Assembly: GCF_002900975.1 (NCBI RefSeq)
Contig: NZ_PJON01000001.1
Span: forward strand, 496,001-560,000
Length of the DNA stretch: 64,000 nucleotides
Direction of reading: 5' to 3'
DNA from: Tabrizicola aquatica
GTDB lineage: Bacteria > Pseudomonadota > Alphaproteobacteria > Rhodobacterales > Rhodobacteraceae
In this document: one piece after another, positions 1-64,000 of the stretch
Layout: the number at the start of each line of letters is the position of its first letter
Position numbering within the stretch: position 1 is the stretch's first letter
Notes under the pieces: generated by a model
The model's database searches: none
Told to the model about the DNA's origin: nothing
Seen by the model: only the letters and a program-made list of their open reading frames with translations
Program-made: the position numbers and the translations under genes

Positions 1-723
<723 letters not shown>

Positions 724-914
724 GAGGGCGCGCGCCTTCCGTGCGGGATCAAGATGTAGCAGGCAAAAGGATACACCATCCCAGCTATGGGGTGCAATGC
801 CGGCTGTGCCTAGGATTGGCAGCCATCAAGATCGAGTGACAACTTTTTGTTTTCATTGATTTTTAAGCGGCGTCTGACATGATTCCGCGAGGACCACCAG
901 AAAGGACGGGCGAC

Positions 915-1184
915 ATGGTCGGGCACGAGACGGAGTTGATGCTGAAGGGCTATGGCCTGACAACGGCCGAGCTTTACTATCGGATGCCGGATTATCGTAA
1001 TGTTCTCAACAGCTTCATCTGGCAGGAGTATGACCTTGCCCCGGATTATCCGAAGCTTTTTCAGTTCATCGAGTTCTGGCACGACCAGATTGAAGGCCCG
1101 TTGCATTCGGTGCGCTTTACCCATCGCAAGCTGATCGCCCCGGGCGAGTGGCGCAATGTCGTGGGGGAGTTTCGCGTGCATTGA
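915..1184 (+). CDS. usg: Usg family protein
   Basis: This 89-residue protein matches the small Usg family of alphaproteobacteria, named from its position near trpF in some species. Its biochemical role is unknown. The family hallmarks are visible: LKGYGLTTAELYYRMPDY near the N-terminus, then WQEYDLAPDYP and GPLHSVRFTHRKLIAPGEWR. An ATG exists 36 bp upstream. The start at 915 is preferred because the AAAGGAC stretch at 901-907 makes a correctly spaced ribosome site and because Usg proteins are about 85-90 residues. A REP palindrome begins two bases after the stop. Confidence 0.85.
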   Translation: MVGHETELMLKGYGLTTAELYYRMPDYRNVLNSFIWQEYDLAPDYPKLFQFIEFWHDQIEGPLHSVRFTHRKLIAPGEWRNVVGEFRVH

Positions 1185-1185
1185 G

Positions 1186-1214
1186 CGTAGGGTGGGGTTG
1201 AATCCCACCCTACG
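1186..1214. repeat. REP palindrome, GTAG type (copy A)
   Basis: Perfect 11-bp inverted repeat CGTAGGGTGGG / CCCACCCTACG around a 7-base centre, lying between usg and the radical SAM gene. It is the same motif as the elements at 5655, 6107, 6986, 26891 and 27484. GTAG-headed palindromes of this kind are the class mobilised by RAYT transposases in other proteobacteria; no RAYT gene is in the window. Confidence 0.85.
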
Positions 1215-1258
1215 GCTGAACCTTGCGTCGGGCAGCGGCTTTGAGTAGGGCCGCCGGC

Positions 1259-2293
1259 ATGACGCGCCCCGCTTCCATACCGCTGCCCCTGACCAGTCTT
1301 GACGCGCTGGAGCGGGCCGGATTGACCGACCCGGCCGAGCGTGCGGTCCTGGATGCGGTGGCGGCCGAGTTCCGGGTGCGGATCTCTCCGGCGATGGCCG
1401 AGGTTGCGTCGGACGGTGTGCGGGCGCAGTTCGTGCCGGACGCGCGCGAATTGCAGGTAGTGCCGGAAGAATTGGCCGATCCGATCGGCGATGATGCGCA
1501 TCGGTCGGTGCCGGGACTGACGCATCGCTATCCCGACCGGGCGATCCTGCATGCGACGCAGACCTGCGAGGTCTATTGCCGCTTCTGTTTCCGGCGCGAG
1601 ACGGTGGGGGAGAGCGGTACCTTGGCCGAGGTCGAGTTCGACCGGGTGGTCGACTATTTGCGCCGGACGCCGGCGGTGCGCGAGGTGATCTTTACCGGGG
1701 GCGATCCCTTGGTCCTCTCGGCGCGGCGGCTGGGGGCGATGCTGGACCGGCTGGAGGCGCTGGGGACAATGGACCTGGTGCGGTTCCACACGCGGGTGCC
1801 GGTGGTGGCGCCCGAGAAGGTGAGCGGGGCCCTGGTCGCGGCTTTGGACCGGGCGCTGCCGGTCTGGCTGGTGGTGCATACCAACCATCCCGACGAGATG
1901 ACTGGGGCAGCGGCAGCGGCCTTGCGGCGTCTGAACCGGGCGGGGGTGCCGCTTTTGTCGCAGACGGTGTTGCTGCGGGGTGTGAATGCGGATGCCGACA
2001 CGCTGGAGCGGCTGTTCCGGGTGCTGATTCGCAACCGGGTGAAGCCGTACTATCTGCATCACCCGGATCTGGCGAAGGGAACGGGGCATTTCCGGGTCAC
2101 GCTGGAGGAGGGGCAGGCGATCATGGCCGCCTTGCGCGGGCGGCTGACCGGGATCGCGCAGCCCCTCTATGTGCTGGATATTCCCGGCGGTCACGGCAAG
2201 GTTCCGGTCGGGCCGGGCTATCTGCGGCGCGAAGGCGACCACTGGGTGGTGACCGATCCGCAGGGGTGCGAGCATTCCTACCGGGATCTTTGA
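1259..2293 (+). CDS. Lysine 2,3-aminomutase family radical SAM protein (KamA/EpmB type)
   Basis: Radical SAM/PLP enzyme that moves the alpha-amino group of lysine to the beta position. Family members either make free beta-lysine (KamA) or work with EpmA on translation factor EF-P (EpmB). The cluster-binding motif CEVYCRFC is at residues 103-110. A GGDPL motif follows at about residue 156. The PLP-lysine region PGGHGKVPV is near the C-terminus. At 344 residues it is the short EpmB-like size rather than the 410-residue clostridial KamA. The start at 1259 drops 12 weakly supported upstream codons. No efp or epmA is nearby, so the two roles cannot be separated here. Confidence 0.85.
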   Translation: MTRPASIPLPLTSLDALERAGLTDPAERAVLDAVAAEFRVRISPAMAEVASDGVRAQFVPDARELQVVPEELADPIGDDAHRSVPGLTHRYPDRAILHATQTCEVYCRFCFRRETVGESGTLAEVEFDRVVDYLRRTPAVREVIFTGGDPLVLSARRLGAMLDRLEALGTMDLVRFHTRVPVVAPEKVSGALVAALDRALPVWLVVHTNHPDEMTGAAAAALRRLNRAGVPLLSQTVLLRGVNADADTLERLFRVLIRNRVKPYYLHHPDLAKGTGHFRVTLEEGQAIMAALRGRLTGIAQPLYVLDIPGGHGKVPVGPGYLRREGDHWVVTDPQGCEHSYRDL

Positions 2294-2301
2294 AGCGACC
2301 C

Positions 2302-2318
2302 CCGGGGCGCTGCCCCGG
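2302..2318. terminator. GC-rich hairpin between convergent genes
   Basis: CCGGGGC-GCT-GCCCCGG stem-loop sits between the stops of the aminomutase gene (+) and the arginase gene (-), followed by ACCCCGGGATATTT. There is no clear U-run, so terminator function is inferred from position. The GGGATATTT tail is shared with the repeat family at 23461, 23616 and 38122. Confidence 0.5.
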
Positions 2319-2347
2319 ACCCCGGGATATTTATGGACAGAGAATGG

Positions 2348-3271
2348 CTACTTCGCGCGCGTCGGGCGGTCGAAGACCTTTTTGCCCATCAGGGAGCCGA
2401 CCAGATCGACCATCAGGCGCGCTGTCATGCCGCGGTCGTCGAGGAAGGGGTTGAGTTCGACGAGGTCGAGCGAGGTGACAAGCCCGGATTCGTGCAGGAG
2501 TTCCATGACGAGGTGCGCCTCGCGAAAGGTCGTGCCGCCGGGGACGGTGGTGCCGACGGCGGGGGCGATCGAGGGGTCGAGGAAGTCGACGTCGAGAGAG
2601 ACGTGAAGCATCCCGCCCTCGCGCCGGACAAGGTCGAGGAATTCGCGCAAGGGGGCGACAAGGCCGCGTTCGTCGATGACGCGCATGTCGTTGACCTGGA
2701 TGTCGCGCTCCAGCATCGCGGCCTGTTCGGCCGGGTCGACCGAGCGGATGCCGAACATGCAGATCCGGTGTGCGGGGACGGGTGCGGGGAAGGGCGGGAA
2801 GGCGTCGAACCCGTCGCGGCCGTTGATATAGGCAAGCGGCGTGCCGTGCAGGTTGCCGGAGGTCGTGGTCAGCGGCGTGTGGAAGTCGGAATGCGCGTCA
2901 AGCCATAGGAGGAAGAGCGGCCGGTCCTGGCGATGGGCGAAGGCGGCGGCGCCGGCGGCGGACCCCAGCGCCAGCGAGTGGTCGCCGCCCATCACGATGG
3001 GAAAGCCGCCTTGGCTGAGGGCGTCGTCGACCTTGTCCATCAGGGCCACGGTCCAACCGACGGTTTCGGCCAGGGAATGGACGGCCGGGTTCGGGCAGGC
3101 CACGGCGAGAAGCGGGGGCAGGGTGAGATCGCCCCAATCCTCGACCCCGTGGCCTTCGGAGGCGACCTCGCGCGCGATGCCGGCGACGCGGTAGGCGGCG
3201 GGGCCCATCAGGCAGCCGGGGCGGCGCTGGCCGGTGTCGATGGGCGCGCCGATGAGGATGGTCTTGGGCAT
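2348..3271 (-). CDS. rocF: Arginase (ureohydrolase family)
   Basis: Predicted to hydrolyse arginine to ornithine and urea using a binuclear Mn centre. All three ureohydrolase metal motifs are present: GGDHS at about residue 106, DAHSDFH at about 133 and SLDVDFLDP at about 238. The protein has 307 residues, the usual arginase length. Agmatinase is the main alternative. The N-terminal ILIGAPIDTGQRRPGC signature is arginase-like. The start at 3271 is preceded by a GGAGG ribosome site. Its upstream region is the tandem repeat at 3287-3612. Confidence 0.85.
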   Translation of the reverse strand: MPKTILIGAPIDTGQRRPGCLMGPAAYRVAGIAREVASEGHGVEDWGDLTLPPLLAVACPNPAVHSLAETVGWTVALMDKVDDALSQGGFPIVMGGDHSLALGSAAGAAAFAHRQDRPLFLLWLDAHSDFHTPLTTTSGNLHGTPLAYINGRDGFDAFPPFPAPVPAHRICMFGIRSVDPAEQAAMLERDIQVNDMRVIDERGLVAPLREFLDLVRREGGMLHVSLDVDFLDPSIAPAVGTTVPGGTTFREAHLVMELLHESGLVTSLDLVELNPFLDDRGMTARLMVDLVGSLMGKKVFDRPTRAK

Positions 3272-3286
3272 GTGGGCCTCCGCCTG

Positions 3287-3612
3287 TTTGCCTTGGTGTA
3301 GCGGGGGCGGGCGGCCGGTGGCAACGGGCAATCCGGCGGGGGAGCCGCGGCCACGCCGGCAGATCGCCGATCCTGCGCGGCGGAAGGGCGCAGGTTTGCC
3401 TTGGTGTAGCGGGGGCGGGCGGTCGGTGGCAACGGGCAATCCGGCGGGGGGAGCGGTGGCAGCGCCGGCAGATCGCCGATCCTGCGCGGCGGAAGGGCGC
3501 AGGTTTGCCTTGGTGTAGCGGCGGCGGGCGGTCGGTGGCAACGGGCAATCCGGCGGGGGGAGCGGTGGCAGCGCCGGCAGATCGCCGATCCTGCGCGGCG
3601 GAAGGGCGCAGG
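3287..3612. repeat. Three tandem copies of a 108-109 bp unit
   Basis: Copies occupy 3287-3394 (108 bp), 3395-3503 (109 bp) and 3504-3612 (109 bp). Each starts TTTGCCTTGGTGTAG and ends GGAAGGGCGCAGG. Copies 2 and 3 differ by a single base by eye, while copy 1 differs at several positions, so the last duplication is recent. There are no spacers, so this is not a CRISPR. The block fills the gap between divergent rocF and ccmF. On the minus strand each unit carries TTGCCA and TACACC separated by 18 bp, so a weak promoter for rocF may be present in triplicate (inference). Confidence 0.9.
3295..3328 (-). promoter_or_regulatory. Candidate rocF promoter (copy in repeat 1)
   Basis: Read on the minus strand, TTGCCA and TACACC are 18 bp apart, and the TACACC box ends 24 bp upstream of the rocF start codon. 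The -35 box matches the sigma-70 consensus at 5 of 6 positions but the -10 box at only about 3 of 6. The call therefore rests mainly on position and on repetition in the other two units. Confidence 0.3.
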
Positions 3613-3666
3613 GGGATTTCCGTGGGCGGGGTTAGCGCCTATCATGGGGAGAACATAGGGGGCGGC

Positions 3667-5637
3667 ATGATCGTCGAGCTTGGGCATTTCGCGTTGATCG
3701 TGGCGTTGATGGTGGCGCTGGTGCAATCCACCCTGCCGCTGTGGGGGGCGCATCGCGGCGATGCGCGGCTGATGGCGCTGGCGGAACCCGCCGCGCTGGC
3801 GCAGGCGGTGCTGGTCGCGGCGTCCTTCGCGGCGCTGACCTATGCCTTTGTCGTGTCCGACTTTTCGCTGGCGGTGGTGGTGTCGAACTCGCATACCGCC
3901 AAGCCGATGCTGTACAAGATCAGCGGCGTCTGGGGGAACCATGAGGGCTCGCTTCTGCTGTGGGTCTTGATCCTGGCGGTCTATGGCGCGGCGGTGGCGC
4001 TGTTCGGGCAGGGGCTGCCGACGCGGCTGAAGGCGCGGGTTCTGGCGGTGCAGGGGATGGTGGGGGTGGCGTTCCTGCTGTTCCTGCTGCTGACCTCGAA
4101 CCCGTTCTGGCGGCTGGAAGTGCCGCCGATGGATGGGCAGGACCTTAATCCGTTGTTGCAGGACCCCGGGCTCGCCTTCCATCCGCCGTTCCTTTACCTT
4201 GGCTATGTCGGCCTGAGCATGGCGTTCAGCTTCGCGGTGGCCGCGCTGATCGAGGGGCGGGTGGATGCCGCCTGGGGCCGCTGGGTGCGGCCGTGGACGC
4301 TGGCGGCCTGGGTGTTCCTGACCATCGGCATCGCTCTGGGGTCCTGGTGGGCCTATTATGAACTGGGCTGGGGCGGGTTCTGGTTCTGGGACCCGGTGGA
4401 AAACGCCAGTTTCATGCCCTGGCTACTGGCAGCCGCGCTGCTCCATTCGGCCATCGTGGTCGAGAAGCGCGAAAGCCTGAAGGCCTGGACGATCCTGCTG
4501 GCGATCCTGGCCTTCGGCTTCAGCCTGATCGGCACCTTCATCGTGCGGTCCGGCGTCATCACCAGCGTGCATGCCTTTGCCAATGATCCCGAGCGGGGGG
4601 TGTTCATCCTGATGATCCTGGCCTTCTTTACCGGCGGCGCGCTGATCCTGTTCGCGGCGCGCGCAGGAACGATGGAGGCGAAGGGCGTATTCTCGACCGT
4701 CAGTCGGGAAAGTGCGCTGGTGGCGAACAACATCCTGCTGACCGTCTCGGCCTTCGTGGTCTTTGTCGGCACGATCTGGCCCCTGGTGGCCGAGATGCTT
4801 TTGGACCGGGCGGTCAGCGTGGGCGAGCCGTTCTTCAACGCGGCCTTCACGCCCTTCATGGTGGCCTTGGCGCTGATCCTGCCAGTGGGGGCGATGCTGG
4901 CCTGGAAGCGCGGCACGGTCGGGCGAAGCTTGCGCGGGCTGGTGCCGGCGCTGGTGCTGGCGCTGTCCCTGGGCGCGCTGGCCTATGCGATGCAGACCAA
5001 CCGGACGGCGCTGGGGCCAATCGGGCTGGCGCTGGGGGCCTGGGTGGTCTTTGGCGCGCTGACCGACCTTTGGGCGCGGACCGGGCGCGAGAGCCTGGGT
5101 GCGCGCTTTGCCCGGCTGGGACGCCTGCCGCGGGCCGACTGGGGCAAGGCCACGGCGCATCTGGGGCTGGGCGTCACGATCTTTGCCGTGTCGGCCATGC
5201 TGGCCTGGAAGATCGAGGATATCCGCGTGGTCCAGGTTGGCGAGACCTTCCCGCTGGGGCCTTATGAGGTGCGGTTGGACGACGTGCGCGAGGTGGAGGG
5301 GCCGAATTACTATTCGACCATGGGCTTCCTGACCGTGCTGCGCGATGGGGCCGTGGTGACCGAGTTGACCCCGGAAAAGCGCGTCTATCCGGTGGCGGCG
5401 ATGCCGACGACCGAGGCTGCCATCGATTATGGCTTCCTGCGCGATGTCTATCTGGTGCTGGGGGACCGCCAGGCCTCGGGCGGGTGGGCGGTGCGCAGTT
5501 ACATCGAGCCCTTTGCCAACTGGCTGTGGGCGGGATGCCTGCTGATGGCCCTGGGCGGGCTGCTGAGCCTGACCGACCGGCGCTATCGGGTGGCTGCGGG
5601 GGCGCGCAGGGTTCCGGCCGGGGTGCCGGCAGAATGA
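3667..5637 (+). CDS. ccmF: Haem lyase subunit CcmF (cytochrome c maturation)
   Basis: Polytopic inner-membrane protein that, with CcmH/CcmI, attaches haem to apocytochrome c on the periplasmic side. The 656-residue length is typical. The tryptophan-rich WWD haem-binding segment is clear (ELGWGGFWFWDPVENASFMPW, about residues 230-250). Conserved His-containing loops and about 15 hydrophobic segments are visible. The start at 3667 gives MIVELGHFALI; an upstream in-frame extension runs through the tandem repeats and is not credible. It overlaps ccmH by 4 bases (ATGA), which indicates translational coupling. Confidence 0.96.
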   Translation: MIVELGHFALIVALMVALVQSTLPLWGAHRGDARLMALAEPAALAQAVLVAASFAALTYAFVVSDFSLAVVVSNSHTAKPMLYKISGVWGNHEGSLLLWVLILAVYGAAVALFGQGLPTRLKARVLAVQGMVGVAFLLFLLLTSNPFWRLEVPPMDGQDLNPLLQDPGLAFHPPFLYLGYVGLSMAFSFAVAALIEGRVDAAWGRWVRPWTLAAWVFLTIGIALGSWWAYYELGWGGFWFWDPVENASFMPWLLAAALLHSAIVVEKRESLKAWTILLAILAFGFSLIGTFIVRSGVITSVHAFANDPERGVFILMILAFFTGGALILFAARAGTMEAKGVFSTVSRESALVANNILLTVSAFVVFVGTIWPLVAEMLLDRAVSVGEPFFNAAFTPFMVALALILPVGAMLAWKRGTVGRSLRGLVPALVLALSLGALAYAMQTNRTALGPIGLALGAWVVFGALTDLWARTGRESLGARFARLGRLPRADWGKATAHLGLGVTIFAVSAMLAWKIEDIRVVQVGETFPLGPYEVRLDDVREVEGPNYYSTMGFLTVLRDGAVVTELTPEKRVYPVAAMPTTEAAIDYGFLRDVYLVLGDRQASGGWAVRSYIEPFANWLWAGCLLMALGGLLSLTDRRYRVAAGARRVPAGVPAE

Positions 5638-6110
5638 GCGGGTTTCTGACGCGCGGTGCGTGCAGGCACGCACCCTACGTGCTGGCGCTGTTTCTGAGCG
5701 TCTCGCCTGTGCTTGCGGTGCAGCCGGATGAAATCCTGGCCGATCCGGCGCTGGAGGCGCGAGCGCGCGAGATCAGCCGGGATATCCGCTGCCCGGTCTG
5801 CCAGGGCGAATCGATCGACGATTCCAGCGCGCCGATCAGCCGGGACCTGCGGATCATCATCCGCGAGCGGCTGGTGGCGGGCGACAGCGACCGCGAGGTG
5901 GTGGACTATATCGTCGCGCGCTATGGCGAGTTCGTGCTGTTCAACCCGCGGCCCGAGGGGTCGAACCTGATCCTGTGGCTGGCGGGGCCGGCGCTGCTTC
6001 TGGCCGGGGTCGGGGTTGCCGTCGCAGCGGCGCGGCGCCGGCGCGTGGTGCCCGAGACGGCACTGACGGCCGAAGAAGAAGCACGGCTGAAGGATCTCTT
6101 GCGGGAGTAG
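5634..6110 (+). CDS. ccmH: Cytochrome c maturation thiol protein CcmH
   Basis: 158-residue membrane-anchored periplasmic protein that reduces or holds apocytochrome c for CcmF. It shows a signal sequence (cleavage near VLAVQP), the redox motif CPVCQ in DIRCPVCQGESIDDSSAPISRDLR, one C-terminal membrane segment and a basic cytoplasmic tail. Residues 8-15 (GACRHAPY) are encoded by a REP palindrome, which puts an unusual Cys into the signal-peptide n-region. The stop codon TAG is part of another REP (6107-6135). The order ccmF-ccmH matches Rhodobacter ccl1-ccl2. Confidence 0.94.
   Translation: MSGFLTRGACRHAPYVLALFLSVSPVLAVQPDEILADPALEARAREISRDIRCPVCQGESIDDSSAPISRDLRIIIRERLVAGDSDREVVDYIVARYGEFVLFNPRPEGSNLILWLAGPALLLAGVGVAVAAARRRRVVPETALTAEEEARLKDLLRE
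5655..5679. repeat. REP palindrome inside the ccmH signal-peptide codons (copy F)
   Basis: GGTGCGTGC-AG-GCACGCACC followed by CTACG, the same right arm as the other REPs. It is translated in frame as residues 8-15 of CcmH. Confidence 0.75.
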
Positions 6111-6135
6111 GGTGGGCGGTATCGCCCACCTTCCG
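6107..6135. repeat. REP palindrome overlapping the ccmH stop codon (copy B)
   Basis: GTAGGGTGGGCG-GTAT-CGCCCACC: an 8-bp perfect core stem with a degraded outer right arm (TTCCG instead of CTACG). The TAG of the leading GTAG is the ccmH stop codon. Confidence 0.8.
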
Positions 6136-6212
6136 CCGAAGCGTGACGCCGCGTCGGGCTTGGCCCTGGCGCCGGGCCGGTTAGGCTGCACGCAGGACAG
6201 AGGGGGATGCGG

Positions 6213-6983
6213 ATGTCGGAACTGGTTCGGGTCGAGGTCGAAGGGGGCGTGCATCGGATCACGCTGAACCGGCCAGAGGTCAGGAATGCGCTGAACCGCC
6301 GCTTGCGGGCCGAGCTGACGGCGGCGCTTCTGGCGGGCCATGCGGCGCGGGTGATCGTGTTGACCGGGGCGGGGGCGGGGTTCTGCTCGGGCCAGGATCT
6401 GGGCGATGCGCAGGGTCTGGACGAGGCCGGGTTCGAAGGCGTCCTGAACGGGGAATATGTGCCGATGATCCGGGCGATCACTGAAGCTCCGGTGCCGGTG
6501 ATCGCGGCGGTGAACGGGGTGGCGGCGGGGGCGGGGGCGAACCTGGCGCTGGCCTGCGACCTGGTGATCGCGGCGGAAAGCGCCACGTTTATCCAGGCTT
6601 TCACGCGGATCGGGTTGATCCCGGATGCCGGCGGGACCAGCTTCCTGCCGCGCCGGGTGGGATTGCAACGGGCGATGGGCGCGGCGCTGCTGGCGGAACC
6701 CGTCAGCGCGGCGCAGGCCGAGGCCTGGGGCATGATCTGGGAAGCTGTACCCGACGACCGCTTTGCCGCGGTGGTGGCCGCGCGGGCGGCGCAGCTGGCG
6801 GCGGGGCCCACGGGGGCCTATGCGGCGCTGAAACAGGCGCTGCGCGGGGCGTTCGACCAGCCGCTGGAGGCGCAGTTGGCGGTCGAGGCGCGGTTGCAGG
6901 GGCTCTGCGGCGCCAGTGCGGATTTCCGCGAGGGCGTGGCGGCCTTTGCCGCAAAGCGCGCGCCGCAGTTCACCGGGCGCTGA
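6213..6983 (+). CDS. Enoyl-CoA hydratase/isomerase, PaaG-like
   Basis: Crotonase-fold enzyme of 256 residues. The oxyanion-hole segments are GAGAGFCSGQDLGD (about residues 50-63) and NGVAAGAGANLALACD (about 100-115). The acidic catalytic region IPDAGGTSFLPRRVG is typical of PaaG, the isomerase that rearranges ring-1,2-epoxyphenylacetyl-CoA, but general enoyl-CoA hydratase activity is equally possible. The nearby ATG at 6207 abuts the AGGGGG ribosome site (6201-6206), so the ATG at 6213 with a 6-base spacer is the better start. There are no other paa genes around. Confidence 0.8.
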   Translation: MSELVRVEVEGGVHRITLNRPEVRNALNRRLRAELTAALLAGHAARVIVLTGAGAGFCSGQDLGDAQGLDEAGFEGVLNGEYVPMIRAITEAPVPVIAAVNGVAAGAGANLALACDLVIAAESATFIQAFTRIGLIPDAGGTSFLPRRVGLQRAMGAALLAEPVSAAQAEAWGMIWEAVPDDRFAAVVAARAAQLAAGPTGAYAALKQALRGAFDQPLEAQLAVEARLQGLCGASADFREGVAAFAAKRAPQFTGR

Positions 6984-6985
6984 TC

Positions 6986-7014
6986 CGTAGGGTGGGGTTC
7001 AACCCCACCCTACG
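6986..7014. repeat. REP palindrome, perfect 14-bp arms (copy C)
   Basis: CGTAGGGTGGGGTT and its exact complement separated by one base, lying between the convergent enoyl-CoA hydratase and ilvH stops. It is the most perfect copy and could act as a bidirectional terminator hairpin. Confidence 0.88.
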
Positions 7015-7020
7015 CCGGGG

Positions 7021-7581
7021 TCAGACGCCGCGCGCCAGGGCCGCGACGCCGGTGCGGGCAATCTCCACCAGGCCCAGCGGACGCATGAGTTCGGCGAAGG
7101 CGTCGATCTTTTCCGGCGTGCCGGTCATCTCGAAGACAAAGCTTTCCAGCGTCGAATCCACCACATTGGCACGGAAGATCTCGGCCAGGCGCAGCGCCTC
7201 GATCCTGTGGTCGCCCTTGCCCTGGACCTTGACCAGCGCCAGTTCGCGCTGGACCGACGGCCCCTCGGCGGTCAGGTCGTGGACGGCGTGGACCGGGACC
7301 ATGCGGCTAAGCTGCTTTTCGATCTGGTCGATCACGGCGGGGGTGCCGCGGGTCACGATGGTGATCCGGCTGCGGTGGCCGGTATGGTCCACCTCGGCGA
7401 CGGTCAGGCTGTCGATGTTGTAGCCCCGCCCCGAGAAGAGGCCGATCACGCGGGCCAGCACGCCCGGCTCGTTCTCGACGATCACGGCCAGGGTATGGCT
7501 CTCTTCGATCTCGGACAGGGCCGAGCGGAGATCATAGGCGGAATGGCTGGTCGAGCCCTTCTTGATGTTCAATGCGGACAT
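7021..7581 (-). CDS. ilvH: Acetolactate synthase regulatory (small) subunit
   Basis: 186-residue regulatory subunit that activates IlvB and confers valine feedback inhibition. The N-terminal ACT domain is seen as HTLAVIVENEPGVLARVIGLFSGRGYNIDSL (residues 29-59), followed by the conserved C-terminal domain IEALRLAEIFRANVVD. It is third in the transcription unit ilvB - GT87 gene - ilvH, 76 bp after the GT87 start side. That spacing is looser than usual for ilvBH (often ilvIH) operons, where the two genes normally touch. Confidence 0.96.
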   Translation of the reverse strand: MSALNIKKGSTSHSAYDLRSALSEIEESHTLAVIVENEPGVLARVIGLFSGRGYNIDSLTVAEVDHTGHRSRITIVTRGTPAVIDQIEKQLSRMVPVHAVHDLTAEGPSVQRELALVKVQGKGDHRIEALRLAEIFRANVVDSTLESFVFEMTGTPEKIDAFAELMRPLGLVEIARTGVAALARGV

Positions 7582-7657
7582 GGTGCTTTCCGTTTGGCTG
7601 GCGTGCCCGGCGTCATGCCGGACCCACGCGGGGTAAGAGGGGAACAGGGGGCGGGCA

Positions 7658-8887
7658 TCAGGCGGGCGCCTCGCCTGGGGCCGCGCGCCAGTGCAGCAGC
7701 AGTCCGGCCAGCGCGGCCAGAAGGACCGGCGTCAGCAGGACCGCGCCGATCAGGCGGCCGTCGGTGAAACCGAGCAAGGCGTTGGCGGCCAGAAGGACCC
7801 CGCCCAGCCAGAGGCAGGCCAGCAGGATGAGGGCAGGCAGGCTGCGGCCCAGCACCCCCGCCCGGACGAGGAACAGGCCGATCGCCGCCATCATCGCCGC
7901 CTCATAGTACCACAGGTAGGGCGCCGACAGCAGCATGGCGAGCATCAGACCAGCCGCCTTGGCGTCAAAGCCAACCCGACGCGAGCGCCAGAGCGCGAAA
8001 AGCATCCCCGCCACCCCAAGCGCCAGCCCCCATTGCAGGGTCATGGCCGTCGGCGGCGCAAGGCCTAGCATCACCATCAGATAGAACGGCCCGACCATCA
8101 GATGCAGGTCCGGGATCGACTGTATCAGGGTGTCGCCGACGCCGCTCAGTGCCTGGGCGAAGGCGGGCCAATAGGCCGGGCCGAACGCCAGCGTCGGCAC
8201 CACGGCCAGGACCAGCGCAGTCAGCGCGGCGACCAGGATCGTGCGCCACAGTCCGGCGGCGACCAGCGCCACGGGGATGAGGAGGCCAAGCTGCGGTTTC
8301 AGCGTCAGGCAGCCGATGCAGAGGCCCGCCAGCGTGAAGCGCCCGGCGCGCAGTGCCGCCAGCGCCGCCACAAAACCGGCCAGCCAGATCAGGTTGTTCT
8401 GGCCCAGGATCAGCGTGGGCACATAGGCCGGCGCCAGCGTCAGGGCCAGCCAAACCGGCACCGCGCCTGCACTGAACGGGCGCATCGCCAGCCCCATCAG
8501 CCCGACCGAGACCAGCGTCATCACCAGGAGGGCCGGCGCGAAGGGCAGGGCGCCCAGCGGCATCAGCAAGAGCAGATAGCCCGGCGGATAAAGCCAGGGC
8601 ATGTAATCGTCCGGGTTGATGCCATGCACCTCGGCCAGGCGCGCCATGTCGAAGGCGGCCAGCGGCTCTCCGGCCAGGGCCAGTTGGCCCGCGGCCCAGA
8701 ACACGCGGAAGTCGATCGCCAGGGCCTGGGTGCCTGGTTGGGCGGTCAGGATGAAAGCGGTCTGCAGGATTGCATAGGAGAACAGGGCGGTGACGGTCAC
8801 GCCTGCCAGGACCACCGCCCAGAGGGCAGGGCCCAGCAACGCCCGAACCCGGGCGTCGGCAGCAAGGCGTGACGCGCGGTCCTGCAT
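7658..8887 (-). CDS. GT87-family (DUF2029) membrane glycosyltransferase
   Basis: 409-residue integral membrane protein with about 10 hydrophobic helices. The pattern AIDFRVFWAAGQLALAGEPLAAFD followed by WLYPPGYLLLLMPLG is the signature of GT87 enzymes, which use polyprenyl-phosphate sugars for periplasmic glycosylation (as in mycobacterial mannosyltransferases). The acceptor is unknown. It begins 3 bases after ilvB and lies before ilvH, so it must be co-transcribed with them. Its place inside an amino-acid operon is odd and suggests insertion between formerly adjacent ilvB and ilvH. Confidence 0.75.
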   Translation of the reverse strand: MQDRASRLAADARVRALLGPALWAVVLAGVTVTALFSYAILQTAFILTAQPGTQALAIDFRVFWAAGQLALAGEPLAAFDMARLAEVHGINPDDYMPWLYPPGYLLLLMPLGALPFAPALLVMTLVSVGLMGLAMRPFSAGAVPVWLALTLAPAYVPTLILGQNNLIWLAGFVAALAALRAGRFTLAGLCIGCLTLKPQLGLLIPVALVAAGLWRTILVAALTALVLAVVPTLAFGPAYWPAFAQALSGVGDTLIQSIPDLHLMVGPFYLMVMLGLAPPTAMTLQWGLALGVAGMLFALWRSRRVGFDAKAAGLMLAMLLSAPYLWYYEAAMMAAIGLFLVRAGVLGRSLPALILLACLWLGGVLLAANALLGFTDGRLIGAVLLTPVLLAALAGLLLHWRAAPGEAPA

Positions 8888-8890
8888 GGG

Positions 8891-10636
8891 TCAGACCAGG
8901 ACCGCACCCGAGCGGAAGGCAGCGGCATCGGCGGAAAGCAGCATCTCGTTGTGCGGCTTGCCCGAGGGGATCATCGGGAAGCAGTTCTCGTGCTTTTCCA
9001 CAAGGCAGTCAAAGATCACCGGGCCATCGTAGCGGATCATTTCCATGATCGCGTCGTCCAGGTCCTTGGGGTCCTCGCACTTGATGCCCTTGCAGCCGAA
9101 GGCCTCGGCCAGCTTGACGAAGTCGGGCAGGCTTTCCGACCAGGACGAGGAATAGCGTTCGCCATGCAGCAGTTCCTGCCACTGGCGGACCATGCCAAGG
9201 CGTTCGTTGTTCAGGATGAACTGCTTGACCGGGGCGCGGAACTGCATTGCGGTGCCCATTTCCTGCATGTTCATCAGCCAGGACGCCTCACCGGCGACGT
9301 TGATGACCAGGGCATCGGGATGCGCGATCTGCACGCCGATGCTGGCAGGCAGGCCATAGCCCATGGTCCCAAGGCCACCCGAGGTCATCCAGCGGTTCGG
9401 GTCCTCGAACCCCAGGAACTGCGCAGCCCACATCTGGTGCTGGCCCACTTCGGTGGTGATGTAGCGGTCCATGCCCTTGGTCAGGGCCTCCAGCCGCTCC
9501 AGCGCGTATTGCGGTTTGATCGTGGTGGTGGAGTTCTTGTAGGACAGGCACTTCACCGCGCGCCATTCGTCGATCTGCTTCCACCAGCTGGCCAGGCCGC
9601 GCTGGTCGGTCCTGGACCCGCGCGCGCGCCACTGGCGCAGCACTTCCTCCAGCACGCGGGTCACGTCGCCGACAATCGGCACGTCCACGCGGATGACCTT
9701 GTTGATCGACGAGGGGTCGATGTCGATGTGGGCCTTCTTCGACTTGGGGCTGAAGTCCTTGATCCGCCCGGTGATCCGGTCATCGAAGCGAGCCCCGATG
9801 TTGATCATCACGTCGCAGCCGTGCATCGCGAGGTTGGCCTCGTAAAGCCCGTGCATCCCCAGCATGCCGACCCAGTTCTTGCCCGAGGCCGGGTAGCTGC
9901 CCAGGCCCATCAGGGTCGAGGTGATCGGGAAGTTCGTCTCGGCCACCAGTTCGCGCAAGAGTTGGCTGGCGCGGGGGCCCGAGTTGATGACGCCGCCGCC
10001 GGTGTAGAAGATCGGGCGTTCGGCGGTCTCCATCAGCTCGACCAGGCGGGCGATCTGGTCGGCATCGCCTTCGGTGCGGGGCTGGTAGTGGCTGACCCTG
10101 GCTTTTTCGGCGGGGGTGTAGTCGGCGGTGGCGAACTGCACATCCTTGGGGATGTCGATCAAGACCGGGCCGGGGCGGCCGTGGGTCGCGACATGGAAGG
10201 CCTGGTGGATGGTGTCGGACAGCTTCGCCGTGTCCTTCACCAGCCAGTTCATCTTGGTGCAGGGGCGGGTGATGCCGACCGTATCCGCCTCCTGGAAACC
10301 ATCGGTGCCGATCATGAAGGTCGGGACTTGGCCGGTCAGCACCACGATGGGGATCGAGTCCATCAGCGCGTCGGTCAGGCCGGTCACCGCGTTCGTGGCC
10401 CCTGGACCCGAGGTCACCAGCGCCACGCCGGGCTTGCCGGTCGACCGCGCATAGCCTTCCGCCATGTGGACGGCGCCCTGTTCGTGGCGGACAAGGATGT
10501 GGCGGATGTCGTTCTGCAGGAACAGTTCGTCATAAATGGGAAGCACGGCACCGCCGGGATAGCCGAAGACGACCTCGACGCCCTGATCCTTCAGGGCCTG
10601 GACCACCATCTTCGCACCGGTCATCTGCTTCGACAT
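8891..10636 (-). CDS. ilvB: Acetolactate synthase catalytic (large) subunit
   Basis: TPP- and FAD-dependent enzyme for the first common step of valine, leucine and isoleucine synthesis. The 581-residue protein shows FGYPGGAVLPIYDEL, the catalytic-Glu motif RHEQGAVHMAEGYAR, FAD-domain segments and the C-terminal TPP domain. The usual GDGS metal motif reads GEAS here (VAGEASWLMNMQEMGT). The start at 10636 is chosen over upstream ATGs because a TAAGGAG site sits 9 bases before it. A leader peptide and terminator lie directly upstream, so expression is probably attenuated by branched-chain amino-acid supply. Confidence 0.96.
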   Translation of the reverse strand: MSKQMTGAKMVVQALKDQGVEVVFGYPGGAVLPIYDELFLQNDIRHILVRHEQGAVHMAEGYARSTGKPGVALVTSGPGATNAVTGLTDALMDSIPIVVLTGQVPTFMIGTDGFQEADTVGITRPCTKMNWLVKDTAKLSDTIHQAFHVATHGRPGPVLIDIPKDVQFATADYTPAEKARVSHYQPRTEGDADQIARLVELMETAERPIFYTGGGVINSGPRASQLLRELVAETNFPITSTLMGLGSYPASGKNWVGMLGMHGLYEANLAMHGCDVMINIGARFDDRITGRIKDFSPKSKKAHIDIDPSSINKVIRVDVPIVGDVTRVLEEVLRQWRARGSRTDQRGLASWWKQIDEWRAVKCLSYKNSTTTIKPQYALERLEALTKGMDRYITTEVGQHQMWAAQFLGFEDPNRWMTSGGLGTMGYGLPASIGVQIAHPDALVINVAGEASWLMNMQEMGTAMQFRAPVKQFILNNERLGMVRQWQELLHGERYSSSWSESLPDFVKLAEAFGCKGIKCEDPKDLDDAIMEMIRYDGPVIFDCLVEKHENCFPMIPSGKPHNEMLLSADAAAFRSGAVLV

Positions 10637-10661
10637 CTCTCGCATCTCCTTACAGCGCAAC

Positions 10662-10690
10662 AAAAAGCCCCCGGAAGTTTCCTTCGGGGG
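10662..10690 (-). terminator. Attenuator terminator before ilvB
   Basis: On the minus strand, arm CCCCCGAAG pairs with CTTC-C-GGGGG (one bulged C) around a GAAA loop, then GCTTTTTG. This is a textbook intrinsic terminator placed between the leader peptide and the ilvB ribosome site. Confidence 0.88.
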
Positions 10691-10733
10691 CGCATGGGAA
10701 CCACTATGGTCAAACCGTCACCGGCCCATGCGC
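10690..10733 (-). promoter_or_regulatory. Inverted repeat, likely antiterminator of the ilv attenuator
   Basis: Nine-base arms (GCGCATGGG at 10690-10698 and its complement at 10725-10733) flank 26 bases. One arm lies in codons 12-14 of the leader peptide and the other abuts the terminator stem, sharing base 10690. Ribosome position on the leader could therefore choose between the two structures. The exact pairing scheme needs folding. Confidence 0.6.
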
Positions 10734-10765
10734 TTCCTTCCTACGATGACAAGAATTCCGGCCAT
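10718..10765 (-). CDS. ilvL: ilv leader peptide (15 residues, five consecutive Ile/Leu/Val codons)
   Basis: Short ORF MAGILVIVGRKRMGR on the ilvB strand, ending 28 bases before the terminator begins. Codons 4-8 are Ile-Leu-Val-Ile-Val, exactly the products of the pathway that ilvB starts. A GAAGGGA sequence lies about 8 bases before the ATG. The layout of leader peptide, inverted repeat, terminator and ilvB matches classical transcription attenuation as in the E. coli ilv operons. The symbol is used by analogy; the sequence is unrelated to E. coli IlvL. Confidence 0.82.
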   Translation of the reverse strand: MAGILVIVGRKRMGR

Positions 10766-11024
10766 TGGCCCATCCCTTCATGTTCGGTCGGAACAGTAGG
10801 GGCGGATATGCCGGGCGTCAACGGGATTTGCAATCTGAAAATGTCGCTTTCCGGGTCTGTTTTTGAACTTTTGTTGCGGCACGATGCCGCGCTGCGCAAC
10901 TTTCACAACTTTGCGCAAAAAGGCACGGTGGTTGCGCGGTGGTGGGCAAGTGAAGGGGGCCGCAAGTGGCGCTATCCAGGTGGGGTTTGCGGCCGGGACG
11001 GTTCCCGGTCGATGGGAGAGTGAC

Positions 11025-11627
11025 ATGAAGCTGTACTATTCGCCCGGCGCCTGCTCGCTGGCATCGCACATCACGCTGGCCGAGGCCGGGGTGCCTTTCA
11101 CCGCCGAGAAGGTGGACATCCGCGCCAAGCGCACCGAGACCGGCGCCGATTTCGCCGCGATCAACCCGCGCGGTGCGGTTCCGGCGCTGGACCTGGGCAA
11201 TGGCGAAGTGCTGACCGAAGGCGTGGCGATCATGCAGCACGTCATGGACAGCGCCGCCCCGGGCGCGCTTCCGGCGGCCGGCACCCTGGCCCGTGCCCGC
11301 CTGACCGAGGCGCTGAACTATGTCGCGGCCGAGGTGCACAAGACCTATTCGCCCTTCTTCTATGGCATCGAGGGCGAGGCGAAGGACAAGCAGATGTCGC
11401 TTCTGGACGCGCGCCTGCAAGTGGTCGAGGACCGTCTTGCCACCCGCGACTGGCTGGCGGGCGACGCCTATACCCCTGCGGATGCCTATCTGTTCACCGT
11501 GACCAACTGGTCGGCGCATGTCGGCCACGACCTGGCGAAGTTCCCGCGCATCACCGCCCTGCGCGCCAAGGTCGCCGCCCGCCCGGCCGTGCAGCAGGCG
11601 CTGAAGGCCGAGGGGCTGGCCGCCTGA
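11025..11627 (+). CDS. Glutathione S-transferase, beta-class-like
   Basis: 200-residue cytosolic GST predicted to conjugate or reduce with glutathione. The N-terminal thioredoxin-fold domain begins MKLYYSPGACSLASHITL, in which the Cys at position 10 is the beta-class active-site residue. NPRGAVPALDLGNGEVLTE carries the cis-proline and GSH-binding motif. The all-helical C-terminal domain follows, with the conserved AGDAYTPADAYLF. The start at 11025 removes 54 upstream codons that lie in the divergent ilv promoter region. A good terminator follows. Confidence 0.9.
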   Translation: MKLYYSPGACSLASHITLAEAGVPFTAEKVDIRAKRTETGADFAAINPRGAVPALDLGNGEVLTEGVAIMQHVMDSAAPGALPAAGTLARARLTEALNYVAAEVHKTYSPFFYGIEGEAKDKQMSLLDARLQVVEDRLATRDWLAGDAYTPADAYLFTVTNWSAHVGHDLAKFPRITALRAKVAARPAVQQALKAEGLAA

Positions 11628-11636
11628 ACCAAGAGG

Positions 11637-11659
11637 GGGGGGCCGCGCGGCCCCCCTTT
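11637..11659 (+). terminator. Intrinsic terminator after the GST gene
   Basis: GGGGGGCC-GCGC-GGCCCCCC followed by TTTC, ten bases downstream of the stop codon and before the convergent antiporter gene. Confidence 0.7.
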
Positions 11660-11667
11660 CGCTGACC

Positions 11668-12588
11668 TCAGCCGATGAAGGCCAGATAGACGCCATAGGC
11701 CGCAAGCAGGCCCGCCCCGGCGATCCGGGGCAAGCCGCCCAGGACAAAGGCCACCACGGCAAGGCCCACCGAAGCGCCGGCAACCCACCACATGTCGATG
11801 GCGGCAAAGCGGGCCTCGGCCGGGATCGGCGCGACCAGCGCGGTGATCCCCAGGATGCCGAACAGGTTGAAGATGTTCGACCCGACGATGTTGCCGACCG
11901 AAATCTCGGTATGCTTTCGGAAGGCGGCGATGACGCTGGTTGCAAGCTCGGGCAGCGAAGTGCCGACGGCGACGATGGTCAGGCCGATCACCGCCTCGGA
12001 AATCCCGAAGTCGCGGGCGATGGTGGTGGCGCTGTCCACCAGGAACCGCGCACCGATCACCAGACCGACGAGGCCTGCGCCGGTCATCACCCAGGGCTTC
12101 CAGTTCGGGCCGAACGTCTCGGTATCGCCTTCGGGCGGGTGACCGCTGCCGGCGATGAAGGCCGTGGTCAAAAAGGCCACGAGGCCCGCCAGCAGGATCA
12201 GCCCGTCCATCCGGGTGACTTGGCCGTCCAGCAGCATGACCCAGATCGCCGCAGTCGCCGCCAGCATGAAGGCAAGGTCGCGCCACAACTTGCGGCCGGG
12301 GATGATCAGGGGCGCGATCAGGGCCGAGATGCCAAGGATCAGCAGGATGTTCGAGATGTTCGAGCCGATCACGTTGCCGATGGCGATGCCGGGCGCGGGT
12401 GGGGTGGCCAGTGCGGCCTGGACCGAGACGATCAACTCGGGCGCCGAAGTGCCGAAGCCGACGATGGTCAGCCCGATCAGCAAGGGCGACAAATGGAAGG
12501 CGCGGGCAATGGACGAAGCCCCGCGCACAAGAAACTCGCCCCCCGCCACCAGGATGACGAGGCCGAGAAGAAACATAAGATAAGTCAC
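11668..12588 (-). CDS. Calcium/sodium antiporter (CaCA family, YrbG-like)
   Basis: 306-residue inner-membrane cation exchanger with about 10 helices. Two inverted alpha-repeats carry the ion-binding signature: GFGTSAPELIVSVQAAL plus GNVIGSNISNILLILG in the first half, and AVGTSLPELATSVIAAF plus GNIVGSNIFNLFGILG in the second. The glutamates in SAPEL and SLPEL are the expected cation ligands. A GTG start at 12588 is preferred, with GGGGA six bases before it. The first ATG is 12 bases further in and has no ribosome site. Confidence 0.88.
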   Translation of the reverse strand: MTYLMFLLGLVILVAGGEFLVRGASSIARAFHLSPLLIGLTIVGFGTSAPELIVSVQAALATPPAPGIAIGNVIGSNISNILLILGISALIAPLIIPGRKLWRDLAFMLAATAAIWVMLLDGQVTRMDGLILLAGLVAFLTTAFIAGSGHPPEGDTETFGPNWKPWVMTGAGLVGLVIGARFLVDSATTIARDFGISEAVIGLTIVAVGTSLPELATSVIAAFRKHTEISVGNIVGSNIFNLFGILGITALVAPIPAEARFAAIDMWWVAGASVGLAVVAFVLGGLPRIAGAGLLAAYGVYLAFIG

Positions 12589-14068
<1,480 letters not shown>

Positions 14069-14089
14069 GCTTCGGCTTCTGAAATGGAA

Positions 14090-14115
14090 ACGGCCCCGGG
14101 GAAACCCGAGGCCGT
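14090..14115. terminator. Bidirectional hairpin between takP and takM
   Basis: ACGGCCCCGGG-GAAA-CCCGAGGCCGT, an 11-bp stem with one mismatch and a GNRA-type loop, placed between the two convergent stops. Only a short GTTT follows. Confidence 0.6.
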
Positions 14116-14142
14116 GGTCGTTTCGGGGCCTGGGACCGGCCG

Positions 14143-15984
14143 TCAGGGCGTGACGACCGGTGCCCCCAACTGCGGTGCGCCCAGTTGCGGTGCCCCCAGT
14201 TGCGGTGCGCCAAGGCCGGGTTGGGCCGGGGCCGCGCCGTCGGCTGGGGCGCCGAAGTTTGGCGTGCCCAGCGATGGTGCCCCAAGGTTCGGTGCGCCCA
14301 AGTTCGGTGCCCCAAGATTCGGGGCCCCCAGGGCCGGTGCGCCGCCCGGGGCCGGTGCGCCGGGTGCCAGGGGCGCGAAGCCCGGCACGGTGATCTCGAT
14401 CGAGTTCGGGTCGACCACCGGGCCCTTGTAGTGCATCACCATCTGCGGGAAGGCGATCACGGCGATGATCATCACCACCTGGATGCAGATGAAGGGGATC
14501 GCGCCCTTGTAGATCTCGCCCGTGCGGATCCCGTCCATGTTCTTGCCGGTGACCTTGTCCAGATAGGGCACCTTCGCCGCGACCGAGCGCAGATAGAACA
14601 GCGCAAAGCCGAAGGGCGGGGTCAGGAACGAGGTCTGCAGGTTCATCCCCAGGATCACGCCCAGCCAGATCAGGTCGATGCCCAGGCTGTCGGCAGCCGG
14701 AGCGATCAGTGGGATCAGGATGAAGGCGATTTCGAAGAAGTCCAGGAAGAAGCCCAGGACAAAGACGATCAGGTTCACCACCAGTAGGAAGCCATACTCT
14801 CCGCCCGGCACGGCGGTCAGCAGCTCCTCGACCCAGATATGGCCGTTCACGCCGTAGAAGGTCTGCGAGAACACCCGCGCGCCGATCAGGACGAACATGA
14901 CGAAGGCTGACAGCCGCGTGGTGGCGACCAGGGCCGAGTGTAGGACCGGAAAACGGAAACGGCCCTTGGCGAAGGCCAGGATCATGGCGCCAAGCGCGCC
15001 CATCGCGCCGCCCTCGGTCGGGGTGGCAAGGCCGATGAAGATCGTGCCCAGCACCAGGAAGATCAGCGCCAGCGGCGGGATCAGCACCATGATCACCTGC
15101 TGCGCCAGCCGCGACAGCAGGTTCAGCCCCAGGTAACGGTCGGCCAGCGCATAAAGATAGATCAGCAGCGTCCCCACCGTTGCGCCCAGCACGTCGGCAT
15201 TGGCGCCCCAGTCGGCATAGGCCCACAGATGCACCCCGTAGCTGATCGCGACGCAGGCCCCCAGCGCGACCAGAAGCGAGGTCACCCCCCCGCCCAGCGT
15301 CCGCGCCTCGGGCGGCAGGGCCGGAACCTTGTGCGGCTGGAAGATCGCGATCATCGCGACATAGCCCAGATACATCCCCGTCAGCACCAGGCCGGGGATC
15401 AGCGCCCCGGCATACATGTCGCCCACCGACCGGCCCAGCTGGTCGGCCAGGATGATCAGCACCAAGCTGGGCGGAATGATCTGCGCCAGTGTCCCCGAGG
15501 CCGCAATGACCCCGGTCGCCGTGCGCTTGTCATAGCCGTAACGCAGCATGATCGGCAGCGAGATCAGCCCCATCGCGATGACGCTGGCCGCCACGACCCC
15601 GGTCGTCGCCGCCAGAAGCGCGCCCACCAGGATCACCGCAAAGGCGAGGCCCCCCCGGATCGGGCCGAACAACTGGCCGATCGTGTCCAGAAGATCCTCG
15701 GCCATCCCGCTTCGTTCCAGGATGATGCCCATGAAGGTGAAGAACGGGATCGCCAGCAGCGTCTCGTTCGACATGATGCCCCAAAGCTGGCGCGGCAGGT
15801 TGCCAAGGAGCGGCCAGTCCAGCGTGATCTCGCCGCCCGACAGGGGCGCCAGCCAGACGCCGATGGCAAAGAACATCAGACCGTTGGCCGCCAGCGAGAA
15901 GGCGACCGGATAGCCAAGCAACAGGAACAGCACCAGGCTGGCGAACATGATCGGCGCCATGTTGTGGGCGATGATTTCCAGCAT
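14143..15984 (-). CDS. takM: TRAP transporter large permease (DctM/TakM) with repetitive C-terminal tail
   Basis: 613-residue DctM-family membrane protein, the sodium-coupled channel of the TRAP system. Twelve or more hydrophobic helices are visible, with the conserved family stretches ETLLAIPFFTFMGIILERSG and GATTGVVAASV-like AATTGVVAASVIAMG. Residues about 537-613 form a hydrophilic Ala/Gly/Pro tail built of pentapeptides (LGAPN three times, LGAPS, LGTPN, FGAP, then LGAPQ three times and LGAP). The matching DNA is a 15-bp tandem repeat at 14146-14376. I know of no DctM with such a tail. Its start overlaps the takQ stop. Confidence 0.9.
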   Translation of the reverse strand: MLEIIAHNMAPIMFASLVLFLLLGYPVAFSLAANGLMFFAIGVWLAPLSGGEITLDWPLLGNLPRQLWGIMSNETLLAIPFFTFMGIILERSGMAEDLLDTIGQLFGPIRGGLAFAVILVGALLAATTGVVAASVIAMGLISLPIMLRYGYDKRTATGVIAASGTLAQIIPPSLVLIILADQLGRSVGDMYAGALIPGLVLTGMYLGYVAMIAIFQPHKVPALPPEARTLGGGVTSLLVALGACVAISYGVHLWAYADWGANADVLGATVGTLLIYLYALADRYLGLNLLSRLAQQVIMVLIPPLALIFLVLGTIFIGLATPTEGGAMGALGAMILAFAKGRFRFPVLHSALVATTRLSAFVMFVLIGARVFSQTFYGVNGHIWVEELLTAVPGGEYGFLLVVNLIVFVLGFFLDFFEIAFILIPLIAPAADSLGIDLIWLGVILGMNLQTSFLTPPFGFALFYLRSVAAKVPYLDKVTGKNMDGIRTGEIYKGAIPFICIQVVMIIAVIAFPQMVMHYKGPVVDPNSIEITVPGFAPLAPGAPAPGGAPALGAPNLGAPNLGAPNLGAPSLGTPNFGAPADGAAPAQPGLGAPQLGAPQLGAPQLGAPVVTP

Positions 15985-16586
15985 CAACGCGTCTCCCCGT
16001 CGGCATTGGCCACGACCTTGGCCAGTTCCGCGCCCTCTTGTTCGGCCGCTTGATGGGCCGAGACGAAGGGGTGCGGGTCCTCGATCAGGCCCTGCATCAC
16101 CGCGATCTTCTTGATGATTTCCGCCAGGACCTGCGCGATCAGCAACACGAAGCCGGCCGCCAGGATCGCCCGCGCCGGCCAGATGATCAGACCGCCCGCG
16201 TTGTTCGAGACCTGGCCGACCTGATAGGCCTGCCAGGCATAGGGGATCAGCATCCAGGTCATCAGCACCACGAAGGGCAGGGTAAAGACCACATGGCCGA
16301 ACAGGTCGATCCAGTGCTGCGTGCGCCGGCTGCGGCTGCCGTAGAAGATGTCGATGCGGATATGCTCGTTCTGCTGCAAGGTATAGGCCGCCGCCCCCAT
16401 GAAGGCCGCGCCGAACAGGTACCACTGCAGTTCAAGCAACGAGTTCGACGACCAGTTGATCGCCTTGCGCACGATCGCGTTCCCGGCGCTGACCAGCACC
16501 GCGACCAGGATCAGCCACATGACCGATTTTCCGACAAAGGCACTGACGCGGTCGATGCCGCGTGCCAGGCCAAGCAAAGCCTGCAT
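15984..16586 (-). CDS. takQ: TRAP transporter small permease (DctQ/TakQ)
   Basis: 200-residue four-helix DctQ-type subunit that pairs with DctM. It shows the family motif SSNSLLELQWYLFGAAFMGAAAYTLQQNEHIRIDIFY and an acidic cytoplasmic C-terminus. The start at 16586 has a GGGGAGGA site six bases upstream; a TTG two codons earlier is less likely. The stop overlaps the takM start by one base, so the two are translationally coupled. Confidence 0.92.
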   Translation of the reverse strand: MQALLGLARGIDRVSAFVGKSVMWLILVAVLVSAGNAIVRKAINWSSNSLLELQWYLFGAAFMGAAAYTLQQNEHIRIDIFYGSRSRRTQHWIDLFGHVVFTLPFVVLMTWMLIPYAWQAYQVGQVSNNAGGLIIWPARAILAAGFVLLIAQVLAEIIKKIAVMQGLIEDPHPFVSAHQAAEQEGAELAKVVANADGETR

Positions 16587-16654
16587 TCCCAATCCTCCCC
16601 CTGGGTGGCCGCCGGTTCAAGTATGGCGTGCCTTGTTCAACTGGTAAACTTATC

Positions 16655-16672
16655 TGGCCAATTAGACCAATT
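16655..16672. promoter_or_regulatory. Possible operator upstream of takQ
   Basis: On the minus strand two AATTGGYC half-sites occur as a direct repeat with a 9-base period, about 70 bp before takQ. GntR/FadR-type regulators use AATTGGT-like half-sites, but normally inverted. The call is tentative. Confidence 0.25.
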
Positions 16673-16709
16673 TCACACCATCGGTCAACCCGGGGTAGGT
16701 GCGCCCCCG

Positions 16710-17051
16710 TCAGGCTGCCGCGATGGCACGGCGTTTCAGGCGCAGGCTGACCTGGGCAATGGCCTGGATCACCGGCAGGAATTCCAGCCCCAACTCGGTC
16801 AGTCGATACTCGACCGAGGCCGCGGTGCCCTGGCTGACGATGCGCAGAAGGATGCCCCGCTCCTCCAGTTCGCGCAAGCGTTGGGTCAGGACCTTTGCAG
16901 AAACCAGGGGGATGTCGGCGCGCAATTCGGAAAACCGGCGCGGACCTTGGGCGAGGTGCCACAGGATGTTCGGTGTCCAGGCACCGCCGATGAAGGCCAT
17001 GCAATCCGACAAGGGACACATCGGATGCGGCGTGCGGTTCTTGTGGCTCAT
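16710..17051 (-). CDS. HxlR-family winged-helix transcriptional regulator
   Basis: 113-residue DNA-binding protein. The family signature MCPLSDCMAFIGGAWTPNILWHLAQGPRRFSELRADIP is clear, with the conserved Cys in the N-terminal CP motif that senses redox or aldehydes in several HxlR proteins, followed by VLTQRLRELEERGIL. It lies directly upstream of takQ on the same strand and upstream of a glyoxalase-fold gene. Its target is unknown; either neighbour is plausible. Confidence 0.88.
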   Translation of the reverse strand: MSHKNRTPHPMCPLSDCMAFIGGAWTPNILWHLAQGPRRFSELRADIPLVSAKVLTQRLRELEERGILLRIVSQGTAASVEYRLTELGLEFLPVIQAIAQVSLRLKRRAIAAA

Positions 17052-17107
17052 GGGTCTGCCCCCCGGTCGCTGTGGCCAAGATAGGCGAGCATGGGGCGCC
17101 GGACAAG

Positions 17108-17506
17108 CTAGGCGGTCGTGGAAACCGGCGGGCCAAGCAGGTCCCAGCGGTTGCCGAACGGGTCGCACCAGACCGCGACGCTGCCATAGACCTCGTGCCG
17201 GGGGGCTTCCTCGAAGGTCACTCCGGCGGCCAGCATCGCGGCATGATCGCGGGCGAAGTCGTCGGTCTGCAGGAACAGGAACACCCGGCCGCCCGCCTGG
17301 TTGCCGATGGCCTGGGCCTGTTGGGCCGTGTCGGCCCGCGCCAGCACCAGCCTGGGCCCACCGCCAGGGGGTTCCACCGTGACCCAGCGCTTGCGGCCCT
17401 GGTCGATGTCCTCGGTCAGGCGGAAGCCCAGCGTGCCGACATAGAAGGCGATGGCCTGGTCATAGTCCGGCACGACAAGGGCCAGGGCGGCGATCCGGGC
17501 GGGCAT
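17108..17506 (-). CDS. VOC (glyoxalase/bleomycin-resistance) superfamily protein
   Basis: 132-residue vicinal-oxygen-chelate fold protein. It shows the paired beta-alpha-beta-beta-beta pattern, with LALVVPDYDQAIAFYVGTLGF at the start and VAVWCDPFGNRWDLLGP at the end. The substrate cannot be told from sequence. The start codon overlaps the bpt stop (ATGA at 17504-17508), so it is translated together with bpt. Confidence 0.82.
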   Translation of the reverse strand: MPARIAALALVVPDYDQAIAFYVGTLGFRLTEDIDQGRKRWVTVEPPGGGPRLVLARADTAQQAQAIGNQAGGRVFLFLQTDDFARDHAAMLAAGVTFEEAPRHEVYGSVAVWCDPFGNRWDLLGPPVSTTA

Positions 17507-18333
17507 CAAAAGCGGGAGTCGGGCAGGCTGATCCGGGCGACCTGTTCGGCGATCGGGTCCACCGACAGGGGATGCAGGTCTGCCACATGGTCGCCGGCAT
17601 TGCCCAGGGGCTGCCAGGCGCCGCCCTTGTAGATCTCCAGCGCGTCGAAGCCGGCCTTGTAGCCCATCTTGCGGCTGCCCGGCACCCAGTAGCCCAGATA
17701 GACATAGGGCAACCCCGCCTCGCGCGCGATGGCGACGTGGTCCAGGATGACATAGGTGCCCAGGCTGAGGCTGGTCAGATCGGGGTCGTAGAAGCTGTAG
17801 ACCATCGACAACCCGTCGTCGAAGACATCGGTCAGGCAGACCGCGGCCAGGGGGCGGCCCCTCTCGCCCTCGACCGGCGGGCGGGTGTATTCGATGACAC
17901 GGCTTTTGATCGGGGTTTCCTCGATCATCGCGGCGAATTCGAAGATGTCCATGTCGGCCATGCCGCCGTCGGCGTGGCGTTGGTCCAGATAGCGGCGGAA
18001 CAGCGTGAACTGATCCTCGGTCGCCCAGGGGCTGGTCGCGTTGCGGCGCAGGGCGGCGGCGCGCTTCAGGATGCGCTTTTGCGTGCGGCTGGGCTGAAAG
18101 TCCGCCACCCGGATGCGGGCCGAGAGACAGGCCGAACATTCCGCGCAGGAGGGGCGGTACAGCACGTTCTGGCTGCGGCGGAAGCCCTGCTTGGACAAGC
18201 TGTCGTTCAGTTTCTGCGCATGTTCGCCTTGCAGCGCGGTAAAAAGCTTCCGCTCCATCCGGCCCGGCAGGTAGGGGCAGGGTTGGGGCGCCGTCACATA
18301 GAACTGGGGCGCAAGGGGAAGCGTGTGTCGCAT
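17506..18333 (-). CDS. bpt: Aspartate/glutamate leucyltransferase
   Basis: Transfers leucine from Leu-tRNA onto N-terminal Asp/Glu of proteins, marking them for ClpS/ClpAP degradation (N-end rule). The 275-residue protein has the ATE-type cysteine motif region [18 protein letters not shown], the conserved [13 protein letters not shown] and the C-terminal acyltransferase core [22 protein letters not shown]. The start at 18333 ([12 protein letters not shown]) is typical; 34 upstream codons are rejected as Arg/Ala-rich noise. Confidence 0.93.
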
Positions 18334-18427
18334 CGGGTCCGGCTGGGCTGGAAATGTGGCCAGCCTAGCAAGACCGCGCCCGCCCGCCAAGCGCCGAGTG
18401 AGCCTTGCGCGCAGCGGCCGCAGGAAT

Positions 18428-18455
18428 GCCCCCACCGGCGAAAACCGGAGGGGGC
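18428..18455. terminator. Hairpin downstream of the DUF2852 gene
   Basis: GCCCCC-A-CCGG-CGAAAA-CCGG-A-GGGGGC, a 10-bp stem with one mismatch just past the DUF2852 stop. It has no U-run, so it is terminator-like only. Confidence 0.45.
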
Positions 18456-18462
18456 GGGGGCC

Positions 18463-18930
18463 TTAGTACTCGCCCGGACGGGCGCCGGCTTCGGGCTTCG
18501 CTTCGACCGGGGGCTCGGCGGTTGCGGTGGCGGTGCGGGCGCGTTCTTCCATGAACGAGTCGAACTCGGTCTTGTCCTTCGAGGTGCGCAGCCGCTGCAG
18601 GAAGGATTCGAACGCTTCCTGCTCTTCTTCCAGCCGGCGCAGGGCCTCGGCCTTGTAGCTGTCGAAGGCGTGGTTGCCGGTGGCCTGCATCATGCGCGGG
18701 CGGCTCCAGCCGGTGTCATGCGTGCGGCGCTGGCCGCAGGAACGTGCGAACATCTGTTTCCCCCAGATCAGGTAGGCCAGGATGGCAAGGCCGACGAGCG
18801 GGTTGATGACAAAGCCAAGGACCATGAAGGCGATCCAGGCCCATTTCCCCTTGGCGTCAAGCCAGGCTTCCCCCCGGCGAAAGGTGGCGCGGATCCCGCC
18901 AGGCCGGGCGGTGTCGGTATAGCTGTGCAT
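18463..18930 (-). CDS. DUF2852 membrane protein
   Basis: 155-residue protein with one or two membrane helices (GKWAWIAFMVLGFVINPLVGLAILAYLIWGKQMF, residues about 27-60). A soluble charged region with coiled-coil character follows (SYKAEALRRLEEEQEAFESFLQRLRTSKDKTEFDSFMEER), and the tail is Pro/Glu-rich. This is the DUF2852 architecture common in alphaproteobacteria; the function is unknown. The start at 18930 has a TGGAG site. Two identical-design palindromes flank its likely promoter. Confidence 0.85.
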   Translation of the reverse strand: MHSYTDTARPGGIRATFRRGEAWLDAKGKWAWIAFMVLGFVINPLVGLAILAYLIWGKQMFARSCGQRRTHDTGWSRPRMMQATGNHAFDSYKAEALRRLEEEQEAFESFLQRLRTSKDKTEFDSFMEERARTATATAEPPVEAKPEAGARPGEY

Positions 18931-18946
18931 GGGCGGTCTCCAGTTG

Positions 18947-18965
18947 ATGTGAATGTCTTTCACAT
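18947..18965. promoter_or_regulatory. Operator palindrome 1 before the DUF2852 gene
   Basis: 19-bp inverted repeat ATGTGAATGTCTTTCACAT, 17 bases upstream of the start codon. It shares the pattern ATGTGAA-N6-TYACAT-like with the second site 59 bp away. The binding protein is unknown. The spacing is one base longer than a CRP site and one shorter than a PpsR site. Confidence 0.65.
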
Positions 18966-19005
18966 GATCGAAGATGCGCTGCCTTTGCCCCCGGTTCAAG
19001 AGGGT

Positions 19006-19024
19006 ATGTGAAGATATTTTACAT
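19006..19024. promoter_or_regulatory. Operator palindrome 2 before the DUF2852 gene
   Basis: ATGTGAAGATATTTTACAT, matching operator 1 at both arms. Centre-to-centre distance is 59 bp. Together they bracket a TTGAAC -35 candidate on the minus strand, which fits repression by looping or by paired dimers (inference). Confidence 0.65.
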
Positions 19025-19064
19025 AAGCTGCCCGCAGTCCGTCCCATGCGCTTGGATGGGCGCG

Positions 19065-19094
19065 GGAAAGGGCCACCCGACGGCGGCCCTTTCC
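19065..19094. terminator. Hairpin downstream of the 39-residue Cys-rich peptide gene
   Basis: GGAAAGGGCC and its exact complement around a 10-base loop, ending the small Cys-rich operon on the minus strand. There is no U-run beyond the stem. Confidence 0.5.
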
Positions 19095-19111
19095 GATCTT
19101 ACAGCGCGGGC

Positions 19112-19231
19112 TTAGTCCTTGCAGCAGGGCATGGGCTCGTCGCAGCAGGGGCCAAAGGCGCAGCAGGTTGCGGCATAGGCCGTGCCGCCGAAGGCGAACA
19201 GAAGTGCAAGGCTAAGGATCAGTCGTTTCAT
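19112..19231 (-). CDS. 39-residue secreted Cys-rich micro-protein, putative copper binder
   Basis: The protein has a clean signal peptide (MKRLILSLALLFAFGGTAYA, residues 1-20) and a 19-residue mature part with three Cys-Cys pairs (at 23-24, 29-30 and 36-37), separated by AFGP and DEPMP. Such a peptide can hardly do anything but bind soft metal or form disulfides. A TGGAGA site lies 7 bases before the ATG. It follows a CutF/CruR-like ORF by 50 bases, the arrangement in which copper controls translation of the downstream gene. The metal and role are inferred. Confidence 0.7.
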   Translation of the reverse strand: MKRLILSLALLFAFGGTAYAATCCAFGPCCDEPMPCCKD

Positions 19232-19281
19232 GTGCCAATCTCCATACTGGCGTTTGAGGGATAGGTGACAACATCCATCCA

Positions 19282-19611
19282 TCATCCGCGAGGAGGCGGC
19301 GTAGCCGGTTGCGGCAGGGTCCCGGCCCGGGCCAGGTCAGCCAGGGGGCGCAGGCCCGCATCCGCGACGGCCAGCCCGGGTTCGGGGCCGCGCAGCGCCG
19401 GCATCCGGGCCTGACAGACGGTGCAGGCGATGCCGCAGGCGTCCAAGGCATCGGCATGGCACGGGGCCGCGCTGGCCAGCATGGGGCAACAGGGTTCGCC
19501 GGCCAGGCCCGCCGGGGCCGAGACGGCGAGGGCGATCAGCAGCCCAAGCGCCACCCAAAACTGGCGCAGCCAGCCGGAATGAACGCGAAATAAGACCGCA
19601 ACGCGTGGCAT
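19282..19611 (-). CDS. CutF/CruR-like upstream ORF with CxxxCxxC and terminal polyproline
   Basis: 109-residue ORF with one hydrophobic signal/anchor segment (residues about 18-38). A Cys-rich stretch has CC at 41-42 and CGIACTVC (CxxxCxxC) at 59-66, and the protein ends TPPPRG-stop. In Rhodobacter capsulatus cutF and Bordetella cruR, such an ORF stalls or releases ribosomes depending on copper and so controls the next gene. The same parts (Cys motif plus C-terminal proline run) are here, and the next gene encodes a Cys-rich peptide. The start has no good ribosome site and is uncertain. A plain secreted protein is the alternative. Confidence 0.55.
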   Translation of the reverse strand: MPRVAVLFRVHSGWLRQFWVALGLLIALAVSAPAGLAGEPCCPMLASAAPCHADALDACGIACTVCQARMPALRGPEPGLAVADAGLRPLADLARAGTLPQPATPPPRG

Positions 19612-19708
19612 GCCCAAGGTGATGGCACGGCCCGCAACCGCGATCCACACACATCCTGGAGAGCGGCGTGCCATTGACCCGGTCCCCGCGCCGCAGCAAG
19701 GTCGCGCC

Positions 19709-22498
19709 ATGACCCTTGCCACCCGCATCACCCGCCAGCCGATCCCCTTCGACCCCGCTGCCGCTGCCGACCTGCGCAGCGAACTGCCCGGCTTTTCGCC
19801 CAAGGTGATGGACCTGATGGCCGCCACCGCCGCTTGCAGCCCCTACCTGCGCGGCCTCATGCTGCGCGAGGCCGACTGGCTGCGCACCGCGGTCGAGGCC
19901 CCCGAGGCGGCGCTGGACACCACGCTTGCCGCCGCCGACGGCCTTGCCGCCGAGGCGCTGCCGCTGGCCCTGCGCGAAGCCAAGCGCCGCGTCGCGCTCT
20001 TGTCCGCCTTGTGCGACCTGGGCGGCGTCTGGACGCTGGAGCAGGTGACAGGCGCGCTGACCCGGCTGGCCGACCGGGCGGTCCACATTAGCCTCACCAC
20101 CCTTGTCGCCGAGGAAATCCGTCGCGGCAAACTGCCCGGCGCCAGCCCGGACGATGCCGCAACCGCGGGCGGGATGGTCGCGCTGGCGATGGGCAAGATG
20201 GGGGCGGGGGAGTTGAACTATTCCTCTGACATCGACCTGATCTGCCTGTTCGATGAAACCCGCTATCCTGGTGAGGAACAGGAAGCGCGGGCAAGCTTCA
20301 TCAAGGTCACCCGCCGGATGGCCGCGATCCTGTCGGACACGACCGACGGCTATGTCTTTCGCAGCGACCTGCGCCTGCGCCCCGACGCCAGCGTCACCCC
20401 GGTCTGCCTGTCGATGGCCGCCGCCGAGGGCTATTACGAGGCCGAGGGCCGCACCTGGGAACGCGCCGCCTACATCAAGGCGCGGCCCTGTGGCGGCGAC
20501 CTTGCGGCGGGGGAGCGGTTCCTGAAAACCCTCACCCCCTTCGTCTGGCGCAAGCACCTGGATTTCGTGGCGATCCAGGATGCCCACGACATGCGCCTGC
20601 GCATCCGCGACCACCGGGGCCTGCACGGCCCGATCACGGTGGAAGGCCACAACATGAAGCTTGGCGCGGGCGGCATCCGCGAGATCGAGTTCTTCACCCA
20701 GACCCGCCAGCTGATCGCCGGGGGCCGCGATCCCAGCTTGCGCGATCGCACCACGGTCGGCGGCCTGTCGGCGCTGGCGGCCAAAGGCTGGGTCCCGCCC
20801 GAAGTGGCCGAGGAGTTGACCACCCTCTACCGCGCCCACCGCGAGGTGGAACACCGGCTGCAAATGGTGAACGACGCCCAGACCCATTCGATGCCGACGA
20901 CCCCCGAGGGCGTCGCCCGCATCGCCGCCTTCTGTGGCCAGTCGGATGCCGAGTTCCGCCGTGATCTTCTGGACCGGCTGAACCGCACCGACCGGCTGAC
21001 CGAAGGCTTCTTCTCGCCCGGAGCGGTCGAGGATGGCCCGGAGCTTTCCGACAAGGCGCGCGAGATCACCAAGGGGTGGGAAAGCTATCCCGCGTTGCGG
21101 TCCGACCGCGCGCAAGCCATTTTCCGGCGCTTGCGCCCGCGTTTCCTTAAGGGTCTGGCCCGCGCGGCGAACCCGGACGAGGCGCTGGCCGCGCTGGATG
21201 CCTTCCTGGCAAAGCTGCCGGCCGGGGTGCAGCTTTTCGCGCTGTTCGAGGCGAACCCGACGCTCATTGACCTCATCATCGACATCGCCGGATCGGCCCC
21301 GGCGCTGGCGCAATACCTGGCGCGCAACGCCGCCGTGCTGGACGGGGTGATCGGCGGTAGTTTCTGGGGCGACTGGCCGGGCACCGCTGCCCTTCGGGCA
21401 GAACTGCACGCCCGCCTTGCGCCCGCGCCGGACTATGAGGGCCGGTTGGACATGGCGCGGCGCTGGATGAAGGAATGGCACTTCCGCATCGGTGTTCACC
21501 ACCTGCGCGGCCTGATCGACGGATTCGAGGCCGGAAAACAGTATGCCGACCTGGCCGAGGCCGTGGTGCAGGTGATCTGGTCCGAGGTGACGACGGATTT
21601 CACCCGCAAACACGGGCCGATGCCGGGCCGAGGTGCGGTGGTGATCGGCATGGGGTCGATGGGGGCGGCGCGGCTGAACGCGGGCTCTGACCTCGATCTG
21701 ATCGTGATCTATGACGACGCCGGGGTCGAAGGCTCGGACGGCCCGCGCCCCTTGGCGACGCGCCCCTATTACGCCCGCCTGACCCAGGCGCTGGTGACGG
21801 CGCTGACCGCGCAGATGCCGGAAGGTCGCCTTTACGAGGTGGACATGCGCCTGCGCCCCTCGGGCCGGGCGGGTCCGGTGGCGACCAGCCTGCACAGCTT
21901 CTCGACCTACCAGGAAACCGAGGCCTGGACCTGGGAACACCTGGCCCTGACCCGCGCACGGGTGCTGGCCGGCGAGCCGACCCTGGCCGGCGAGGTCGAG
22001 GACTTCCGGCGCGATCTTTTGCAGCGCAAGGGGCAGGGCGCGCGGGTCAAGCCGGACGTGGCCGACATGCGCGCCCGGCTGGCCGCCGCGAAACCGGCGC
22101 AAGGGGCCTGGGAGGCAAAGAACGGCCCCGGACGGATCATGGACATCGAACTGGCGGCGCAGACGGTGGCGCTGCTCTCGGGCAGCCCCGCCCGCAGCGT
22201 CGAACGCCAGATCGCGGCGGGGGCGGGCCGCCAATTGCCGCAATCGGACGCGCAGGCGCTGACGACTGCCTACAGGCTGATGTGGCGGCTGCATGCGGCG
22301 GCGCGTCTGCTCAGCGAGCGGGCGCTGGACTGGGAGAGCCTGGGCGAGGGCGGTCGCGCCTTTGTCCTGCGCGAGGCCGGGGCATCGGATGCAGACGTGC
22401 TGGCGCAGCAGCTGGCGCAAGCCGTGGCGGAAGCAGAGACAGCGGTGACGCGGCTGGTGGGGACGGCGGAGGGGGAGACGGGCGATGGAGCTGGCTGA
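19709..22498 (+). CDS. glnE: Glutamine synthetase adenylyltransferase/adenylyl-removing enzyme
   Basis: 929-residue bifunctional enzyme that adenylylates GlnA when nitrogen is plentiful and removes AMP when it is scarce, under PII control. Two nucleotidyltransferase domains are present, each with the G/S-S-D-x-D metal motif: NYSSDIDLICLFD (about residue 170) and NAGSDLDLIVIYD (about 660). Each is followed by a D-x-R-L-R-P motif (SDLRLRPDAS, VDMRLRPSGRAGP). The start at 19709 avoids a long upstream extension shared with the divergent small ORF. It overlaps the next gene by 14 bases. Confidence 0.96.
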   Translation: MTLATRITRQPIPFDPAAAADLRSELPGFSPKVMDLMAATAACSPYLRGLMLREADWLRTAVEAPEAALDTTLAAADGLAAEALPLALREAKRRVALLSALCDLGGVWTLEQVTGALTRLADRAVHISLTTLVAEEIRRGKLPGASPDDAATAGGMVALAMGKMGAGELNYSSDIDLICLFDETRYPGEEQEARASFIKVTRRMAAILSDTTDGYVFRSDLRLRPDASVTPVCLSMAAAEGYYEAEGRTWERAAYIKARPCGGDLAAGERFLKTLTPFVWRKHLDFVAIQDAHDMRLRIRDHRGLHGPITVEGHNMKLGAGGIREIEFFTQTRQLIAGGRDPSLRDRTTVGGLSALAAKGWVPPEVAEELTTLYRAHREVEHRLQMVNDAQTHSMPTTPEGVARIAAFCGQSDAEFRRDLLDRLNRTDRLTEGFFSPGAVEDGPELSDKAREITKGWESYPALRSDRAQAIFRRLRPRFLKGLARAANPDEALAALDAFLAKLPAGVQLFALFEANPTLIDLIIDIAGSAPALAQYLARNAAVLDGVIGGSFWGDWPGTAALRAELHARLAPAPDYEGRLDMARRWMKEWHFRIGVHHLRGLIDGFEAGKQYADLAEAVVQVIWSEVTTDFTRKHGPMPGRGAVVIGMGSMGAARLNAGSDLDLIVIYDDAGVEGSDGPRPLATRPYYARLTQALVTALTAQMPEGRLYEVDMRLRPSGRAGPVATSLHSFSTYQETEAWTWEHLALTRARVLAGEPTLAGEVEDFRRDLLQRKGQGARVKPDVADMRARLAAAKPAQGAWEAKNGPGRIMDIELAAQTVALLSGSPARSVERQIAAGAGRQLPQSDAQALTTAYRLMWRLHAAARLLSERALDWESLGEGGRAFVLREAGASDADVLAQQLAQAVAEAETAVTRLVGTAEGETGDGAG

Positions 22499-22760
22499 GG
22501 CGGACCCGAAAGGGCTGGTGCGGGAAAGCTACCGGATCGAGGGGATCACGGCGGGGGAATGCCGGTCGATCTTCATGGACTGGGCGCTGTCGATCCCGGT
22601 GGGCGCGCCGGTGGCAGATGCGGTGCGGGTGCTGATCGCGACCTACGGGACGGCGAACCCTGACCACCCGATGACTTCCGTCCTGAACCAGGCGCTGGCC
22701 GCCCCCGAGATCCCCCGCCGTCGCGGGGGCCGAACCGGCCGCCAGGGCCTGCAAGCCTGA
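22485..22760 (+). CDS. Conserved hypothetical protein downstream of glnE
   Basis: 91-residue soluble protein overlapping the end of glnE by 14 bases in another frame, so probably translated by reinitiation. Its first 65 residues (YRIEGITAGECRSIFMDWALSIPVGAPVADAVRVLIATYG) look folded, mostly helical. The tail PRRRGGRTGRQGLQA is basic and disordered. No domain is recognised. Its position suggests a link with nitrogen control, but this is only by association. Confidence 0.65.
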   Translation: MELAEADPKGLVRESYRIEGITAGECRSIFMDWALSIPVGAPVADAVRVLIATYGTANPDHPMTSVLNQALAAPEIPRRRGGRTGRQGLQA

Positions 22761-22770
22761 CCAGTCAGGC
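22755..22770. terminator. Palindrome carrying both convergent stop codons
   Basis: GCCTGAC-CA-GTCAGGC: the left TGA ends the hypothetical gene and the right one, read on the minus strand, ends eda. It is a 7-bp stem at a convergent junction. Confidence 0.6.
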
Positions 22771-23412
22771 GCTGCGGACCAGGTTCGCCGCTTCGCGGGC
22801 CAGACGGGTGATCTCGGCCCAGTCGCCCTTTGCCATCGCCTCTTTCGGCGCGACCCAGCTGCCGCCGACGCAGAGGATGTTTTTCAGCCCAAGGTAATCC
22901 GGCGCGATTTTGAAGCTGATCCCGCCGGTCGGGCAAAACCTGACCTGCGGAATGGGCGAGCCGATGGACTTCAGGTAAGCCGCACCCCCCGCCTGCTCGG
23001 CCGGGAAGAACTTCTGCACCGTGTACCCCTTCTCCAGCAGCGCCATGATCTCGCTGGCGGTGGCGGCCCCGGGCAGAAGGGGCAGGCCCTCATCTTCGCA
23101 AGCCGCGATGATCCGGTCCGTGGCCCCCGGCGAGACGCCAAACATCGCCCCCGCCGCCTTGGCTGCCTTCACATCGGCCGGGGTCAGCAGCGTGCCGGCA
23201 CCCACCACGCCGCCCGGCACCTCGGCCATCGCCCGGATCGCGTCCAGCGCGACGGGCGTGCGCAGCGTCACCTCCAGCGCGGGCAGGCCTCCCGCCACCA
23301 GGGCCTGCGCCAGGGGGCGGGCATGGGCCAGATCATCGATCACCAGCACCGGGACGACCGGGGCAAGACGGCAGATTTCAGCGGCTTTGAGCGATTGCTG
23401 GGCGGGGGTCAT
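22765..23412 (-). CDS. eda: KDPG/KHG aldolase
   Basis: 215-residue class I aldolase that splits 2-keto-3-deoxy-6-phosphogluconate into pyruvate and glyceraldehyde-3-phosphate, the last Entner-Doudoroff step. It shows VPVLVIDDLAHARPLAQALVAGGLPALEVTLRT with the catalytic Glu, GAGTLLTPADVKAAKAAGA and the Schiff-base lysine region VQKFFPAEQAGG. It lies downstream of edd on the same strand, separated by 263 bp containing an inverted pair of dispersed repeats. Confidence 0.95.
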   Translation of the reverse strand: MTPAQQSLKAAEICRLAPVVPVLVIDDLAHARPLAQALVAGGLPALEVTLRTPVALDAIRAMAEVPGGVVGAGTLLTPADVKAAKAAGAMFGVSPGATDRIIAACEDEGLPLLPGAATASEIMALLEKGYTVQKFFPAEQAGGAAYLKSIGSPIPQVRFCPTGGISFKIAPDYLGLKNILCVGGSWVAPKEAMAKGDWAEITRLAREAANLVRSA

Positions 23413-23460
23413 GGTCAGGCTCCTTCAGGCCCCGGCGTCGGGGAAGTGGATAGTGCGGAA

Positions 23461-23494
23461 GCCTCCGGCGGGGATATTTGGGCCAGTATGAAAG
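23461..23494 (+). repeat. Dispersed 34-bp repeat, copy 1
   Basis: Begins GCCTCCGGCGGGGATATTTG and ends with CAGTATGAAAG. The same 34-base unit occurs in reverse at 23616 and 38122. It is non-coding in this context. Confidence 0.75.
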
Positions 23495-23615
23495 CGCAAG
23501 AACGGTGCTGACCCCCCACCTCGGGCCCGGTTTCGGGGGGAGGCAGGGGGCCTTTCACACTGGACGGTCATCGGCGTCCCCGCCTGTACCGTGACCAGAT
23601 ATTGCACCGCCAATC

Positions 23616-23649
23616 CTTTCATACTGGTTAAAATATCCCCGCCGGAGGC
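23616..23649 (-). repeat. Dispersed 34-bp repeat, copy 2 (inverted)
   Basis: Reverse-oriented copy facing copy 1 across 121 bp in the eda-edd gap. The ends GCCTCCGGCGGGGATATTT and AGTATGAAAG are conserved while the centre varies. Confidence 0.75.
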
Positions 23650-23675
23650 AGCGACGGAACGACCGGGCGCGCCGG

Positions 23676-25481
23676 TCACAAAATGAGGGCACCGCCCGTA
23701 TCGGCCGAACCGGCGCCGCGCCGGAAGGCGGCGAAAAGCTCGCGGCCGATGCCGAACTCATTGCCGGAAAGGTCGGCAGTGACAGGGGTGCGGCTGTCGA
23801 AGTCCGGGGCAAGGACGCTGAGTGTCCCCGCCACGGCGTCCAGTCGGACCATGTCGCCGTCCCGCAGTTTCGCCAGCGGGCCGCCCGCCGCCGCCTCGGG
23901 CGCGACATGGATCGCGGCCGGGACCTTGCCGGATGCGCCGGACATCCGGCCATCGGTCACCAAGGCGACCTTCAGCCCGCGGTCCTGCAGCACCGAGAGC
24001 GTCGGCGTCAGCGAGTGCAACTCGGGCATCCCGTTCGCCTGCGGGCCCTGGAAGCGGACGACGACCACAGTGTCGCCGGTGAACTCACCTGCCTTGAAGG
24101 CGGCCTTCACCGCGTCCTGGCTGTGGAACACGCGGGCCGGTGCCTCGATCACATGCCGCTCGGGCGCCACGGCCGAGACCTTGATCACGCCGCGCCCCAG
24201 GTTGCCGGTCAACTGCTTCAGCCCGCCTTCGGGCGCGAAGGGGTTCGAGGCCGGACGCACGATCCGGTCGTTCAGGCTTTCGACAGGTCCGTCGCGCCAG
24301 GTCAGGCGGCCGTCGGCCAGCACCGGTTCCTGCCGATAGGCGGCCAGCCCGTCGCCCGCGATGGTCTTGGCGTCGGGATGCAGCAGGCCCGCGTCCAGAA
24401 GCTGGCCGATCAGGAACTGCAAGCCGCCGGCGGCGTGGAAGTGGTTCACATCGGCCAGCCCGTTGGGATAGACCTTGGCCATCAGCGGCACGACCTCGGA
24501 CAGGTCGGCAAAGTCCTGCAGGTCCAGCAGGACGCCCGAGGCGCGGGCCATGGCCGGCAGATGCAGCACCAGGTTGGTCGAGCCGCCCGTCGCCATCAGC
24601 CCGACGATCCCGTTCACATAGGCGCGTTCGTCCAGGATCTCGCCCGCCGGGCGGAAGTCGTTCCCCAGCGCCGTGATCGCCGCCGCGCGCTCCACGGCGG
24701 CCGTGGTCAGCGCCTCGCGCAGGGGGGTGCCGGGGTTCACGAAGCTGGTGCCCGGCAGATGAAGGCCCATGAACTCCATCAGCATCTGGTTGGTGTTGGC
24801 CGTGCCGTAGAAGGTGCAGGTGCCGGGGCCGTGGTAGCTGGCCATTTCGGCCGCCATCAGCTCTTCGCGGGTCGCCTTGCCCTCGGCATAGGCGTTGCGG
24901 ACGCGGGATTTCTCGTCGTTGGGAATGCCGCTTGTCATCGGGCCTGCCGGAACGAAGACCGCCGGGACATGGCCGAAGGTGGCCGCAGCCATGATCAACC
25001 CGGGCACGATCTTGTCGCAGACGCCAAGATACAGGGCCGCGTCAAAGCAGTTGTGGGAAAGCGCCACGCCGGCCGCGAGGGCGATGACGTCGCGGGAGAA
25101 CAGCGACAGCTCCATCCCCGGTTGGCCTTGCGTGACCCCGTCGCACATCGCCGGCACGCCGCCCGCCACCTGCACCGTGACGCCTGCCTTGGCCGCTGCC
25201 GCGCGGATCAGGTCGGGATAGCGTTCGAACGGCTGGTGCGCCGACAGCATGTCGTTGTAGGCGGTCACGATCCCCAGGTTCGGCACCTTGGCTGCGGCCA
25301 GCGCGTCCTTTGCCGTGCCCATCGCTGCATAGGCATGGGCCTGGTTGCCGCAACTGAGGTGCGCGCGGACCGGGCCGTTGGCAACCGCCTGGCCCATCCG
25401 CCCGAGATAGAGGCCGCGCGAGTGCTGCGAGCGGGCGCGGATGCGGTCGGTGACACGGGCGATCACGGGATGCAGGCTCAT
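23676..25481 (-). CDS. edd: Phosphogluconate dehydratase
   Basis: 601-residue Fe-S dehydratase of the IlvD/Edd family that converts 6-phosphogluconate to KDPG. Family blocks are visible: [42 protein letters not shown] with one cluster cysteine, [22 protein letters not shown] with another, [14 protein letters not shown] and the C-terminal [19 protein letters not shown]. The start at 25481 is typical ([14 protein letters not shown]). A LacI-type operator sits 39 bp upstream, implying induction by a sugar acid. Confidence 0.96.
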
Positions 25482-25519
25482 CGGGTCCTCCGGCAGGGCT
25501 GGGGCGGATATAGCAAGCT

Positions 25520-25535
25520 TTGTTAGCGCTAACAA
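25520..25535. promoter_or_regulatory. LacI/GntR-type operator of edd
   Basis: Perfect 16-bp palindrome TTGTTAGCGCTAACAA, 39 bp before the edd start. The central CG and the TGTTA half-sites are the classic LacI-family operator form. No LacI-family gene lies in the window, so the repressor is elsewhere. Confidence 0.8.
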
Positions 25536-25679
25536 GACCCGAGCCTGGTCAAGACTAGCACTGCGCCCTGTGACAAGGAAACCGCTGCCGGAAAGGTTTT
25601 GTTTCGGCGCGGGGCGCGAGCGGCCCAAACCGCAGGCGGCCACCTTCCGGTGGCGGGCGGGATCGGCTAAGGCTGGGGG

Positions 25680-26894
25680 ATGGATGACACGACCGACCCC
25701 CGCCGCCTGCCCACTGTCCGCCTGAAGCCCAAGGCCGAGGCGCGGGCGATCCGCCATGGTTTCCCATGGGTCTATGCCGACGAACTGGTGACAGACCGGC
25801 GCACGCAGGGGCTGGCCCCCGGCGCGCTGGCGGTGCTGGAGGATGGCGAGCGTCGGACCCTGGGGCTGGTGACGGTTAACCCGAAGTCGAAGATCATCGC
25901 CAGGATGCTGGACCGCGACCCGGATGCCGTGGTGGACGAGGCCTGGTTCGCCGCGCGCCTGACCCGGGCACTGGCCTTGCGCGAGCGCCTGTTCGACGCG
26001 CCCTTCTACCGGCTGGTCCATGCCGAGGCTGATGGGCTGCCCGGCGTGGTGATCGACCGGTTCGGCGCGGTGGCGGTGGTCCAGCCCAACGCCGCCTGGG
26101 CCGAGGCGCTCTTGCCCGCCCTGGTGGCGGCGCTGGTGGCGGTTACTGGCGTGGCGACGGTGATCAAGAACGGGCAGGGCCGGTCCCGGGGGCTGGAGGG
26201 TCTGGTCGAGGAGATGGCGGTGGTCCATGGCACGGCGCCGGACGGTCCGGTGCCGGTGCCGATGAACGGCGCGACCTATATGGCGGACCTGATGGGCGGG
26301 CAGAAGACCGGCCTCTTCTTCGACCAGCGGCCGAACCACGCCTTTGCCGCGCGCCTGTCGCGCGGGGTGCGGGTGCTGGATGTGTTCTCCCATGTCGGCG
26401 GCTTTGCGCTGGCGGCTCTGGCGGGGGGGGCGGACAGCGCGCTGGCCGTCGATGCCTCGGCCGCTGCTTTGGAATTGGCAAAGGCCGGGGCCGCGGCCTC
26501 GGGCATGGGCGACCGTTTTGCCACGCGGCAGGGCGATGCGTTCGAGGTGCTGGAGGCGCTGGGATCGGAAGGCGCGCGGTTCGACGTGGTGATCTGCGAC
26601 CCGCCGGCCTTTGCGCCCGCGAAACCGGCGCTGGAGGCGGGCCTGCGGGCCTATGAGCGGATTGCGCGGCTGGCGGCACCTTTGGTGGCACCGGGGGGCT
26701 ACCTGGTGCTGTGTTCCTGCAGCCATGCGGCCGACCTGCAGGCCTTCCGCAACGCCAGTGCGCGCGGGATCGGGCGCGGCGGGCGGCGGGGGCAGATCAT
26801 CCACACCGGCTTTGCCGGGCCGGACCATCCGGTGCTGCCGCAACTGGCCGAATCCTCGTATCTCAAGACGCTGGCCTTCCGGCTGGACGGGTAA
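25680..26894 (+). CDS. RlmI-like class I rRNA methyltransferase (PUA + SAM domain)
   Basis: 404-residue protein of the RlmI/RlmK family that methylates cytosine-5 in 23S rRNA. It has an N-terminal PUA-like domain ([13 protein letters not shown]), the conserved [21 protein letters not shown], the FDQRPNHAF segment, SAM motif [21 protein letters not shown] (usually a Cys in place of Ser-His here) and the NPPxF-type motif as CDPPAFAP. The stop TAA lies in a REP whose GTAG has become GTAA. Confidence 0.85.
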
Positions 26895-26918
26895 GGTGGG
26901 CGGGACCGCCCACCCTAC
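26891..26918. repeat. REP palindrome at the methyltransferase stop codon (copy D)
   Basis: GTAAGGTGGGCGG-GA-CCGCCCACCCTAC, 13-base arms with one mismatch. The TAA of GTAA is the stop codon, and the following GTG could be the start of the PIN gene. Confidence 0.85.
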
Positions 26919-27477
26919 GCCCAGACCGGGTGCGCCGAAGGCGGTCCTGGATGCCTGCGTCCTCTATCCGACCGTCCTGCGCGAGATCCTGCAGGGCGCG
27001 GCCGCTGCCGGCCTGTTCCAGCCAGTCGCGTCCGAGCGCATCCTGCGCGAATGGGTGCTGGCGACGGCCAAGCTTGGCCCCGAAGTCCCGGCGCTTGCCG
27101 CCGCCGAGGCGGCGCTGTTCCGCGCCGCCTTCCCGCGCGCGGTGGTGGCCGAGCGCGCCGATATCGAGGCGCGGCTTCTGCTGCCCGATCCGAACGACCG
27201 CCATGTGCTGGCCAGCGCCATTGCCAGCGGGGCGGATGCCATCGTCACCTTCAACGCCCAGGATTTCCCCGGCCATGTGCTGGCCGCCGAGGGAATCGCG
27301 CGCCGCGACCCGGACGGGTTCCTGTGGGAATTGCAGTCGCGCCACCCTGAGGTGATGGCGACGGTTGTCGAGGCAGTGCGCGCCAAGGCCGAGGCGATCT
27401 CGGGTCAGCCGGTGGCGCTGAAAGGGCTGTTGAAGCGGGCGCGGCTTTACCGGCTGGCAAAGGCGCTGGGGGTCTAA
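26896..27477 (+). CDS. PIN-domain ribonuclease-like protein
   Basis: PIN fold with the four-acid metal site expected for toxin-like RNases: Asp in [17 protein letters not shown] near the start, Glu in [12 protein letters not shown], and Asp in [28 protein letters not shown] long helical C-terminal part follows. No ATG is available. The only in-frame start before the domain is a GTG at 26896 inside a REP, giving 193 residues. The conserved domain begins at codon 17. No antitoxin ORF is evident, so it may be a stand-alone family. The 3' end also touches a REP. The start may have been rebuilt by REP insertion. Confidence 0.7.
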
Positions 27478-27483
27478 GGGGGC

Positions 27484-27507
27484 GGTGCGCTGGAAGCGCA
27501 CCCTACG
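27484..27507. repeat. REP palindrome downstream of the PIN gene (copy E)
   Basis: GGTGCGCT-GGA-AGCGCACC followed by CTACG. On the minus strand its GTAG supplies the TAG stop codon of the flavin monooxygenase at 27503-27505. Confidence 0.8.
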
Positions 27508-28687
27508 CCGGGGGCTGGGCGGTCACGTCATGGCCGTAAAGCCAGTCGAAGCGGGACAGCATCGTGCCGGGCGAGAGGCGGCCCAAGAGGCGCAGGCCGG
27601 TGTGGCCGATGACCCGCGGCAGGCCGGACATGTGATAGGCCCGGGCATTGGCCGTGGCCGCCGCGACGATCCGCGTCGTGCGCGGCTTGCGCAGCGCCTG
27701 GTAGGCGGCCAGGGCCGCTGGGATCGTGTCGTGGCGCGACAGGCAATCGGTCAGGACCCAGGCATCCTCCAGCCCCATGCTGGCGCCTTGCGCCAGGAAG
27801 GGCAGGGTGGGATGCGCCGCATCGCCCAGGATCGCCACGCCCGTCGGATCGACCCAGGTGCTGGCCACCTGATGCCGGAACAAACCCCAAAGCCAGGGGT
27901 CCTCCACCCGTTCCAGCCAGCCGCGCACCCGGGGCGAGAAGCCGGCAAAGGCCAGCCGCAGGTCCATGCTGTCGTCGCGCAGGGTCCAGCTTTCCTCGGC
28001 CCATTTCGCGCGTTCCTCGACCGCGACGATGTTGCGCAAAGTCCCGCCGCGCAGGGGGTAGCTGACCAGATGCCGGCCGGGGCCCATATGCACCTCGGCC
28101 ACCGGGGCGGCGCCGGGTTCGGCCGGGATCACCGCGCGCCAGGCGACCTGATGGGTGAAGAATGCGGTTTCCGGCCCGTTCAGCGCGGTCCGCACCTTTG
28201 AGTGCAATCCATCCGCCCCGACCAATAGCGCGGCCTCCAGCCGCTCACCGCCGTCCAGCACCACGGCGGGGCGCGGGGGGGAGAGGTCTACCTCGGCCAC
28301 CCGCGACAGAAGGCGCAGGGTCACCCCGGCCTCGACCGCGCCCTGCAGCAGAAGCGCGATCAGGTCGGCGCGGTGCAGGAAGTGATAGCCCTGATCAGGC
28401 CGCAGCCGGCCAACCTCCAGCCGCGTGACGGCATCGCCCGAGGGGCCGTCGACCAGCTGCACCGCCTGTGCCCGGACCGACGCCGCCTCCAGCGCCGGGT
28501 AAAGCCCCAGCGCCCGCAGCACGCAGGCCCCGTTGGGCGAGATCTGCAACCCCGCCCCCACCTCGCGGATGGCGTCGGCCTGCTCCAGCACCGTGACCTG
28601 CGCCCCGCGCAGCGCCAGGGCCCGCGCCAGGGCCAGGCCCGCAACGCCCGCGCCCACCACCGTGACGGATTGGCCGATCAGGCTCAT
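27503..28687 (-). CDS. FAD-dependent monooxygenase (salicylate hydroxylase-like)
   Basis: 394-residue class A flavoprotein hydroxylase using NAD(P)H. It carries the N-terminal dinucleotide fold VTVVGAGVAGLALARALALRGAQVTVLEQ, the second FAD motif GADGLHSKVR and the GD motif VAILGDAAHPTLPFLAQGASMGLEDA. Aromatic-ring hydroxylation is the usual job. Related enzymes act on 6-hydroxynicotinate or 3-hydroxybenzoate, so the substrate is open. Its stop codon comes from a REP. Confidence 0.8.
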   Translation of the reverse strand: MSLIGQSVTVVGAGVAGLALARALALRGAQVTVLEQADAIREVGAGLQISPNGACVLRALGLYPALEAASVRAQAVQLVDGPSGDAVTRLEVGRLRPDQGYHFLHRADLIALLLQGAVEAGVTLRLLSRVAEVDLSPPRPAVVLDGGERLEAALLVGADGLHSKVRTALNGPETAFFTHQVAWRAVIPAEPGAAPVAEVHMGPGRHLVSYPLRGGTLRNIVAVEERAKWAEESWTLRDDSMDLRLAFAGFSPRVRGWLERVEDPWLWGLFRHQVASTWVDPTGVAILGDAAHPTLPFLAQGASMGLEDAWVLTDCLSRHDTIPAALAAYQALRKPRTTRIVAAATANARAYHMSGLPRVIGHTGLRLLGRLSPGTMLSRFDWLYGHDVTAQPPA

Positions 28688-28704
28688 CGCAACCTCCCGA
28701 AGTG

Positions 28705-28730
28705 AAAACGCCGGACCAAAGGCCCGGCGT
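28705..28730 (-). terminator. Intrinsic terminator after dksA
   Basis: On the minus strand ACGCCGGGCC-TTT-GGTCCGGCGT followed by TTTTC, 28 bases past the dksA stop. The 10-bp stem has one mismatch. Confidence 0.85.
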
Positions 28731-28757
28731 GAAACGCAGATCGTCGCCGGGCCGGCC

Positions 28758-29180
28758 TTAATCCTCGCGGTGGACCTTTTCGCGGCGCTCGTGCTTTTCC
28801 TGAGCTTCCAGGGTCATCGTGGCAATCGGGCGCGCGTCCAGCCGCTTCAGGCTGATCGGCTCGCCGGTCACTTCGCAATAGCCGAACTCGCCGCTTTCGA
28901 TCCGGCGCAGGGCCGCATCGATCTTGGCCACCAGCTTGCGCTGGCGGTCGCGGGTGCGCAGTTCCAGCGCGCGGTCGGTTTCCTCGGAGGCGCGGTCGGC
29001 GATGTCGGGGACGTTGCGGGCGCTGTCCTGCAGGCTGTCGATCGTCTCGGCCGACTGGTCCAGAAGCTCTTGCTTCCAGATCAGGAGTTTCCTGCGGAAA
29101 TACTCCAGCTGGCGTTCGTTCATGAAGGGCTCGTCCTCGGCGGGACGATAATCATCGGGCAGGAAAACTTCGGCCTTCAT
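28758..29180 (-). CDS. dksA: RNA polymerase-binding factor DksA, single-cysteine type
   Basis: 140-residue secondary-channel factor that, with ppGpp, tunes rRNA and amino-acid promoters. The coiled coil with the tip Asp-Ala/Ser region (NVPDIADRASEETDRALELRTRDRQRKLVAKIDAALRRIESGEFGYC) is intact. The usual four-Cys zinc site is reduced to one Cys (Cys102 in GYCEVTGEPISLKRLDARP), as reported for the Rhodobacter sphaeroides DksA. The start at 29180 has a strong AAGGAG site; longer forms are rejected. Confidence 0.93.
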   Translation of the reverse strand: MKAEVFLPDDYRPAEDEPFMNERQLEYFRRKLLIWKQELLDQSAETIDSLQDSARNVPDIADRASEETDRALELRTRDRQRKLVAKIDAALRRIESGEFGYCEVTGEPISLKRLDARPIATMTLEAQEKHERREKVHRED

Positions 29181-29353
29181 CGAAACTTTCTCCTTCGCGC
29201 CGGACCGGTCCGACAGGTGGGCTTCTGTCATCGACGCACTCCTGTTGGGCGGCCATGTACCCCAAGCCCGGGGGATTGTCACTAGCGGTTGCTACATTTT
29301 CTGGGCACAGGTAGGGTTTGTGAAAGTCCGGCAGGCAGGATGTTGTAAGCACG

Positions 29354-30196
29354 ATGAAATTCGCCACGACCGACCGCTACGTCGCCTCGGATGATCTGGC
29401 GCTGGCGGTGAACGCCGCCGTCACCCTGCAGCGCCCGCTTCTGGTGAAGGGAGAGCCGGGGACCGGCAAGACCGAGCTTGCCCGCCAGGTCGCCGAAGGG
29501 CTGGGCCTGCCCTTGATCGAATGGCATGTAAAGTCCACCACCAAGGCGCAGCAGGGGCTGTACGAATATGACGCCGTCAGCCGGTTGCGCGACAGCCAGC
29601 TTGGCGACAAGCGCGTCAACGACGTCGCAAACTACATCCGCAAGGGCAAGCTCTGGCAGGCGTTCGAGGCCGAGGCCCGCGTGGTCCTGCTGATCGACGA
29701 GATCGACAAGGCCGATATCGAGTTTCCGAACGACCTTCTGCAGGAACTCGACCGGATGGAGTTCCATGTCTACGAAACCGGCCAGACCGTGAAGGCGCGG
29801 CACCGGCCGGTGGTCATCATCACCTCGAACAACGAAAAGGAACTGCCCGACGCCTTTCTGCGGCGCTGTTTCTTCCACTATATCCGCTTTCCCGACCCCG
29901 AGACGCTGGCCGCCATCGTCCGGGTGCATTTCCCCGACATCAAGGACCAGCTTCTGGCCGCCGCCCTGACCCGGTTCTTCGAAATCCGCGAGGTGCCGGG
30001 GCTGAAGAAGAAACCCTCGACTTCTGAGGTGCTGGATTGGCTGCGGCTTCTTCTGGCCGAGGATCTGGCGCCCGAGGATCTGCGCAAGGATGCCAAATCG
30101 GCGCTGCCCCGGCTGCATGGCGCGCTTCTGAAGAACGAACAGGACGTGCAGCTTTTCGAACGCCTGGCCTTCATGGCACGGGGGCAGCGCGGCTGA
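29354..30196 (+). CDS. MoxR-family AAA+ ATPase
   Basis: 280-residue AAA+ chaperone-like ATPase. It shows Walker A GEPGTGKT at residues 33-40, Walker B VVLLIDEIDKAD at 110-121, sensor 1 IITSNNEKELPDAFLRRCFFHYIRFP and the MoxR lid. MoxR proteins usually act with a VWA-domain partner to insert metal cofactors or remodel complexes. A VWA protein lies 1.8 kb downstream on the same strand. Substrate unknown. Confidence 0.9.
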   Translation: MKFATTDRYVASDDLALAVNAAVTLQRPLLVKGEPGTGKTELARQVAEGLGLPLIEWHVKSTTKAQQGLYEYDAVSRLRDSQLGDKRVNDVANYIRKGKLWQAFEAEARVVLLIDEIDKADIEFPNDLLQELDRMEFHVYETGQTVKARHRPVVIITSNNEKELPDAFLRRCFFHYIRFPDPETLAAIVRVHFPDIKDQLLAAALTRFFEIREVPGLKKKPSTSEVLDWLRLLLAEDLAPEDLRKDAKSALPRLHGALLKNEQDVQLFERLAFMARGQRG

Positions 30197-30444
30197 AGGC
30201 CCTCCGCAACGGGGGATGCGAATCGATTCGCCGCAGGGCTGCGGGCGCAGGATCGGTAGCATCTGACGCGGAACCTGCAACAATCGGTGATGGGTCGGGA
30301 CAGATGCTGCGGCCGAGAGAACTTTAACCGCGAGGGGTAGTGCCCCGAAAATCCGCACTTTTTCGGCAATTGACTCATGGGTCGGCTGGCCCCGAGACTT
30401 GTGCGGCGTCCCAGCTGCCGGGGCGTGTTGCCCTTGGTCTGCCC

Positions 30445-31758
30445 ATGCGTCTGACCCTTGCCGTCCTTGCGCTTGCCGCGCTGTCCGCTTGCGCGCCGCC
30501 AGCGCAGGTGTCGAAGAACCAGCCCTTGTCGGGGGCGGGCTTCGGTGCCCTGTCGGTGCGCGCCACGCCTGGGTCCGCGCCCGCTGCCCGGTCGATCGCG
30601 CGCGACTTCATGGATCTCAGCTTCGCGCTGGAAAGCGGCCAGCGGATCGAAACCTTCACCCGGTTCGAGGGTCCGATCACCGTGGCCTTTGCCGGCGAAG
30701 TGCCAGCCTCGGCCCCGCGCGACCTGGCCGACCTGCTGGCCCGCCTGAGGTCGGAGGCCGGGATCGACATCACCCAGACCACGGGGGCCGCGACGATCAC
30801 CGTCGAATTCGCCCGCCGGTCCGAATTGCGCCGCCTTGCGCCACAGGCCGCCTGTTTCGTGGTGCCGAACGTCGCGTCGCTGGCCGACTACCGCCAGTCG
30901 CGCGGCTCGGACGCGGTGGATTGGGCCCGCATCACCCGGCGCGACCGGGCGGCGATCTTCATCCCGACCGACACCAGCCCGCAGGAAATCCGCGACTGCC
31001 TGCACGAGGAACTGGCCCAGGCACTTGGTCCCCTGAACGACCTCTACCGGCTGTCCGACAGCGTGTTCAACGACGACAACTTCCATTCGACGCTGACCGG
31101 CTTCGACATGGAGATCCTGCGTCTGACCTATTCCTCGGGGCTTGCCACCGGCATGACCCGGGCTGCGGTTGCGGCGCGGCTGGGGACCAGCCCGATGCCC
31201 TCGGTCAACGAGACCCCTGTCGAGTGGGTCCAGGCCATCGAGGCCGCGCTGGGCCGCAACGGCACGCTTGGCGCGCGCCAGACCGCGGCCGAACGGGCCT
31301 TGCGCATCGCGACCGAGGCGGGCTGGCAGGACAGCCGCGCCGCCTTCAGCCATTTCGCCGTCGGCCGCCTGACCGCCGGCAGCGATCCCGGCCGGGCCTT
31401 GCAGGCCTTTGACCGGGCGGGGGCGCTTTGGTCCCGCCTGCCGGGGGGCGAGGTGCAACTGGCCCATGTCGACATGCAGCTGGCCGCGATGGCCCTGGCC
31501 GGGGGGCTGGCCGAGGATGCCGTCCGCCTGACCGACCGCGCCATTCCCCCCGTCCGGCAAAGCGGCAATGCCGCCCTTCTGGCTACCCTGATGCTGGTCA
31601 AGGCCGAGGCGCTGGAGGCCCTGGGCAACCCGCAGGCTGCGGCGGCGCTGCGCCTCGACAGCCAGCCCTGGGCACGCTATGGCTTCGGCCCTGACAGCGT
31701 GGTCAAGGCCCGGATGCGCGATATCGCCGCCGTCGCCAGCCGCGCCGCGAAAGGGTGA
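30445..31758 (+). CDS. DUF2927 lipoprotein
   Basis: 437-residue predicted lipoprotein: MRLTLAVLALAALSACAPP gives a lipobox LSAC with Cys16. The DUF2927 core includes DCLHEELAQALGPLNDLYRLSDSVFNDDNFH (about residues 185-215), whose His-Glu-Glu could bind metal, followed by FDMEILRLTYSSGLATGM. The C-terminal 130 residues look like TPR-type helical repeats. It lies between MoxR and the VWA gene, so it may be the envelope client or partner of that pair (inference). Confidence 0.78.
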   Translation: MRLTLAVLALAALSACAPPAQVSKNQPLSGAGFGALSVRATPGSAPAARSIARDFMDLSFALESGQRIETFTRFEGPITVAFAGEVPASAPRDLADLLARLRSEAGIDITQTTGAATITVEFARRSELRRLAPQAACFVVPNVASLADYRQSRGSDAVDWARITRRDRAAIFIPTDTSPQEIRDCLHEELAQALGPLNDLYRLSDSVFNDDNFHSTLTGFDMEILRLTYSSGLATGMTRAAVAARLGTSPMPSVNETPVEWVQAIEAALGRNGTLGARQTAAERALRIATEAGWQDSRAAFSHFAVGRLTAGSDPGRALQAFDRAGALWSRLPGGEVQLAHVDMQLAAMALAGGLAEDAVRLTDRAIPPVRQSGNAALLATLMLVKAEALEALGNPQAAAALRLDSQPWARYGFGPDSVVKARMRDIAAVASRAAKG

Positions 31759-31790
31759 AGGGGCGGGCAACCGCCTGGAAAAGGGGCGGA

Positions 31791-31961
31791 ATGTTCGTCA
31801 TAGCTGGGGTGGTTCTGGGGGTTCTCTACGGCGGCTGGACCGCCAAGCGGCGCGGCGGCAAGCGCGCTGACATCGCCCAATACGCCGCCGTCTATGCCAT
31901 CTTCTTCGGGCTGATCGGCCTGTTCGTCACGCTGATCCTCGACCGTCTCCTCCTCGGCTGA
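31791..31961 (+). CDS. Small two-helix membrane protein
   Basis: 56 residues with two hydrophobic helices (FVIAGVVLGVLYGGW and YAAVYAIFFGLIGLFVTLILDRLLLG) joined by a strongly basic loop KRRGGKRAD. The ATG at 31791 follows AAAGGGGCGG; a GTG start 36 bp upstream is weaker. It ends 3 bases before the VWA gene, so the two are co-translated. Function unknown. Confidence 0.7.
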   Translation: MFVIAGVVLGVLYGGWTAKRRGGKRADIAQYAAVYAIFFGLIGLFVTLILDRLLLG

Positions 31962-31964
31962 CCG

Positions 31965-33146
31965 ATGTTCCTCCCGTTCTTCCAGACGCTGCGGGAAGAG
32001 GGGGTGCCGGTCTCGTTGCGGGAGTTCCTGGCCTTTCTGGAAGCCCTCGCCGCGGGCCTGGTGATCCATGACGCAGAGGGCTTCTACCACCTGGCCCGCC
32101 TGACGCTGGTCAAGGACGAACGCCACATCGACCGCTTCGACCGCGCCTTCGCCCGTGCCTTCCAGGGGCTTGGGGCGATCACGCCCGACCAGGTGCTTGA
32201 CGCCCTGAACCTGCCGCAGGACTGGCTGGAAAAGCTGGCCGAACGCCACCTGTCCGAGGAGGAACGCGCCGCGATCCAGGCCCTGGGCGGCTTCGACAAG
32301 CTGATGGAAACCCTGCGCCAACGACTGGAGGACCAGAAGGGCCGCCACCAGGGCGGGTCGAAGTGGATCGGCACCGCCGGCACCTCGCCCTTCGGGGCCC
32401 ATGGCTACAATCCCGAAGGGGTGCGGATCGGCCAGGACCAAAGCCGCCACCAGCGCGCGGTCAAGGTCTGGGACCGGCGCGAGTTTCGCAACCTGGACGG
32501 CGATGCGGAGATCGGCACCCGCACGATGAAGCTTGCCCTTCGCCGCCTGCGCCGCTGGGCCCGCGACGGCGCGGATCAGGAACTGGACCTGGACGGCACC
32601 ATCCGCGCCACCGCTGCGCAGGGCTGGCTGGACGTGCAAACCAGGCCCCAGCGGCGCAATGCGGTGAAGGTGCTTCTCCTTCTGGACATCGGCGGCTCGA
32701 TGGACCCGCATATCCGGGTGATGGAGGAACTTTTCACCGCCGCCCGCGCCGAATTCCGCCACCTGGAAACCTTCTACTTCCACAATTGCGTGTACGAAGG
32801 GCTTTGGCGCGACAACAGCCGCCGCTGGGACCACCAGACCCCGACCTGGGACGTGATCCGCACCTACGGCGCGGATTGGCGGCTGATCCTGGTGGGCGAT
32901 GCCGCCATGTCGCCCTATGAGATCACCCATCCCGGCGGCGCCAACGAACACTGGAACCGCGAGGCGGGCGAGGTCTGGCTGCAGCGCCTCCGCGCGCAAT
33001 GGCCGCATCACCTGTGGATCAACCCGGTGGCCGAACCCGACTGGCGCTATAGCCAATCCACCGCCCTTATCCGCCGGATATTCGAGGACCGCATGGTGCC
33101 GATGACGCTGGACGGGCTGGCGCGGGGCGTAAGGGAGTTGCGATGA
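31965..33146 (+). CDS. VWA-domain (CoxE-like) protein
   Basis: 393-residue protein with an all-helical N-terminal region and a C-terminal von Willebrand A domain whose MIDAS motif is DIGGS at 241-245 (VLLLLDIGGSMDPHIRVMEELF). CoxE-type VWA proteins partner with MoxR ATPases, for example in CO-dehydrogenase maturation. The MoxR gene upstream supports this. Its stop overlaps the next start (ATGA). Confidence 0.86.
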   Translation: MFLPFFQTLREEGVPVSLREFLAFLEALAAGLVIHDAEGFYHLARLTLVKDERHIDRFDRAFARAFQGLGAITPDQVLDALNLPQDWLEKLAERHLSEEERAAIQALGGFDKLMETLRQRLEDQKGRHQGGSKWIGTAGTSPFGAHGYNPEGVRIGQDQSRHQRAVKVWDRREFRNLDGDAEIGTRTMKLALRRLRRWARDGADQELDLDGTIRATAAQGWLDVQTRPQRRNAVKVLLLLDIGGSMDPHIRVMEELFTAARAEFRHLETFYFHNCVYEGLWRDNSRRWDHQTPTWDVIRTYGADWRLILVGDAAMSPYEITHPGGANEHWNREAGEVWLQRLRAQWPHHLWINPVAEPDWRYSQSTALIRRIFEDRMVPMTLDGLARGVRELR

Positions 33147-33487
33147 AACGGCTTCTCACCCTCTGGCGCACGCGGCCCTGGCTGACCTCGGCCTTCCTCC
33201 TTGCCTGCGGGGTCACGCTGTTCTTTGCCGGGCGGCTGGTGGTCTATACCGTCTATTGGTCCACCCACCGCGAGATGCCGGTCGAACCCTGGATGACCGT
33301 GGGCTATGTCGCCCGCTCCTGGGGCCTTGATCCGCGCGAATTGGACGATGCCGCCGGCCTGCCGGGGCCGGAAGAGCGCGGCCGCCCGCAACCCCTGGCC
33401 GAGATTGCCCGCGACCGTGGCGTGCCGGTGGCCGAGGTGATCGCCGATGTGCAGGCCGCCATCACCACCCTGCGGGCCGGGCAATGA
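33143..33487 (+). CDS. Single-pass membrane protein, unknown function
   Basis: 114 residues: a short basic N-terminus, one membrane helix (TSAFLLACGVTLFFAGRLVVYTVYW, about 15-39) and a soluble part with WMTVGYVARSWGLDPRELDDAAGLP and AEIARDRGVPVAEVIADVQAAI. The soluble part looks like two short helix-turn-helix repeats. It overlaps both neighbours by 4 bases, so it belongs to a tightly coupled VWA - this gene - DedA unit. Confidence 0.72.
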   Translation: MKRLLTLWRTRPWLTSAFLLACGVTLFFAGRLVVYTVYWSTHREMPVEPWMTVGYVARSWGLDPRELDDAAGLPGPEERGRPQPLAEIARDRGVPVAEVIADVQAAITTLRAGQ

Positions 33488-34095
33488 CCGACTGGCTGCT
33501 GGGACTGGTGCCGCAATACGGGCTGTGGCTGCTGGCGGCGACCACCTTCCTGTCCTGCCTGGCGCTGCCGATCCCGGCCTCGATCCTGATGCTGACGGCG
33601 GGGGGCTTTGCCGCCGCCGGGGATCTGGTGCTGTGGCAGGCGTTTCTGGCGGCGCTGGCGGGGGCAGTGGCCGGGGACCAGTTGGGCTATTGGGCGGGCA
33701 GGGGGCTTGGCGCGGGGCTGCTGGCGCGGCTGCGCGCCGATCCGGGGCGGGACCGGCTTTTGGCGCGGGCCGATGCGCTGATGGACCGGCGCGGCGTGCT
33801 GGCGGTGTTCCTGACGCGCTGGCTTCTCAGCCCGCTTGGCCCCTGGGTCAACCTGGTGGCGGGCAGCACCCGCTATGGCTGGCCGCGCTTCACCGCCGCT
33901 GGCGTCGCGGGCGAGGGGGTCTGGGCCGGGCTTTACGTCGGCACCGGCCATGCCTTTGCCGGCAATGTCCAGGCCGCCAGCGACATGCTTGGCTCGGCTC
34001 TTGGCATGGTCGGCGGGGCAGGGGCGGTGCTGGCGCTTGGCTACTGGCTGTTCTCCACCCCCCGGGCTGCGGCGCGGGGCCGCAAGCGGCACTGA
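33484..34095 (+). CDS. DedA-family membrane protein
   Basis: 203-residue SNARE-associated (DedA/VTT) protein, a family that includes undecaprenyl-phosphate flippases. It shows FLSCLALPIPASILMLTAGGFAAAGD with the re-entrant Pro-rich loop and DQLGYWAGRGLG. The second loop motif is FLTRWLLSPLGPWVNLVAGSTRYGWPRF, where family members have F-x-R-x-x-P-x-x-R. Activity on C55-P or another lipid is inferred. Confidence 0.83.
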   Translation: MTDWLLGLVPQYGLWLLAATTFLSCLALPIPASILMLTAGGFAAAGDLVLWQAFLAALAGAVAGDQLGYWAGRGLGAGLLARLRADPGRDRLLARADALMDRRGVLAVFLTRWLLSPLGPWVNLVAGSTRYGWPRFTAAGVAGEGVWAGLYVGTGHAFAGNVQAASDMLGSALGMVGGAGAVLALGYWLFSTPRAAARGRKRH

Positions 34096-34140
34096 TCCAG
34101 GCCCTTTGCTCCGCGCCCCGCGCCACCCTATATCCGCGAC

Positions 34141-34830
34141 ATGACCAAGCTTCTCCTCCCCCTCGCGCTGGCCGTCCTTTACGCCTTTCTGATGCTGCGC
34201 TTTTCCGTCTGGCGCACCGGCAAGGTGCTGGACGAAAACTCGCAGCCCCTGACCGATCCCGCGATCACCCGGCTGGCCCAGCGGATGGCGGCGGCGATGG
34301 ACCTGCCGGAAATCCGCGTCCATGTGTACGAGGTCGAGCCGATCAATGGTCTTGCCGCCCCCGACGGCCGCATCTTCCTGACGCGCGGCTTCCTGAATCG
34401 CAAAGCGCGCGGCGAGGTGACGGCCGAGGAACTGGCCAGCGTGATCGCGCATGAGTTGGGCCATGTCGCCCAGGGCCATATCCGCCGCCGGATGATCGAC
34501 TTTACCGGGCAGAACGCGGTGTTCGTGATGCTCTCGGCCTTCCTGAACCGCTTTCTGCCGATCATCGGGATCTGGATCGCGAACCTTCTGTCGACCGCCC
34601 TGATGGCGCGCCTGTCGCGCCGGGACGAGTTCGAGGCGGACGCCTATGCCTCGGCCCTGCTGATCAAGGCCGGGATCGGCACCGCGCCGCAGAAGTCGCT
34701 GTTTCGCAAGCTGGATGCGCTGACCCAGACCCGGGCCGAAGGGATTCCGGCCTGGCTTCTCAGCCACCCAAGGGTAGAGGAGCGCATCGCCGCGATCGAG
34801 GCGAACGAGGCCCGCTGGCTCCACGCCTGA
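34141..34830 (+). CDS. M48-family membrane metalloprotease
   Basis: 229-residue HtpX/Ste24-type peptidase. One N-terminal helix anchors it. The zinc motif is HELGH at 104-108 (VIAHELGHVAQGH), and the third ligand is the Glu in RRDEFEADAYA. The helical hairpin FVMLSAFLNRFLPIIGIWIANLLSTALMA lies between them. It probably degrades damaged or misfolded membrane proteins. It is 45 bp after dedA on the same strand. Confidence 0.87.
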   Translation: MTKLLLPLALAVLYAFLMLRFSVWRTGKVLDENSQPLTDPAITRLAQRMAAAMDLPEIRVHVYEVEPINGLAAPDGRIFLTRGFLNRKARGEVTAEELASVIAHELGHVAQGHIRRRMIDFTGQNAVFVMLSAFLNRFLPIIGIWIANLLSTALMARLSRRDEFEADAYASALLIKAGIGTAPQKSLFRKLDALTQTRAEGIPAWLLSHPRVEERIAAIEANEARWLHA

Positions 34831-34945
34831 CGTGACGGCGGCCCGGCCCCGAACCGCTCCTCGATGACTGCGTCACTCGTCGCTGCCGCCCCGCGACGAG
34901 AAGACGAAGTCGCACGAGGAGCCCTGCCCAAGGAAAACTCGCTGC

Positions 34946-35725
34946 CTATCCCGCCAGCCGCACCCAGACCGGCACATGGTCGCTGGGCTTCTCGCGGCCG
35001 CGCACCGCCTTGTCGATGCCCACATCCTCCAGCCGGTCGGCGGCCTGCGGCGACAATAGCACATGGTCGATGCGGATGCCGTTGTTCCGCTCCCACGACA
35101 ACTGCTGGTAATCCCAGAAGGTAAAGACCCCCGGCCCCGGCATCCGCGCGCGGACCGCATCGGTCAGGCCAAGGTTCAGCATCCGCTGATAGGCCGCCCG
35201 GCTTTCCGGCAGGAACAGCGCGTCGGTGATCCAGTTCTCCGGCTTCTTGGCATCCTCGGCCTGCGGGATCACATTATAGTCGCCCAGGCAGACAAAGGGT
35301 TCCTCGCTGGCCAGAAGCTCGCGCACCCGCGCCTCCATCCGTGCCATCCAGGCCAGCTTGTACTCATATTTCGGCCCCGGAGCCGGGTTGCCGTTCGGCA
35401 GATAAAGGCCGCAGACCCGGAGCGGCCTCCCTGCATCGACCACCGCCTCGATCCAGCGCGCCTGCTCGTCGCTTTCGTCCCCCGGCAAGCCGCGGCGCAC
35501 ATCGGACAACGGCAGCTTTGACAGGATCGCCACTCCGTTGAACCCCTTCTGGCCATGGGTTTCCACCTGGTAGCCAACCGCCTCCAGCCCCTCGCGCGGG
35601 AAGGCCTCGTCGACCGACTTGATCTCCTGCAGCACGACCACATCCGGCGCCGCCTCGGCCAGCCAGGCGGCCAGCGCCTCGCCCCGCGCCTTGATCCCGT
35701 TGATGTTGAAGGTCGCAAGTTTCAT
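34946..35725 (-). CDS. xthA: Exodeoxyribonuclease III (AP endonuclease)
   Basis: 259-residue base-excision repair enzyme that cuts 5' of abasic sites and trims 3' blocks. Catalytic positions are visible: Asn in ATFNINGIKAR, Glu in VVLQEIKSVDE, the Tyr region CGLYLPNG, Asp/Asn in CLGDYNVIPQAED and the terminal SDHVPVWV. The start at 35725 (MKLATFN) is canonical; eight upstream codons are rejected. Confidence 0.95.
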   Translation of the reverse strand: MKLATFNINGIKARGEALAAWLAEAAPDVVVLQEIKSVDEAFPREGLEAVGYQVETHGQKGFNGVAILSKLPLSDVRRGLPGDESDEQARWIEAVVDAGRPLRVCGLYLPNGNPAPGPKYEYKLAWMARMEARVRELLASEEPFVCLGDYNVIPQAEDAKKPENWITDALFLPESRAAYQRMLNLGLTDAVRARMPGPGVFTFWDYQQLSWERNNGIRIDHVLLSPQAADRLEDVGIDKAVRGREKPSDHVPVWVRLAG

Positions 35726-35772
35726 CGGCCGGTCCTCCGCTTGACCCATCTAGGCCCGCGGGCCCGCCAGGT

Positions 35773-36489
35773 TCAAGCCGTCTCGGCCAGCGCCGGTTCC
35801 ACCGCCTTCAGCCACAGCGCATCGACCCGGTCCAGCGCCGCCACATCAAAGCGCCCCGCCTCCTCCCAGTAGCGGCCCGAGGGCACCCGGTAATCCAGCG
35901 CCGCCTCCTCGGCCAGGGCCGCCCGGGCGGTCGCGGCACAGAAGGGCAGCGGCACCGCCCGCCCCGCCGCGGCACGCTGCACCCGCGGAAAGACCAGCCG
36001 CGACGGCCCGGTCGACAGGTTCACCATCGCGCAGCCCTGCAGCGCCGCCAGCACCATCAGCCGCGCCGCCTTCGCCTCCAGCGACCGCAAGGTGACATCG
36101 GCCCGCAAGGGGTCCGCCGTCCCCGCGCCGTAGAAATGCGTCGGCCCCGCCGCCGGATAGTGCATGTCGCACCCATAGGCCGCGATCACGCTAGGCCGTA
36201 GCGCGCCCAAAGCATAATAGGCCGCCGTAAACGCCATTGTCCCGCCGGCGTAAACAAACCCGCCATAGGCGTTCTGCGCCGGCACGAACTCCGCCTCGGT
36301 CACCACCCGCTGACCCGGCCCGGCCACCGCCTGCCGCTCGACCGGAAAATCATGCGGATGGATCGCCAGATCCCAATCGGCCCGGATCCGCCAAGCATTG
36401 TTGATCGCCAGCACCAGATCGAACGGCGCGCGCGCCCAGGCTGCCGCCTCTGCCGCCATGGGCGCCGAACCCAGCATCAATACCCGCAT
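35773..36489 (-). CDS. Conserved hypothetical protein (possible glycosyltransferase-like fold)
   Basis: 238-residue soluble protein beginning MRVLMLGSAP, a Rossmann-type first strand. WDLAIHPHDFP, GFVYAGGTMAFTAAYYAL and AYGCDMHYPAAGPTHFYGAG follow. The last block, with Gly-Cys-Asp and a conserved HFYG, resembles motifs in sialyltransferase-like and DUF115-like proteins, but I cannot assign a family. It is a single gene between xthA and erpA with no operon partner evident. Confidence 0.6.
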   Translation of the reverse strand: MRVLMLGSAPMAAEAAAWARAPFDLVLAINNAWRIRADWDLAIHPHDFPVERQAVAGPGQRVVTEAEFVPAQNAYGGFVYAGGTMAFTAAYYALGALRPSVIAAYGCDMHYPAAGPTHFYGAGTADPLRADVTLRSLEAKAARLMVLAALQGCAMVNLSTGPSRLVFPRVQRAAAGRAVPLPFCAATARAALAEEAALDYRVPSGRYWEEAGRFDVAALDRVDALWLKAVEPALAETA

Positions 36490-36549
36490 GTTCCCGCGCC
36501 CTTTCCGTTGTCGGCGGAAAGTAGCGCAACCTGAACGCGTGGCGAGAGG

Positions 36550-36882
36550 TTACAGCGAAAAACTCGTGCCGCAGCCGCAACTTGTCTTGGCGTTGGGGTT
36601 TTCGACCACGAAGCGCGCCCCGATCAACTCATCGGTGAAATCGATCACCGCATTGGCCAGGAAGGGCAGGCTGACCTGATCGACCAGCACGCGCTGGCCG
36701 TCCTTTTCCAGCACCAGATCATCCGCCGCAGGCGCGTCGAGCGTGATCGAATACTGAAATCCCGAACAGCCGCCGCCATCGACGGCCACGCGCAAGGGGC
36801 GCGCATCGCCCGTCGCTTCGGCAATCTCGGCCAGGCGGGCAAAGGCCCGGTCGGTGACCCGTGGAGGAAGCGTCAGTTCCAT
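36550..36882 (-). CDS. erpA: Iron-sulfur cluster insertion protein, A-type (ErpA-like)
   Basis: 110-residue A-type carrier that receives Fe-S clusters from the SUF/ISC scaffold and hands them to apoenzymes. The three ligand cysteines are at 39 (DGGGCSGFQY), 102 and 104 (KTSCGCGTSFSL). The start at 36882 sits divergent to dgt, with 70 bp between start codons. IscA or SufA are the alternatives; the stand-alone location favours ErpA. Confidence 0.86.
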   Translation of the reverse strand: MELTLPPRVTDRAFARLAEIAEATGDARPLRVAVDGGGCSGFQYSITLDAPAADDLVLEKDGQRVLVDQVSLPFLANAVIDFTDELIGARFVVENPNAKTSCGCGTSFSL

Positions 36883-36952
36883 GGCTGTTCCCGTATCCTT
36901 TGGCGCCTGTGGTGAATATATGAAAGCTGAACGCTCCTCACAAGGCGACCTG

Positions 36953-38116
36953 ATGCTTGCCCCCTTTGCCTGCCAGCCCGATGCCAGCCGTGGACGCCTC
37001 TGGCCGGAACGGCTGTCCTCCTTCCGCTCGCCCTTCCAGCGCGACCGCGACCGGATCATCCATTCCAGCGCCTTCCGCCGCCTGAAGCACAAGACGCAAG
37101 TGTTCGTGGAACACGAGGGCGATTACTACCGCACCCGGCTCACCCATACGATCGAGGTCGCGCAAGTCGCCCGCACCATCGCCGGCGTCCTGGGCCTGAA
37201 CACCGACCTGGCCGAGGCCGTCGCCCTCGCGCATGACCTGGGCCACACCCCCTTCGGCCACACCGGCGAAGACGCGATGGAACGCCTGATGGCGCCCTAT
37301 GGCGGCTTTGACCACAACGCCCAGGCACTGCGGATCGTGACCCGGCTGGAACGGCACTACGCCGATTTCGACGGGTTGAACTTGTCCTGGGAAACCCTTG
37401 AAGGCATTGCGAAACACAACGGGCCAGTGACGGGCGAGAAGGCCGACGCCAAGCATGACGGCCCGCTTCCCTACGCCCTGGCCGAGGTCAACGCCCAGTG
37501 GGACCTCGAGCTTGACACCCATGCCAGCGCCGAGGCGCAGGTCGCCGCCATCGCAGATGACGTGGCCTATTCGCACCACGACCTGCACGACGGTCTCCGC
37601 TCGGGCCTCTTCACCGAAGCCGACCTGATGGAGCTTCCCGTCACCGGCCCCGCCTTCGCCGAAGTGGACGCGCTATATCCTGATCTCGACAAGATGCGCC
37701 GCCGGCATGAGGCGCTGCGCCGCGTCTTCGGCCGCATGGTCGAGGATGTGATCGCCGTCGCCCAGAACCGCCTGACCGCCGCGCAACCGCAGTCGGTGGA
37801 CGACATCCGTCACATGGGCACAACGATCATCCGCTTTTCGAAACCGCTCTACCAGGAATTGAAAGCGGTGCGCAGCTTCCTCTTCCACCGCATGTACCGC
37901 GCGCCCAGCGTGATGGCCGTCCGGGCCGAGGTGACGCAGATGATCGACGACCTCTTCCCGCTTTTCCTCGCACAGCCCGATCTCCTGCCGCCGGAATGGC
38001 AGGATGACGTGCGCGCGGCGCGGGATGAAACCGACCTCGCCCGCACCGTGGCGGACTATGTCGCCGGCATGACCGACCGTTTCGCGATCCAGGAACACCA
38101 GCGCCTCTGCGGCTGA
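36953..38116 (+). CDS. dgt: Deoxyguanosinetriphosphate triphosphohydrolase-like protein (housekeeping copy)
   Basis: 387-residue HD-domain enzyme that hydrolyses dNTPs to nucleosides and triphosphate. The metal site is read as RTRLTHTIEVAQVART (His65) and LAHDLGHTPFGHTGE (His94-Asp95), with a further Asp in IADDVAYSHHDLHDG. RDRDRIIHSSAFRRLKHKTQVF is the usual N-terminal block. The start at 36953 (AAGGCGA site) fits family length; two upstream ATGs would overlap erpA control DNA. Compare the divergent second copy at 62944. Confidence 0.92.
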   Translation: MLAPFACQPDASRGRLWPERLSSFRSPFQRDRDRIIHSSAFRRLKHKTQVFVEHEGDYYRTRLTHTIEVAQVARTIAGVLGLNTDLAEAVALAHDLGHTPFGHTGEDAMERLMAPYGGFDHNAQALRIVTRLERHYADFDGLNLSWETLEGIAKHNGPVTGEKADAKHDGPLPYALAEVNAQWDLELDTHASAEAQVAAIADDVAYSHHDLHDGLRSGLFTEADLMELPVTGPAFAEVDALYPDLDKMRRRHEALRRVFGRMVEDVIAVAQNRLTAAQPQSVDDIRHMGTTIIRFSKPLYQELKAVRSFLFHRMYRAPSVMAVRAEVTQMIDDLFPLFLAQPDLLPPEWQDDVRAARDETDLARTVADYVAGMTDRFAIQEHQRLCG

Positions 38117-38121
38117 CCTGC

Positions 38122-38155
38122 CTTTCACATTTGCCCAAATATCCCCGCCGGAGGC
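38122..38155 (-). repeat. Dispersed 34-bp repeat, copy 3
   Basis: Reverse-oriented copy just past the dgt stop. Same length and same conserved ends as the copies at 23461 and 23616. Confidence 0.75.
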
Positions 38156-38163
38156 AGCGCCGA

Positions 38164-38192
38164 GCGGTCTTGCGTTCTTCACGCAAGACCGC
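38164..38192. terminator. Strong hairpin between dgt and dsbB
   Basis: GCGGTCTTGCGT-TCTTC-ACGCAAGACCGC, a perfect 12-bp stem between convergent genes. It is probably a transcription barrier for dgt, although no U-run follows. Confidence 0.6.
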
Positions 38193-38274
38193 GAGACAAA
38201 AGGACTTCGCGCCGCAAGGCGCTCAATGTGATAACCCTACCAACCGGGGGCAGGCCGCTGCCCGCCTGGCGCCC

Positions 38275-38742
38275 TCAGCCCTTGCGTGCCGCTGCCACCC
38301 AGATCCCCGCCAGTCCCAGCGACAGGATCATGTTCCACCCGGCCATCGAGATGCCCAGCATCTCCCAGGCAATTGCATCGCAGCGCACCGGCGCGGCCAC
38401 ATCCGCTGTGGGGTTCAGAAGGTCGGCCGTGGACAGCCCGCTGATCGACCCCGCCGTGCAAGTCGCGAGGCCCTCCCACCAGCCCTGCTCGACCCCGACA
38501 TGAAAGCCGCCGATCCCCGCCGTCGCCAGCGCCGCCAGCGCCCCGGCCCAGGCCACACCCCGCCAGCCCGTCGTCAGCGCGATCACGCCGATCAGGATGG
38601 CCGCCGCATGCGGCCAGCGTTGCCACAGGCACAGCTGGCAGGGGGCCAGACCTCCGATGTACTGGAAGGCAAAGGCCCCACCCAACAGGCCGACGGAGCC
38701 GAGGGTGGCCAGCAGGATCAGCGTCTGGCGGGAAAGGGTCAT
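38275..38742 (-). CDS. dsbB: Disulfide bond formation protein B
   Basis: 155-residue four-helix quinone reductase that reoxidises DsbA. The first redox pair is Cys35-Cys38 in LAPCQLCLWQRWPH, the canonical motif with the quinone-contact Arg. The second pair is Cys95 and Cys121 in the second periplasmic loop. The start at 38742 is preferred over 12 extra upstream codons. No dsbA is adjacent. Confidence 0.9.
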   Translation of the reverse strand: MTLSRQTLILLATLGSVGLLGGAFAFQYIGGLAPCQLCLWQRWPHAAAILIGVIALTTGWRGVAWAGALAALATAGIGGFHVGVEQGWWEGLATCTAGSISGLSTADLLNPTADVAAPVRCDAIAWEMLGISMAGWNMILSLGLAGIWVAAARKG

Positions 38743-38895
38743 GTCGCGGCGCTCCCGGTCACAAGGTGGCGCGACCATAGGCGCGCAGGCCGGGAAGGGG
38801 AAGGGGAACCGAAATCCCGCGACGGCCGTTTGTCATTCTGCTTCCCCTCTCGGCCCGGCCGGCGCTAGATTTGCGGCGGACGGGCTGTAAGCGGG

Positions 38896-38967
38896 TTAAG
38901 GATTCGTAAACGGCCCCGGACAAGGTATTGATAATTCAGGGGTATGGCCGTTTGTCCACCGTGGACA
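38896..38967 (-). promoter_or_regulatory. Composite palindrome-42-TTTACG element, copy 1
   Basis: On the minus strand the 15-bp palindrome TGTCCACGGTGGACA (38953-38967) is followed by exactly 42 bases and then TTTACGAATCCTTAACC (38910 downward). It lies between divergent dsbB and ypfJ, 25 bases before the ypfJ start. The same arrangement recurs at 55383 and 62404. The TTAA-N7-TAAA read on the plus strand resembles a CtrA site. Confidence 0.7.
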
Positions 38968-38992
38968 GCGGCCGGCAGGGAAGGGTGACCAC

Positions 38993-39853
38993 ATGGACTG
39001 GCGCGGACGCAGGGGCAGCAGCAACATTGAGGACCGCCGTCGCACCGGCGGCGGCCGCGCAGCCCGCGCCGGCGGGATTGGCGGCGCCGGGGCCATCGTC
39101 GTGGTCCTCCTCGCCCTCTTCCTCGGGGTCGATCCCAGCCAGCTTCTCGGCCCGGGGGGGCTTGATGGCACCACTTCCTCCACCCCGGTCGAGCTGACCG
39201 AGGCCGACCGCGCCGAGGGCGAGTTCGTCTCCGTCGTCCTCGCCGATACCGAGGAGATCTGGACCCGCGTCTTTCGGGACCAGCTGGGCGAGACCTACCG
39301 CCCGGCCACCCTGGTCCTCTTCAAGGCCGCCACCCGCTCGCCCTGCGGCGGGGCGTCCGAGGCGACGGGACCCTTCTACTGCCCGGCCGACCGCAAGGTC
39401 TATCTCGACACCGCCTTCTTCACGACGATGCACCGCCAGCTTGGCGCCAGCGGCGACTTCGCGGCCGCCTACGTCGTCGCCCACGAGATCGGCCACCATA
39501 TCCAGAACGAACTTGGCATTCTTGGCGAGGCCAACCAGATCCGCCAGCGCGTCAGCCAGGCGGAATCGAACGCGATCTCGGTCAGGATCGAGCTGCAGGC
39601 CGACTGCCTGTCCGGCATCTGGGCGCGCGAGGCCTCCGAAACTCTGGGCGTCGTCGAGCGCGGTGACCTGGAAGAAGCGGTGAACGCCGCCCGCCAGATC
39701 GGTGACGACACGCTGCAACGGAACGCCGGCCAGCGCCCGATGCCGCACACCTTCACCCACGGCACCTCCGAGCAGCGCTCGCGCTGGTTCATGGTGGGGC
39801 TGCAGTCGGGCCAGCTGTCCGATTGCGACACCTTTCAAACCGACGATTTGTGA
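38993..39853 (+). CDS. ypfJ: Neutral zinc metallopeptidase, YpfJ family
   Basis: 286-residue membrane-anchored peptidase. An N-terminal basic, Gly-rich region MDWRGRRGSSNIEDRRRTGGG precedes one helix (GAGAIVVVLLALFLGV). The periplasmic catalytic domain has the zinc motif HEIGHH at 164-169 and the family blocks GPFYCPADRKVYLDTAFF and IELQADCLSGIWA. The substrate is unknown. Confidence 0.9.
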   Translation: MDWRGRRGSSNIEDRRRTGGGRAARAGGIGGAGAIVVVLLALFLGVDPSQLLGPGGLDGTTSSTPVELTEADRAEGEFVSVVLADTEEIWTRVFRDQLGETYRPATLVLFKAATRSPCGGASEATGPFYCPADRKVYLDTAFFTTMHRQLGASGDFAAAYVVAHEIGHHIQNELGILGEANQIRQRVSQAESNAISVRIELQADCLSGIWAREASETLGVVERGDLEEAVNAARQIGDDTLQRNAGQRPMPHTFTHGTSEQRSRWFMVGLQSGQLSDCDTFQTDDL

Positions 39854-39898
39854 TGCCGTTGACGACCGGGGAATGAGTCGGTAGACCCATCCCCGGTG

Positions 39899-39982
39899 GC
39901 CCGAGTGGCGGAATGGTAGACGCAGCGGATTCAAAATCCGTCGCCGCAAGGTATGCGAGTTCGAGTCTCGCCTCGGGCACCA
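39899..39982 (+). tRNA. tRNA-Leu (anticodon CAA)
   Basis: 84 nt including encoded CCA. The acceptor stem GCCCGAG pairs with CTCGGGC, followed by discriminator A and CCA (980-982). The anticodon loop TTCAAAA gives CAA, reading UUG. A long class II variable arm (CGCCGCAAGGTATGCG region) and TTCGAGTC T-loop are present. It lies 45 bp after ypfJ and immediately before the Hint/RTX genes. Confidence 0.95.
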
Positions 39983-40379
39983 ACATCTTGGACAGCGGTT
40001 TTCCAACATCCTTGTATTATGGAATCTGCCGGCTCTACGGCCAGTTCCGCTGAAATCCGCCTATCATTTACGCATTGGAAACCCAGACAAAGCTTCTGCT
40101 TAAAATCCTGGCAACAGGCTTAACGCAGCTTCAGGACGAAGCATGCCTAACTCGCGCGCACCGCGGCCCCTCTCAAGGCTGTAAGAATTTTATGCAAATT
40201 CAACCTCATGCGGGCCAGCAAGACGCCCTTTCGAAATTGGCGGCTTATCCGGCCGCGCGAGGCAGCGCAGAACGGCGCCCGCAGCATGCAACCCTTGCGG
40301 GAAAAGGCTTGGGTTCTTGGCTAATTGACACTGACAAAGCACTTTTCAAAGCCGCGTTTCGCAGGGTAAATGCTGCCAG
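39983..40379. other. Intergenic region between tRNA-Leu and the Hint gene
   Basis: 397 bp, visibly lower in GC than its surroundings. A 112-codon frame with only a TTG start crosses it (40075-40413) but has no ribosome site or recognisable protein character. I see no repeat of the tRNA 3' end that would mark an attachment site. Confidence 0.55.
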
Positions 40380-41084
40380 ATGCCGCAAGCAAGGCGGGGC
40401 TTCCGGATTTTGAATATGAAGTTGAGTGTGTTCTCTGCCAGACCGCTGAATGCGGGCACCGGCGCGGCGCTGCAGGAGACCCTCCTTGCGGCGCGGCGGA
40501 CCACGCCCTGTTTCACCCCCGGAACCCGGATTGCCACCCATCGCGGCGAAACTCCGGTTGAGCATCTTGCCGTTGGCGACCGGGTGATCACCCGTGACAA
40601 CGGCATCCAGCCGGTGCGCTGGGTTGGCCGGACACAAATGTACATCCAGGACTTTCAGGCCGATCCCCATCTGCAACCGATCCTGATCCGGCAGGGGGCA
40701 CTTGGCCGCGACCTGCCCGAGCGCGACATGCTTGTGTCCCCCAACCATCGCGTGCTGGTGACCTCGGACCGCAGCGCCATCCGCTTCGCCGAGCGTGAGG
40801 TCCTGTTGGCCGCCAAGCACCTGACCGCCACCGGGGTGCACCAGGTGCAGTCCAGCGGGACGACCTATATCCACTTCATGTGCGACCGGCATGAGGTTGT
40901 CCTTGCTGACGGGATCTGGACCGAAAGCTTCCACCCCGACGACCAGTCGCTGAAGGGGTTGGGCAACGCCCAGCGGCTTGAGATCTTCGAGATCTTCCCC
41001 GAACTGAAAACCGCCGAGGGCCGCAGCGCCCATGGCCCGGCCCGGCTTCTGGCCGGCCCCGAGGACCTTGTCGCCCATGCATGA
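40380..41084 (+). CDS. Stand-alone Hint-domain (Hedgehog/intein-type) protein
   Basis: 234 residues (222 if the ATG at 40416 is used). The Hint_2-type domain starts at TTPCFTPGTRIATHRGETPVEHLAVGDRVITRDNG, where the Cys is the nucleophile of the autoprocessing reaction. The B-block MLVSPNHRVLV and the late YIHFMCDRHEVVLADGIWTESFHP follow. It is clearly homologous along its length to the C-terminal Hint of the RTX protein 1.3 kb downstream. It has no RTX repeats, so it may be a reduced paralogue or a detached module. Neither start has a clear ribosome site. Confidence 0.75.
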   Translation: MPQARRGFRILNMKLSVFSARPLNAGTGAALQETLLAARRTTPCFTPGTRIATHRGETPVEHLAVGDRVITRDNGIQPVRWVGRTQMYIQDFQADPHLQPILIRQGALGRDLPERDMLVSPNHRVLVTSDRSAIRFAEREVLLAAKHLTATGVHQVQSSGTTYIHFMCDRHEVVLADGIWTESFHPDDQSLKGLGNAQRLEIFEIFPELKTAEGRSAHGPARLLAGPEDLVAHA

Positions 41085-41248
41085 CCCGATTTGCAGCGGA
41101 CAGGGCCAGAGCCAAAGCAGAATGAACCCGGCATCGCAGCTCGTCTGGGCCTTTGGGGATAAAAATCCCCAAGTGCTTCCCGACCGTGACGCAAAATCGT
41201 CACGAATTGCGCAGATGACCCCGTCCAGAGACAGAGGATAGCAGGCAG

Positions 41249-44200
41249 ATGTCGACGATTACCGGTACTGGCGGCGATGACTTTCGCAACGACAGCATCA
41301 TTGGCACGGCGGGTGATTACTATGACTTGCAGGGCGGGGACGACACGCTGTTTGCAGGTGGCGGCAACGATACCGTCTTCGGCGGCTCTGGCGATGATCG
41401 CATCGACGGCGGGACCGGAAACGACGCCCTGTACGGTGGCAGCGGCCTTGACAGTCTGGTTGGCGGTGCTGGCAATGATACGCTGTTCGGCGGAACAGAC
41501 GCAGGTGGCTTCGACACCCTGATCGGCGGCGATGGCTTTGACTATGTCAGCTACTCTGGCCTCGGATCGGGTGTAACCGTCAACCTGGGCACGGGCATTG
41601 CCTCGGGCGGTGGCGGCGATGACCTGATTTCGCAGGTCGAAGGTGTGATCGGCGGCAACGCGGCCGACAACATCACCGGCAACGACGGCAACAACGATCT
41701 GCGCGGCTTGGGCGGCAACGATACGATCAACGGCGGCCTTGGCGACGACACGATCGAGGGCGGTCTGGGCAACGACAACATGGTCGGCGGCGGCGGCAAC
41801 GATACGCTGTCCTTCGACAATGCCGCGGCCGGGGTCACGGTGAACCTTGGCAACGGAACGGCCAGCGGCAGCCAGACTGGCAGCGATACGTTCAGCGAGT
41901 TCGAAGGCGTCCTCGGCTCGGCCTTTGGGGACAACATCACTGGCGATTCTGGTGCGAACACCATCGACGGCGGCGTCGGCAACGATACCATCGACGGCGG
42001 GGCTGGCAATGACCTGCTGATCGGCGGACCCGAGGCCGGCCAGCCGACCTCGGTCAACCCGGTGCCCCTGGATTTCAATTGGAACCTTGCCGGCGGAGAT
42101 GCGGCACCGATTTCGCAGGGCTATACACAGGATACCGGCGGGATCGAAGTTACGGTCAACTACACCGGGGGCTTTGCCGGATCGACCATCACGGTCGAGA
42201 CCGGGGCTGCCACGCCGGGCGAAGTTGCGAACGGCACGATCTACAACAACGCCGGTGCCGGTGAGACGTTCAACCCGAATTCCTCGGCCGAACTTTATCG
42301 CCCCGGTGGGCAGAGTGGCACGGCTACGCCACTGACCACGCTTCAGCTGGACTTTACCGCTGTTGAGGGTTCGGGCTACCTTGATGAGGTTCGCAATGTC
42401 GCTTTCCGCATCTCGGACATTGATGACGACGGCTTTCGCGACATCGTCACCGTCCGGGCCTATGATGCCGAAGGGAATGAAGTCCCGGTCAGTCTGACTG
42501 AAACCTCTGGTTCGCTTACGACGAATGGTAACATCGTCAATGCAATCAACGGCACGGGAAACCTGGAACCTTCTGACGCTGGTGGCTCGGTTCTGGTAAC
42601 GATCGCAGGCCCCGTTGCCCGCGTCGTGATTGAGTACGGCAACCTTGAGAATAACCAGCAGGCGATCAACGTCTCGGACGTTCAGTTCCAGGCGGTTCCG
42701 GCAATCGACAACGACAACATCGTTGGCGGCACCGGCGCGGACACGATCCTCGGCGGCAGCGGCAATGACACGATCGATGGCGGCGCCGATGCCGATTCCA
42801 TCTTCGGCGGCACGGGCAACGACCAGATCCTGGGCGGGGCGGGGGCCGACAGCATCTTTGGCGGCGACGGCAACGACCGCGTCAACGCCGGGTCCGAGAA
42901 TGACGTGGTCGACGGTGGCCTTGGGGCGGATTCGATCCAGGGCGATGCGGGCGACGACAGCCTGGTCGGCGGCGACGGTGCTGACACGCTGGAAGGCGGT
43001 ATCGGCAATGATCAGCTGTTCGGCGGGGCGGGGTCTGACTCGCTGGACGGCGGGGCCGGAGATGACACACTGACAGGCGGGGCCGGCAACGACTTCCTCC
43101 GCGGCGATAGCGGCATGGACTTCGCCGACTATTCCGGCTCGGCTGCCGGGGTGAACGTCGATCTGGCCGCCGGAACCGGTCTGGGCGGCGATGCGGAGGG
43201 CGACTCGCTTTCGGGCATCGATGGCCTGTTCGGCTCGGACCAGGCGGATACGCTGCGCGGCTTCGGCGGCTCTTCGACTGTGCCGGGCGACGCCTATACC
43301 AACGTGTTTTACGGCAACGGCGGCAACGACATTCTGGAGGGCTTCGGCTCTAATGACAGCCTGTTCGGCGGCACCGGCGACGACAGCATCGACGGCGGCG
43401 CGGACAACGACTTTATCCAGGGCGACAGCGGGGCAGACAGCCTGCTCGGCGGTTCGGGTGACGACACCATCGACGGCGGCACCGAGAACGACCGCATCTT
43501 CGGCAACGAGGGCAACGACAGCCTTCTGGGTGGGGCAGGCGACGACAGCATCGACGGCGGCGCGAACGACGACCTGATCTTCGGCGGTGCTGGCAACGAC
43601 AACCTTCTGGGTGGGGCCGGCAACGACAACATCGATGGCGGCGCGAATGACGACGTCATTGCGGGCGGCGCGGGGTCGGACAGCATCCTTGGCAGCCTGG
43701 GCGATGACAGTATCGACGGCGGCGCCGAGAACGACCGCCTCTTCGGCAACGAGGGCAACGATACGCTGCTGGGGGATGCCGGGGACGACTCCATCGACGG
43801 CGGCGACAATGCCGATCTGCTCTTTGGCGGCATCGGCAATGACCTGATCTTCGGCGGCACCGGCAACGACACCTTCCAGGGTGGCGCCGGCGTCGACTCG
43901 CTGTATGGCGGGGTCGGAAACGACCTCTTCCTCTATGCGGCCACCGACTTCGACGGCACCCTGACGAACGAGATCGTCGATGGTGGTGGCACCCTGCCGT
44001 CTCCGGCCGATGACTTCGACGTCCTTGATCTGCGCGAGTTTGGCAAGGCGCGCGTCGATATCGTCTTTACCAATAACGACCGGGGCTCCGAATCCGGCAC
44101 CGTCACGATCTTTGCCGCCGATGGCATCACGCAGATCGGGACGATCAGCTTCACCGAGATCGAGCAGGTCATCCCCTGCTTCACGCCAGGCACGCTGATC

Positions 44201-44761
44201 CAGACCGCGCGTGGCGAGGTTCCGGTTGAAACCCTGCAGGCCGGTGATCTGGTGATGACACGGGATAATGGCCTGCAACCGTTGCGCTGGGTGGGACAGC
44301 GTCGGCTGTCCATGGCGCAACTGATGGCCGAGCCCGACCTTCAGCCGGTGCAGATCGGTCGTGGCGCGTTGTCAGGGCAAGGCCCGGACCGGGACATGCT
44401 GGTCTCGCCGCAGCACCGCATCCTGGTCGAGGGCGCGCGGGCCGAGATGCTGTTCGGCGAGGCCGAGGTTCTGGTTCCCGCCAAGCACCTGGTCGGCAAG
44501 GCCCATGTGACGCGCGTTCTGCCCGAGGCCGGGGTGACCTATATCCACATCCTCTTCGACCGGCACGAGATCGTTCAGTCCGACGGGATCTGGACCGAAA
44601 GTTTCCAACCGGCCGAGCGGATGCTTTCGGCGATGGAGGCCGAGGTCCGGGCCGAGGTTCTGGCGCTGTTCCCGCAACTGGAGCAGTCGGATCAGGTCTT
44701 TGAAGGAGCCCGCCTGTCGCTGAAGGCGCATGAAGCGCGGGTGCTTTTTGCCGCCGAATAG
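41249..44761 (+). CDS. RTX calcium-binding repeat protein with C-terminal Hint domain
   Basis: 1170-residue very acidic protein, probably exported by a type I system. It has nonapeptide GGxGxDxLx repeats at about 20-262, a non-repeat beta-rich domain at about 268-488 (possibly carbohydrate- or surface-binding), a second RTX block at about 490-897 and a linker. A Hint domain starts at Cys977 (VIPCFTPGTLIQTARGEVPVETLQAGD) and contains MLVSPQHRILV and RHEIVQSDGIWTESFQP. The Hint replaces the usual C-terminal secretion signal region. The start at 41249 follows AGAGGA. No T1SS genes are nearby. Confidence 0.9.
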   Translation: MSTITGTGGDDFRNDSIIGTAGDYYDLQGGDDTLFAGGGNDTVFGGSGDDRIDGGTGNDALYGGSGLDSLVGGAGNDTLFGGTDAGGFDTLIGGDGFDYVSYSGLGSGVTVNLGTGIASGGGGDDLISQVEGVIGGNAADNITGNDGNNDLRGLGGNDTINGGLGDDTIEGGLGNDNMVGGGGNDTLSFDNAAAGVTVNLGNGTASGSQTGSDTFSEFEGVLGSAFGDNITGDSGANTIDGGVGNDTIDGGAGNDLLIGGPEAGQPTSVNPVPLDFNWNLAGGDAAPISQGYTQDTGGIEVTVNYTGGFAGSTITVETGAATPGEVANGTIYNNAGAGETFNPNSSAELYRPGGQSGTATPLTTLQLDFTAVEGSGYLDEVRNVAFRISDIDDDGFRDIVTVRAYDAEGNEVPVSLTETSGSLTTNGNIVNAINGTGNLEPSDAGGSVLVTIAGPVARVVIEYGNLENNQQAINVSDVQFQAVPAIDNDNIVGGTGADTILGGSGNDTIDGGADADSIFGGTGNDQILGGAGADSIFGGDGNDRVNAGSENDVVDGGLGADSIQGDAGDDSLVGGDGADTLEGGIGNDQLFGGAGSDSLDGGAGDDTLTGGAGNDFLRGDSGMDFADYSGSAAGVNVDLAAGTGLGGDAEGDSLSGIDGLFGSDQADTLRGFGGSSTVPGDAYTNVFYGNGGNDILEGFGSNDSLFGGTGDDSIDGGADNDFIQGDSGADSLLGGSGDDTIDGGTENDRIFGNEGNDSLLGGAGDDSIDGGANDDLIFGGAGNDNLLGGAGNDNIDGGANDDVIAGGAGSDSILGSLGDDSIDGGAENDRLFGNEGNDTLLGDAGDDSIDGGDNADLLFGGIGNDLIFGGTGNDTFQGGAGVDSLYGGVGNDLFLYAATDFDGTLTNEIVDGGGTLPSPADDFDVLDLREFGKARVDIVFTNNDRGSESGTVTIFAADGITQIGTISFTEIEQVIPCFTPGTLIQTARGEVPVETLQAGDLVMTRDNGLQPLRWVGQRRLSMAQLMAEPDLQPVQIGRGALSGQGPDRDMLVSPQHRILVEGARAEMLFGEAEVLVPAKHLVGKAHVTRVLPEAGVTYIHILFDRHEIVQSDGIWTESFQPAERMLSAMEAEVRAEVLALFPQLEQSDQVFEGARLSLKAHEARVLFAAE

Positions 44762-44764
44762 GGA

Positions 44765-45361
44765 TCAGCCGCCTGCGCGCCAGTCGGCCCAATCCTCGGG
44801 CGTGTCAAGGTCAAGAATGGCCATCGGGCCGGGCAGGGGGATCACCCTGACCCGGTCTTGATGTTGGCGCAGAACGGCGCGGCCGCCTTCATCGCCGGTA
44901 ACACTTTGTAAGTGCGGCCAAAGGTCGTGCGGAAAGATCGCCGGGTGGCCGGGTTCGCCTTCGGCCGTGCCGCCGCGCAGGATCAAACCGGGTTCGCCGC
45001 GAAAGCGCGCGATCAGGTGGGACAGCGCGGCCGTGGTAAAGCCCGGCATGTCGGCGGGCAGGATCATCACCCCGTCCTGCGGCCCGCCCGGCAGCGCCGC
45101 CACGCCCCGCACCAGCGAGCGTGACATGCCCAGATTTGCGTCCGGCACCTCGACGATCCGCAGATCCAGTCCCGCCAGCGCAGCGCGGCGCAGGGGCGCG
45201 TCCGGTGGCACGGTCACGGTGACCGGCGCGCCCGTCGCCAGGGCCAGGGCCGCCATATGCCGCAGCAGCGGCTGGCCACCCACCGGCTGCAGCAGCTTGT
45301 CGGCCCCCCGCATCCGGGACGAGGCCCCGGCGCCAAGGATCAGGATGTGGACGGTCACCAT
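44765..45361 (-). CDS. mocA: MobA-like nucleotidyltransferase (molybdenum cofactor cytidylyltransferase-like)
   Basis: 198-residue NTP-transferase. The N-terminal nucleotide-binding loop LGAGASSRMRGADKLLQPVGGQPLLRH is the LAGG-type motif. MILPADMPGFT holds the metal-binding Asp, and GHPAIFPHDLWPHL is followed by DLDTPEDW, the typical C-terminal motif. MocA transfers CMP to molybdopterin for the xanthine-oxidase family; a MobA-related enzyme cannot be excluded. It converges on the RTX gene with only 3 bases between stops. Confidence 0.78.
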   Translation of the reverse strand: MVTVHILILGAGASSRMRGADKLLQPVGGQPLLRHMAALALATGAPVTVTVPPDAPLRRAALAGLDLRIVEVPDANLGMSRSLVRGVAALPGGPQDGVMILPADMPGFTTAALSHLIARFRGEPGLILRGGTAEGEPGHPAIFPHDLWPHLQSVTGDEGGRAVLRQHQDRVRVIPLPGPMAILDLDTPEDWADWRAGG

Positions 45362-45394
45362 GGGGCCGAAGCGTCCTTCGGCCCCGGGGTCAAG

Positions 45395-47818
45395 TCAACC
45401 GCGCATCCGCGCGCCGTCGGCGTCCCAAAGCGGGGCCAGATGCACAGTGGCCGGCCGGCGTTCGCCCAGGATCTCGATCTCGCAGGCCAGGCCGTCCTGG
45501 ACGCGGTCGGCGGGCAGGAAGCCCATGGCGACAGATTTGCCGGTCCAATGGCTGAACCCGCCCGAGGTGCAGAAGCCCACCACGTCGCCGTCCAGCCAGA
45601 TCGGCTCCCACGCCACCACGTCGGCGTCCTTGGCGTCGACGACGAAGCTGACAAGCTTGCGCTTTGGCCCCGTGGCCTTTTCCGCCGTCGCCGCAGCCTT
45701 GCCGATCCAGTCGGCCGCCTTGTTCCAGCGGATAAAGCGGTCCAGGCCGGTTTCGCAGGGCGTGTAATCCGGGCTGAACTCGCGCCCCCAAGAGCCGAAC
45801 CACTTGTCCAGCCGCAGCGACATCATCGCCCGCATCCCAAAGGGGCGCAGACCCAGGTCCTTGCCGGCTGCGTTCAGCGTGTCCCACAGGTGGCGGACCG
45901 ACATGTGGTCGGTGAAGATTTCATACCCCAGGTCGGCGGTATAGCTGACGCGCTGGACGATGCAGTTGGCCATGCCCACGGTCATCCGCTTCACATCCAT
46001 GAACTTGAACGCATCCGGTCCGAGATCGCTGCGGGTGACGCGCGACAGAAGTTCCCGCGCGTTCGGGCCGGCGATCTGGAAGCCGGAACGGGCGTCCGAG
46101 ATATTCTCGACCCGGCAGCCCGCCATCGCGTTCTGCTCGAACCAGCGTTCGTGCCAGCCTTGGGCGCCGTAGCTGGCGGTCAGCTGGAATTCGGTCTCGG
46201 ACAGGCAGGAGACGGTGAAATCGCCGATGATCTTGCCGCTATGTGCCAGCATCGGGGTCAGCGACAGACGGCCCGGCTTCGGGATCGTGCCGGCCATGAT
46301 CCGGTCCAGCCACTCCCGCGCATTGGGGCCGGTGACGCGATACTTGCCGAAGTTCTGCACCTCGTTGATGCCGACACCCTCGCGGACCGCCAGCACTTCC
46401 TGGCGCGTCGCCTCCCAGGCGTTCGACCGCTTGAAGGACGGCTCTTCATAGCGCGGCTCGCCCGGCAGGGCGTGGTAGTTCACCACTTCCAGCCCGTATT
46501 GCTGGCCCCAGACCGCGTTCATCTGGTCGAAGACCTGATACATCGGCGTTGTGCGGAAGGGGCGGGCGGCGGGGCGTTCCTCGTTCGGGTAGGATACGCT
46601 GAACCGCATCTGATAGTTCTCGATCACCTTCGGCACAGTGTAGCCCGGGCTGGTCCAGGTCCCGAAGCGGCTGACGTCGAAGCCGCGCGGGTCGCGTTCG
46701 ACCTCGCCATGAATCATCCATTGCGCCAGCGCCAGACCCATGCCACCGCCCTGAGAGAACCCGGCCATCACCGCACAGGCCGACCAGTAGTTGCGCAGGC
46801 CTTGCACCGGCCCGATCAGCGGGTTGCCGTCGGGGGCAAAGGTGAAGGGGCCGTGGATCACCCGCTTGACGCCCGAGCGTTCCAGCACCGGGAAGCGGCG
46901 ATAGGCGAAGGCGACCGAATCCTCGATCTTGTCGAACTGTTCGTTCAGAAGCTCATGCCCGAAGGTCCAGGGCGTGCCATCGACGGCCCAGGGCTCGCAG
47001 GGTTTCTCGTAGAAACCGATGCACAGGCCGCGGCCTTCCTGACGCAGATAGCTTTCGCCGCCCGGGTCCATCACATGCGGGAACTCGCGGCCGGACTTCA
47101 TGATATCGACGATCTCGGGGATGTCGTCGGTCACCAGATACTGGTGCGCCATTGGCAAAAGCGGCAGGTAGACCCCCGCCATTGCCCCGATCTCGCGCGC
47201 CCAAAGGCCGCCGGCGTTCACCAGATGCTCGCAGGTGACGGTGCCCTTTTCGGTGACGACCTCCCAGCCCTCTTTCGTCGGCCGGGTCTCCAGCACCCGG
47301 TTGTGCAGCACGATCTCGGCCCCGCCCATCCGCGCGGCCTTGGCATAGGCGTGGGTCGTCCCCGAGGGGTCCAGGTGCCCGTCCAGCGGATCATAAAGCG
47401 CGCCGATGATGCCTTCCAGGTTCACCATCCCGTCGGTCAGCTTGCGGATCTCGTCCGGCCCCAGGATCTCGGTATCCAGACCCATGTAGCGGTGCTTGGC
47501 GCGCTCGGCCTTCAACTGCTCGAACCGGGCCTCGTTGTCGGCCAGCGTGATGCCGCCCACATGGTGCAGCCCGCAGGACATGCCGGTGATCGCCTCCAGC
47601 TCCTTGTACAGCCGGATCGTGTAGCCCTGCAGCGCCGCCATGTTGGTGTCGCCGTTCAGCGTGTGAAAGCCCCCGGCCGCGTGCCAGGTCGATCCGCTGG
47701 TAAGCTCCGACCGTTCGATCAGCATCACGTCCGACCAGCCCAGCTTGGTCAGGTGGTACAGGACAGAGCAGCCGACGACGCCACCGCCGATCACGACCAC
47801 GCGGGCATGGGTTTTCAT
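45395..47818 (-). CDS. FAD-dependent dehydrogenase fused to GcvT domain (dimethylglycine/sarcosine dehydrogenase type)
   Basis: 807-residue two-part enzyme. The N-terminal half is a DAO-family FAD oxidoreductase (RVVVIGGGVVGCSVLYHLTKLGW, then SELTSGSTWHAAGGFH where the His is the covalent FAD site in relatives). The C-terminal half is a folate-binding aminomethyltransferase (GcvT) fold (NFGKYRVTGPNAREWLDRIMAG, GLRPFGMRAMMSLRLDK). Such fusions oxidatively demethylate dimethylglycine or sarcosine and pass the carbon to tetrahydrofolate. The ABC operon next door and the GbdR-like gene support that role. Confidence 0.82.
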   Translation of the reverse strand: MKTHARVVVIGGGVVGCSVLYHLTKLGWSDVMLIERSELTSGSTWHAAGGFHTLNGDTNMAALQGYTIRLYKELEAITGMSCGLHHVGGITLADNEARFEQLKAERAKHRYMGLDTEILGPDEIRKLTDGMVNLEGIIGALYDPLDGHLDPSGTTHAYAKAARMGGAEIVLHNRVLETRPTKEGWEVVTEKGTVTCEHLVNAGGLWAREIGAMAGVYLPLLPMAHQYLVTDDIPEIVDIMKSGREFPHVMDPGGESYLRQEGRGLCIGFYEKPCEPWAVDGTPWTFGHELLNEQFDKIEDSVAFAYRRFPVLERSGVKRVIHGPFTFAPDGNPLIGPVQGLRNYWSACAVMAGFSQGGGMGLALAQWMIHGEVERDPRGFDVSRFGTWTSPGYTVPKVIENYQMRFSVSYPNEERPAARPFRTTPMYQVFDQMNAVWGQQYGLEVVNYHALPGEPRYEEPSFKRSNAWEATRQEVLAVREGVGINEVQNFGKYRVTGPNAREWLDRIMAGTIPKPGRLSLTPMLAHSGKIIGDFTVSCLSETEFQLTASYGAQGWHERWFEQNAMAGCRVENISDARSGFQIAGPNARELLSRVTRSDLGPDAFKFMDVKRMTVGMANCIVQRVSYTADLGYEIFTDHMSVRHLWDTLNAAGKDLGLRPFGMRAMMSLRLDKWFGSWGREFSPDYTPCETGLDRFIRWNKAADWIGKAAATAEKATGPKRKLVSFVVDAKDADVVAWEPIWLDGDVVGFCTSGGFSHWTGKSVAMGFLPADRVQDGLACEIEILGERRPATVHLAPLWDADGARMRG

Positions 47819-47929
47819 GGAAGACTCCCTCAGTTCACCGGCGCAATCTGGCTGGGGTCGCGACAGGGGTCATGCAGGTTTGCGACAGACAATGTCGCGT
47901 CTGGCGCATGATGGGTGGAGCCGGAAATG

Positions 47930-47957
47930 AAAACACCGCCCGGTGGACCGGGCGGTG
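47930..47957 (-). terminator. Intrinsic terminator of the ABC transporter operon
   Basis: On the minus strand CACCGCCCGG-TCCA-CCGGGCGGTG followed by TTTTC, 28 bases after the livM stop. It separates the operon from the dehydrogenase gene. Confidence 0.9.
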
Positions 47958-47984
47958 CAACCAGAGCGTCCGGGTCGGACGGCG

Positions 47985-49286
47985 CTACTTCTCGGGGATC
48001 AGGCCGCGCGGGCTGAAGCGCAGGACGATCAGCAGGATCACCCCCAGCGTCAGCAGGCGCATATGCTCGGCGCTGTTGACGAGGTGCGCCTTGAGCCATC
48101 CGTCGGGCAGGCTGGAGGTGACGGCAGCCATGGCGTTCGGCCCAAGGAATTCGACCGCGAAATACAGCCAGCCGATCAAAAGCCCACCCAGCACCGTGCC
48201 CCAGTTGTTGCCCGAGCCGCCGACGATCACCATCACCCAGATCAGGAAGGTAAAGCGCAGCGGCTGATAGCTGCCGGGGGTCAGCGTGCCCTCCATCGAG
48301 GCGGCCATTGCGCCGGCGAAGCCGATCACGGCCGAACCCAGGATAAAGACCTGCAAGTGGCGGCGGGTGACATCCTTGCCCATCGCGGCGGCCGAGACTT
48401 CGTTGTCGCGGATCGCTCGCATCATTCGGCCCCACGGGCTGTTCAAGGCGCGTTCGAAGGCCCAGATGATGATGCACAAAACGATCAGGAACAGCCCGGC
48501 ATACAGCAGTTTGACCAGGATGGTCGAGGTGAAGATCGGATCCCACCCCCAGCTTGCCACAAAGTCCAGAAAGCCCGGCTCTTTCTGCAGCTCGATCTCC
48601 AGCGGCACCGGCCAGGGGCGCGGCAGTTGGGTGACGTTCTTGACGCCCCGTGCCAGCCAGTCCTCGTTCTTGATGACCGCGACGATGATCTCGGCAATAC
48701 CCAGCGTGGCGATGGCCAGATAGTCGGACCGCAGGCCAAGGGCGGTCTTGCCGATGGCCCAGGCGGCGGCAGCGGCCAGCAGCCCTCCGACCGGCCATGC
48801 CACCAGCGAGGGCAAGCCCAGCCCGCCAAGGTTGCCGGCGAATTGCGGGTTCACCGCCTCGACCGCGCTGACAGCGGGGTCAAAGATGGCGCGGAACAGG
48901 AAGAAGCCGCCGATCAGGATGGCCGCCACGACCAGCGCCCGCAGCCGACCCTTGGGCATCAGCCCCCAGGCCACCACCGCCGCCGCGACCGAGGCCGCGC
49001 CAAGGACCAGCGCCAGCACGATGCCGGACCCGCCGGCCTGCCAGTTCTCGACATTGGGCTGGGCCGTGATCAGCACCACCGACAGCGCGCCAAGGGCCGT
49101 AAAGCCCATGACCCCGGTCGAAAACAGGCCCGCATAGCCCCATTGCATGTTCACACCCAGGGCCGCGATCGTCGCAAGCAGGGCCACGTTCAGGATCGAC
49201 AGCGACAGGTTCCAGCTTTCCCCGATCCCGGTCAGGACATAGAGGCCCGCCACCGCCCCGAAGAGCAACAGGTTGCGCGAATTCAT
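47985..49286 (-). CDS. livM: Branched-chain-type ABC transporter permease (LivM-like)
   Basis: 433-residue membrane permease with about 10 helices. It shows the LivM loop YLAIATLGIAEIIVAVIKNEDWLARG, the EAA-like coupling segment SPWGRMMRAIRDNEVSAAAMGKDV and IWVMVIVGGSGNNWGTVLGG. Its start overlaps the livH stop (ATGA). It is the last gene of the operon before a terminator. The substrate is not set by the permease alone. Confidence 0.9.
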   Translation of the reverse strand: MNSRNLLLFGAVAGLYVLTGIGESWNLSLSILNVALLATIAALGVNMQWGYAGLFSTGVMGFTALGALSVVLITAQPNVENWQAGGSGIVLALVLGAASVAAAVVAWGLMPKGRLRALVVAAILIGGFFLFRAIFDPAVSAVEAVNPQFAGNLGGLGLPSLVAWPVGGLLAAAAAWAIGKTALGLRSDYLAIATLGIAEIIVAVIKNEDWLARGVKNVTQLPRPWPVPLEIELQKEPGFLDFVASWGWDPIFTSTILVKLLYAGLFLIVLCIIIWAFERALNSPWGRMMRAIRDNEVSAAAMGKDVTRRHLQVFILGSAVIGFAGAMAASMEGTLTPGSYQPLRFTFLIWVMVIVGGSGNNWGTVLGGLLIGWLYFAVEFLGPNAMAAVTSSLPDGWLKAHLVNSAEHMRLLTLGVILLIVLRFSPRGLIPEK

Positions 49287-50293
49287 AGCGATTTACCCTT
49301 GAAAAGCCCGGTCGGCATGAACAGCAGCACGATGATCAGGATCGTGAAGCTGACCGCGAACTTGTAGTCGGTGGACAGAAGCTGGAGCAGGCTGTCCACC
49401 TGCATGTCCTGGGGCAGCAGGTGGTTCACGATCTTCTTCCATGCGTTGGTCAGCATCACCTCGGAGAAGGCGATGACGAAACCGCCGGTGATCGCGCCCA
49501 GCGGGCTGCCCAGGCCGCCGACGATCGCGGCGGCGAAGATCGGCAGCAACAGCTGGAAATAGGTGAAGGGTTTGAAGGTCTTGTCCAGGCCATAAAGCAC
49601 GCCGGCAATGGTGGCGATGCCGGCCGCCAGGATCCAGGTCACGGCGACGACGCGGTCAGGGTTGATGCCCGACAAGAGCGCCAGATCCTCGTTGTCGGAG
49701 AATGCGCGCATCGACTTGCCGGTGCGGGTCTTTTGCAGGAACCAGAACAGGAACGCGACGACGACCACGGCCGTGACCACGGTCACCGCCTGGGTGGTCT
49801 TGATCGCCAATGGCTCGGCCAGGCCGGTGGCGGTGCGGAATTCCTGCGGGTTGACCAGGAAACGCGCGCCGTCGGCAAAGTTCTGGTCGTCCACCCCGAT
49901 GATCAGGCGGACGATGCCGTTCATCACGAACATCACCCCCAGCGAGACGATGACCACCATCGTCGGCGTGGCCTTCTGGCGGCGGTAGAACCGATAGACC
50001 ACCCGGTCAGTGCCCAGGACAAAGGCGGCCGTGGCCGCGATGCCGAAGGGCAGGGCCAGAAGCGCGGTCGGCAGGGGGCCAAGCCCGATGCCGACCGACT
50101 GGAAGGCCCAGGTCAGCAGGATCGTCACCATGGTCCCGAAGGCCATGGTATCGCCATGCGCAAAGTTCGAGAACCGCAGGATGCCATAGATCAGCGTCAC
50201 CCCCAGCGCCCCCAGCGCCAGTTGCGCCCCGTAGGCAAGCCCGGGGATGAAGACGAAGTTCAGAAAGGCGACGAGGGCGTTCAGGATATCCAT
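49283..50293 (-). CDS. livH: Branched-chain-type ABC transporter permease (LivH-like)
   Basis: 336-residue permease. It shows LALGALGVTLIYGILRFSNFAHGDTMAFG at the start, GKSMRAFSDNEDLALLSGINPDRVV as the ATPase-coupling loop and VGGLGSPLGAITGGFVIAFSEVM, all LivH hallmarks. It is translationally coupled to livM downstream. Confidence 0.92.
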   Translation of the reverse strand: MDILNALVAFLNFVFIPGLAYGAQLALGALGVTLIYGILRFSNFAHGDTMAFGTMVTILLTWAFQSVGIGLGPLPTALLALPFGIAATAAFVLGTDRVVYRFYRRQKATPTMVVIVSLGVMFVMNGIVRLIIGVDDQNFADGARFLVNPQEFRTATGLAEPLAIKTTQAVTVVTAVVVVAFLFWFLQKTRTGKSMRAFSDNEDLALLSGINPDRVVAVTWILAAGIATIAGVLYGLDKTFKPFTYFQLLLPIFAAAIVGGLGSPLGAITGGFVIAFSEVMLTNAWKKIVNHLLPQDMQVDSLLQLLSTDYKFAVSFTILIIVLLFMPTGLFKGKSL

Positions 50294-50317
50294 CGGATCA
50301 CTTCACTTGCAATGGGG

Positions 50318-50674
50318 TCAGCCCGGGGCGACGCAGCTGCCTTCGCCGCTGATCGCCACGACCATGTCGCCCTTGGCATGGGCGGTGAACAGGAACTCGC
50401 CTGCCGGAAAGACCGAGATCAGGCCCGACATGCCGTTCTGCGGCGGGATCACGATGGACAACTCCTCGGTGCTGCCGTCGTTCGACAGATAGCCCTCCCA
50501 GACCTGTCCGTCGGCGGTGATGCGAACGGTCTCGCCGGTCTCCTCGATCAAGAAGGGGCCGCCGGCATAGGGCTCGCAAGCCCCGCCGCCACACTGGCGC
50601 TCGACCGTGCAGCTTAGCGTGGTGGAAAGGGCGGGCGTCGCAGTCAGGCAAAGGGCCGCAAGCAGAATACGCAT
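50318..50674 (-). CDS. Small secreted protein within the ABC operon
   Basis: 118 residues with a signal peptide (MRILLAALCLTATPALS) and a beta-rich mature part. Four cysteines (SCTVERQCGGGACEPY and GEGSC) suggest two disulfides in the periplasm. The start at 50674 is preferred because GGGAGG precedes it by six bases; the ATG two codons earlier abuts the same site. It lies between livF and livH, which is unusual. No family is recognised. Confidence 0.7.
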   Translation of the reverse strand: MRILLAALCLTATPALSTTLSCTVERQCGGGACEPYAGGPFLIEETGETVRITADGQVWEGYLSNDGSTEELSIVIPPQNGMSGLISVFPAGEFLFTAHAKGDMVVAISGEGSCVAPG

Positions 50675-50676
50675 GG

Positions 50677-51405
50677 TCATCCTCCCAGGAATGAACGGCG
50701 GACCTCGGGGTCGGCCATCAGGGCCTTGCCGGTGTCGGTGAAACGGTTGCGGCCCTGCACCAGGACATAGCCCTTGTCGGCGATCTCCAGTGCCTGGCGG
50801 GCGTTCTGCTCGACCATCAGGATCGAGATTCCGGTGCGGGCAATCTCGATGATCCGGTCGAAGAGTTCGTCCATCACGATGGGGCTGACGCCGGCGGTGG
50901 GTTCGTCCAGCATCAGGACCTTGGGCTGCGTCATCAGCGCGCGGCCAACGGCGACCTGCTGGCGCTGGCCGCCCGAAAGCTCTCCCGCCGCCTGAAAGCG
51001 CTTTTGCTTCAGGATCGGGAACAGGTGATAGACCTGCTCCAGCGTGGCCTGGATATCGTCGCGGCGCAGGAAGGCGCCCATCTCCAGGTTTTCCTCCACC
51101 GTCATCGAGGTGAAGATGTTGTGCGTCTGCGGCACGAAGGCCATGCCCTTGGCGACGCGGGCCTGCGGTGTCAGGCCGGTGATATCCTCGCCGTCCAGCC
51201 GGACCTGGCCACCGCGCAGTTTCAGCATCCCGAAGACGGCCTTCATCGCCGTGGACTTGCCCGCGCCGTTCGGGCCGACGATCACCGCGATCTCGCCCTT
51301 TTCGACCGCGATGGTGCAGCCATGCAGGATGTCGACCGGGCCATAGCCGCCAGTCATGGCGTCCCCGATCAGGAACGGGGCGGGGGTGGGTCTGGTCTCG
51401 GTCAT
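50677..51405 (-). CDS. livF: ABC transporter ATP-binding protein (LivF-like)
   Basis: 242-residue ATPase. It shows Walker A VGPNGAGKSTA, the Q-loop at FVPQTHNIF, signature LSGGQRQQVAVGRAL, Walker B VLMLDEPTAGVSP and the H-loop region ILMVEQNARQAL. These are diagnostic of the LivF branch. It overlaps the upstream secreted-protein gene by 4 bases and ends 2 bases before the next. Confidence 0.94.
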   Translation of the reverse strand: MTETRPTPAPFLIGDAMTGGYGPVDILHGCTIAVEKGEIAVIVGPNGAGKSTAMKAVFGMLKLRGGQVRLDGEDITGLTPQARVAKGMAFVPQTHNIFTSMTVEENLEMGAFLRRDDIQATLEQVYHLFPILKQKRFQAAGELSGGQRQQVAVGRALMTQPKVLMLDEPTAGVSPIVMDELFDRIIEIARTGISILMVEQNARQALEIADKGYVLVQGRNRFTDTGKALMADPEVRRSFLGG

Positions 51406-52007
51406 GGAGTCAATTTCGTATTGGCCAGGAAGTCGGCGTGCATTGCGGCATGGTCCGGGGTGTATTCGGCGCCGATCCCGTAGGTCATGATCTGCATGAC
51501 CACCTTCGGCTCCAGGAAGATCGAGTTCGCATAGACCACGTCCAGCCCGTTGAACTTGATCTTGTAGATGACCGTGTCACCCGAAAGTTCGCCCAAGGTG
51601 GCGGGCAGGACGTCGATGACCTCGGCCGGGGCACCGGTGACTGCCTGGGCGTTCTGCAGCACCACGTCGCGCATGAATTCAGCGGTCAAGCCATCGTCGC
51701 TGCCCAGATCCTCGATCAGATACTGCGCATAGTGCCGCGCATCGATCCGGTAGGCCGCGTTGATCTCGGGCGAGCTTGGCGGGCTGGTGGCCCACCCCAG
51801 CGCCCCGCCGCAGAACTGGACGCGGGGCGTAATCGTGGCGCAGTCGCTGCCAGCAGCACCGGTGGCCGTTTCATAAGCCCAGGTGCCGTTGTCATAGAGG
51901 AGCGCAACCTTGCCCTCGACAATCGACCGGCCGACCACCGACTGCGCCAGGACAGGCGCCGCAAGTGCCAGACCGGCGACAATGGCCAGCGTAAACGGCC
52001 GGATCAT
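51402..52007 (-). CDS. Secreted protein of unknown function within the ABC operon
   Basis: 201 residues with a signal peptide (MIRPFTLAIVAGLALAAPVLAQ). The mature protein has a short SH3-like start (VVGRSIVEGKVALLYDNGTWAYE) and two cysteines (CATITPRVQFC). The helical/beta body contains YRIDARHYAQYLIEDLG. It overlaps livG and livF by 4 bases on either side, so it is fully coupled to the transporter and is probably a periplasmic accessory. No known family. Confidence 0.7.
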   Translation of the reverse strand: MIRPFTLAIVAGLALAAPVLAQSVVGRSIVEGKVALLYDNGTWAYETATGAAGSDCATITPRVQFCGGALGWATSPPSSPEINAAYRIDARHYAQYLIEDLGSDDGLTAEFMRDVVLQNAQAVTGAPAEVIDVLPATLGELSGDTVIYKIKFNGLDVVYANSIFLEPKVVMQIMTYGIGAEYTPDHAAMHADFLANTKLTP

Positions 52008-52789
52008 GCCGCGCCCTCCTTGACCTTGTTCTTCAGGCCGGTGCCCAGATAGGCCTCGATCACCCGCTCGTCGTTCTTGACTTGCTCCACGGTGCCTTCG
52101 GCCAGAACCTTGCCCTCGGCCATGCAGATCACCGGGTCGCAGAGGCGGCCGATGAAATCCATGTCATGCTCGATCACGCAGAAAGTATAGCCGCGTTCCT
52201 TGTTCAGCCGGACGATGGCATCGCCGATGGTGTTCAGCAGCGTGCGGTTCACGCCCGCGCCGACCTCGTCCAGAAAGACGATCTTGGCGTCGACCATCAT
52301 GGTCCGGCCCAGTTCCAGCAGCTTCTTCTGCCCGCCCGAAATCATGCTGGCCTTCTGGTCGGCCAGATGGCTGATCGTCAAAAAGTCCAGCACCTCGTCG
52401 GCCTTCTCGCGGATGCGCTTTTCTTCCGCCGCAACCCGCCCGCGGGCGAACCATGTGTTCCAGATCGTCTCGCCCGCCTGGTTGGCGGGGACCATCATCA
52501 GGTTCTCGCGCACGGTCATGCTGCCGAACTCATGCGCGATCTGGAAGGTCCGCAGCAGGCCCTTGTGGAACAGCACATGCGGCGGCAGGCCGGTGATATC
52601 CTCGCCATCCATCAGCACCCGGCCCGAGGTCGGCGGCAGGCGCCCCGCGATCACGTTGAACAGCGTGGTCTTGCCAGCACCATTCGGGCCGATCAGGCCG
52701 GTGATCGTGCCGGTGCGGATCGTCAGCGACGCCCCGTCAACCGCACGAAATCCCCCGAAATGCCGGTGAAGGTTTTCGACAACGATCAT
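52004..52789 (-). CDS. livG: ABC transporter ATP-binding protein (LivG-like)
   Basis: 261-residue ATPase. It shows Walker A GLIGPNGAGKTTLFNVIAG, signature MISGGQKKLLELGRTMM, Walker B IVFLDEVGAGVNRTLL (Glu then Val-Gly replaces the common EPxAG) and the switch His in VIEHDMDFIGRL. The insertion typical of LivG (NTWFARGRVAAEEKRIREKA) is present. Confidence 0.93.
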   Translation of the reverse strand: MIVVENLHRHFGGFRAVDGASLTIRTGTITGLIGPNGAGKTTLFNVIAGRLPPTSGRVLMDGEDITGLPPHVLFHKGLLRTFQIAHEFGSMTVRENLMMVPANQAGETIWNTWFARGRVAAEEKRIREKADEVLDFLTISHLADQKASMISGGQKKLLELGRTMMVDAKIVFLDEVGAGVNRTLLNTIGDAIVRLNKERGYTFCVIEHDMDFIGRLCDPVICMAEGKVLAEGTVEQVKNDERVIEAYLGTGLKNKVKEGAA

Positions 52790-52835
52790 CCATTTCCCCC
52801 AAGCCCTGCCTCTGAAACGGGCAGGTTCAAGTGCA

Positions 52836-52861
52836 GCGGCCCGGGGAAATGCCCGGGCCGC
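52836..52861. terminator. Hairpin between binding-protein gene and livG
   Basis: GCGGCCCGGG-GAAATG-CCCGGGCCGC, a perfect 10-bp stem. Such intercistronic hairpins often stabilise the upstream message or attenuate read-through, so the binding protein is made in excess. Confidence 0.55.
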
Positions 52862-52887
52862 GCCAGTCTGTCAACCGAGATTCCGGA

Positions 52888-54084
52888 TCAACGGAAGCCC
52901 ACGGTCTCGTTCTTGCCCCCTTTGACCTCGATCACGCGGTAGCGGCCCGCGCTTTCGCCCGGTCCGATCAGCGTGACGGCGGTGGCGCCCTCATAGTCGA
53001 TGGCGGTGCCGGCCGCGATCAGGTCCAGCGCCTTGGCCAGGTCGCCGGGATAGATCTTCTCGCCGGTGCCGTCGGCCGGGCCGTTGGCGATCTCGATCAC
53101 CTTGTCCTTGTAGACTTTCGGATCGGTCGAGTTCGCCGCCGCCATCGCCAGCGCGATCAGCGCCGCCGCGTCGTAGGATTCCGGCGAATAGGCCGAGGTG
53201 CCGTCATAGCCGGCAGCCGCCGCCATCTCTTCGTACTTGGCCGCACCCTGCGAGTCCGAGCCTGCGATCTGGCCGTAGGACCCGTCAAGGCCCGCGCCGA
53301 TCGCTTCGGGAAGCGCGTCACCGATCATGCCGCCCGGCAGACCGAAGGTTGCGAAGGCGCCGGTGTCCAGCGAGCCCTGGATGATGCCCTTGCCGCCGCC
53401 GTCCAGATAGCCCGCAACGACCAGGATGTCGCCGCCGGCCGAGGCCAGAGCCGCCACTTCGGCCGAGTAGTCGGACTTGCCGTCCTCATGCGCGGCGTTG
53501 ATCGTCACGGTGCCGCCCTTGGCGGTGAAGGACGCAGCGATGGCTTCTGCCAGGCCCTTGCCGTAGTCGTTGTTGGTGTAGGTCAGGGCGATGGATTTCA
53601 CGCCCTTTTCGCCCAGGATTTCGGCCATGACTTCGCCTTCGCGCGCATCCGACGGGGCGGTGCGGAAGAACAGGCCGTCATCTTCGGCCGTGGTCAGCGC
53701 CGGCGAGGTGGCCGAGGGCGAGATCATCACCATCCCGTTCGGACGGGCGACGTTCTGCAGCACAGCCCCGGTCACGCCCGAGCAGTCGCCACCGACGATG
53801 CCCTTGACCTGGTCCGAAGTGACCAGACGTTCGGCAGCGGCTGTACCGGCGGCCGAGTCACCGCAGGTGCTGTCGGCGCGGACCGGAACGACGGTCGAGC
53901 CGCCCATGAACTTGCCCGAATCCGAGATTTCCTTCATCGCCATCTCGGCGCCTTGCGCCATCGCCGGGGCCAGCGATTCCAGCGGCCCGGTGAAGCCGAC
54001 CAGGATGCCGATCTTGACCTCTTCGGCGTACCCCGCGCCGGACAGGGCGGCGGTGGCAGCCGTCGCCAGAAGCAGTTTCTTCAT
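52888..54084 (-). CDS. livK: ABC transporter substrate-binding protein (branched-chain amino-acid type)
   Basis: 398-residue type I periplasmic binding protein. Signal peptide MKKLLLATAATAALSGAGYAEE; mature start VKIGILVGFTGPLESLAPAMAQGAEMA. It carries the ligand-loop signatures GVTGAVLQNVARPNGMVMISPSATSPALT and FFRTAPSDAREGEVMAEIL. The start at 54084 excludes a 43-codon non-homologous extension. The ligand is unknown; methylated glycine or an amino acid is suggested by context only. It is the first gene of the operon. Confidence 0.9.
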   Translation of the reverse strand: MKKLLLATAATAALSGAGYAEEVKIGILVGFTGPLESLAPAMAQGAEMAMKEISDSGKFMGGSTVVPVRADSTCGDSAAGTAAAERLVTSDQVKGIVGGDCSGVTGAVLQNVARPNGMVMISPSATSPALTTAEDDGLFFRTAPSDAREGEVMAEILGEKGVKSIALTYTNNDYGKGLAEAIAASFTAKGGTVTINAAHEDGKSDYSAEVAALASAGGDILVVAGYLDGGGKGIIQGSLDTGAFATFGLPGGMIGDALPEAIGAGLDGSYGQIAGSDSQGAAKYEEMAAAAGYDGTSAYSPESYDAAALIALAMAAANSTDPKVYKDKVIEIANGPADGTGEKIYPGDLAKALDLIAAGTAIDYEGATAVTLIGPGESAGRYRVIEVKGGKNETVGFR

Positions 54085-54263
54085 TCTTGTCTCCCTAATT
54101 GGATCGCAATCCTGGTAAGAACCTAGTGGGGCCTCCTGCAAAAGGAAAGCGGTTTGCGGGGGCGTTTTTCCGGCTTTTGGGCCAACGGCAGGGTGAAAAT
54201 CCGTGATTTGCACCGCATGGCAGTCAGCTTATCTAATCCTCGCAACCCGTGATTGGAGCCACT

Positions 54264-55382
54264 ATGCATCAGACCCTCGCCCCCGCCCTTGCCGCGCTTG
54301 TCGGTCTGTCGGCCTCGGCCAGCCTCGCGCAAGAGGTGGAGACCAGTGTCGGGACCCTCGCCGTGACTGCTGTGGCCGAGGGGTTGGAGGAACCCTGGGC
54401 GATCGGCTTCCTGCCGGACGGGGCGTTCCTGGTCACCGAACTGGACGGACGCCTGAAACTCTTCTCCGCGCCGGGGGCCGATCCGGTGCTGGTCGAGGGC
54501 GGGCCAGAGGTCGCGGTGGACGGGCAGGGCGGGCTTCTGGACGTCATGGTCCCTGCCGATTTTGCCCAGACGCGCGAGGTCTGGTTCAGCTATGCGGTGG
54601 CGCAGGGCGATGGGTCGGGGACGGCGGCGGGCAAGGGACGGCTGTCCGAGGACGGGACGCGGCTGGAGGGCTTCACCCAGCTTTTCGAGATCCCCGAAGG
54701 CTCGTCCGGGGGCCGCCACTTCGGTTCGCGGCTTGTCGAGGCGGCGGACGGGACCGTGTTCCTGACCGTGGGCGACCGGGGCACGGGGCCGCAGGGGATG
54801 CAGGCGCAGCTGCCGCTGCGGGGCGAGGGCAAAGTGATCCACCTGAACCGCGACGGCTCGCCCGCGACGGTGCTGCAAGGCGCGCTGCCGGGGGTCTGGT
54901 CGATGGGTCACCGCAACCCGCAAGGGGCCACGCTGGACCTGGAGGGGCGGCTTCTGACCGTCGAACACGGGGCGCGCGGCGGGGATGAGTTGAACGCGCC
55001 GGAAGAGGGAAAGAACTATGGCTGGCCCATCGCCAGCTACGGGGTGAACTACAACGGCAACGAGATCGGGCTGGGCACCAGCCTGCCGGGGACCGAGCAG
55101 CCGCTGCATTACTGGGACCCCTCGATCGCGCCTTCCGGGCTGCTGGTCTATTCCGGCAAGCTGATCCCGGAGTGGCGGGGGGACATCTTCTTTGGCTCGC
55201 TCAACAGCGATTTCCTGGGCCGGCTGGACCCCGATACCCCGGCCGCGACCGGCTTTGCCGAGGAACGGATCGCGGCCAAGGAGACCGGGCGGGTCCGCGA
55301 CGTGGTCGAGGCGCCGGACGGGTCGATCTGGTTCCTGTCGGTCTACAATGGCGCGGCCTATCGGCTGGCGCCGGGGGACTAG
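54264..55382 (+). CDS. PQQ-dependent sugar (soluble aldose) dehydrogenase family protein
   Basis: 372-residue secreted six-bladed beta-propeller. Signal peptide MHQTLAPALAALVGLSASASLAQ; then GLEEPWAIGFLPDGAFLVTE, GGRHFGSRLVEAADGTVFLTVGDRG, WSMGHRNPQGATLD (PQQ/His site in relatives), EHGARGGDELNAPEEGKNYGWP and a closing SIWFLSVYNGAAYRL. These are the YliI/GdhB motifs; it probably oxidises aldose sugars. The start at 54264 has TTGGAG seven bases upstream. Confidence 0.87.
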   Translation: MHQTLAPALAALVGLSASASLAQEVETSVGTLAVTAVAEGLEEPWAIGFLPDGAFLVTELDGRLKLFSAPGADPVLVEGGPEVAVDGQGGLLDVMVPADFAQTREVWFSYAVAQGDGSGTAAGKGRLSEDGTRLEGFTQLFEIPEGSSGGRHFGSRLVEAADGTVFLTVGDRGTGPQGMQAQLPLRGEGKVIHLNRDGSPATVLQGALPGVWSMGHRNPQGATLDLEGRLLTVEHGARGGDELNAPEEGKNYGWPIASYGVNYNGNEIGLGTSLPGTEQPLHYWDPSIAPSGLLVYSGKLIPEWRGDIFFGSLNSDFLGRLDPDTPAATGFAEERIAAKETGRVRDVVEAPDGSIWFLSVYNGAAYRLAPGD

Positions 55383-55454
55383 TGTCCACGGTGGACAAAG
55401 CCGGACTACCGTTTGATTTCAGTGACTTGGACGCGCGCGTTTACGCCGTCTTAA
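55383..55454 (+). promoter_or_regulatory. Composite palindrome-42-TTTACG element, copy 2
   Basis: TGTCCACGGTGGACA at 55383-55397, then exactly 42 bases, then TTTACGCCGTCTTAACC at 55440. It lies between two convergent genes, so it is unlikely to be an ordinary promoter. Its design is the same as copies at 38896 and 62404. Confidence 0.7.
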
Positions 55455-55469
55455 CCTTTGCCCAAGGGC

Positions 55470-56489
55470 CTAGATCGACAGCCGCACCGGGATCGCGCCC
55501 GGCATCCCTTGCGTCCCGCGCTCACGATATGGGGTGGTGTTGTAATGGCTGCGGTAGCACTTTGAGAAATGCGACGGGCTGGCAAAGCCGCAGGCCAGGG
55601 CGACGTTGATTACGCTCATGTCGGTCTGCATCAGAAGGTTGCGCGCCTTTTGCAGCCGCAACTCCATGTAATACCGTTTCGGCGAGCGGTTGAGGTAGCG
55701 GCGGAACAGACGCTCCAGCTGGCGGGTGGACATGCCCACTTCCTCGGCCAGGTCGGCGGGCGACATCGGGTCCTCGATGTTGCCCTCCATCATCTGGATG
55801 ACCTGGCTCAACTTCGGATGCCGGACCCCGATGCGCGTCGGGATCGACAGGCGTTGGGTGTCCTGGTCGGTGCGGATCGAGGAATAGATCAACTGGTCGG
55901 CCACGGTGTTGGCCACATCCTCGCCCTGGTGGTTGGCGATGATCTTCAGCATCAGGTCGATTGAGGAAATCCCGCCCGCCGTGGTCCAGCGATTGCCGTC
56001 CATCACATAGACGGACTTGGTCAGCTTCACATCCTCGAATTCCTCGGAAAAGCCGTCCTGGTTTTCCCAGTGGATGGTGGCCTTCTTGCCGTCCAGAAGC
56101 CCCGCCTTGGCCAAGGCATGCGAGCCGGTGCAAAGCCCGCCGATGGTGATGCCGCGCCGTGCTTCGCGCCGCAGCCAGCTGATCACGCCCTTGGTCGTGG
56201 TGCGCTGGATGTCGATGCCGCCGCAGACCAGGACCGTGTCCTCGCGGTCCATCTCCTCCAGCCCCATGTCCAGCCGGAAGGTCGCGCCGTTCGAGCAGGT
56301 CTTTTCCGTGCCCTCGCCGCAGAGGACCCAGGTGTAAAGCGTCTCGCCCGCGACATGGTTCGCCAGGCGCAGCGGTTCGATTGCGCCGGCGAAGTTGATC
56401 ATGGTGAACTTGTCCAAAAGCAGGAACACAAAGCGGCGCGGGCCTTGCGCCTTGGCGGTCTGGGTGGCTTTGCGGGGCGTAATGGACAT
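55470..56489 (-). CDS. GATase-like AraC-family regulator (GbdR/GlxA type)
   Basis: 339-residue regulator. An N-terminal DJ-1/PfpI-like domain is seen ([25 protein letters not shown] and [27 protein letters not shown]). The C-terminal AraC double HTH contains [45 protein letters not shown] and [25 protein letters not shown]. GbdR of Pseudomonas has this layout and activates glycine-betaine and dimethylglycine genes. The demethylating dehydrogenase 8 kb away makes the same role likely. The start at 56489 removes 61 upstream codons. Confidence 0.87.
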
Positions 56490-56644
56490 TTCCGCGACCT
56501 GTTCATGTCGTTTGCGGGCTACGGAACCCCAAATATCGGCGCGCCGCAAGGGCCGAAACACGCGGTTTTCGCCCAAACTGGATTTGCCAAGGCGGAAACG
56601 GGGGCGTATACCGCTGGCCGATTGCAAGGCTCCGGAGTGGAACG

Positions 56645-58015
56645 ATGACCAAGGGATGGACGAAATCGGCATGGCGCGCGAAACCGCGGGTCCAGATGCC
56701 GGATTATCCCGATCAGGGCGCGCTGTCGGCGGTCGAGGCGCAGCTGGGCAAGTACCCTCCGCTGGTCTTTGCCGGCGAGGCGCGGCGGCTGAAGAAGCAA
56801 CTGGCGGCGGCCGGTGAGGGCAAGGCCTTCCTGTTGCAGGGCGGCGACTGCGCCGAAAGCTTTGCGGAATTCAGCGCCGACAACATCCGCGACACCTTCC
56901 GGGTGATGCTGCAGATGGCGGTCGTGCTGACCTATGCCGCCAAGGTGCCGGTCATCAAGGTGGGCCGGATGGCGGGCCAGTTCGCCAAGCCGCGCTCGGC
57001 CCCGACCGAGATCATCAACGGCGTGGAGCTGCCCAGCTACAAGGGCGACATCATCAACGGCTTCGAGCCGACGCCCGAGGCGCGGATTCCCGATCCGAAC
57101 CGGATGCTGCAGGCCTATACCCAGGCGGCGGCGTCCTTGAACCTGCTGCGCGCGTTTTCGACGGGCGGTTTCGCCGATATCCACCGGGTCCATTCCTGGA
57201 CGCTGGGCTTTGCGGAACACGACAAGGCCGAACGCTACCGCGAGATGGCGAACCGGATTTCCGACGCGCTGGACTTCATGAACGCGGCCGGGGTGAACTC
57301 CGACACCGCGAACGAGTTGAGCCGTGTGGACTTCTACACCAGCCACGAGGCGCTGCTTCTGGAATATGAAGAGGCGCTGGCGCGGGTGGACAGCATCACC
57401 GGCCAGAACGTCGCGGGGTCCGGTCACATGATCTGGATCGGCGACCGCACGCGGCAGCCCGACGGCGCGCATGTGGAATTCTGCCGCGGCGTGCTGAACC
57501 CGATCGGGTTGAAGTGCGGGCCGTCCACAACGGCCGAGGACCTGAAGGTCCTGATGGCCAAGCTGAACCCCGAGAACGAGCCGGGCCGCCTGACCCTGAT
57601 CGCCCGCTTTGGCGCGGGCAAGGTGGGCGAGCATCTGCCGCGCCTGATCAAGACGGTGCAGGCGGAAGGGGCCAACGTGGTCTGGTCCTGCGACCCGATG
57701 CACGGCAACACGATCAAGGCGGCCTCGGGCTACAAGACCCGGCCGTTCGACAGCGTGCTACGCGAGGTGCGCGAGTTCTTCGCGATCCACAAGGCCGAGG
57801 GCACTGTTCCCGGCGGCGTGCATTTCGAGATGACGGGGCAGGACGTGACCGAATGCACCGGCGGGCTGCGCGCGGTCAGCGACGAGAACCTGGCCGACCG
57901 CTATCACACCGCCTGCGACCCGCGGCTGAATGCCAGCCAGTCGCTGGAACTGGCCTTCCTGGTGGCCGAAGAGCTGTCCAGCCAGCGCGAGGCCGCGCGG
58001 CGCGTGGCGCTGTAA
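56645..58015 (+). CDS. aroG: 3-deoxy-7-phosphoheptulonate synthase, class II
   Basis: 456-residue plant/actinobacterial-type DAHP synthase, the entry enzyme of the shikimate pathway (PEP + erythrose-4-phosphate). It shows [36 protein letters not shown] with the metal Cys, [48 protein letters not shown] and [14 protein letters not shown]. The start gives the canonical [15 protein letters not shown] strong terminator follows. Confidence 0.95.
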
Positions 58016-58036
58016 GGTTTCGGTCAGGGAATTCGG

Positions 58037-58060
58037 GGGCGGCGGGGAAACCTGCCGCCC
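58037..58060 (+). terminator. Terminator after the DAHP synthase gene
   Basis: GGGCGGCGGG-GAAA-CCTGCCGCCC, a 10-bp stem with one G-U pair and a GNRA loop, followed by TTACTCTTT. The next base is the stop of the convergent PAS gene. Confidence 0.8.
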
Positions 58061-58681
58061 TTACTCTTTCGAGTGGACCAGCGTCAGGTGCGCGACCCGG
58101 CGCGAGGTGATGACCGGCACGGGCGCAGGGGCCGCGACGGGTTCGGGCCGGCCGAACAGGCGCTGTTCGCGGCGGCGGGCGATCTTGAACTTGCAGCGGC
58201 GCTGCGCCTCGGGCGCGAAGCCGAAGGCGCCCAGCACCAGCTTGCGGTCCTGGTCGTCGGCCAGGGGCATCAGCGCCAGCTGCGCGATCACCTGGCCGTT
58301 GCCGCGGTCCGAGACAAGGTCCAGCTCGGCCACGGCGGGTTCATGGGTCACCTGCTCCAGGATCTGGCCGACTAGGTCGCGCGTCTCGGCGCAGAAAAGG
58401 ACGGTCAGGGGCAGGCCGCGCAGGTCCATCCCGCCGATCTCGGTCAGGGCCGAGCCGGCGATGCGCACCTGCGCCACGCCGCGTCCGATCCGTTCGGCCA
58501 GGAACACGCGGTCCAGAACGCCGGTCATGCCGCGCGGGTCCAGCGCCGCCCGTGTCGGGATCGCGCCCGCCTGGCGCAGGCTTTCCCAATAGGCGCGGAC
58601 CTGCGACGGGCCGTCGAACACCACCGGCGCCGGGGTGGGCGAAGCGCGGAACCGCGCCAGTTCCAGGAATTTCAGGTCCAT
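58061..58681 (-). CDS. PAS-domain protein (DUF1457/PAS_5)
   Basis: 206-residue soluble protein. Residues about 20-150 form a PAS-like domain (VRAYWESLRQAGAIPTRAALDPRGMTGVLDRVFLAERIGRGVAQVRIAGSALTEIGGMDLRG) typical of the alphaproteobacterial PAS_5 family. A basic region RRCKFKIARRREQRLFGRP and a flexible tail follow. No output domain is fused. Its ligand and partners are unknown. Confidence 0.8.
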   Translation of the reverse strand: MDLKFLELARFRASPTPAPVVFDGPSQVRAYWESLRQAGAIPTRAALDPRGMTGVLDRVFLAERIGRGVAQVRIAGSALTEIGGMDLRGLPLTVLFCAETRDLVGQILEQVTHEPAVAELDLVSDRGNGQVIAQLALMPLADDQDRKLVLGAFGFAPEAQRRCKFKIARRREQRLFGRPEPVAAPAPVPVITSRRVAHLTLVHSKE

Positions 58682-58822
58682 CGCGCCCTCGCGTGCCGGT
58701 TGCTTCGCGCTTGCAGCCTTGGGGCCGGTCGCGCCATGTAGCCACAATAGGCCGGATCGTGAAGATTCGGACGAAAATCTAATCAAATGGTAAATACCGC
58801 GCCCGGGCGGGGGAGGATGCAC

Positions 58823-59716
58823 ATGATCTCGATGACGGGCTTTGCCGCGCGGCGTGGGGCGGCGGTGGGCTACAGCTGGACCTGGGATCTGCGCAGCGTG
58901 AACGGCAAGGGGCTGGACCTGCGGCTGCGGCTGCCGGACTGGATCGACGGGCTGGAACTGGCGGTCCGGGCCGAGCTGCAGAAGGCGGTGACGCGGGGCA
59001 ATGTCAGCCTTTCGCTGCGCGCCACCCAGGACAGCGGGGCCGAGGAGGCGGGCTTTCGGCTGAACGCGGGCCAGCTTGGCGCGGCGCTGGCGGCACTGGC
59101 GCGGGTCGAGGATGCGGCCATCGCCGCCGGGCTGACCCTGCGCCAGGCGACGGCGGCGGATGTGCTGACCCTGCGCGGCGTCCTGGACCAAAGCCAGCAG
59201 GACCAGGACACCGCACCCTTGCGCCAGGCGATCCTGGCCGATCTGCCGGCCCTTTTGGCCGATTTCGCGGCGATGCGCGCCAGCGAGGGCGCGGCGCTGG
59301 CGGCAGTCCTCACGACGCAGCTGGACCAGATCGCCACCCTGACCGCCGAGGCGCAGCGCGAGGCTGCCGCCCGCGCCGCCACCCAGGCCGATACCCTGCG
59401 GGACGGGCTGGCGCGCATCCTGTCGGCCACTGACGCGGTGGATGCCACGCGGCTGGCGCAGGAACTGGCGCTTCTGGCCGTCAAGACCGACGTGACCGAA
59501 GAGCTGGACCGTCTGGCCGCCCATGTCGCCGCCGCCCGCGCCCATGTCGCGGACCCCGCGCCGGTTGGCCGCAAGCTGGATTTCCTGATGCAGGAATTCA
59601 TGCGCGAGGCGAACACGCTTTGCTCCAAGGCGCAGTCTCTGACCCTCACGCGCATCGGTCTTGACCTGAAAACGGTGATCGATCAGATGCGCGAGCAGGT
59701 CCAGAATGTGGAATAA
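58823..59716 (+). CDS. yicC: YicC-family endoribonuclease-like protein
   Basis: 297 residues. It has the N-terminal YicC domain MISMTGFAARRGAAVGYSWTWDLRSVNGKGLDLRLRLPDW. The C-terminal DUF1732 block DVTEELDRLAAHVAAARAHVADPAPVGRKLDFLMQEFMREANTLCSKAQ includes the conserved acid-rich motif. E. coli YicC is an endoribonuclease involved in small-RNA decay. The start at 58823 has GGGGAGG six bases upstream; the ATG two codons earlier abuts it. It lies 4 bases before gmk, the common yicC-gmk order. Confidence 0.92.
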   Translation: MISMTGFAARRGAAVGYSWTWDLRSVNGKGLDLRLRLPDWIDGLELAVRAELQKAVTRGNVSLSLRATQDSGAEEAGFRLNAGQLGAALAALARVEDAAIAAGLTLRQATAADVLTLRGVLDQSQQDQDTAPLRQAILADLPALLADFAAMRASEGAALAAVLTTQLDQIATLTAEAQREAAARAATQADTLRDGLARILSATDAVDATRLAQELALLAVKTDVTEELDRLAAHVAAARAHVADPAPVGRKLDFLMQEFMREANTLCSKAQSLTLTRIGLDLKTVIDQMREQVQNVE

Positions 59717-59720
59717 GTAA

Positions 59721-60353
59721 ATGACCCGGCGCGGGCTTCTCCTCATCCTTTCCTCGCCCTCGGGCGCCGGGAAATCCACCTTGTCGCGGATGCTGATGGC
59801 CTGGGACCCGACGATGAAATTCTCGGTCTCGGCCACCACGCGCAAGCCGCGCCCGGGGGAAGAGGACGGCCGCGAATACTATTTCCGCAGCCGCGAGGAG
59901 TTCCAGTCGATGGTCGCCGACGGCCAGATGCTGGAACATGCCGAGGTGTTCGGTAATTTCTACGGCTCGCCCCGTGGTCCGGTCGAAGCGGCGATGCAGG
60001 CCGGCACCGACACGGTTTTCGACATCGACTGGCAGGGCGGCCAGCAGGTCAAGCAGGCGATGCGCGGCGATGTGGTTTCTATCTTCATCCTGCCGCCCTC
60101 GATCGCCGAGCTTGACCGCCGCCTGCGCGCCCGCGCCCAGGACAGCGACGAGGTGATCGCCGGCCGCATGGCGAAAAGCCGCGACGAGATCAGTCATTGG
60201 CTGGAATATGACTATGTGCTGGTCAACCGCGAGGTGGACGAGACATTCGAGCAGTTGAAGGCGATCCTGACCGCCGAACGCCTGAAGCGTGAACGTCAGC
60301 CGCAGCTTTCCGCCTTTGTCCGCGCCCTGAACGAGGAGTTCGAAGCCCGATGA
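59721..60353 (+). CDS. gmk: Guanylate kinase
   Basis: 210-residue kinase converting GMP to GDP. It shows the P-loop [10 protein letters not shown] at residues 11-20, GMP-binding [26 protein letters not shown], the Tyr/Ser-rich [30 protein letters not shown] (Asp for Mg) and the lid R-x-x-x-R arginines. It overlaps the next gene by 4 bases. Confidence 0.97.
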
Positions 60354-60868
60354 TCTATGCCCTGGACGGAGTGGCCCCCCAGATCGACGCCAGCGCCTGG
60401 GTCGCGCCGGATGCAAACCTGATCGGCCGCGTGGTGCTGGAGGCCGAGGCCTCGGTCTGGTTCGGTGTGACGATGCGCGGCGACAACGAGGAAATCCGGG
60501 TCGGTCGCGGCTCGAACGTGCAGGAAAACTGCGTTCTGCATACGGATATGGGCTTTCCGCTGGTGATCGGCGCGGATTGCACAATCGGTCACAAGGCGAT
60601 GCTGCATGGCTGCACCATCGGGGAAGGCACGCTGATCGGGATGGGCGCCACGATCCTGAACGGCGCGAAGATCGGGCGCGGCTGCCTGATCGGCGCCGGC
60701 GCCCTGGTGACCGAGGGGAAAGAGATCCCCGACGGCAGCCTGGTCATGGGCGCGCCCGGCCGCGTGGTGCGCGAACTGGATGCGGCGGGACGGGAACGGC
60801 TGCTGCTTTCAGCCGCCGGCTATCGGGCCAATGCGCGGCGCTTTCGTGCGGGACTGCGGGCGGTCTAG
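60350..60868 (+). CDS. Gamma-carbonic-anhydrase-like left-handed beta-helix protein (YrdA/PaaY family)
   Basis: 172-residue hexapeptide-repeat trimer. Zinc-ligand histidines are in [39 protein letters not shown]. The turns [35 protein letters not shown] and GSNVQENC match YrdA and archaeal Cam. Carbonic anhydrase or a CoA-thioesterase role (PaaY) are both known in the family. It is coupled to gmk and overlaps the next, opposite-strand gene by 4 bases. Confidence 0.87.
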
Positions 60869-61191
60869 CTTGGCTCGACCAGTTCCAGCGTGATTCCCTG
60901 GCGCACGGCGTGGCTGCGCAACTCACGCAGGACGATCTGACGGTTCGGCAACTTTGGCGCCGCGATCCGCAAGACGCCCCGGAACCCGGCAGTTCCCAGC
61001 AGTTCGATCAGTTCCAGCGCATCGAACTCGTCGCAGAAGAGCGGCGCTACCACCAGTTCAAGCCCGGCCGGCAACACCGTCTGCTCACGCAGGGTGGCAA
61101 ACGCGACCACGGTGGCCTCGTCCGTACGAATACCCTCGGGGAAGACCGCGTGCGGGATTCCAACGACCAGGCATCTTAGCTTCGGCGACAT
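60865..61191 (-). CDS. Hypothetical protein, compact alpha/beta
   Basis: 108-residue soluble protein (MSPKLRCLVVGIPHAVFPEG, VVAFATLREQTVLPAGLELVVAPLFCDEFDALELIELLG, GFRGVLRIAAPKLPNRQIVLRELRS). The alternation of strands and helices suggests a response-regulator-like or flavodoxin-like fold, but the acidic phosphorylation pocket is not evident. It lies next to phoR, divergently transcribed. Function not assigned. Confidence 0.65.
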   Translation of the reverse strand: MSPKLRCLVVGIPHAVFPEGIRTDEATVVAFATLREQTVLPAGLELVVAPLFCDEFDALELIELLGTAGFRGVLRIAAPKLPNRQIVLRELRSHAVRQGITLELVEPS

Positions 61192-61374
61192 CGCGTTCCT
61201 TCCACCTTAGATCAGTGGCGCCGCGGTAACCGTGTCCAAGTGACTTCCGTGGGCCAACCTTTGTTCCGGGCAAAGGCCGGCAGCGAACCAATTCACTTAC
61301 ACGCGGCGCAGGTTACCGTTATTCCTGTCAGTGACAAGATGTCCGATTGCAAAAAAGTTAAGAGGTCTGTGCGC

Positions 61375-62379
61375 ATGGACTGGGAAACCCTGCTGGCGGG
61401 GCTGCCGCTTCCCGCGATGCTGGTCGAGCGTGAGCGGGTGACCCTGTGCAACGCGGCCGGGTTGGAGTTGCTGGGGGCGGCGGTGGTGGGCCGGCACCCG
61501 GCGATGGCGGTGCGCGCGCCCGCGGTGCTGGAGGCGATCACGGCGGCGGCGGGGAAGGGCGGGGTTCACACCGCCCGCATGACCCTGCGCCGCGAGGGGC
61601 AGGATGTGATGCTGGCCGCTACCATCTCATCCCAGGGGGCGGGCCGGGTGCTGGTCGTCTTCCGCGACACCACCGAGGAAGAGCGGGCGGGGGAGATGCG
61701 GCGGGATTTCGTGGCGAACGTCAGCCATGAATTGCGGACGCCGCTGACCGCGTTGATGGGGTTCATCGAGACGCTGAAACACGCCGCAAAAGACGATCCG
61801 AAGGCGCGGGAGATGTTCCTGGGGATCATGGAGGGGGAGGCGGGGCGGATGAACCGGCTGGTGCGGGATCTGTTGCAGCTCTCGCGGGTCGAGGCGGAGG
61901 AGAGGGTGCGGCCGAAGGAGCCGGTGGAGTTGCGGGGGCTGCTGGAGGGGGTGATCTCGTCGCTGGCCGGGGTGGCGGCGAAGAATGGGGACCGGGTGGA
62001 GCTGACGGGCGACCCGGTGGTGGTGCCGGGGGATGCGGACCAGCTGGTGCAGGTCTTCACGAACCTGATCGAGAACGCGCTGAAATACGGGGCGGCGGGG
62101 CAGGTGGTGCGGGTCCGGCTTTCCCCGGAAAAGACGGTGCGGGGGCCGGCGGTGCGGGTGGAGGTCGCGGACGAGGGGGAGGGGATCGATCCGGTCCACC
62201 TGCCGCGGCTGACGGAGCGGTTCTACCGGGTCGATTCCCACCGGTCCCGCGAGATGGGGGGGACGGGGCTGGGGCTGGCCATCGTGAAGCACATCGTGAG
62301 CCGGCACCGGGGCTGGCTGCGGGTGGAGAGCGTGGTGGGCGAGGGGAGCCGGTTTTCGGTCGTCCTGCCGCTGGGGTGA
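61375..62379 (+). CDS. phoR: Phosphate-regulon-type sensor histidine kinase, soluble form
   Basis: 334 residues: an N-terminal PAS-like domain (LLAGLPLPAMLVERERVTLCNAAGLELLG), HisKA with the phosphorylated His118 in DFVANVSHELRTPLTALMGFIETLKHAA, and HATPase with LVQVFTNLIENALKYG, VADEGEGIDP and GGTGLGLAIVKHIVSRH. This is the PhoR pattern, without membrane helices as is common in alphaproteobacteria. The start at 61375 follows AAGAGG. The expected pst genes are absent downstream; foreign DNA begins instead. Confidence 0.8.
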   Translation: MDWETLLAGLPLPAMLVERERVTLCNAAGLELLGAAVVGRHPAMAVRAPAVLEAITAAAGKGGVHTARMTLRREGQDVMLAATISSQGAGRVLVVFRDTTEEERAGEMRRDFVANVSHELRTPLTALMGFIETLKHAAKDDPKAREMFLGIMEGEAGRMNRLVRDLLQLSRVEAEERVRPKEPVELRGLLEGVISSLAGVAAKNGDRVELTGDPVVVPGDADQLVQVFTNLIENALKYGAAGQVVRVRLSPEKTVRGPAVRVEVADEGEGIDPVHLPRLTERFYRVDSHRSREMGGTGLGLAIVKHIVSRHRGWLRVESVVGEGSRFSVVLPLG

Positions 62380-62403
62380 GGTGGGGGCCGCAAGGGCTCC
62401 GGT

Positions 62404-62480
62404 TGTCCACGGTGGACATTTTCGGATTATGCTTTTGAATCAAGGGGTTAGTCGTGGGCGTTAGCGGTTTGTTAGGTAAC
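62404..62480 (+). promoter_or_regulatory. Composite palindrome-42-TTWRCG element, copy 3
   Basis: TGTCCACGGTGGACA at 62404-62418, exactly 42 bases, then TTAGCGGTTTGTTAGGTAAC at 62461, a degenerate version of the TTTACG-N5-TTAA part. It lies 24 bases past phoR and marks the last GC-rich sequence before the accessory region. Confidence 0.6.
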
Positions 62481-62688
62481 TCCACACGCTCAACGTGAAG
62501 ACATATCGCACTAGTCGGAACTGTTCACATGCAGTTGCGTTAGAACCGCTGTAACGAAAGGTTGAGAGACACAAACCACGTTCGGGGCATTAAGGCGTGG
62601 CTAGGTACGCTCCCAACTATGGGTTGGAATCGCAGCAGAAATCTGCTAGCGCATGCAAATGAATCAATGACACCGCGTAGGAAAATCT
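62481..62688. other. Low-GC junction region without a gene
   Basis: About 200 bp in which base composition falls sharply. A small hairpin AGCAGA-AA-TCTGCT is seen near 62635. No tRNA, integrase or direct repeat is visible. The true island end may lie anywhere between the phoR stop and here. Confidence 0.5.
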
Positions 62689-62907
62689 ATGAGAACGATG
62701 GTTCGCGGCGAGGACTTGGCTGAAGTCGCCAAGGTTGTGGAGCGGCACTCGAACGGTGGCGTTAAGATTTCTGAGGTTGTGGAGGAAGTGGCAAGGACCC
62801 GGCACCTGCCTGAGTCCTCTGCTCGATTTGTTGTGCGCGTTGCGATAGACAAAGGCAAAGTTTGCACAGATCGTAATTTCAGGTTGCACTTGGGAAAGAA
62901 CCGCTAA
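62689..62907 (+). CDS. Small hypothetical protein preceding the second dGTPase
   Basis: 72 residues (MRTMVRGEDLAEVAKVVERHS, ISEVVEEVARTRHLPESSARFVVRVAIDKGKVCTDRNFRLHLGKNR). The helix-helix-helix-wing-like pattern with a basic end could be a winged helix or an antitoxin-like DNA binder. TAGGA lies 8-9 bases before the ATG. It ends 36 bases before the dGTPase start on the same strand, so the two are probably one operon. No family recognised. Confidence 0.6.
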   Translation: MRTMVRGEDLAEVAKVVERHSNGGVKISEVVEEVARTRHLPESSARFVVRVAIDKGKVCTDRNFRLHLGKNR

Positions 62908-62943
62908 TTACTGTTGCCGTGAAGGCACTCTAAGGTTCACGTC

Positions 62944-64000
62944 TTGCGTACAGATCGTTTCTCCGGCGCCTCTGAAGATGATCAGAGGCATCCGTTCCAG
63001 CGTGATCATGATAGGATACTTTACTCATCCTATTTTCATCGCCTAGCGGGCGTCACGCAAATTGTTCGAGCGGGGGAAGAGGATAGCTTCCATACAAGGC
63101 AACAGCATACTCACAAGGTTGCTCAAATTGGACGGCGGCTAGCGCAGAACCTTGTACGGAAGGCAACGAGCAATGGAATTGCATGTCCCAACATTGATCC
63201 CGAAGTTGTAGCTGCGGCAAGCCTTGCTCACGATCTAGGACACCCTCCATTTGGACACAAGGGAGAGTACACTCTCAACAGGATGCTCCAAGACCAAGGT
63301 GAAGAGGGTTACGAGGGGAATGCTCAGACATTCCGGATCATAACCAAACTGGCAGTGAGATTTGATGATCGGCCAGGCCTTGATCTTACAAGGGCTGTCT
63401 CCTGCGCGGTTCTAAAGTACCCGTGGCTGCGGGATGAAGGTAGTCGTGACAAGTCAAAGAAATGGTCGGCGTATAGGAGTGAAGCGCAGGAGTTCAATTG
63501 GGCTCGCGCGGGACAGCCTACGGACAGACAATCGCTCGAAGCCGAACTGATGGACTGGTCGGACGACATTGCCTATTCCGTGCACGACCTTGAGGACTTC
63601 CATCGTTGTAATCTTATTCCCTGGCATAAGGTACTTAACGACTCCGAAGAAAGAGAAAGAATCATTTCCCAAACTATTTCTAAGTGGCACGAAAAGCCCG
63701 AGAACGCCCCACAGTTGCTATCCGATGCATTTGAGAGTCTTAAGGAGCAGCTCGCTTTATACGGAGAGGTGCTTCAGGAAAGGTACGACGGCAGTTACGC
63801 CTTGCGGCTTGGTCTGCGTCAGATGACGTCGGCTCTAGTCGGCAACTTCATCTTACAAACTGATTTGCTCTCGCCACCAAAAATTTACGTTCCGCCTGAA
63901 ACGCGGCACTCCGTTCTGCTGCTCAAGACAATGGCACGCGACTACATAATTGCAAACCCAGCACTTGCTGCGCAGCAAAAAGGACAAGAGCGTATAATTC
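62944..64000 (+). CDS. Second dGTPase/HD-domain dNTP triphosphohydrolase (3' end outside window)
   Basis: The frame is open from 62923 to the window edge. The only start before the conserved part is TTG at 62944, with TAAGG about 8 bases upstream. It encodes at least 352 residues. dGTPase landmarks are RHPFQRDHDRILYSSYFHRL (about 15-34), His55 in TRQQHTHKVAQIGRRLAQ, the HD pair His96-Asp97 in LAHDLGHPPFGHKGEYTLN, and DWSDDIAYSVHDLED. It is only distantly like the housekeeping dgt at 36953 and has much lower GC. dGTPases of this broad kind can protect bacteria from phage by draining dNTPs; defence is an inference. Confidence 0.85.
   Translation, partial: MRTDRFSGASEDDQRHPFQRDHDRILYSSYFHRLAGVTQIVRAGEEDSFHTRQQHTHKVAQIGRRLAQNLVRKATSNGIACPNIDPEVVAAASLAHDLGHPPFGHKGEYTLNRMLQDQGEEGYEGNAQTFRIITKLAVRFDDRPGLDLTRAVSCAVLKYPWLRDEGSRDKSKKWSAYRSEAQEFNWARAGQPTDRQSLEAELMDWSDDIAYSVHDLEDFHRCNLIPWHKVLNDSEERERIISQTISKWHEKPENAPQLLSDAFESLKEQLALYGEVLQERYDGSYALRLGLRQMTSALVGNFILQTDLLSPPKIYVPPETRHSVLLLKTMARDYIIANPALAAQQKGQERII

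Follow-up and report, generated by a model that had tools for sequence, protein, structure and literature searches.

Two short genes follow one another on the minus strand of the window, the 64,000-nucleotide stretch of Tabrizicola aquatica DNA that was analysed. The first, a CutF-like leader ORF of 109 aa (19282–19611 (-)), combines a predicted Sec signal with a Cys motif and a PPPR end. The signal was predicted by hydropathy only, as a hydrophobic stretch with a 15-residue mean of 2.4 ahead of the residues GLAGEPCC. The translation contains six Cys in total, including the putative metal-sensing motif C59-G-I-A-C63-T-V-C66 (CxxxCxxC; codons at 19414–19437 (-)), in which C59 and C63 lie 46 and 42 residues ahead of P105, where the PPP begins. 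The C-terminus reads ATPPPRG, and the codons of its Pro-Pro-Pro-Arg (CCG CCT CCT CGC, 19288–19299 (-)) represent a putative stall motif. Where the leader starts is uncertain: no clear ribosome site precedes the ATG at 19611, and translation from an in-frame ATG at 19674 would yield a product of 130 aa.

The second gene, whose ATG is located at 19231, 50 bases downstream of the leader stop, encodes an exported Cys-Cys micro-peptide of 39 aa (19112–19231 (-)) that is divided into a predicted signal, MKRLILSLALLFAFGGTAYA, and a predicted mature part, ATCCAFGPCCDEPMPCCKD. The GGAG ribosome-binding site of this gene (19240–19243 (-)) is positioned 8 bases upstream of the ATG. All 6 Cys in the 19 residues of the predicted mature peptide occur as three CC pairs, and the short chain with its clustered, dense Cys gives it a metallothionein-like character. 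The preliminary description of this DNA had reported the 109-residue ORF with CxxxCxxC and a Pro-Pro-Pro-Arg-Gly tail, a secreted peptide with three Cys-Cys pairs in 19 mature residues encoded 50 bases further on, and the hexamers CCTCCT and TGGAGA; the two genes are indeed present as described, with the secretion signal of the peptide being a prediction, and the hexamers are found at exactly 19296–19291 and 19244–19239, respectively. An ATGATG additionally overlaps the leader stop (ATGA, 19285–19282) in frame with the peptide, and an N-extended form of 57 aa is possible (19112–19285 (-)).

Dense thiols are also a feature of bacterial metallothioneins and of the Csp copper-storage proteins, but these are larger and are mostly cytosolic or Tat-exported bundles, whereas the window peptide has 19 residues after a Sec signal and carries every Cys in a vicinal pair. 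A Cu4S6 cluster would suit its six Cys. A search of the literature on exported or periplasmic metallothionein-like peptides returned nothing pertinent among the papers listed, and no match was obtained in the PDB. Assignment of the peptide to the PA0050 family (NF047882) was rejected, as the score was 17.6 bits against a cut-off of 45 and the match was gone once the signal peptide had been replaced.

A G+C-rich hairpin of 13 bp without a T run follows the peptide stop (19065–19094 (-)) and is likely the 3' end of the transcript, which therefore plausibly holds just the leader and peptide genes. Around the unit, a simple scan for the terminator consensus was negative, no match to the sigma-70 promoter consensus was obtained, and the unit had no match in Rfam. 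In terms of codon bias, the own frame was the best of six for both the leader and the peptide ORF (0.13 and 0.31 bits per codon, respectively), with negative values in the remaining five frames; the scores of both ORFs are lower than those of long genes.

To assess how rare the two genes are, 1.264 Mb of this genome, comprising the window and sixty 20-kb stretches, were scanned blind with fixed rules, a leader being called when an export stretch was combined with a CxxC or CxxxC 25–70 residues ahead of a terminal PP. Four leader-like calls resulted, namely the window leader, one situated between a CueR gene and a multicopper oxidase gene, and two that are apparently spurious, while only one exported peptide, that of the window, had three or more CC pairs. 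As the only such peptide of the whole sample and one of its four leader-like calls are adjacent to one another, the pair is not a chance assembly.

A lineage-specific unit that recurs in Sphingobium

The unit is flanked by glnE (starting at 19709 (+)) and by a DUF2852-like gene starting at 18930 (-). This interval was compared across the genus at 29 measurable loci, the window and 28 others. A segment of approximately 650 bases (19025–19673 (-)), containing the leader, the peptide gene and the hairpin, had no homology at the same site in any of the 28 other congener loci, while both of its edges were homologous; in the congeners the interval is either short and empty or occupied by another gene, of 155 aa and beginning MSKSLARV (window 18930–19709, L037–L066). 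By this comparison the unit is a lineage-specific cassette at a variable site, since the segment is unique while both edges match the congeners.

Relatives of either product were scarce. For the leader, no reliable sequence relative was found in 295 family genomes, 32 genus genomes, GTDB contigs (pattern-based) or plasmids; one marginal match in a family genome (E 7.6e-4) was dismissed on inspection. No close relative of the peptide was found in the 295 family or 32 genus genomes. Single-sequence matches in four family genomes (G225, G163, G141 and G044) and the genus matches proved spurious on inspection or lay inside long unrelated frames, and profile matches in three congeners (G302, G308 and G310) owed their likeness to the signal peptide of a different protein of 94–130 aa. 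The DNA pattern for CC-A-xx-P-CC matched in 55 of the 295 family genomes, and none of the 30 loci read, which make up about half of the matching places, encoded a signal-bearing peptide. A match on a plasmid of Rhodobacteraceae SC52 (E 6) was discarded for want of a supporting ORF.

A tblastn search of the peptide against plasmids gave a single weak match (E 0.6), on a plasmid of Sphingobium baderi. There, an exported leader of 112 aa has a CGLC motif and terminates in PAPPPPRIA; a CC peptide of 64 aa (MKMISIMGAALALTVPATAFA-AGCCADAPCCKEGTDPCKDGKSCCDE..., a signal plus GCCADAPCCKEGTDPCKDGKSCC) is encoded 45 bases downstream of it. The two peptides are 49% identical over the aligned part, while the leaders have their layout alone in common (34% on a gapped alignment). 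The weakness of the E value is compensated by the matching neighbour leader, since this was outside the search, and the S. baderi pair is an independent recurrence of the leader and CC-peptide unit. The preliminary description had proposed that relatives be searched for the pair and had made its reading depend on homologues keeping the Cys motif or the proline end; the S. baderi plasmid supplies such a pair, with both features retained. In S. chungbukense, a peptide 95% identical to that of S. baderi is intact, and the leader is frame-shifted and without a stop in the draft (L098:3617-4192); the frameshift may be a sequencing error, or it may reflect decay of a leader that this species can do without.

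The surroundings of the S. baderi pair include a CopA-type P-type ATPase approximately 4 kb away, a CopM/DUF305-like protein, a glutaredoxin and a MerR-family regulator that scored best against MerR, under every cut-off. No copper gene was recognised adjoining the unit in the window, and the copper context comes from the Sphingobium relative only, whose pair adjoins the CopA-type pump and the CopM-like protein. A class-wide profile search retrieved a third CC peptide, MSGRGLALMLAPTAAFAATPCCDGGDCCNDVAMPCCE (AATPCCDGGDCCNDVAMPCCE), on the Tistrella mobilis plasmid NC_017958 (L189:7700-11900). Upstream of its gene are one for a ZntA-type ATPase bearing several heavy-metal domains and one resembling lspA; the locus has a CadR/PbrR regulator and no leader ORF. 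This suggests that the CC peptide family serves other metals as well, and the metal of the window unit may not be copper, since the leaderless T. mobilis peptide adjoins a Cd/Zn/Pb pump.

The contexts of the peptide relatives point to metal binding. A role as a secreted Cys-rich bacteriocin or signal, unconnected with metals, would agree with the peptide being small, exported, Cys-rich and lineage-specific, but the relatives sit in metal-resistance clusters, the leader is of the metal-sensor type, and no genes for maturation, export or immunity were recognised beside the peptide gene, making this explanation highly improbable. A larger but still low chance is given to the leader sensing another soft metal (Cd, Zn, Pb, Hg or Ag) and the peptide acting as a general thiol metal buffer. 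Both the pump and regulator beside the T. mobilis peptide and the affinity of the S. baderi regulator to MerR speak for such a role; the paired S. baderi locus, however, is the one that adjoins copper genes, and it is copper genes that most Cys-type CutF leaders precede.

Layout of the leader compared with CutF, CruR and CopL

Leaders of this kind are already known (PMC9973294, PMC8456105, PMC9426467). The window leader resembles CutF of the Rhodobacter capsulatus cutFOG operon (PMC9973294, PMC8456105) in being short and exported, in having a CxxxC with PPPR near the C-terminus 41–46 residues further on, and in preceding the next gene by a short gap (50 bases, against 40 for CutF); a structure shutting the next ribosome site, a further trait of CutF, is a suggestive prediction here. 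Differences lie in the six Cys of the window leader, in the anti-ribosome-site bases, which are predicted here to be the proline codons and are placed in an intergenic stem-loop in the CutF papers, and in the target, which is a 39-aa Cys-Cys peptide here and the Tat-exported multicopper oxidase CutO for CutF. Copper-induced translation by CutF requires the Cys motif, the Pro end, the Sec signal and the stem-loop (PMC9973294).

The functional Cys pair of R. capsulatus CutF, C69/C73, lies 45/41 residues ahead of the Pro motif P114PPR (PMC9973294, PMC8456105), compared with 46/42 in the window leader. The corresponding distance is 41 in S. baderi and 45 in the CueR-linked leader of the window's own genome; in relatives, the leaders found at multicopper-oxidase loci and elsewhere have 42–47, with a few longer. 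The clustering is informative because the scan admitted distances of 25–70. According to the CutF authors, such a spacing means that, with the Pro motif still inside the ribosome, the Cys motif would be at the periplasmic mouth of SecY.

CruR and other DUF2946 leaders, described from Bordetella pertussis (PMC9426467), are likewise upstream ORFs with a Cys motif and a C-terminal Pro motif, and CruR is copper-sensing. They differ in their RAPP end, in a long intergenic region (~160 bases, against 50 here) and in a Rho-dependent shut-off by copper; CruR does not require a Sec signal, and copper acts in the direction opposite to that in CutF. Within the class, the CruR-type leaders terminate in RAPP or RGPP. 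The window leader had no match to Pfam DUF2946 (PF11162) at E values up to 10, and it was not recovered when the genus, this genome included, was searched with PF11162 at E values up to 0.1. Comparison with the NCBIfam models gave no detectable homology. CopL of Xanthomonas and Stenotrophomonas, placed among CutF-like proteins in PMC9973294, is similarly a cis-acting leader upstream of its target, in that case a copper gene, the CopA oxidase.

By layout and spacing, the leader is CutF-like rather than CruR-like, without being filed as a proven CutF homologue. Of the CutF/CruR-type affiliation suggested initially, the CutF half agrees with the Sec-type signal, CxxxC, PPPR, short gap and 46/42 spacing, while the CruR half does not hold, the unit having neither the RAPP end nor the long intergenic region, nor a DUF2946 match. 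Its action, if any, would be CutF-like, given the spacing, the PPPR end, the predicted Sec signal and the missing DUF2946 match. The opposite arrangement, in which copper relieves a pause and Rho termination turns off a peptide that scavenges or delivers copper under scarcity, has a precedent in CruR as a related copper leader type with a Pro end (PMC9426467); it is disfavoured by the same end, gap, signal and family differences and is considered quite unlikely.

Further leaders of this layout were observed in the genus. On contig C5 of the same genome (~42750–44944; L273:2750-4944), a CueR-type regulator scoring over the cut-off is accompanied by a second CutF-like leader ending HPPAPSERPPKHLV and by a CopA-type multicopper oxidase that fits its family model only from residue 92 onward and is without a signal; this is apparently a decayed cutF-cutO locus. 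In congeners, CutF-like leaders (L159:446-733, L163:1597-1827 and L167:1492-1743(-)) are located upstream of NosR-looking, Met/His-rich exported-looking and PepSY-looking proteins, as judged by eye.

Proposed mechanism and pairing of the proline codons

Taken together, the locus is probably a two-gene operon in which translation of an exported metallothionein-like micro-peptide is governed by a leader of the CutF type that detects copper, or a comparable thiol-loving metal, during its own export. In the absence of the metal, the leader would be exported, completed and released, and its final codons CCT CCT would pair with GGAG and keep the peptide gene closed. Copper would bind the nascent CxxxCxxC at the outer mouth of the translocon, at ~42–46 residues ahead of PPPR, whereupon export would slow and the ribosome would pause on PPPR. 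The paused ribosome would cover its own proline codons, exposing the ribosome site so that the peptide is made, and the six thiols in 19 residues would bind metal in the periplasm. What was observed is the gene layout, the coding bias, the CutF-like Cys-Pro spacing, the recurrence of the pair beside a copper pump and the metal-resistance surroundings of the relatives. In this scheme we infer the pausing, copper as the signal, the RNA switching and the metal binding by the peptide, and, by analogy with CutF, induction rather than repression.

CutF/CruR leaders guard pumps, oxidases, transporters and chaperones. The earlier impression that the combination with so tiny a product is undescribed agrees with the literature, where none was found, though supplementary tables may hold one. 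Published neighbour surveys tallied Pfam domain classes or protein families, and peptides of 20–70 aa without a Pfam match would therefore escape them. If the proposed operon is real, exported micro-metallothioneins join the targets of CutF/CruR leaders, and the unit would provide a compact, metal-inducible module of 650 bp as well as a simple system for studying ribosome pausing by copper on a nascent chain.

The part played by the RNA was assessed by folding. The weak pairing between the proline codons and the ribosome site that had been suspected does appear in the predicted minimum-energy fold, where CUCC within the Pro codons (19292–19295 (-)) pairs with GGAG of the peptide gene and GCCG (19300–19297) pairs with UGGC (19237–19234); in the predicted fold of S. 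baderi the corresponding partners are CUCCG, again within Pro codons, and CGGAG. When the Pro codons were masked as they would be under a paused ribosome, the predicted openness of the site rose from 0.39 to 0.86 in the window and from 0.01 to 0.56 in S. baderi. The folds as a whole, however, were no better than those of dinucleotide shuffles (z -0.83 and +0.57, respectively), and a synonymous-codon duplex test gave p ~0.08 in each of the two species. The modelled pairing is suggestive and statistically insecure, and the RNA lock is a reasonable hypothesis rather than a result.

The unusual codon choice bears on the same question. Among 424 sampled genes, CCT accounts for 4.8% of the Pro codons and CCT-CCT for none of the 525 Pro-Pro dicodons. 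The final two prolines are the sole CCT codons of the leader, the chance of at least two CCT in three being 0.0068. Plain translational coupling, through reinitiation at the stop-overlapping ATGATG or at the ATG at 19231, would make the two products co-expressed exported metal-binding proteins with no sensing, and the ATGA overlap together with the in-frame 57-aa reading would accommodate it. The longer form, however, would put a polar extension of 18 residues before the signal peptide, the overlap is missing in S. baderi, and coupling would account neither for the terminal PPPR nor for the fixed distance between Cys and Pro or the choice of CCT-CCT; this reading is judged unlikely.

Returning to the copper-stalled leader, a more specific form of the model is entertained tentatively, at somewhat less than even chances: exported micro-metallothioneins would have their translation turned on by a copper-stalled nascent chain, and the stall codons themselves would be the RNA lock, undone by the paused ribosome sitting there. 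CCU-CCU (CCU-CCG in Sphingobium) would then both encode the arrest peptide and mimic the anti-Shine-Dalgarno sequence.

As a separate observation made by eye on predicted folds, the last leader codons of two CutF-like leaders at multicopper-oxidase loci (L223 and L229) pair with the presumed next ribosome site.
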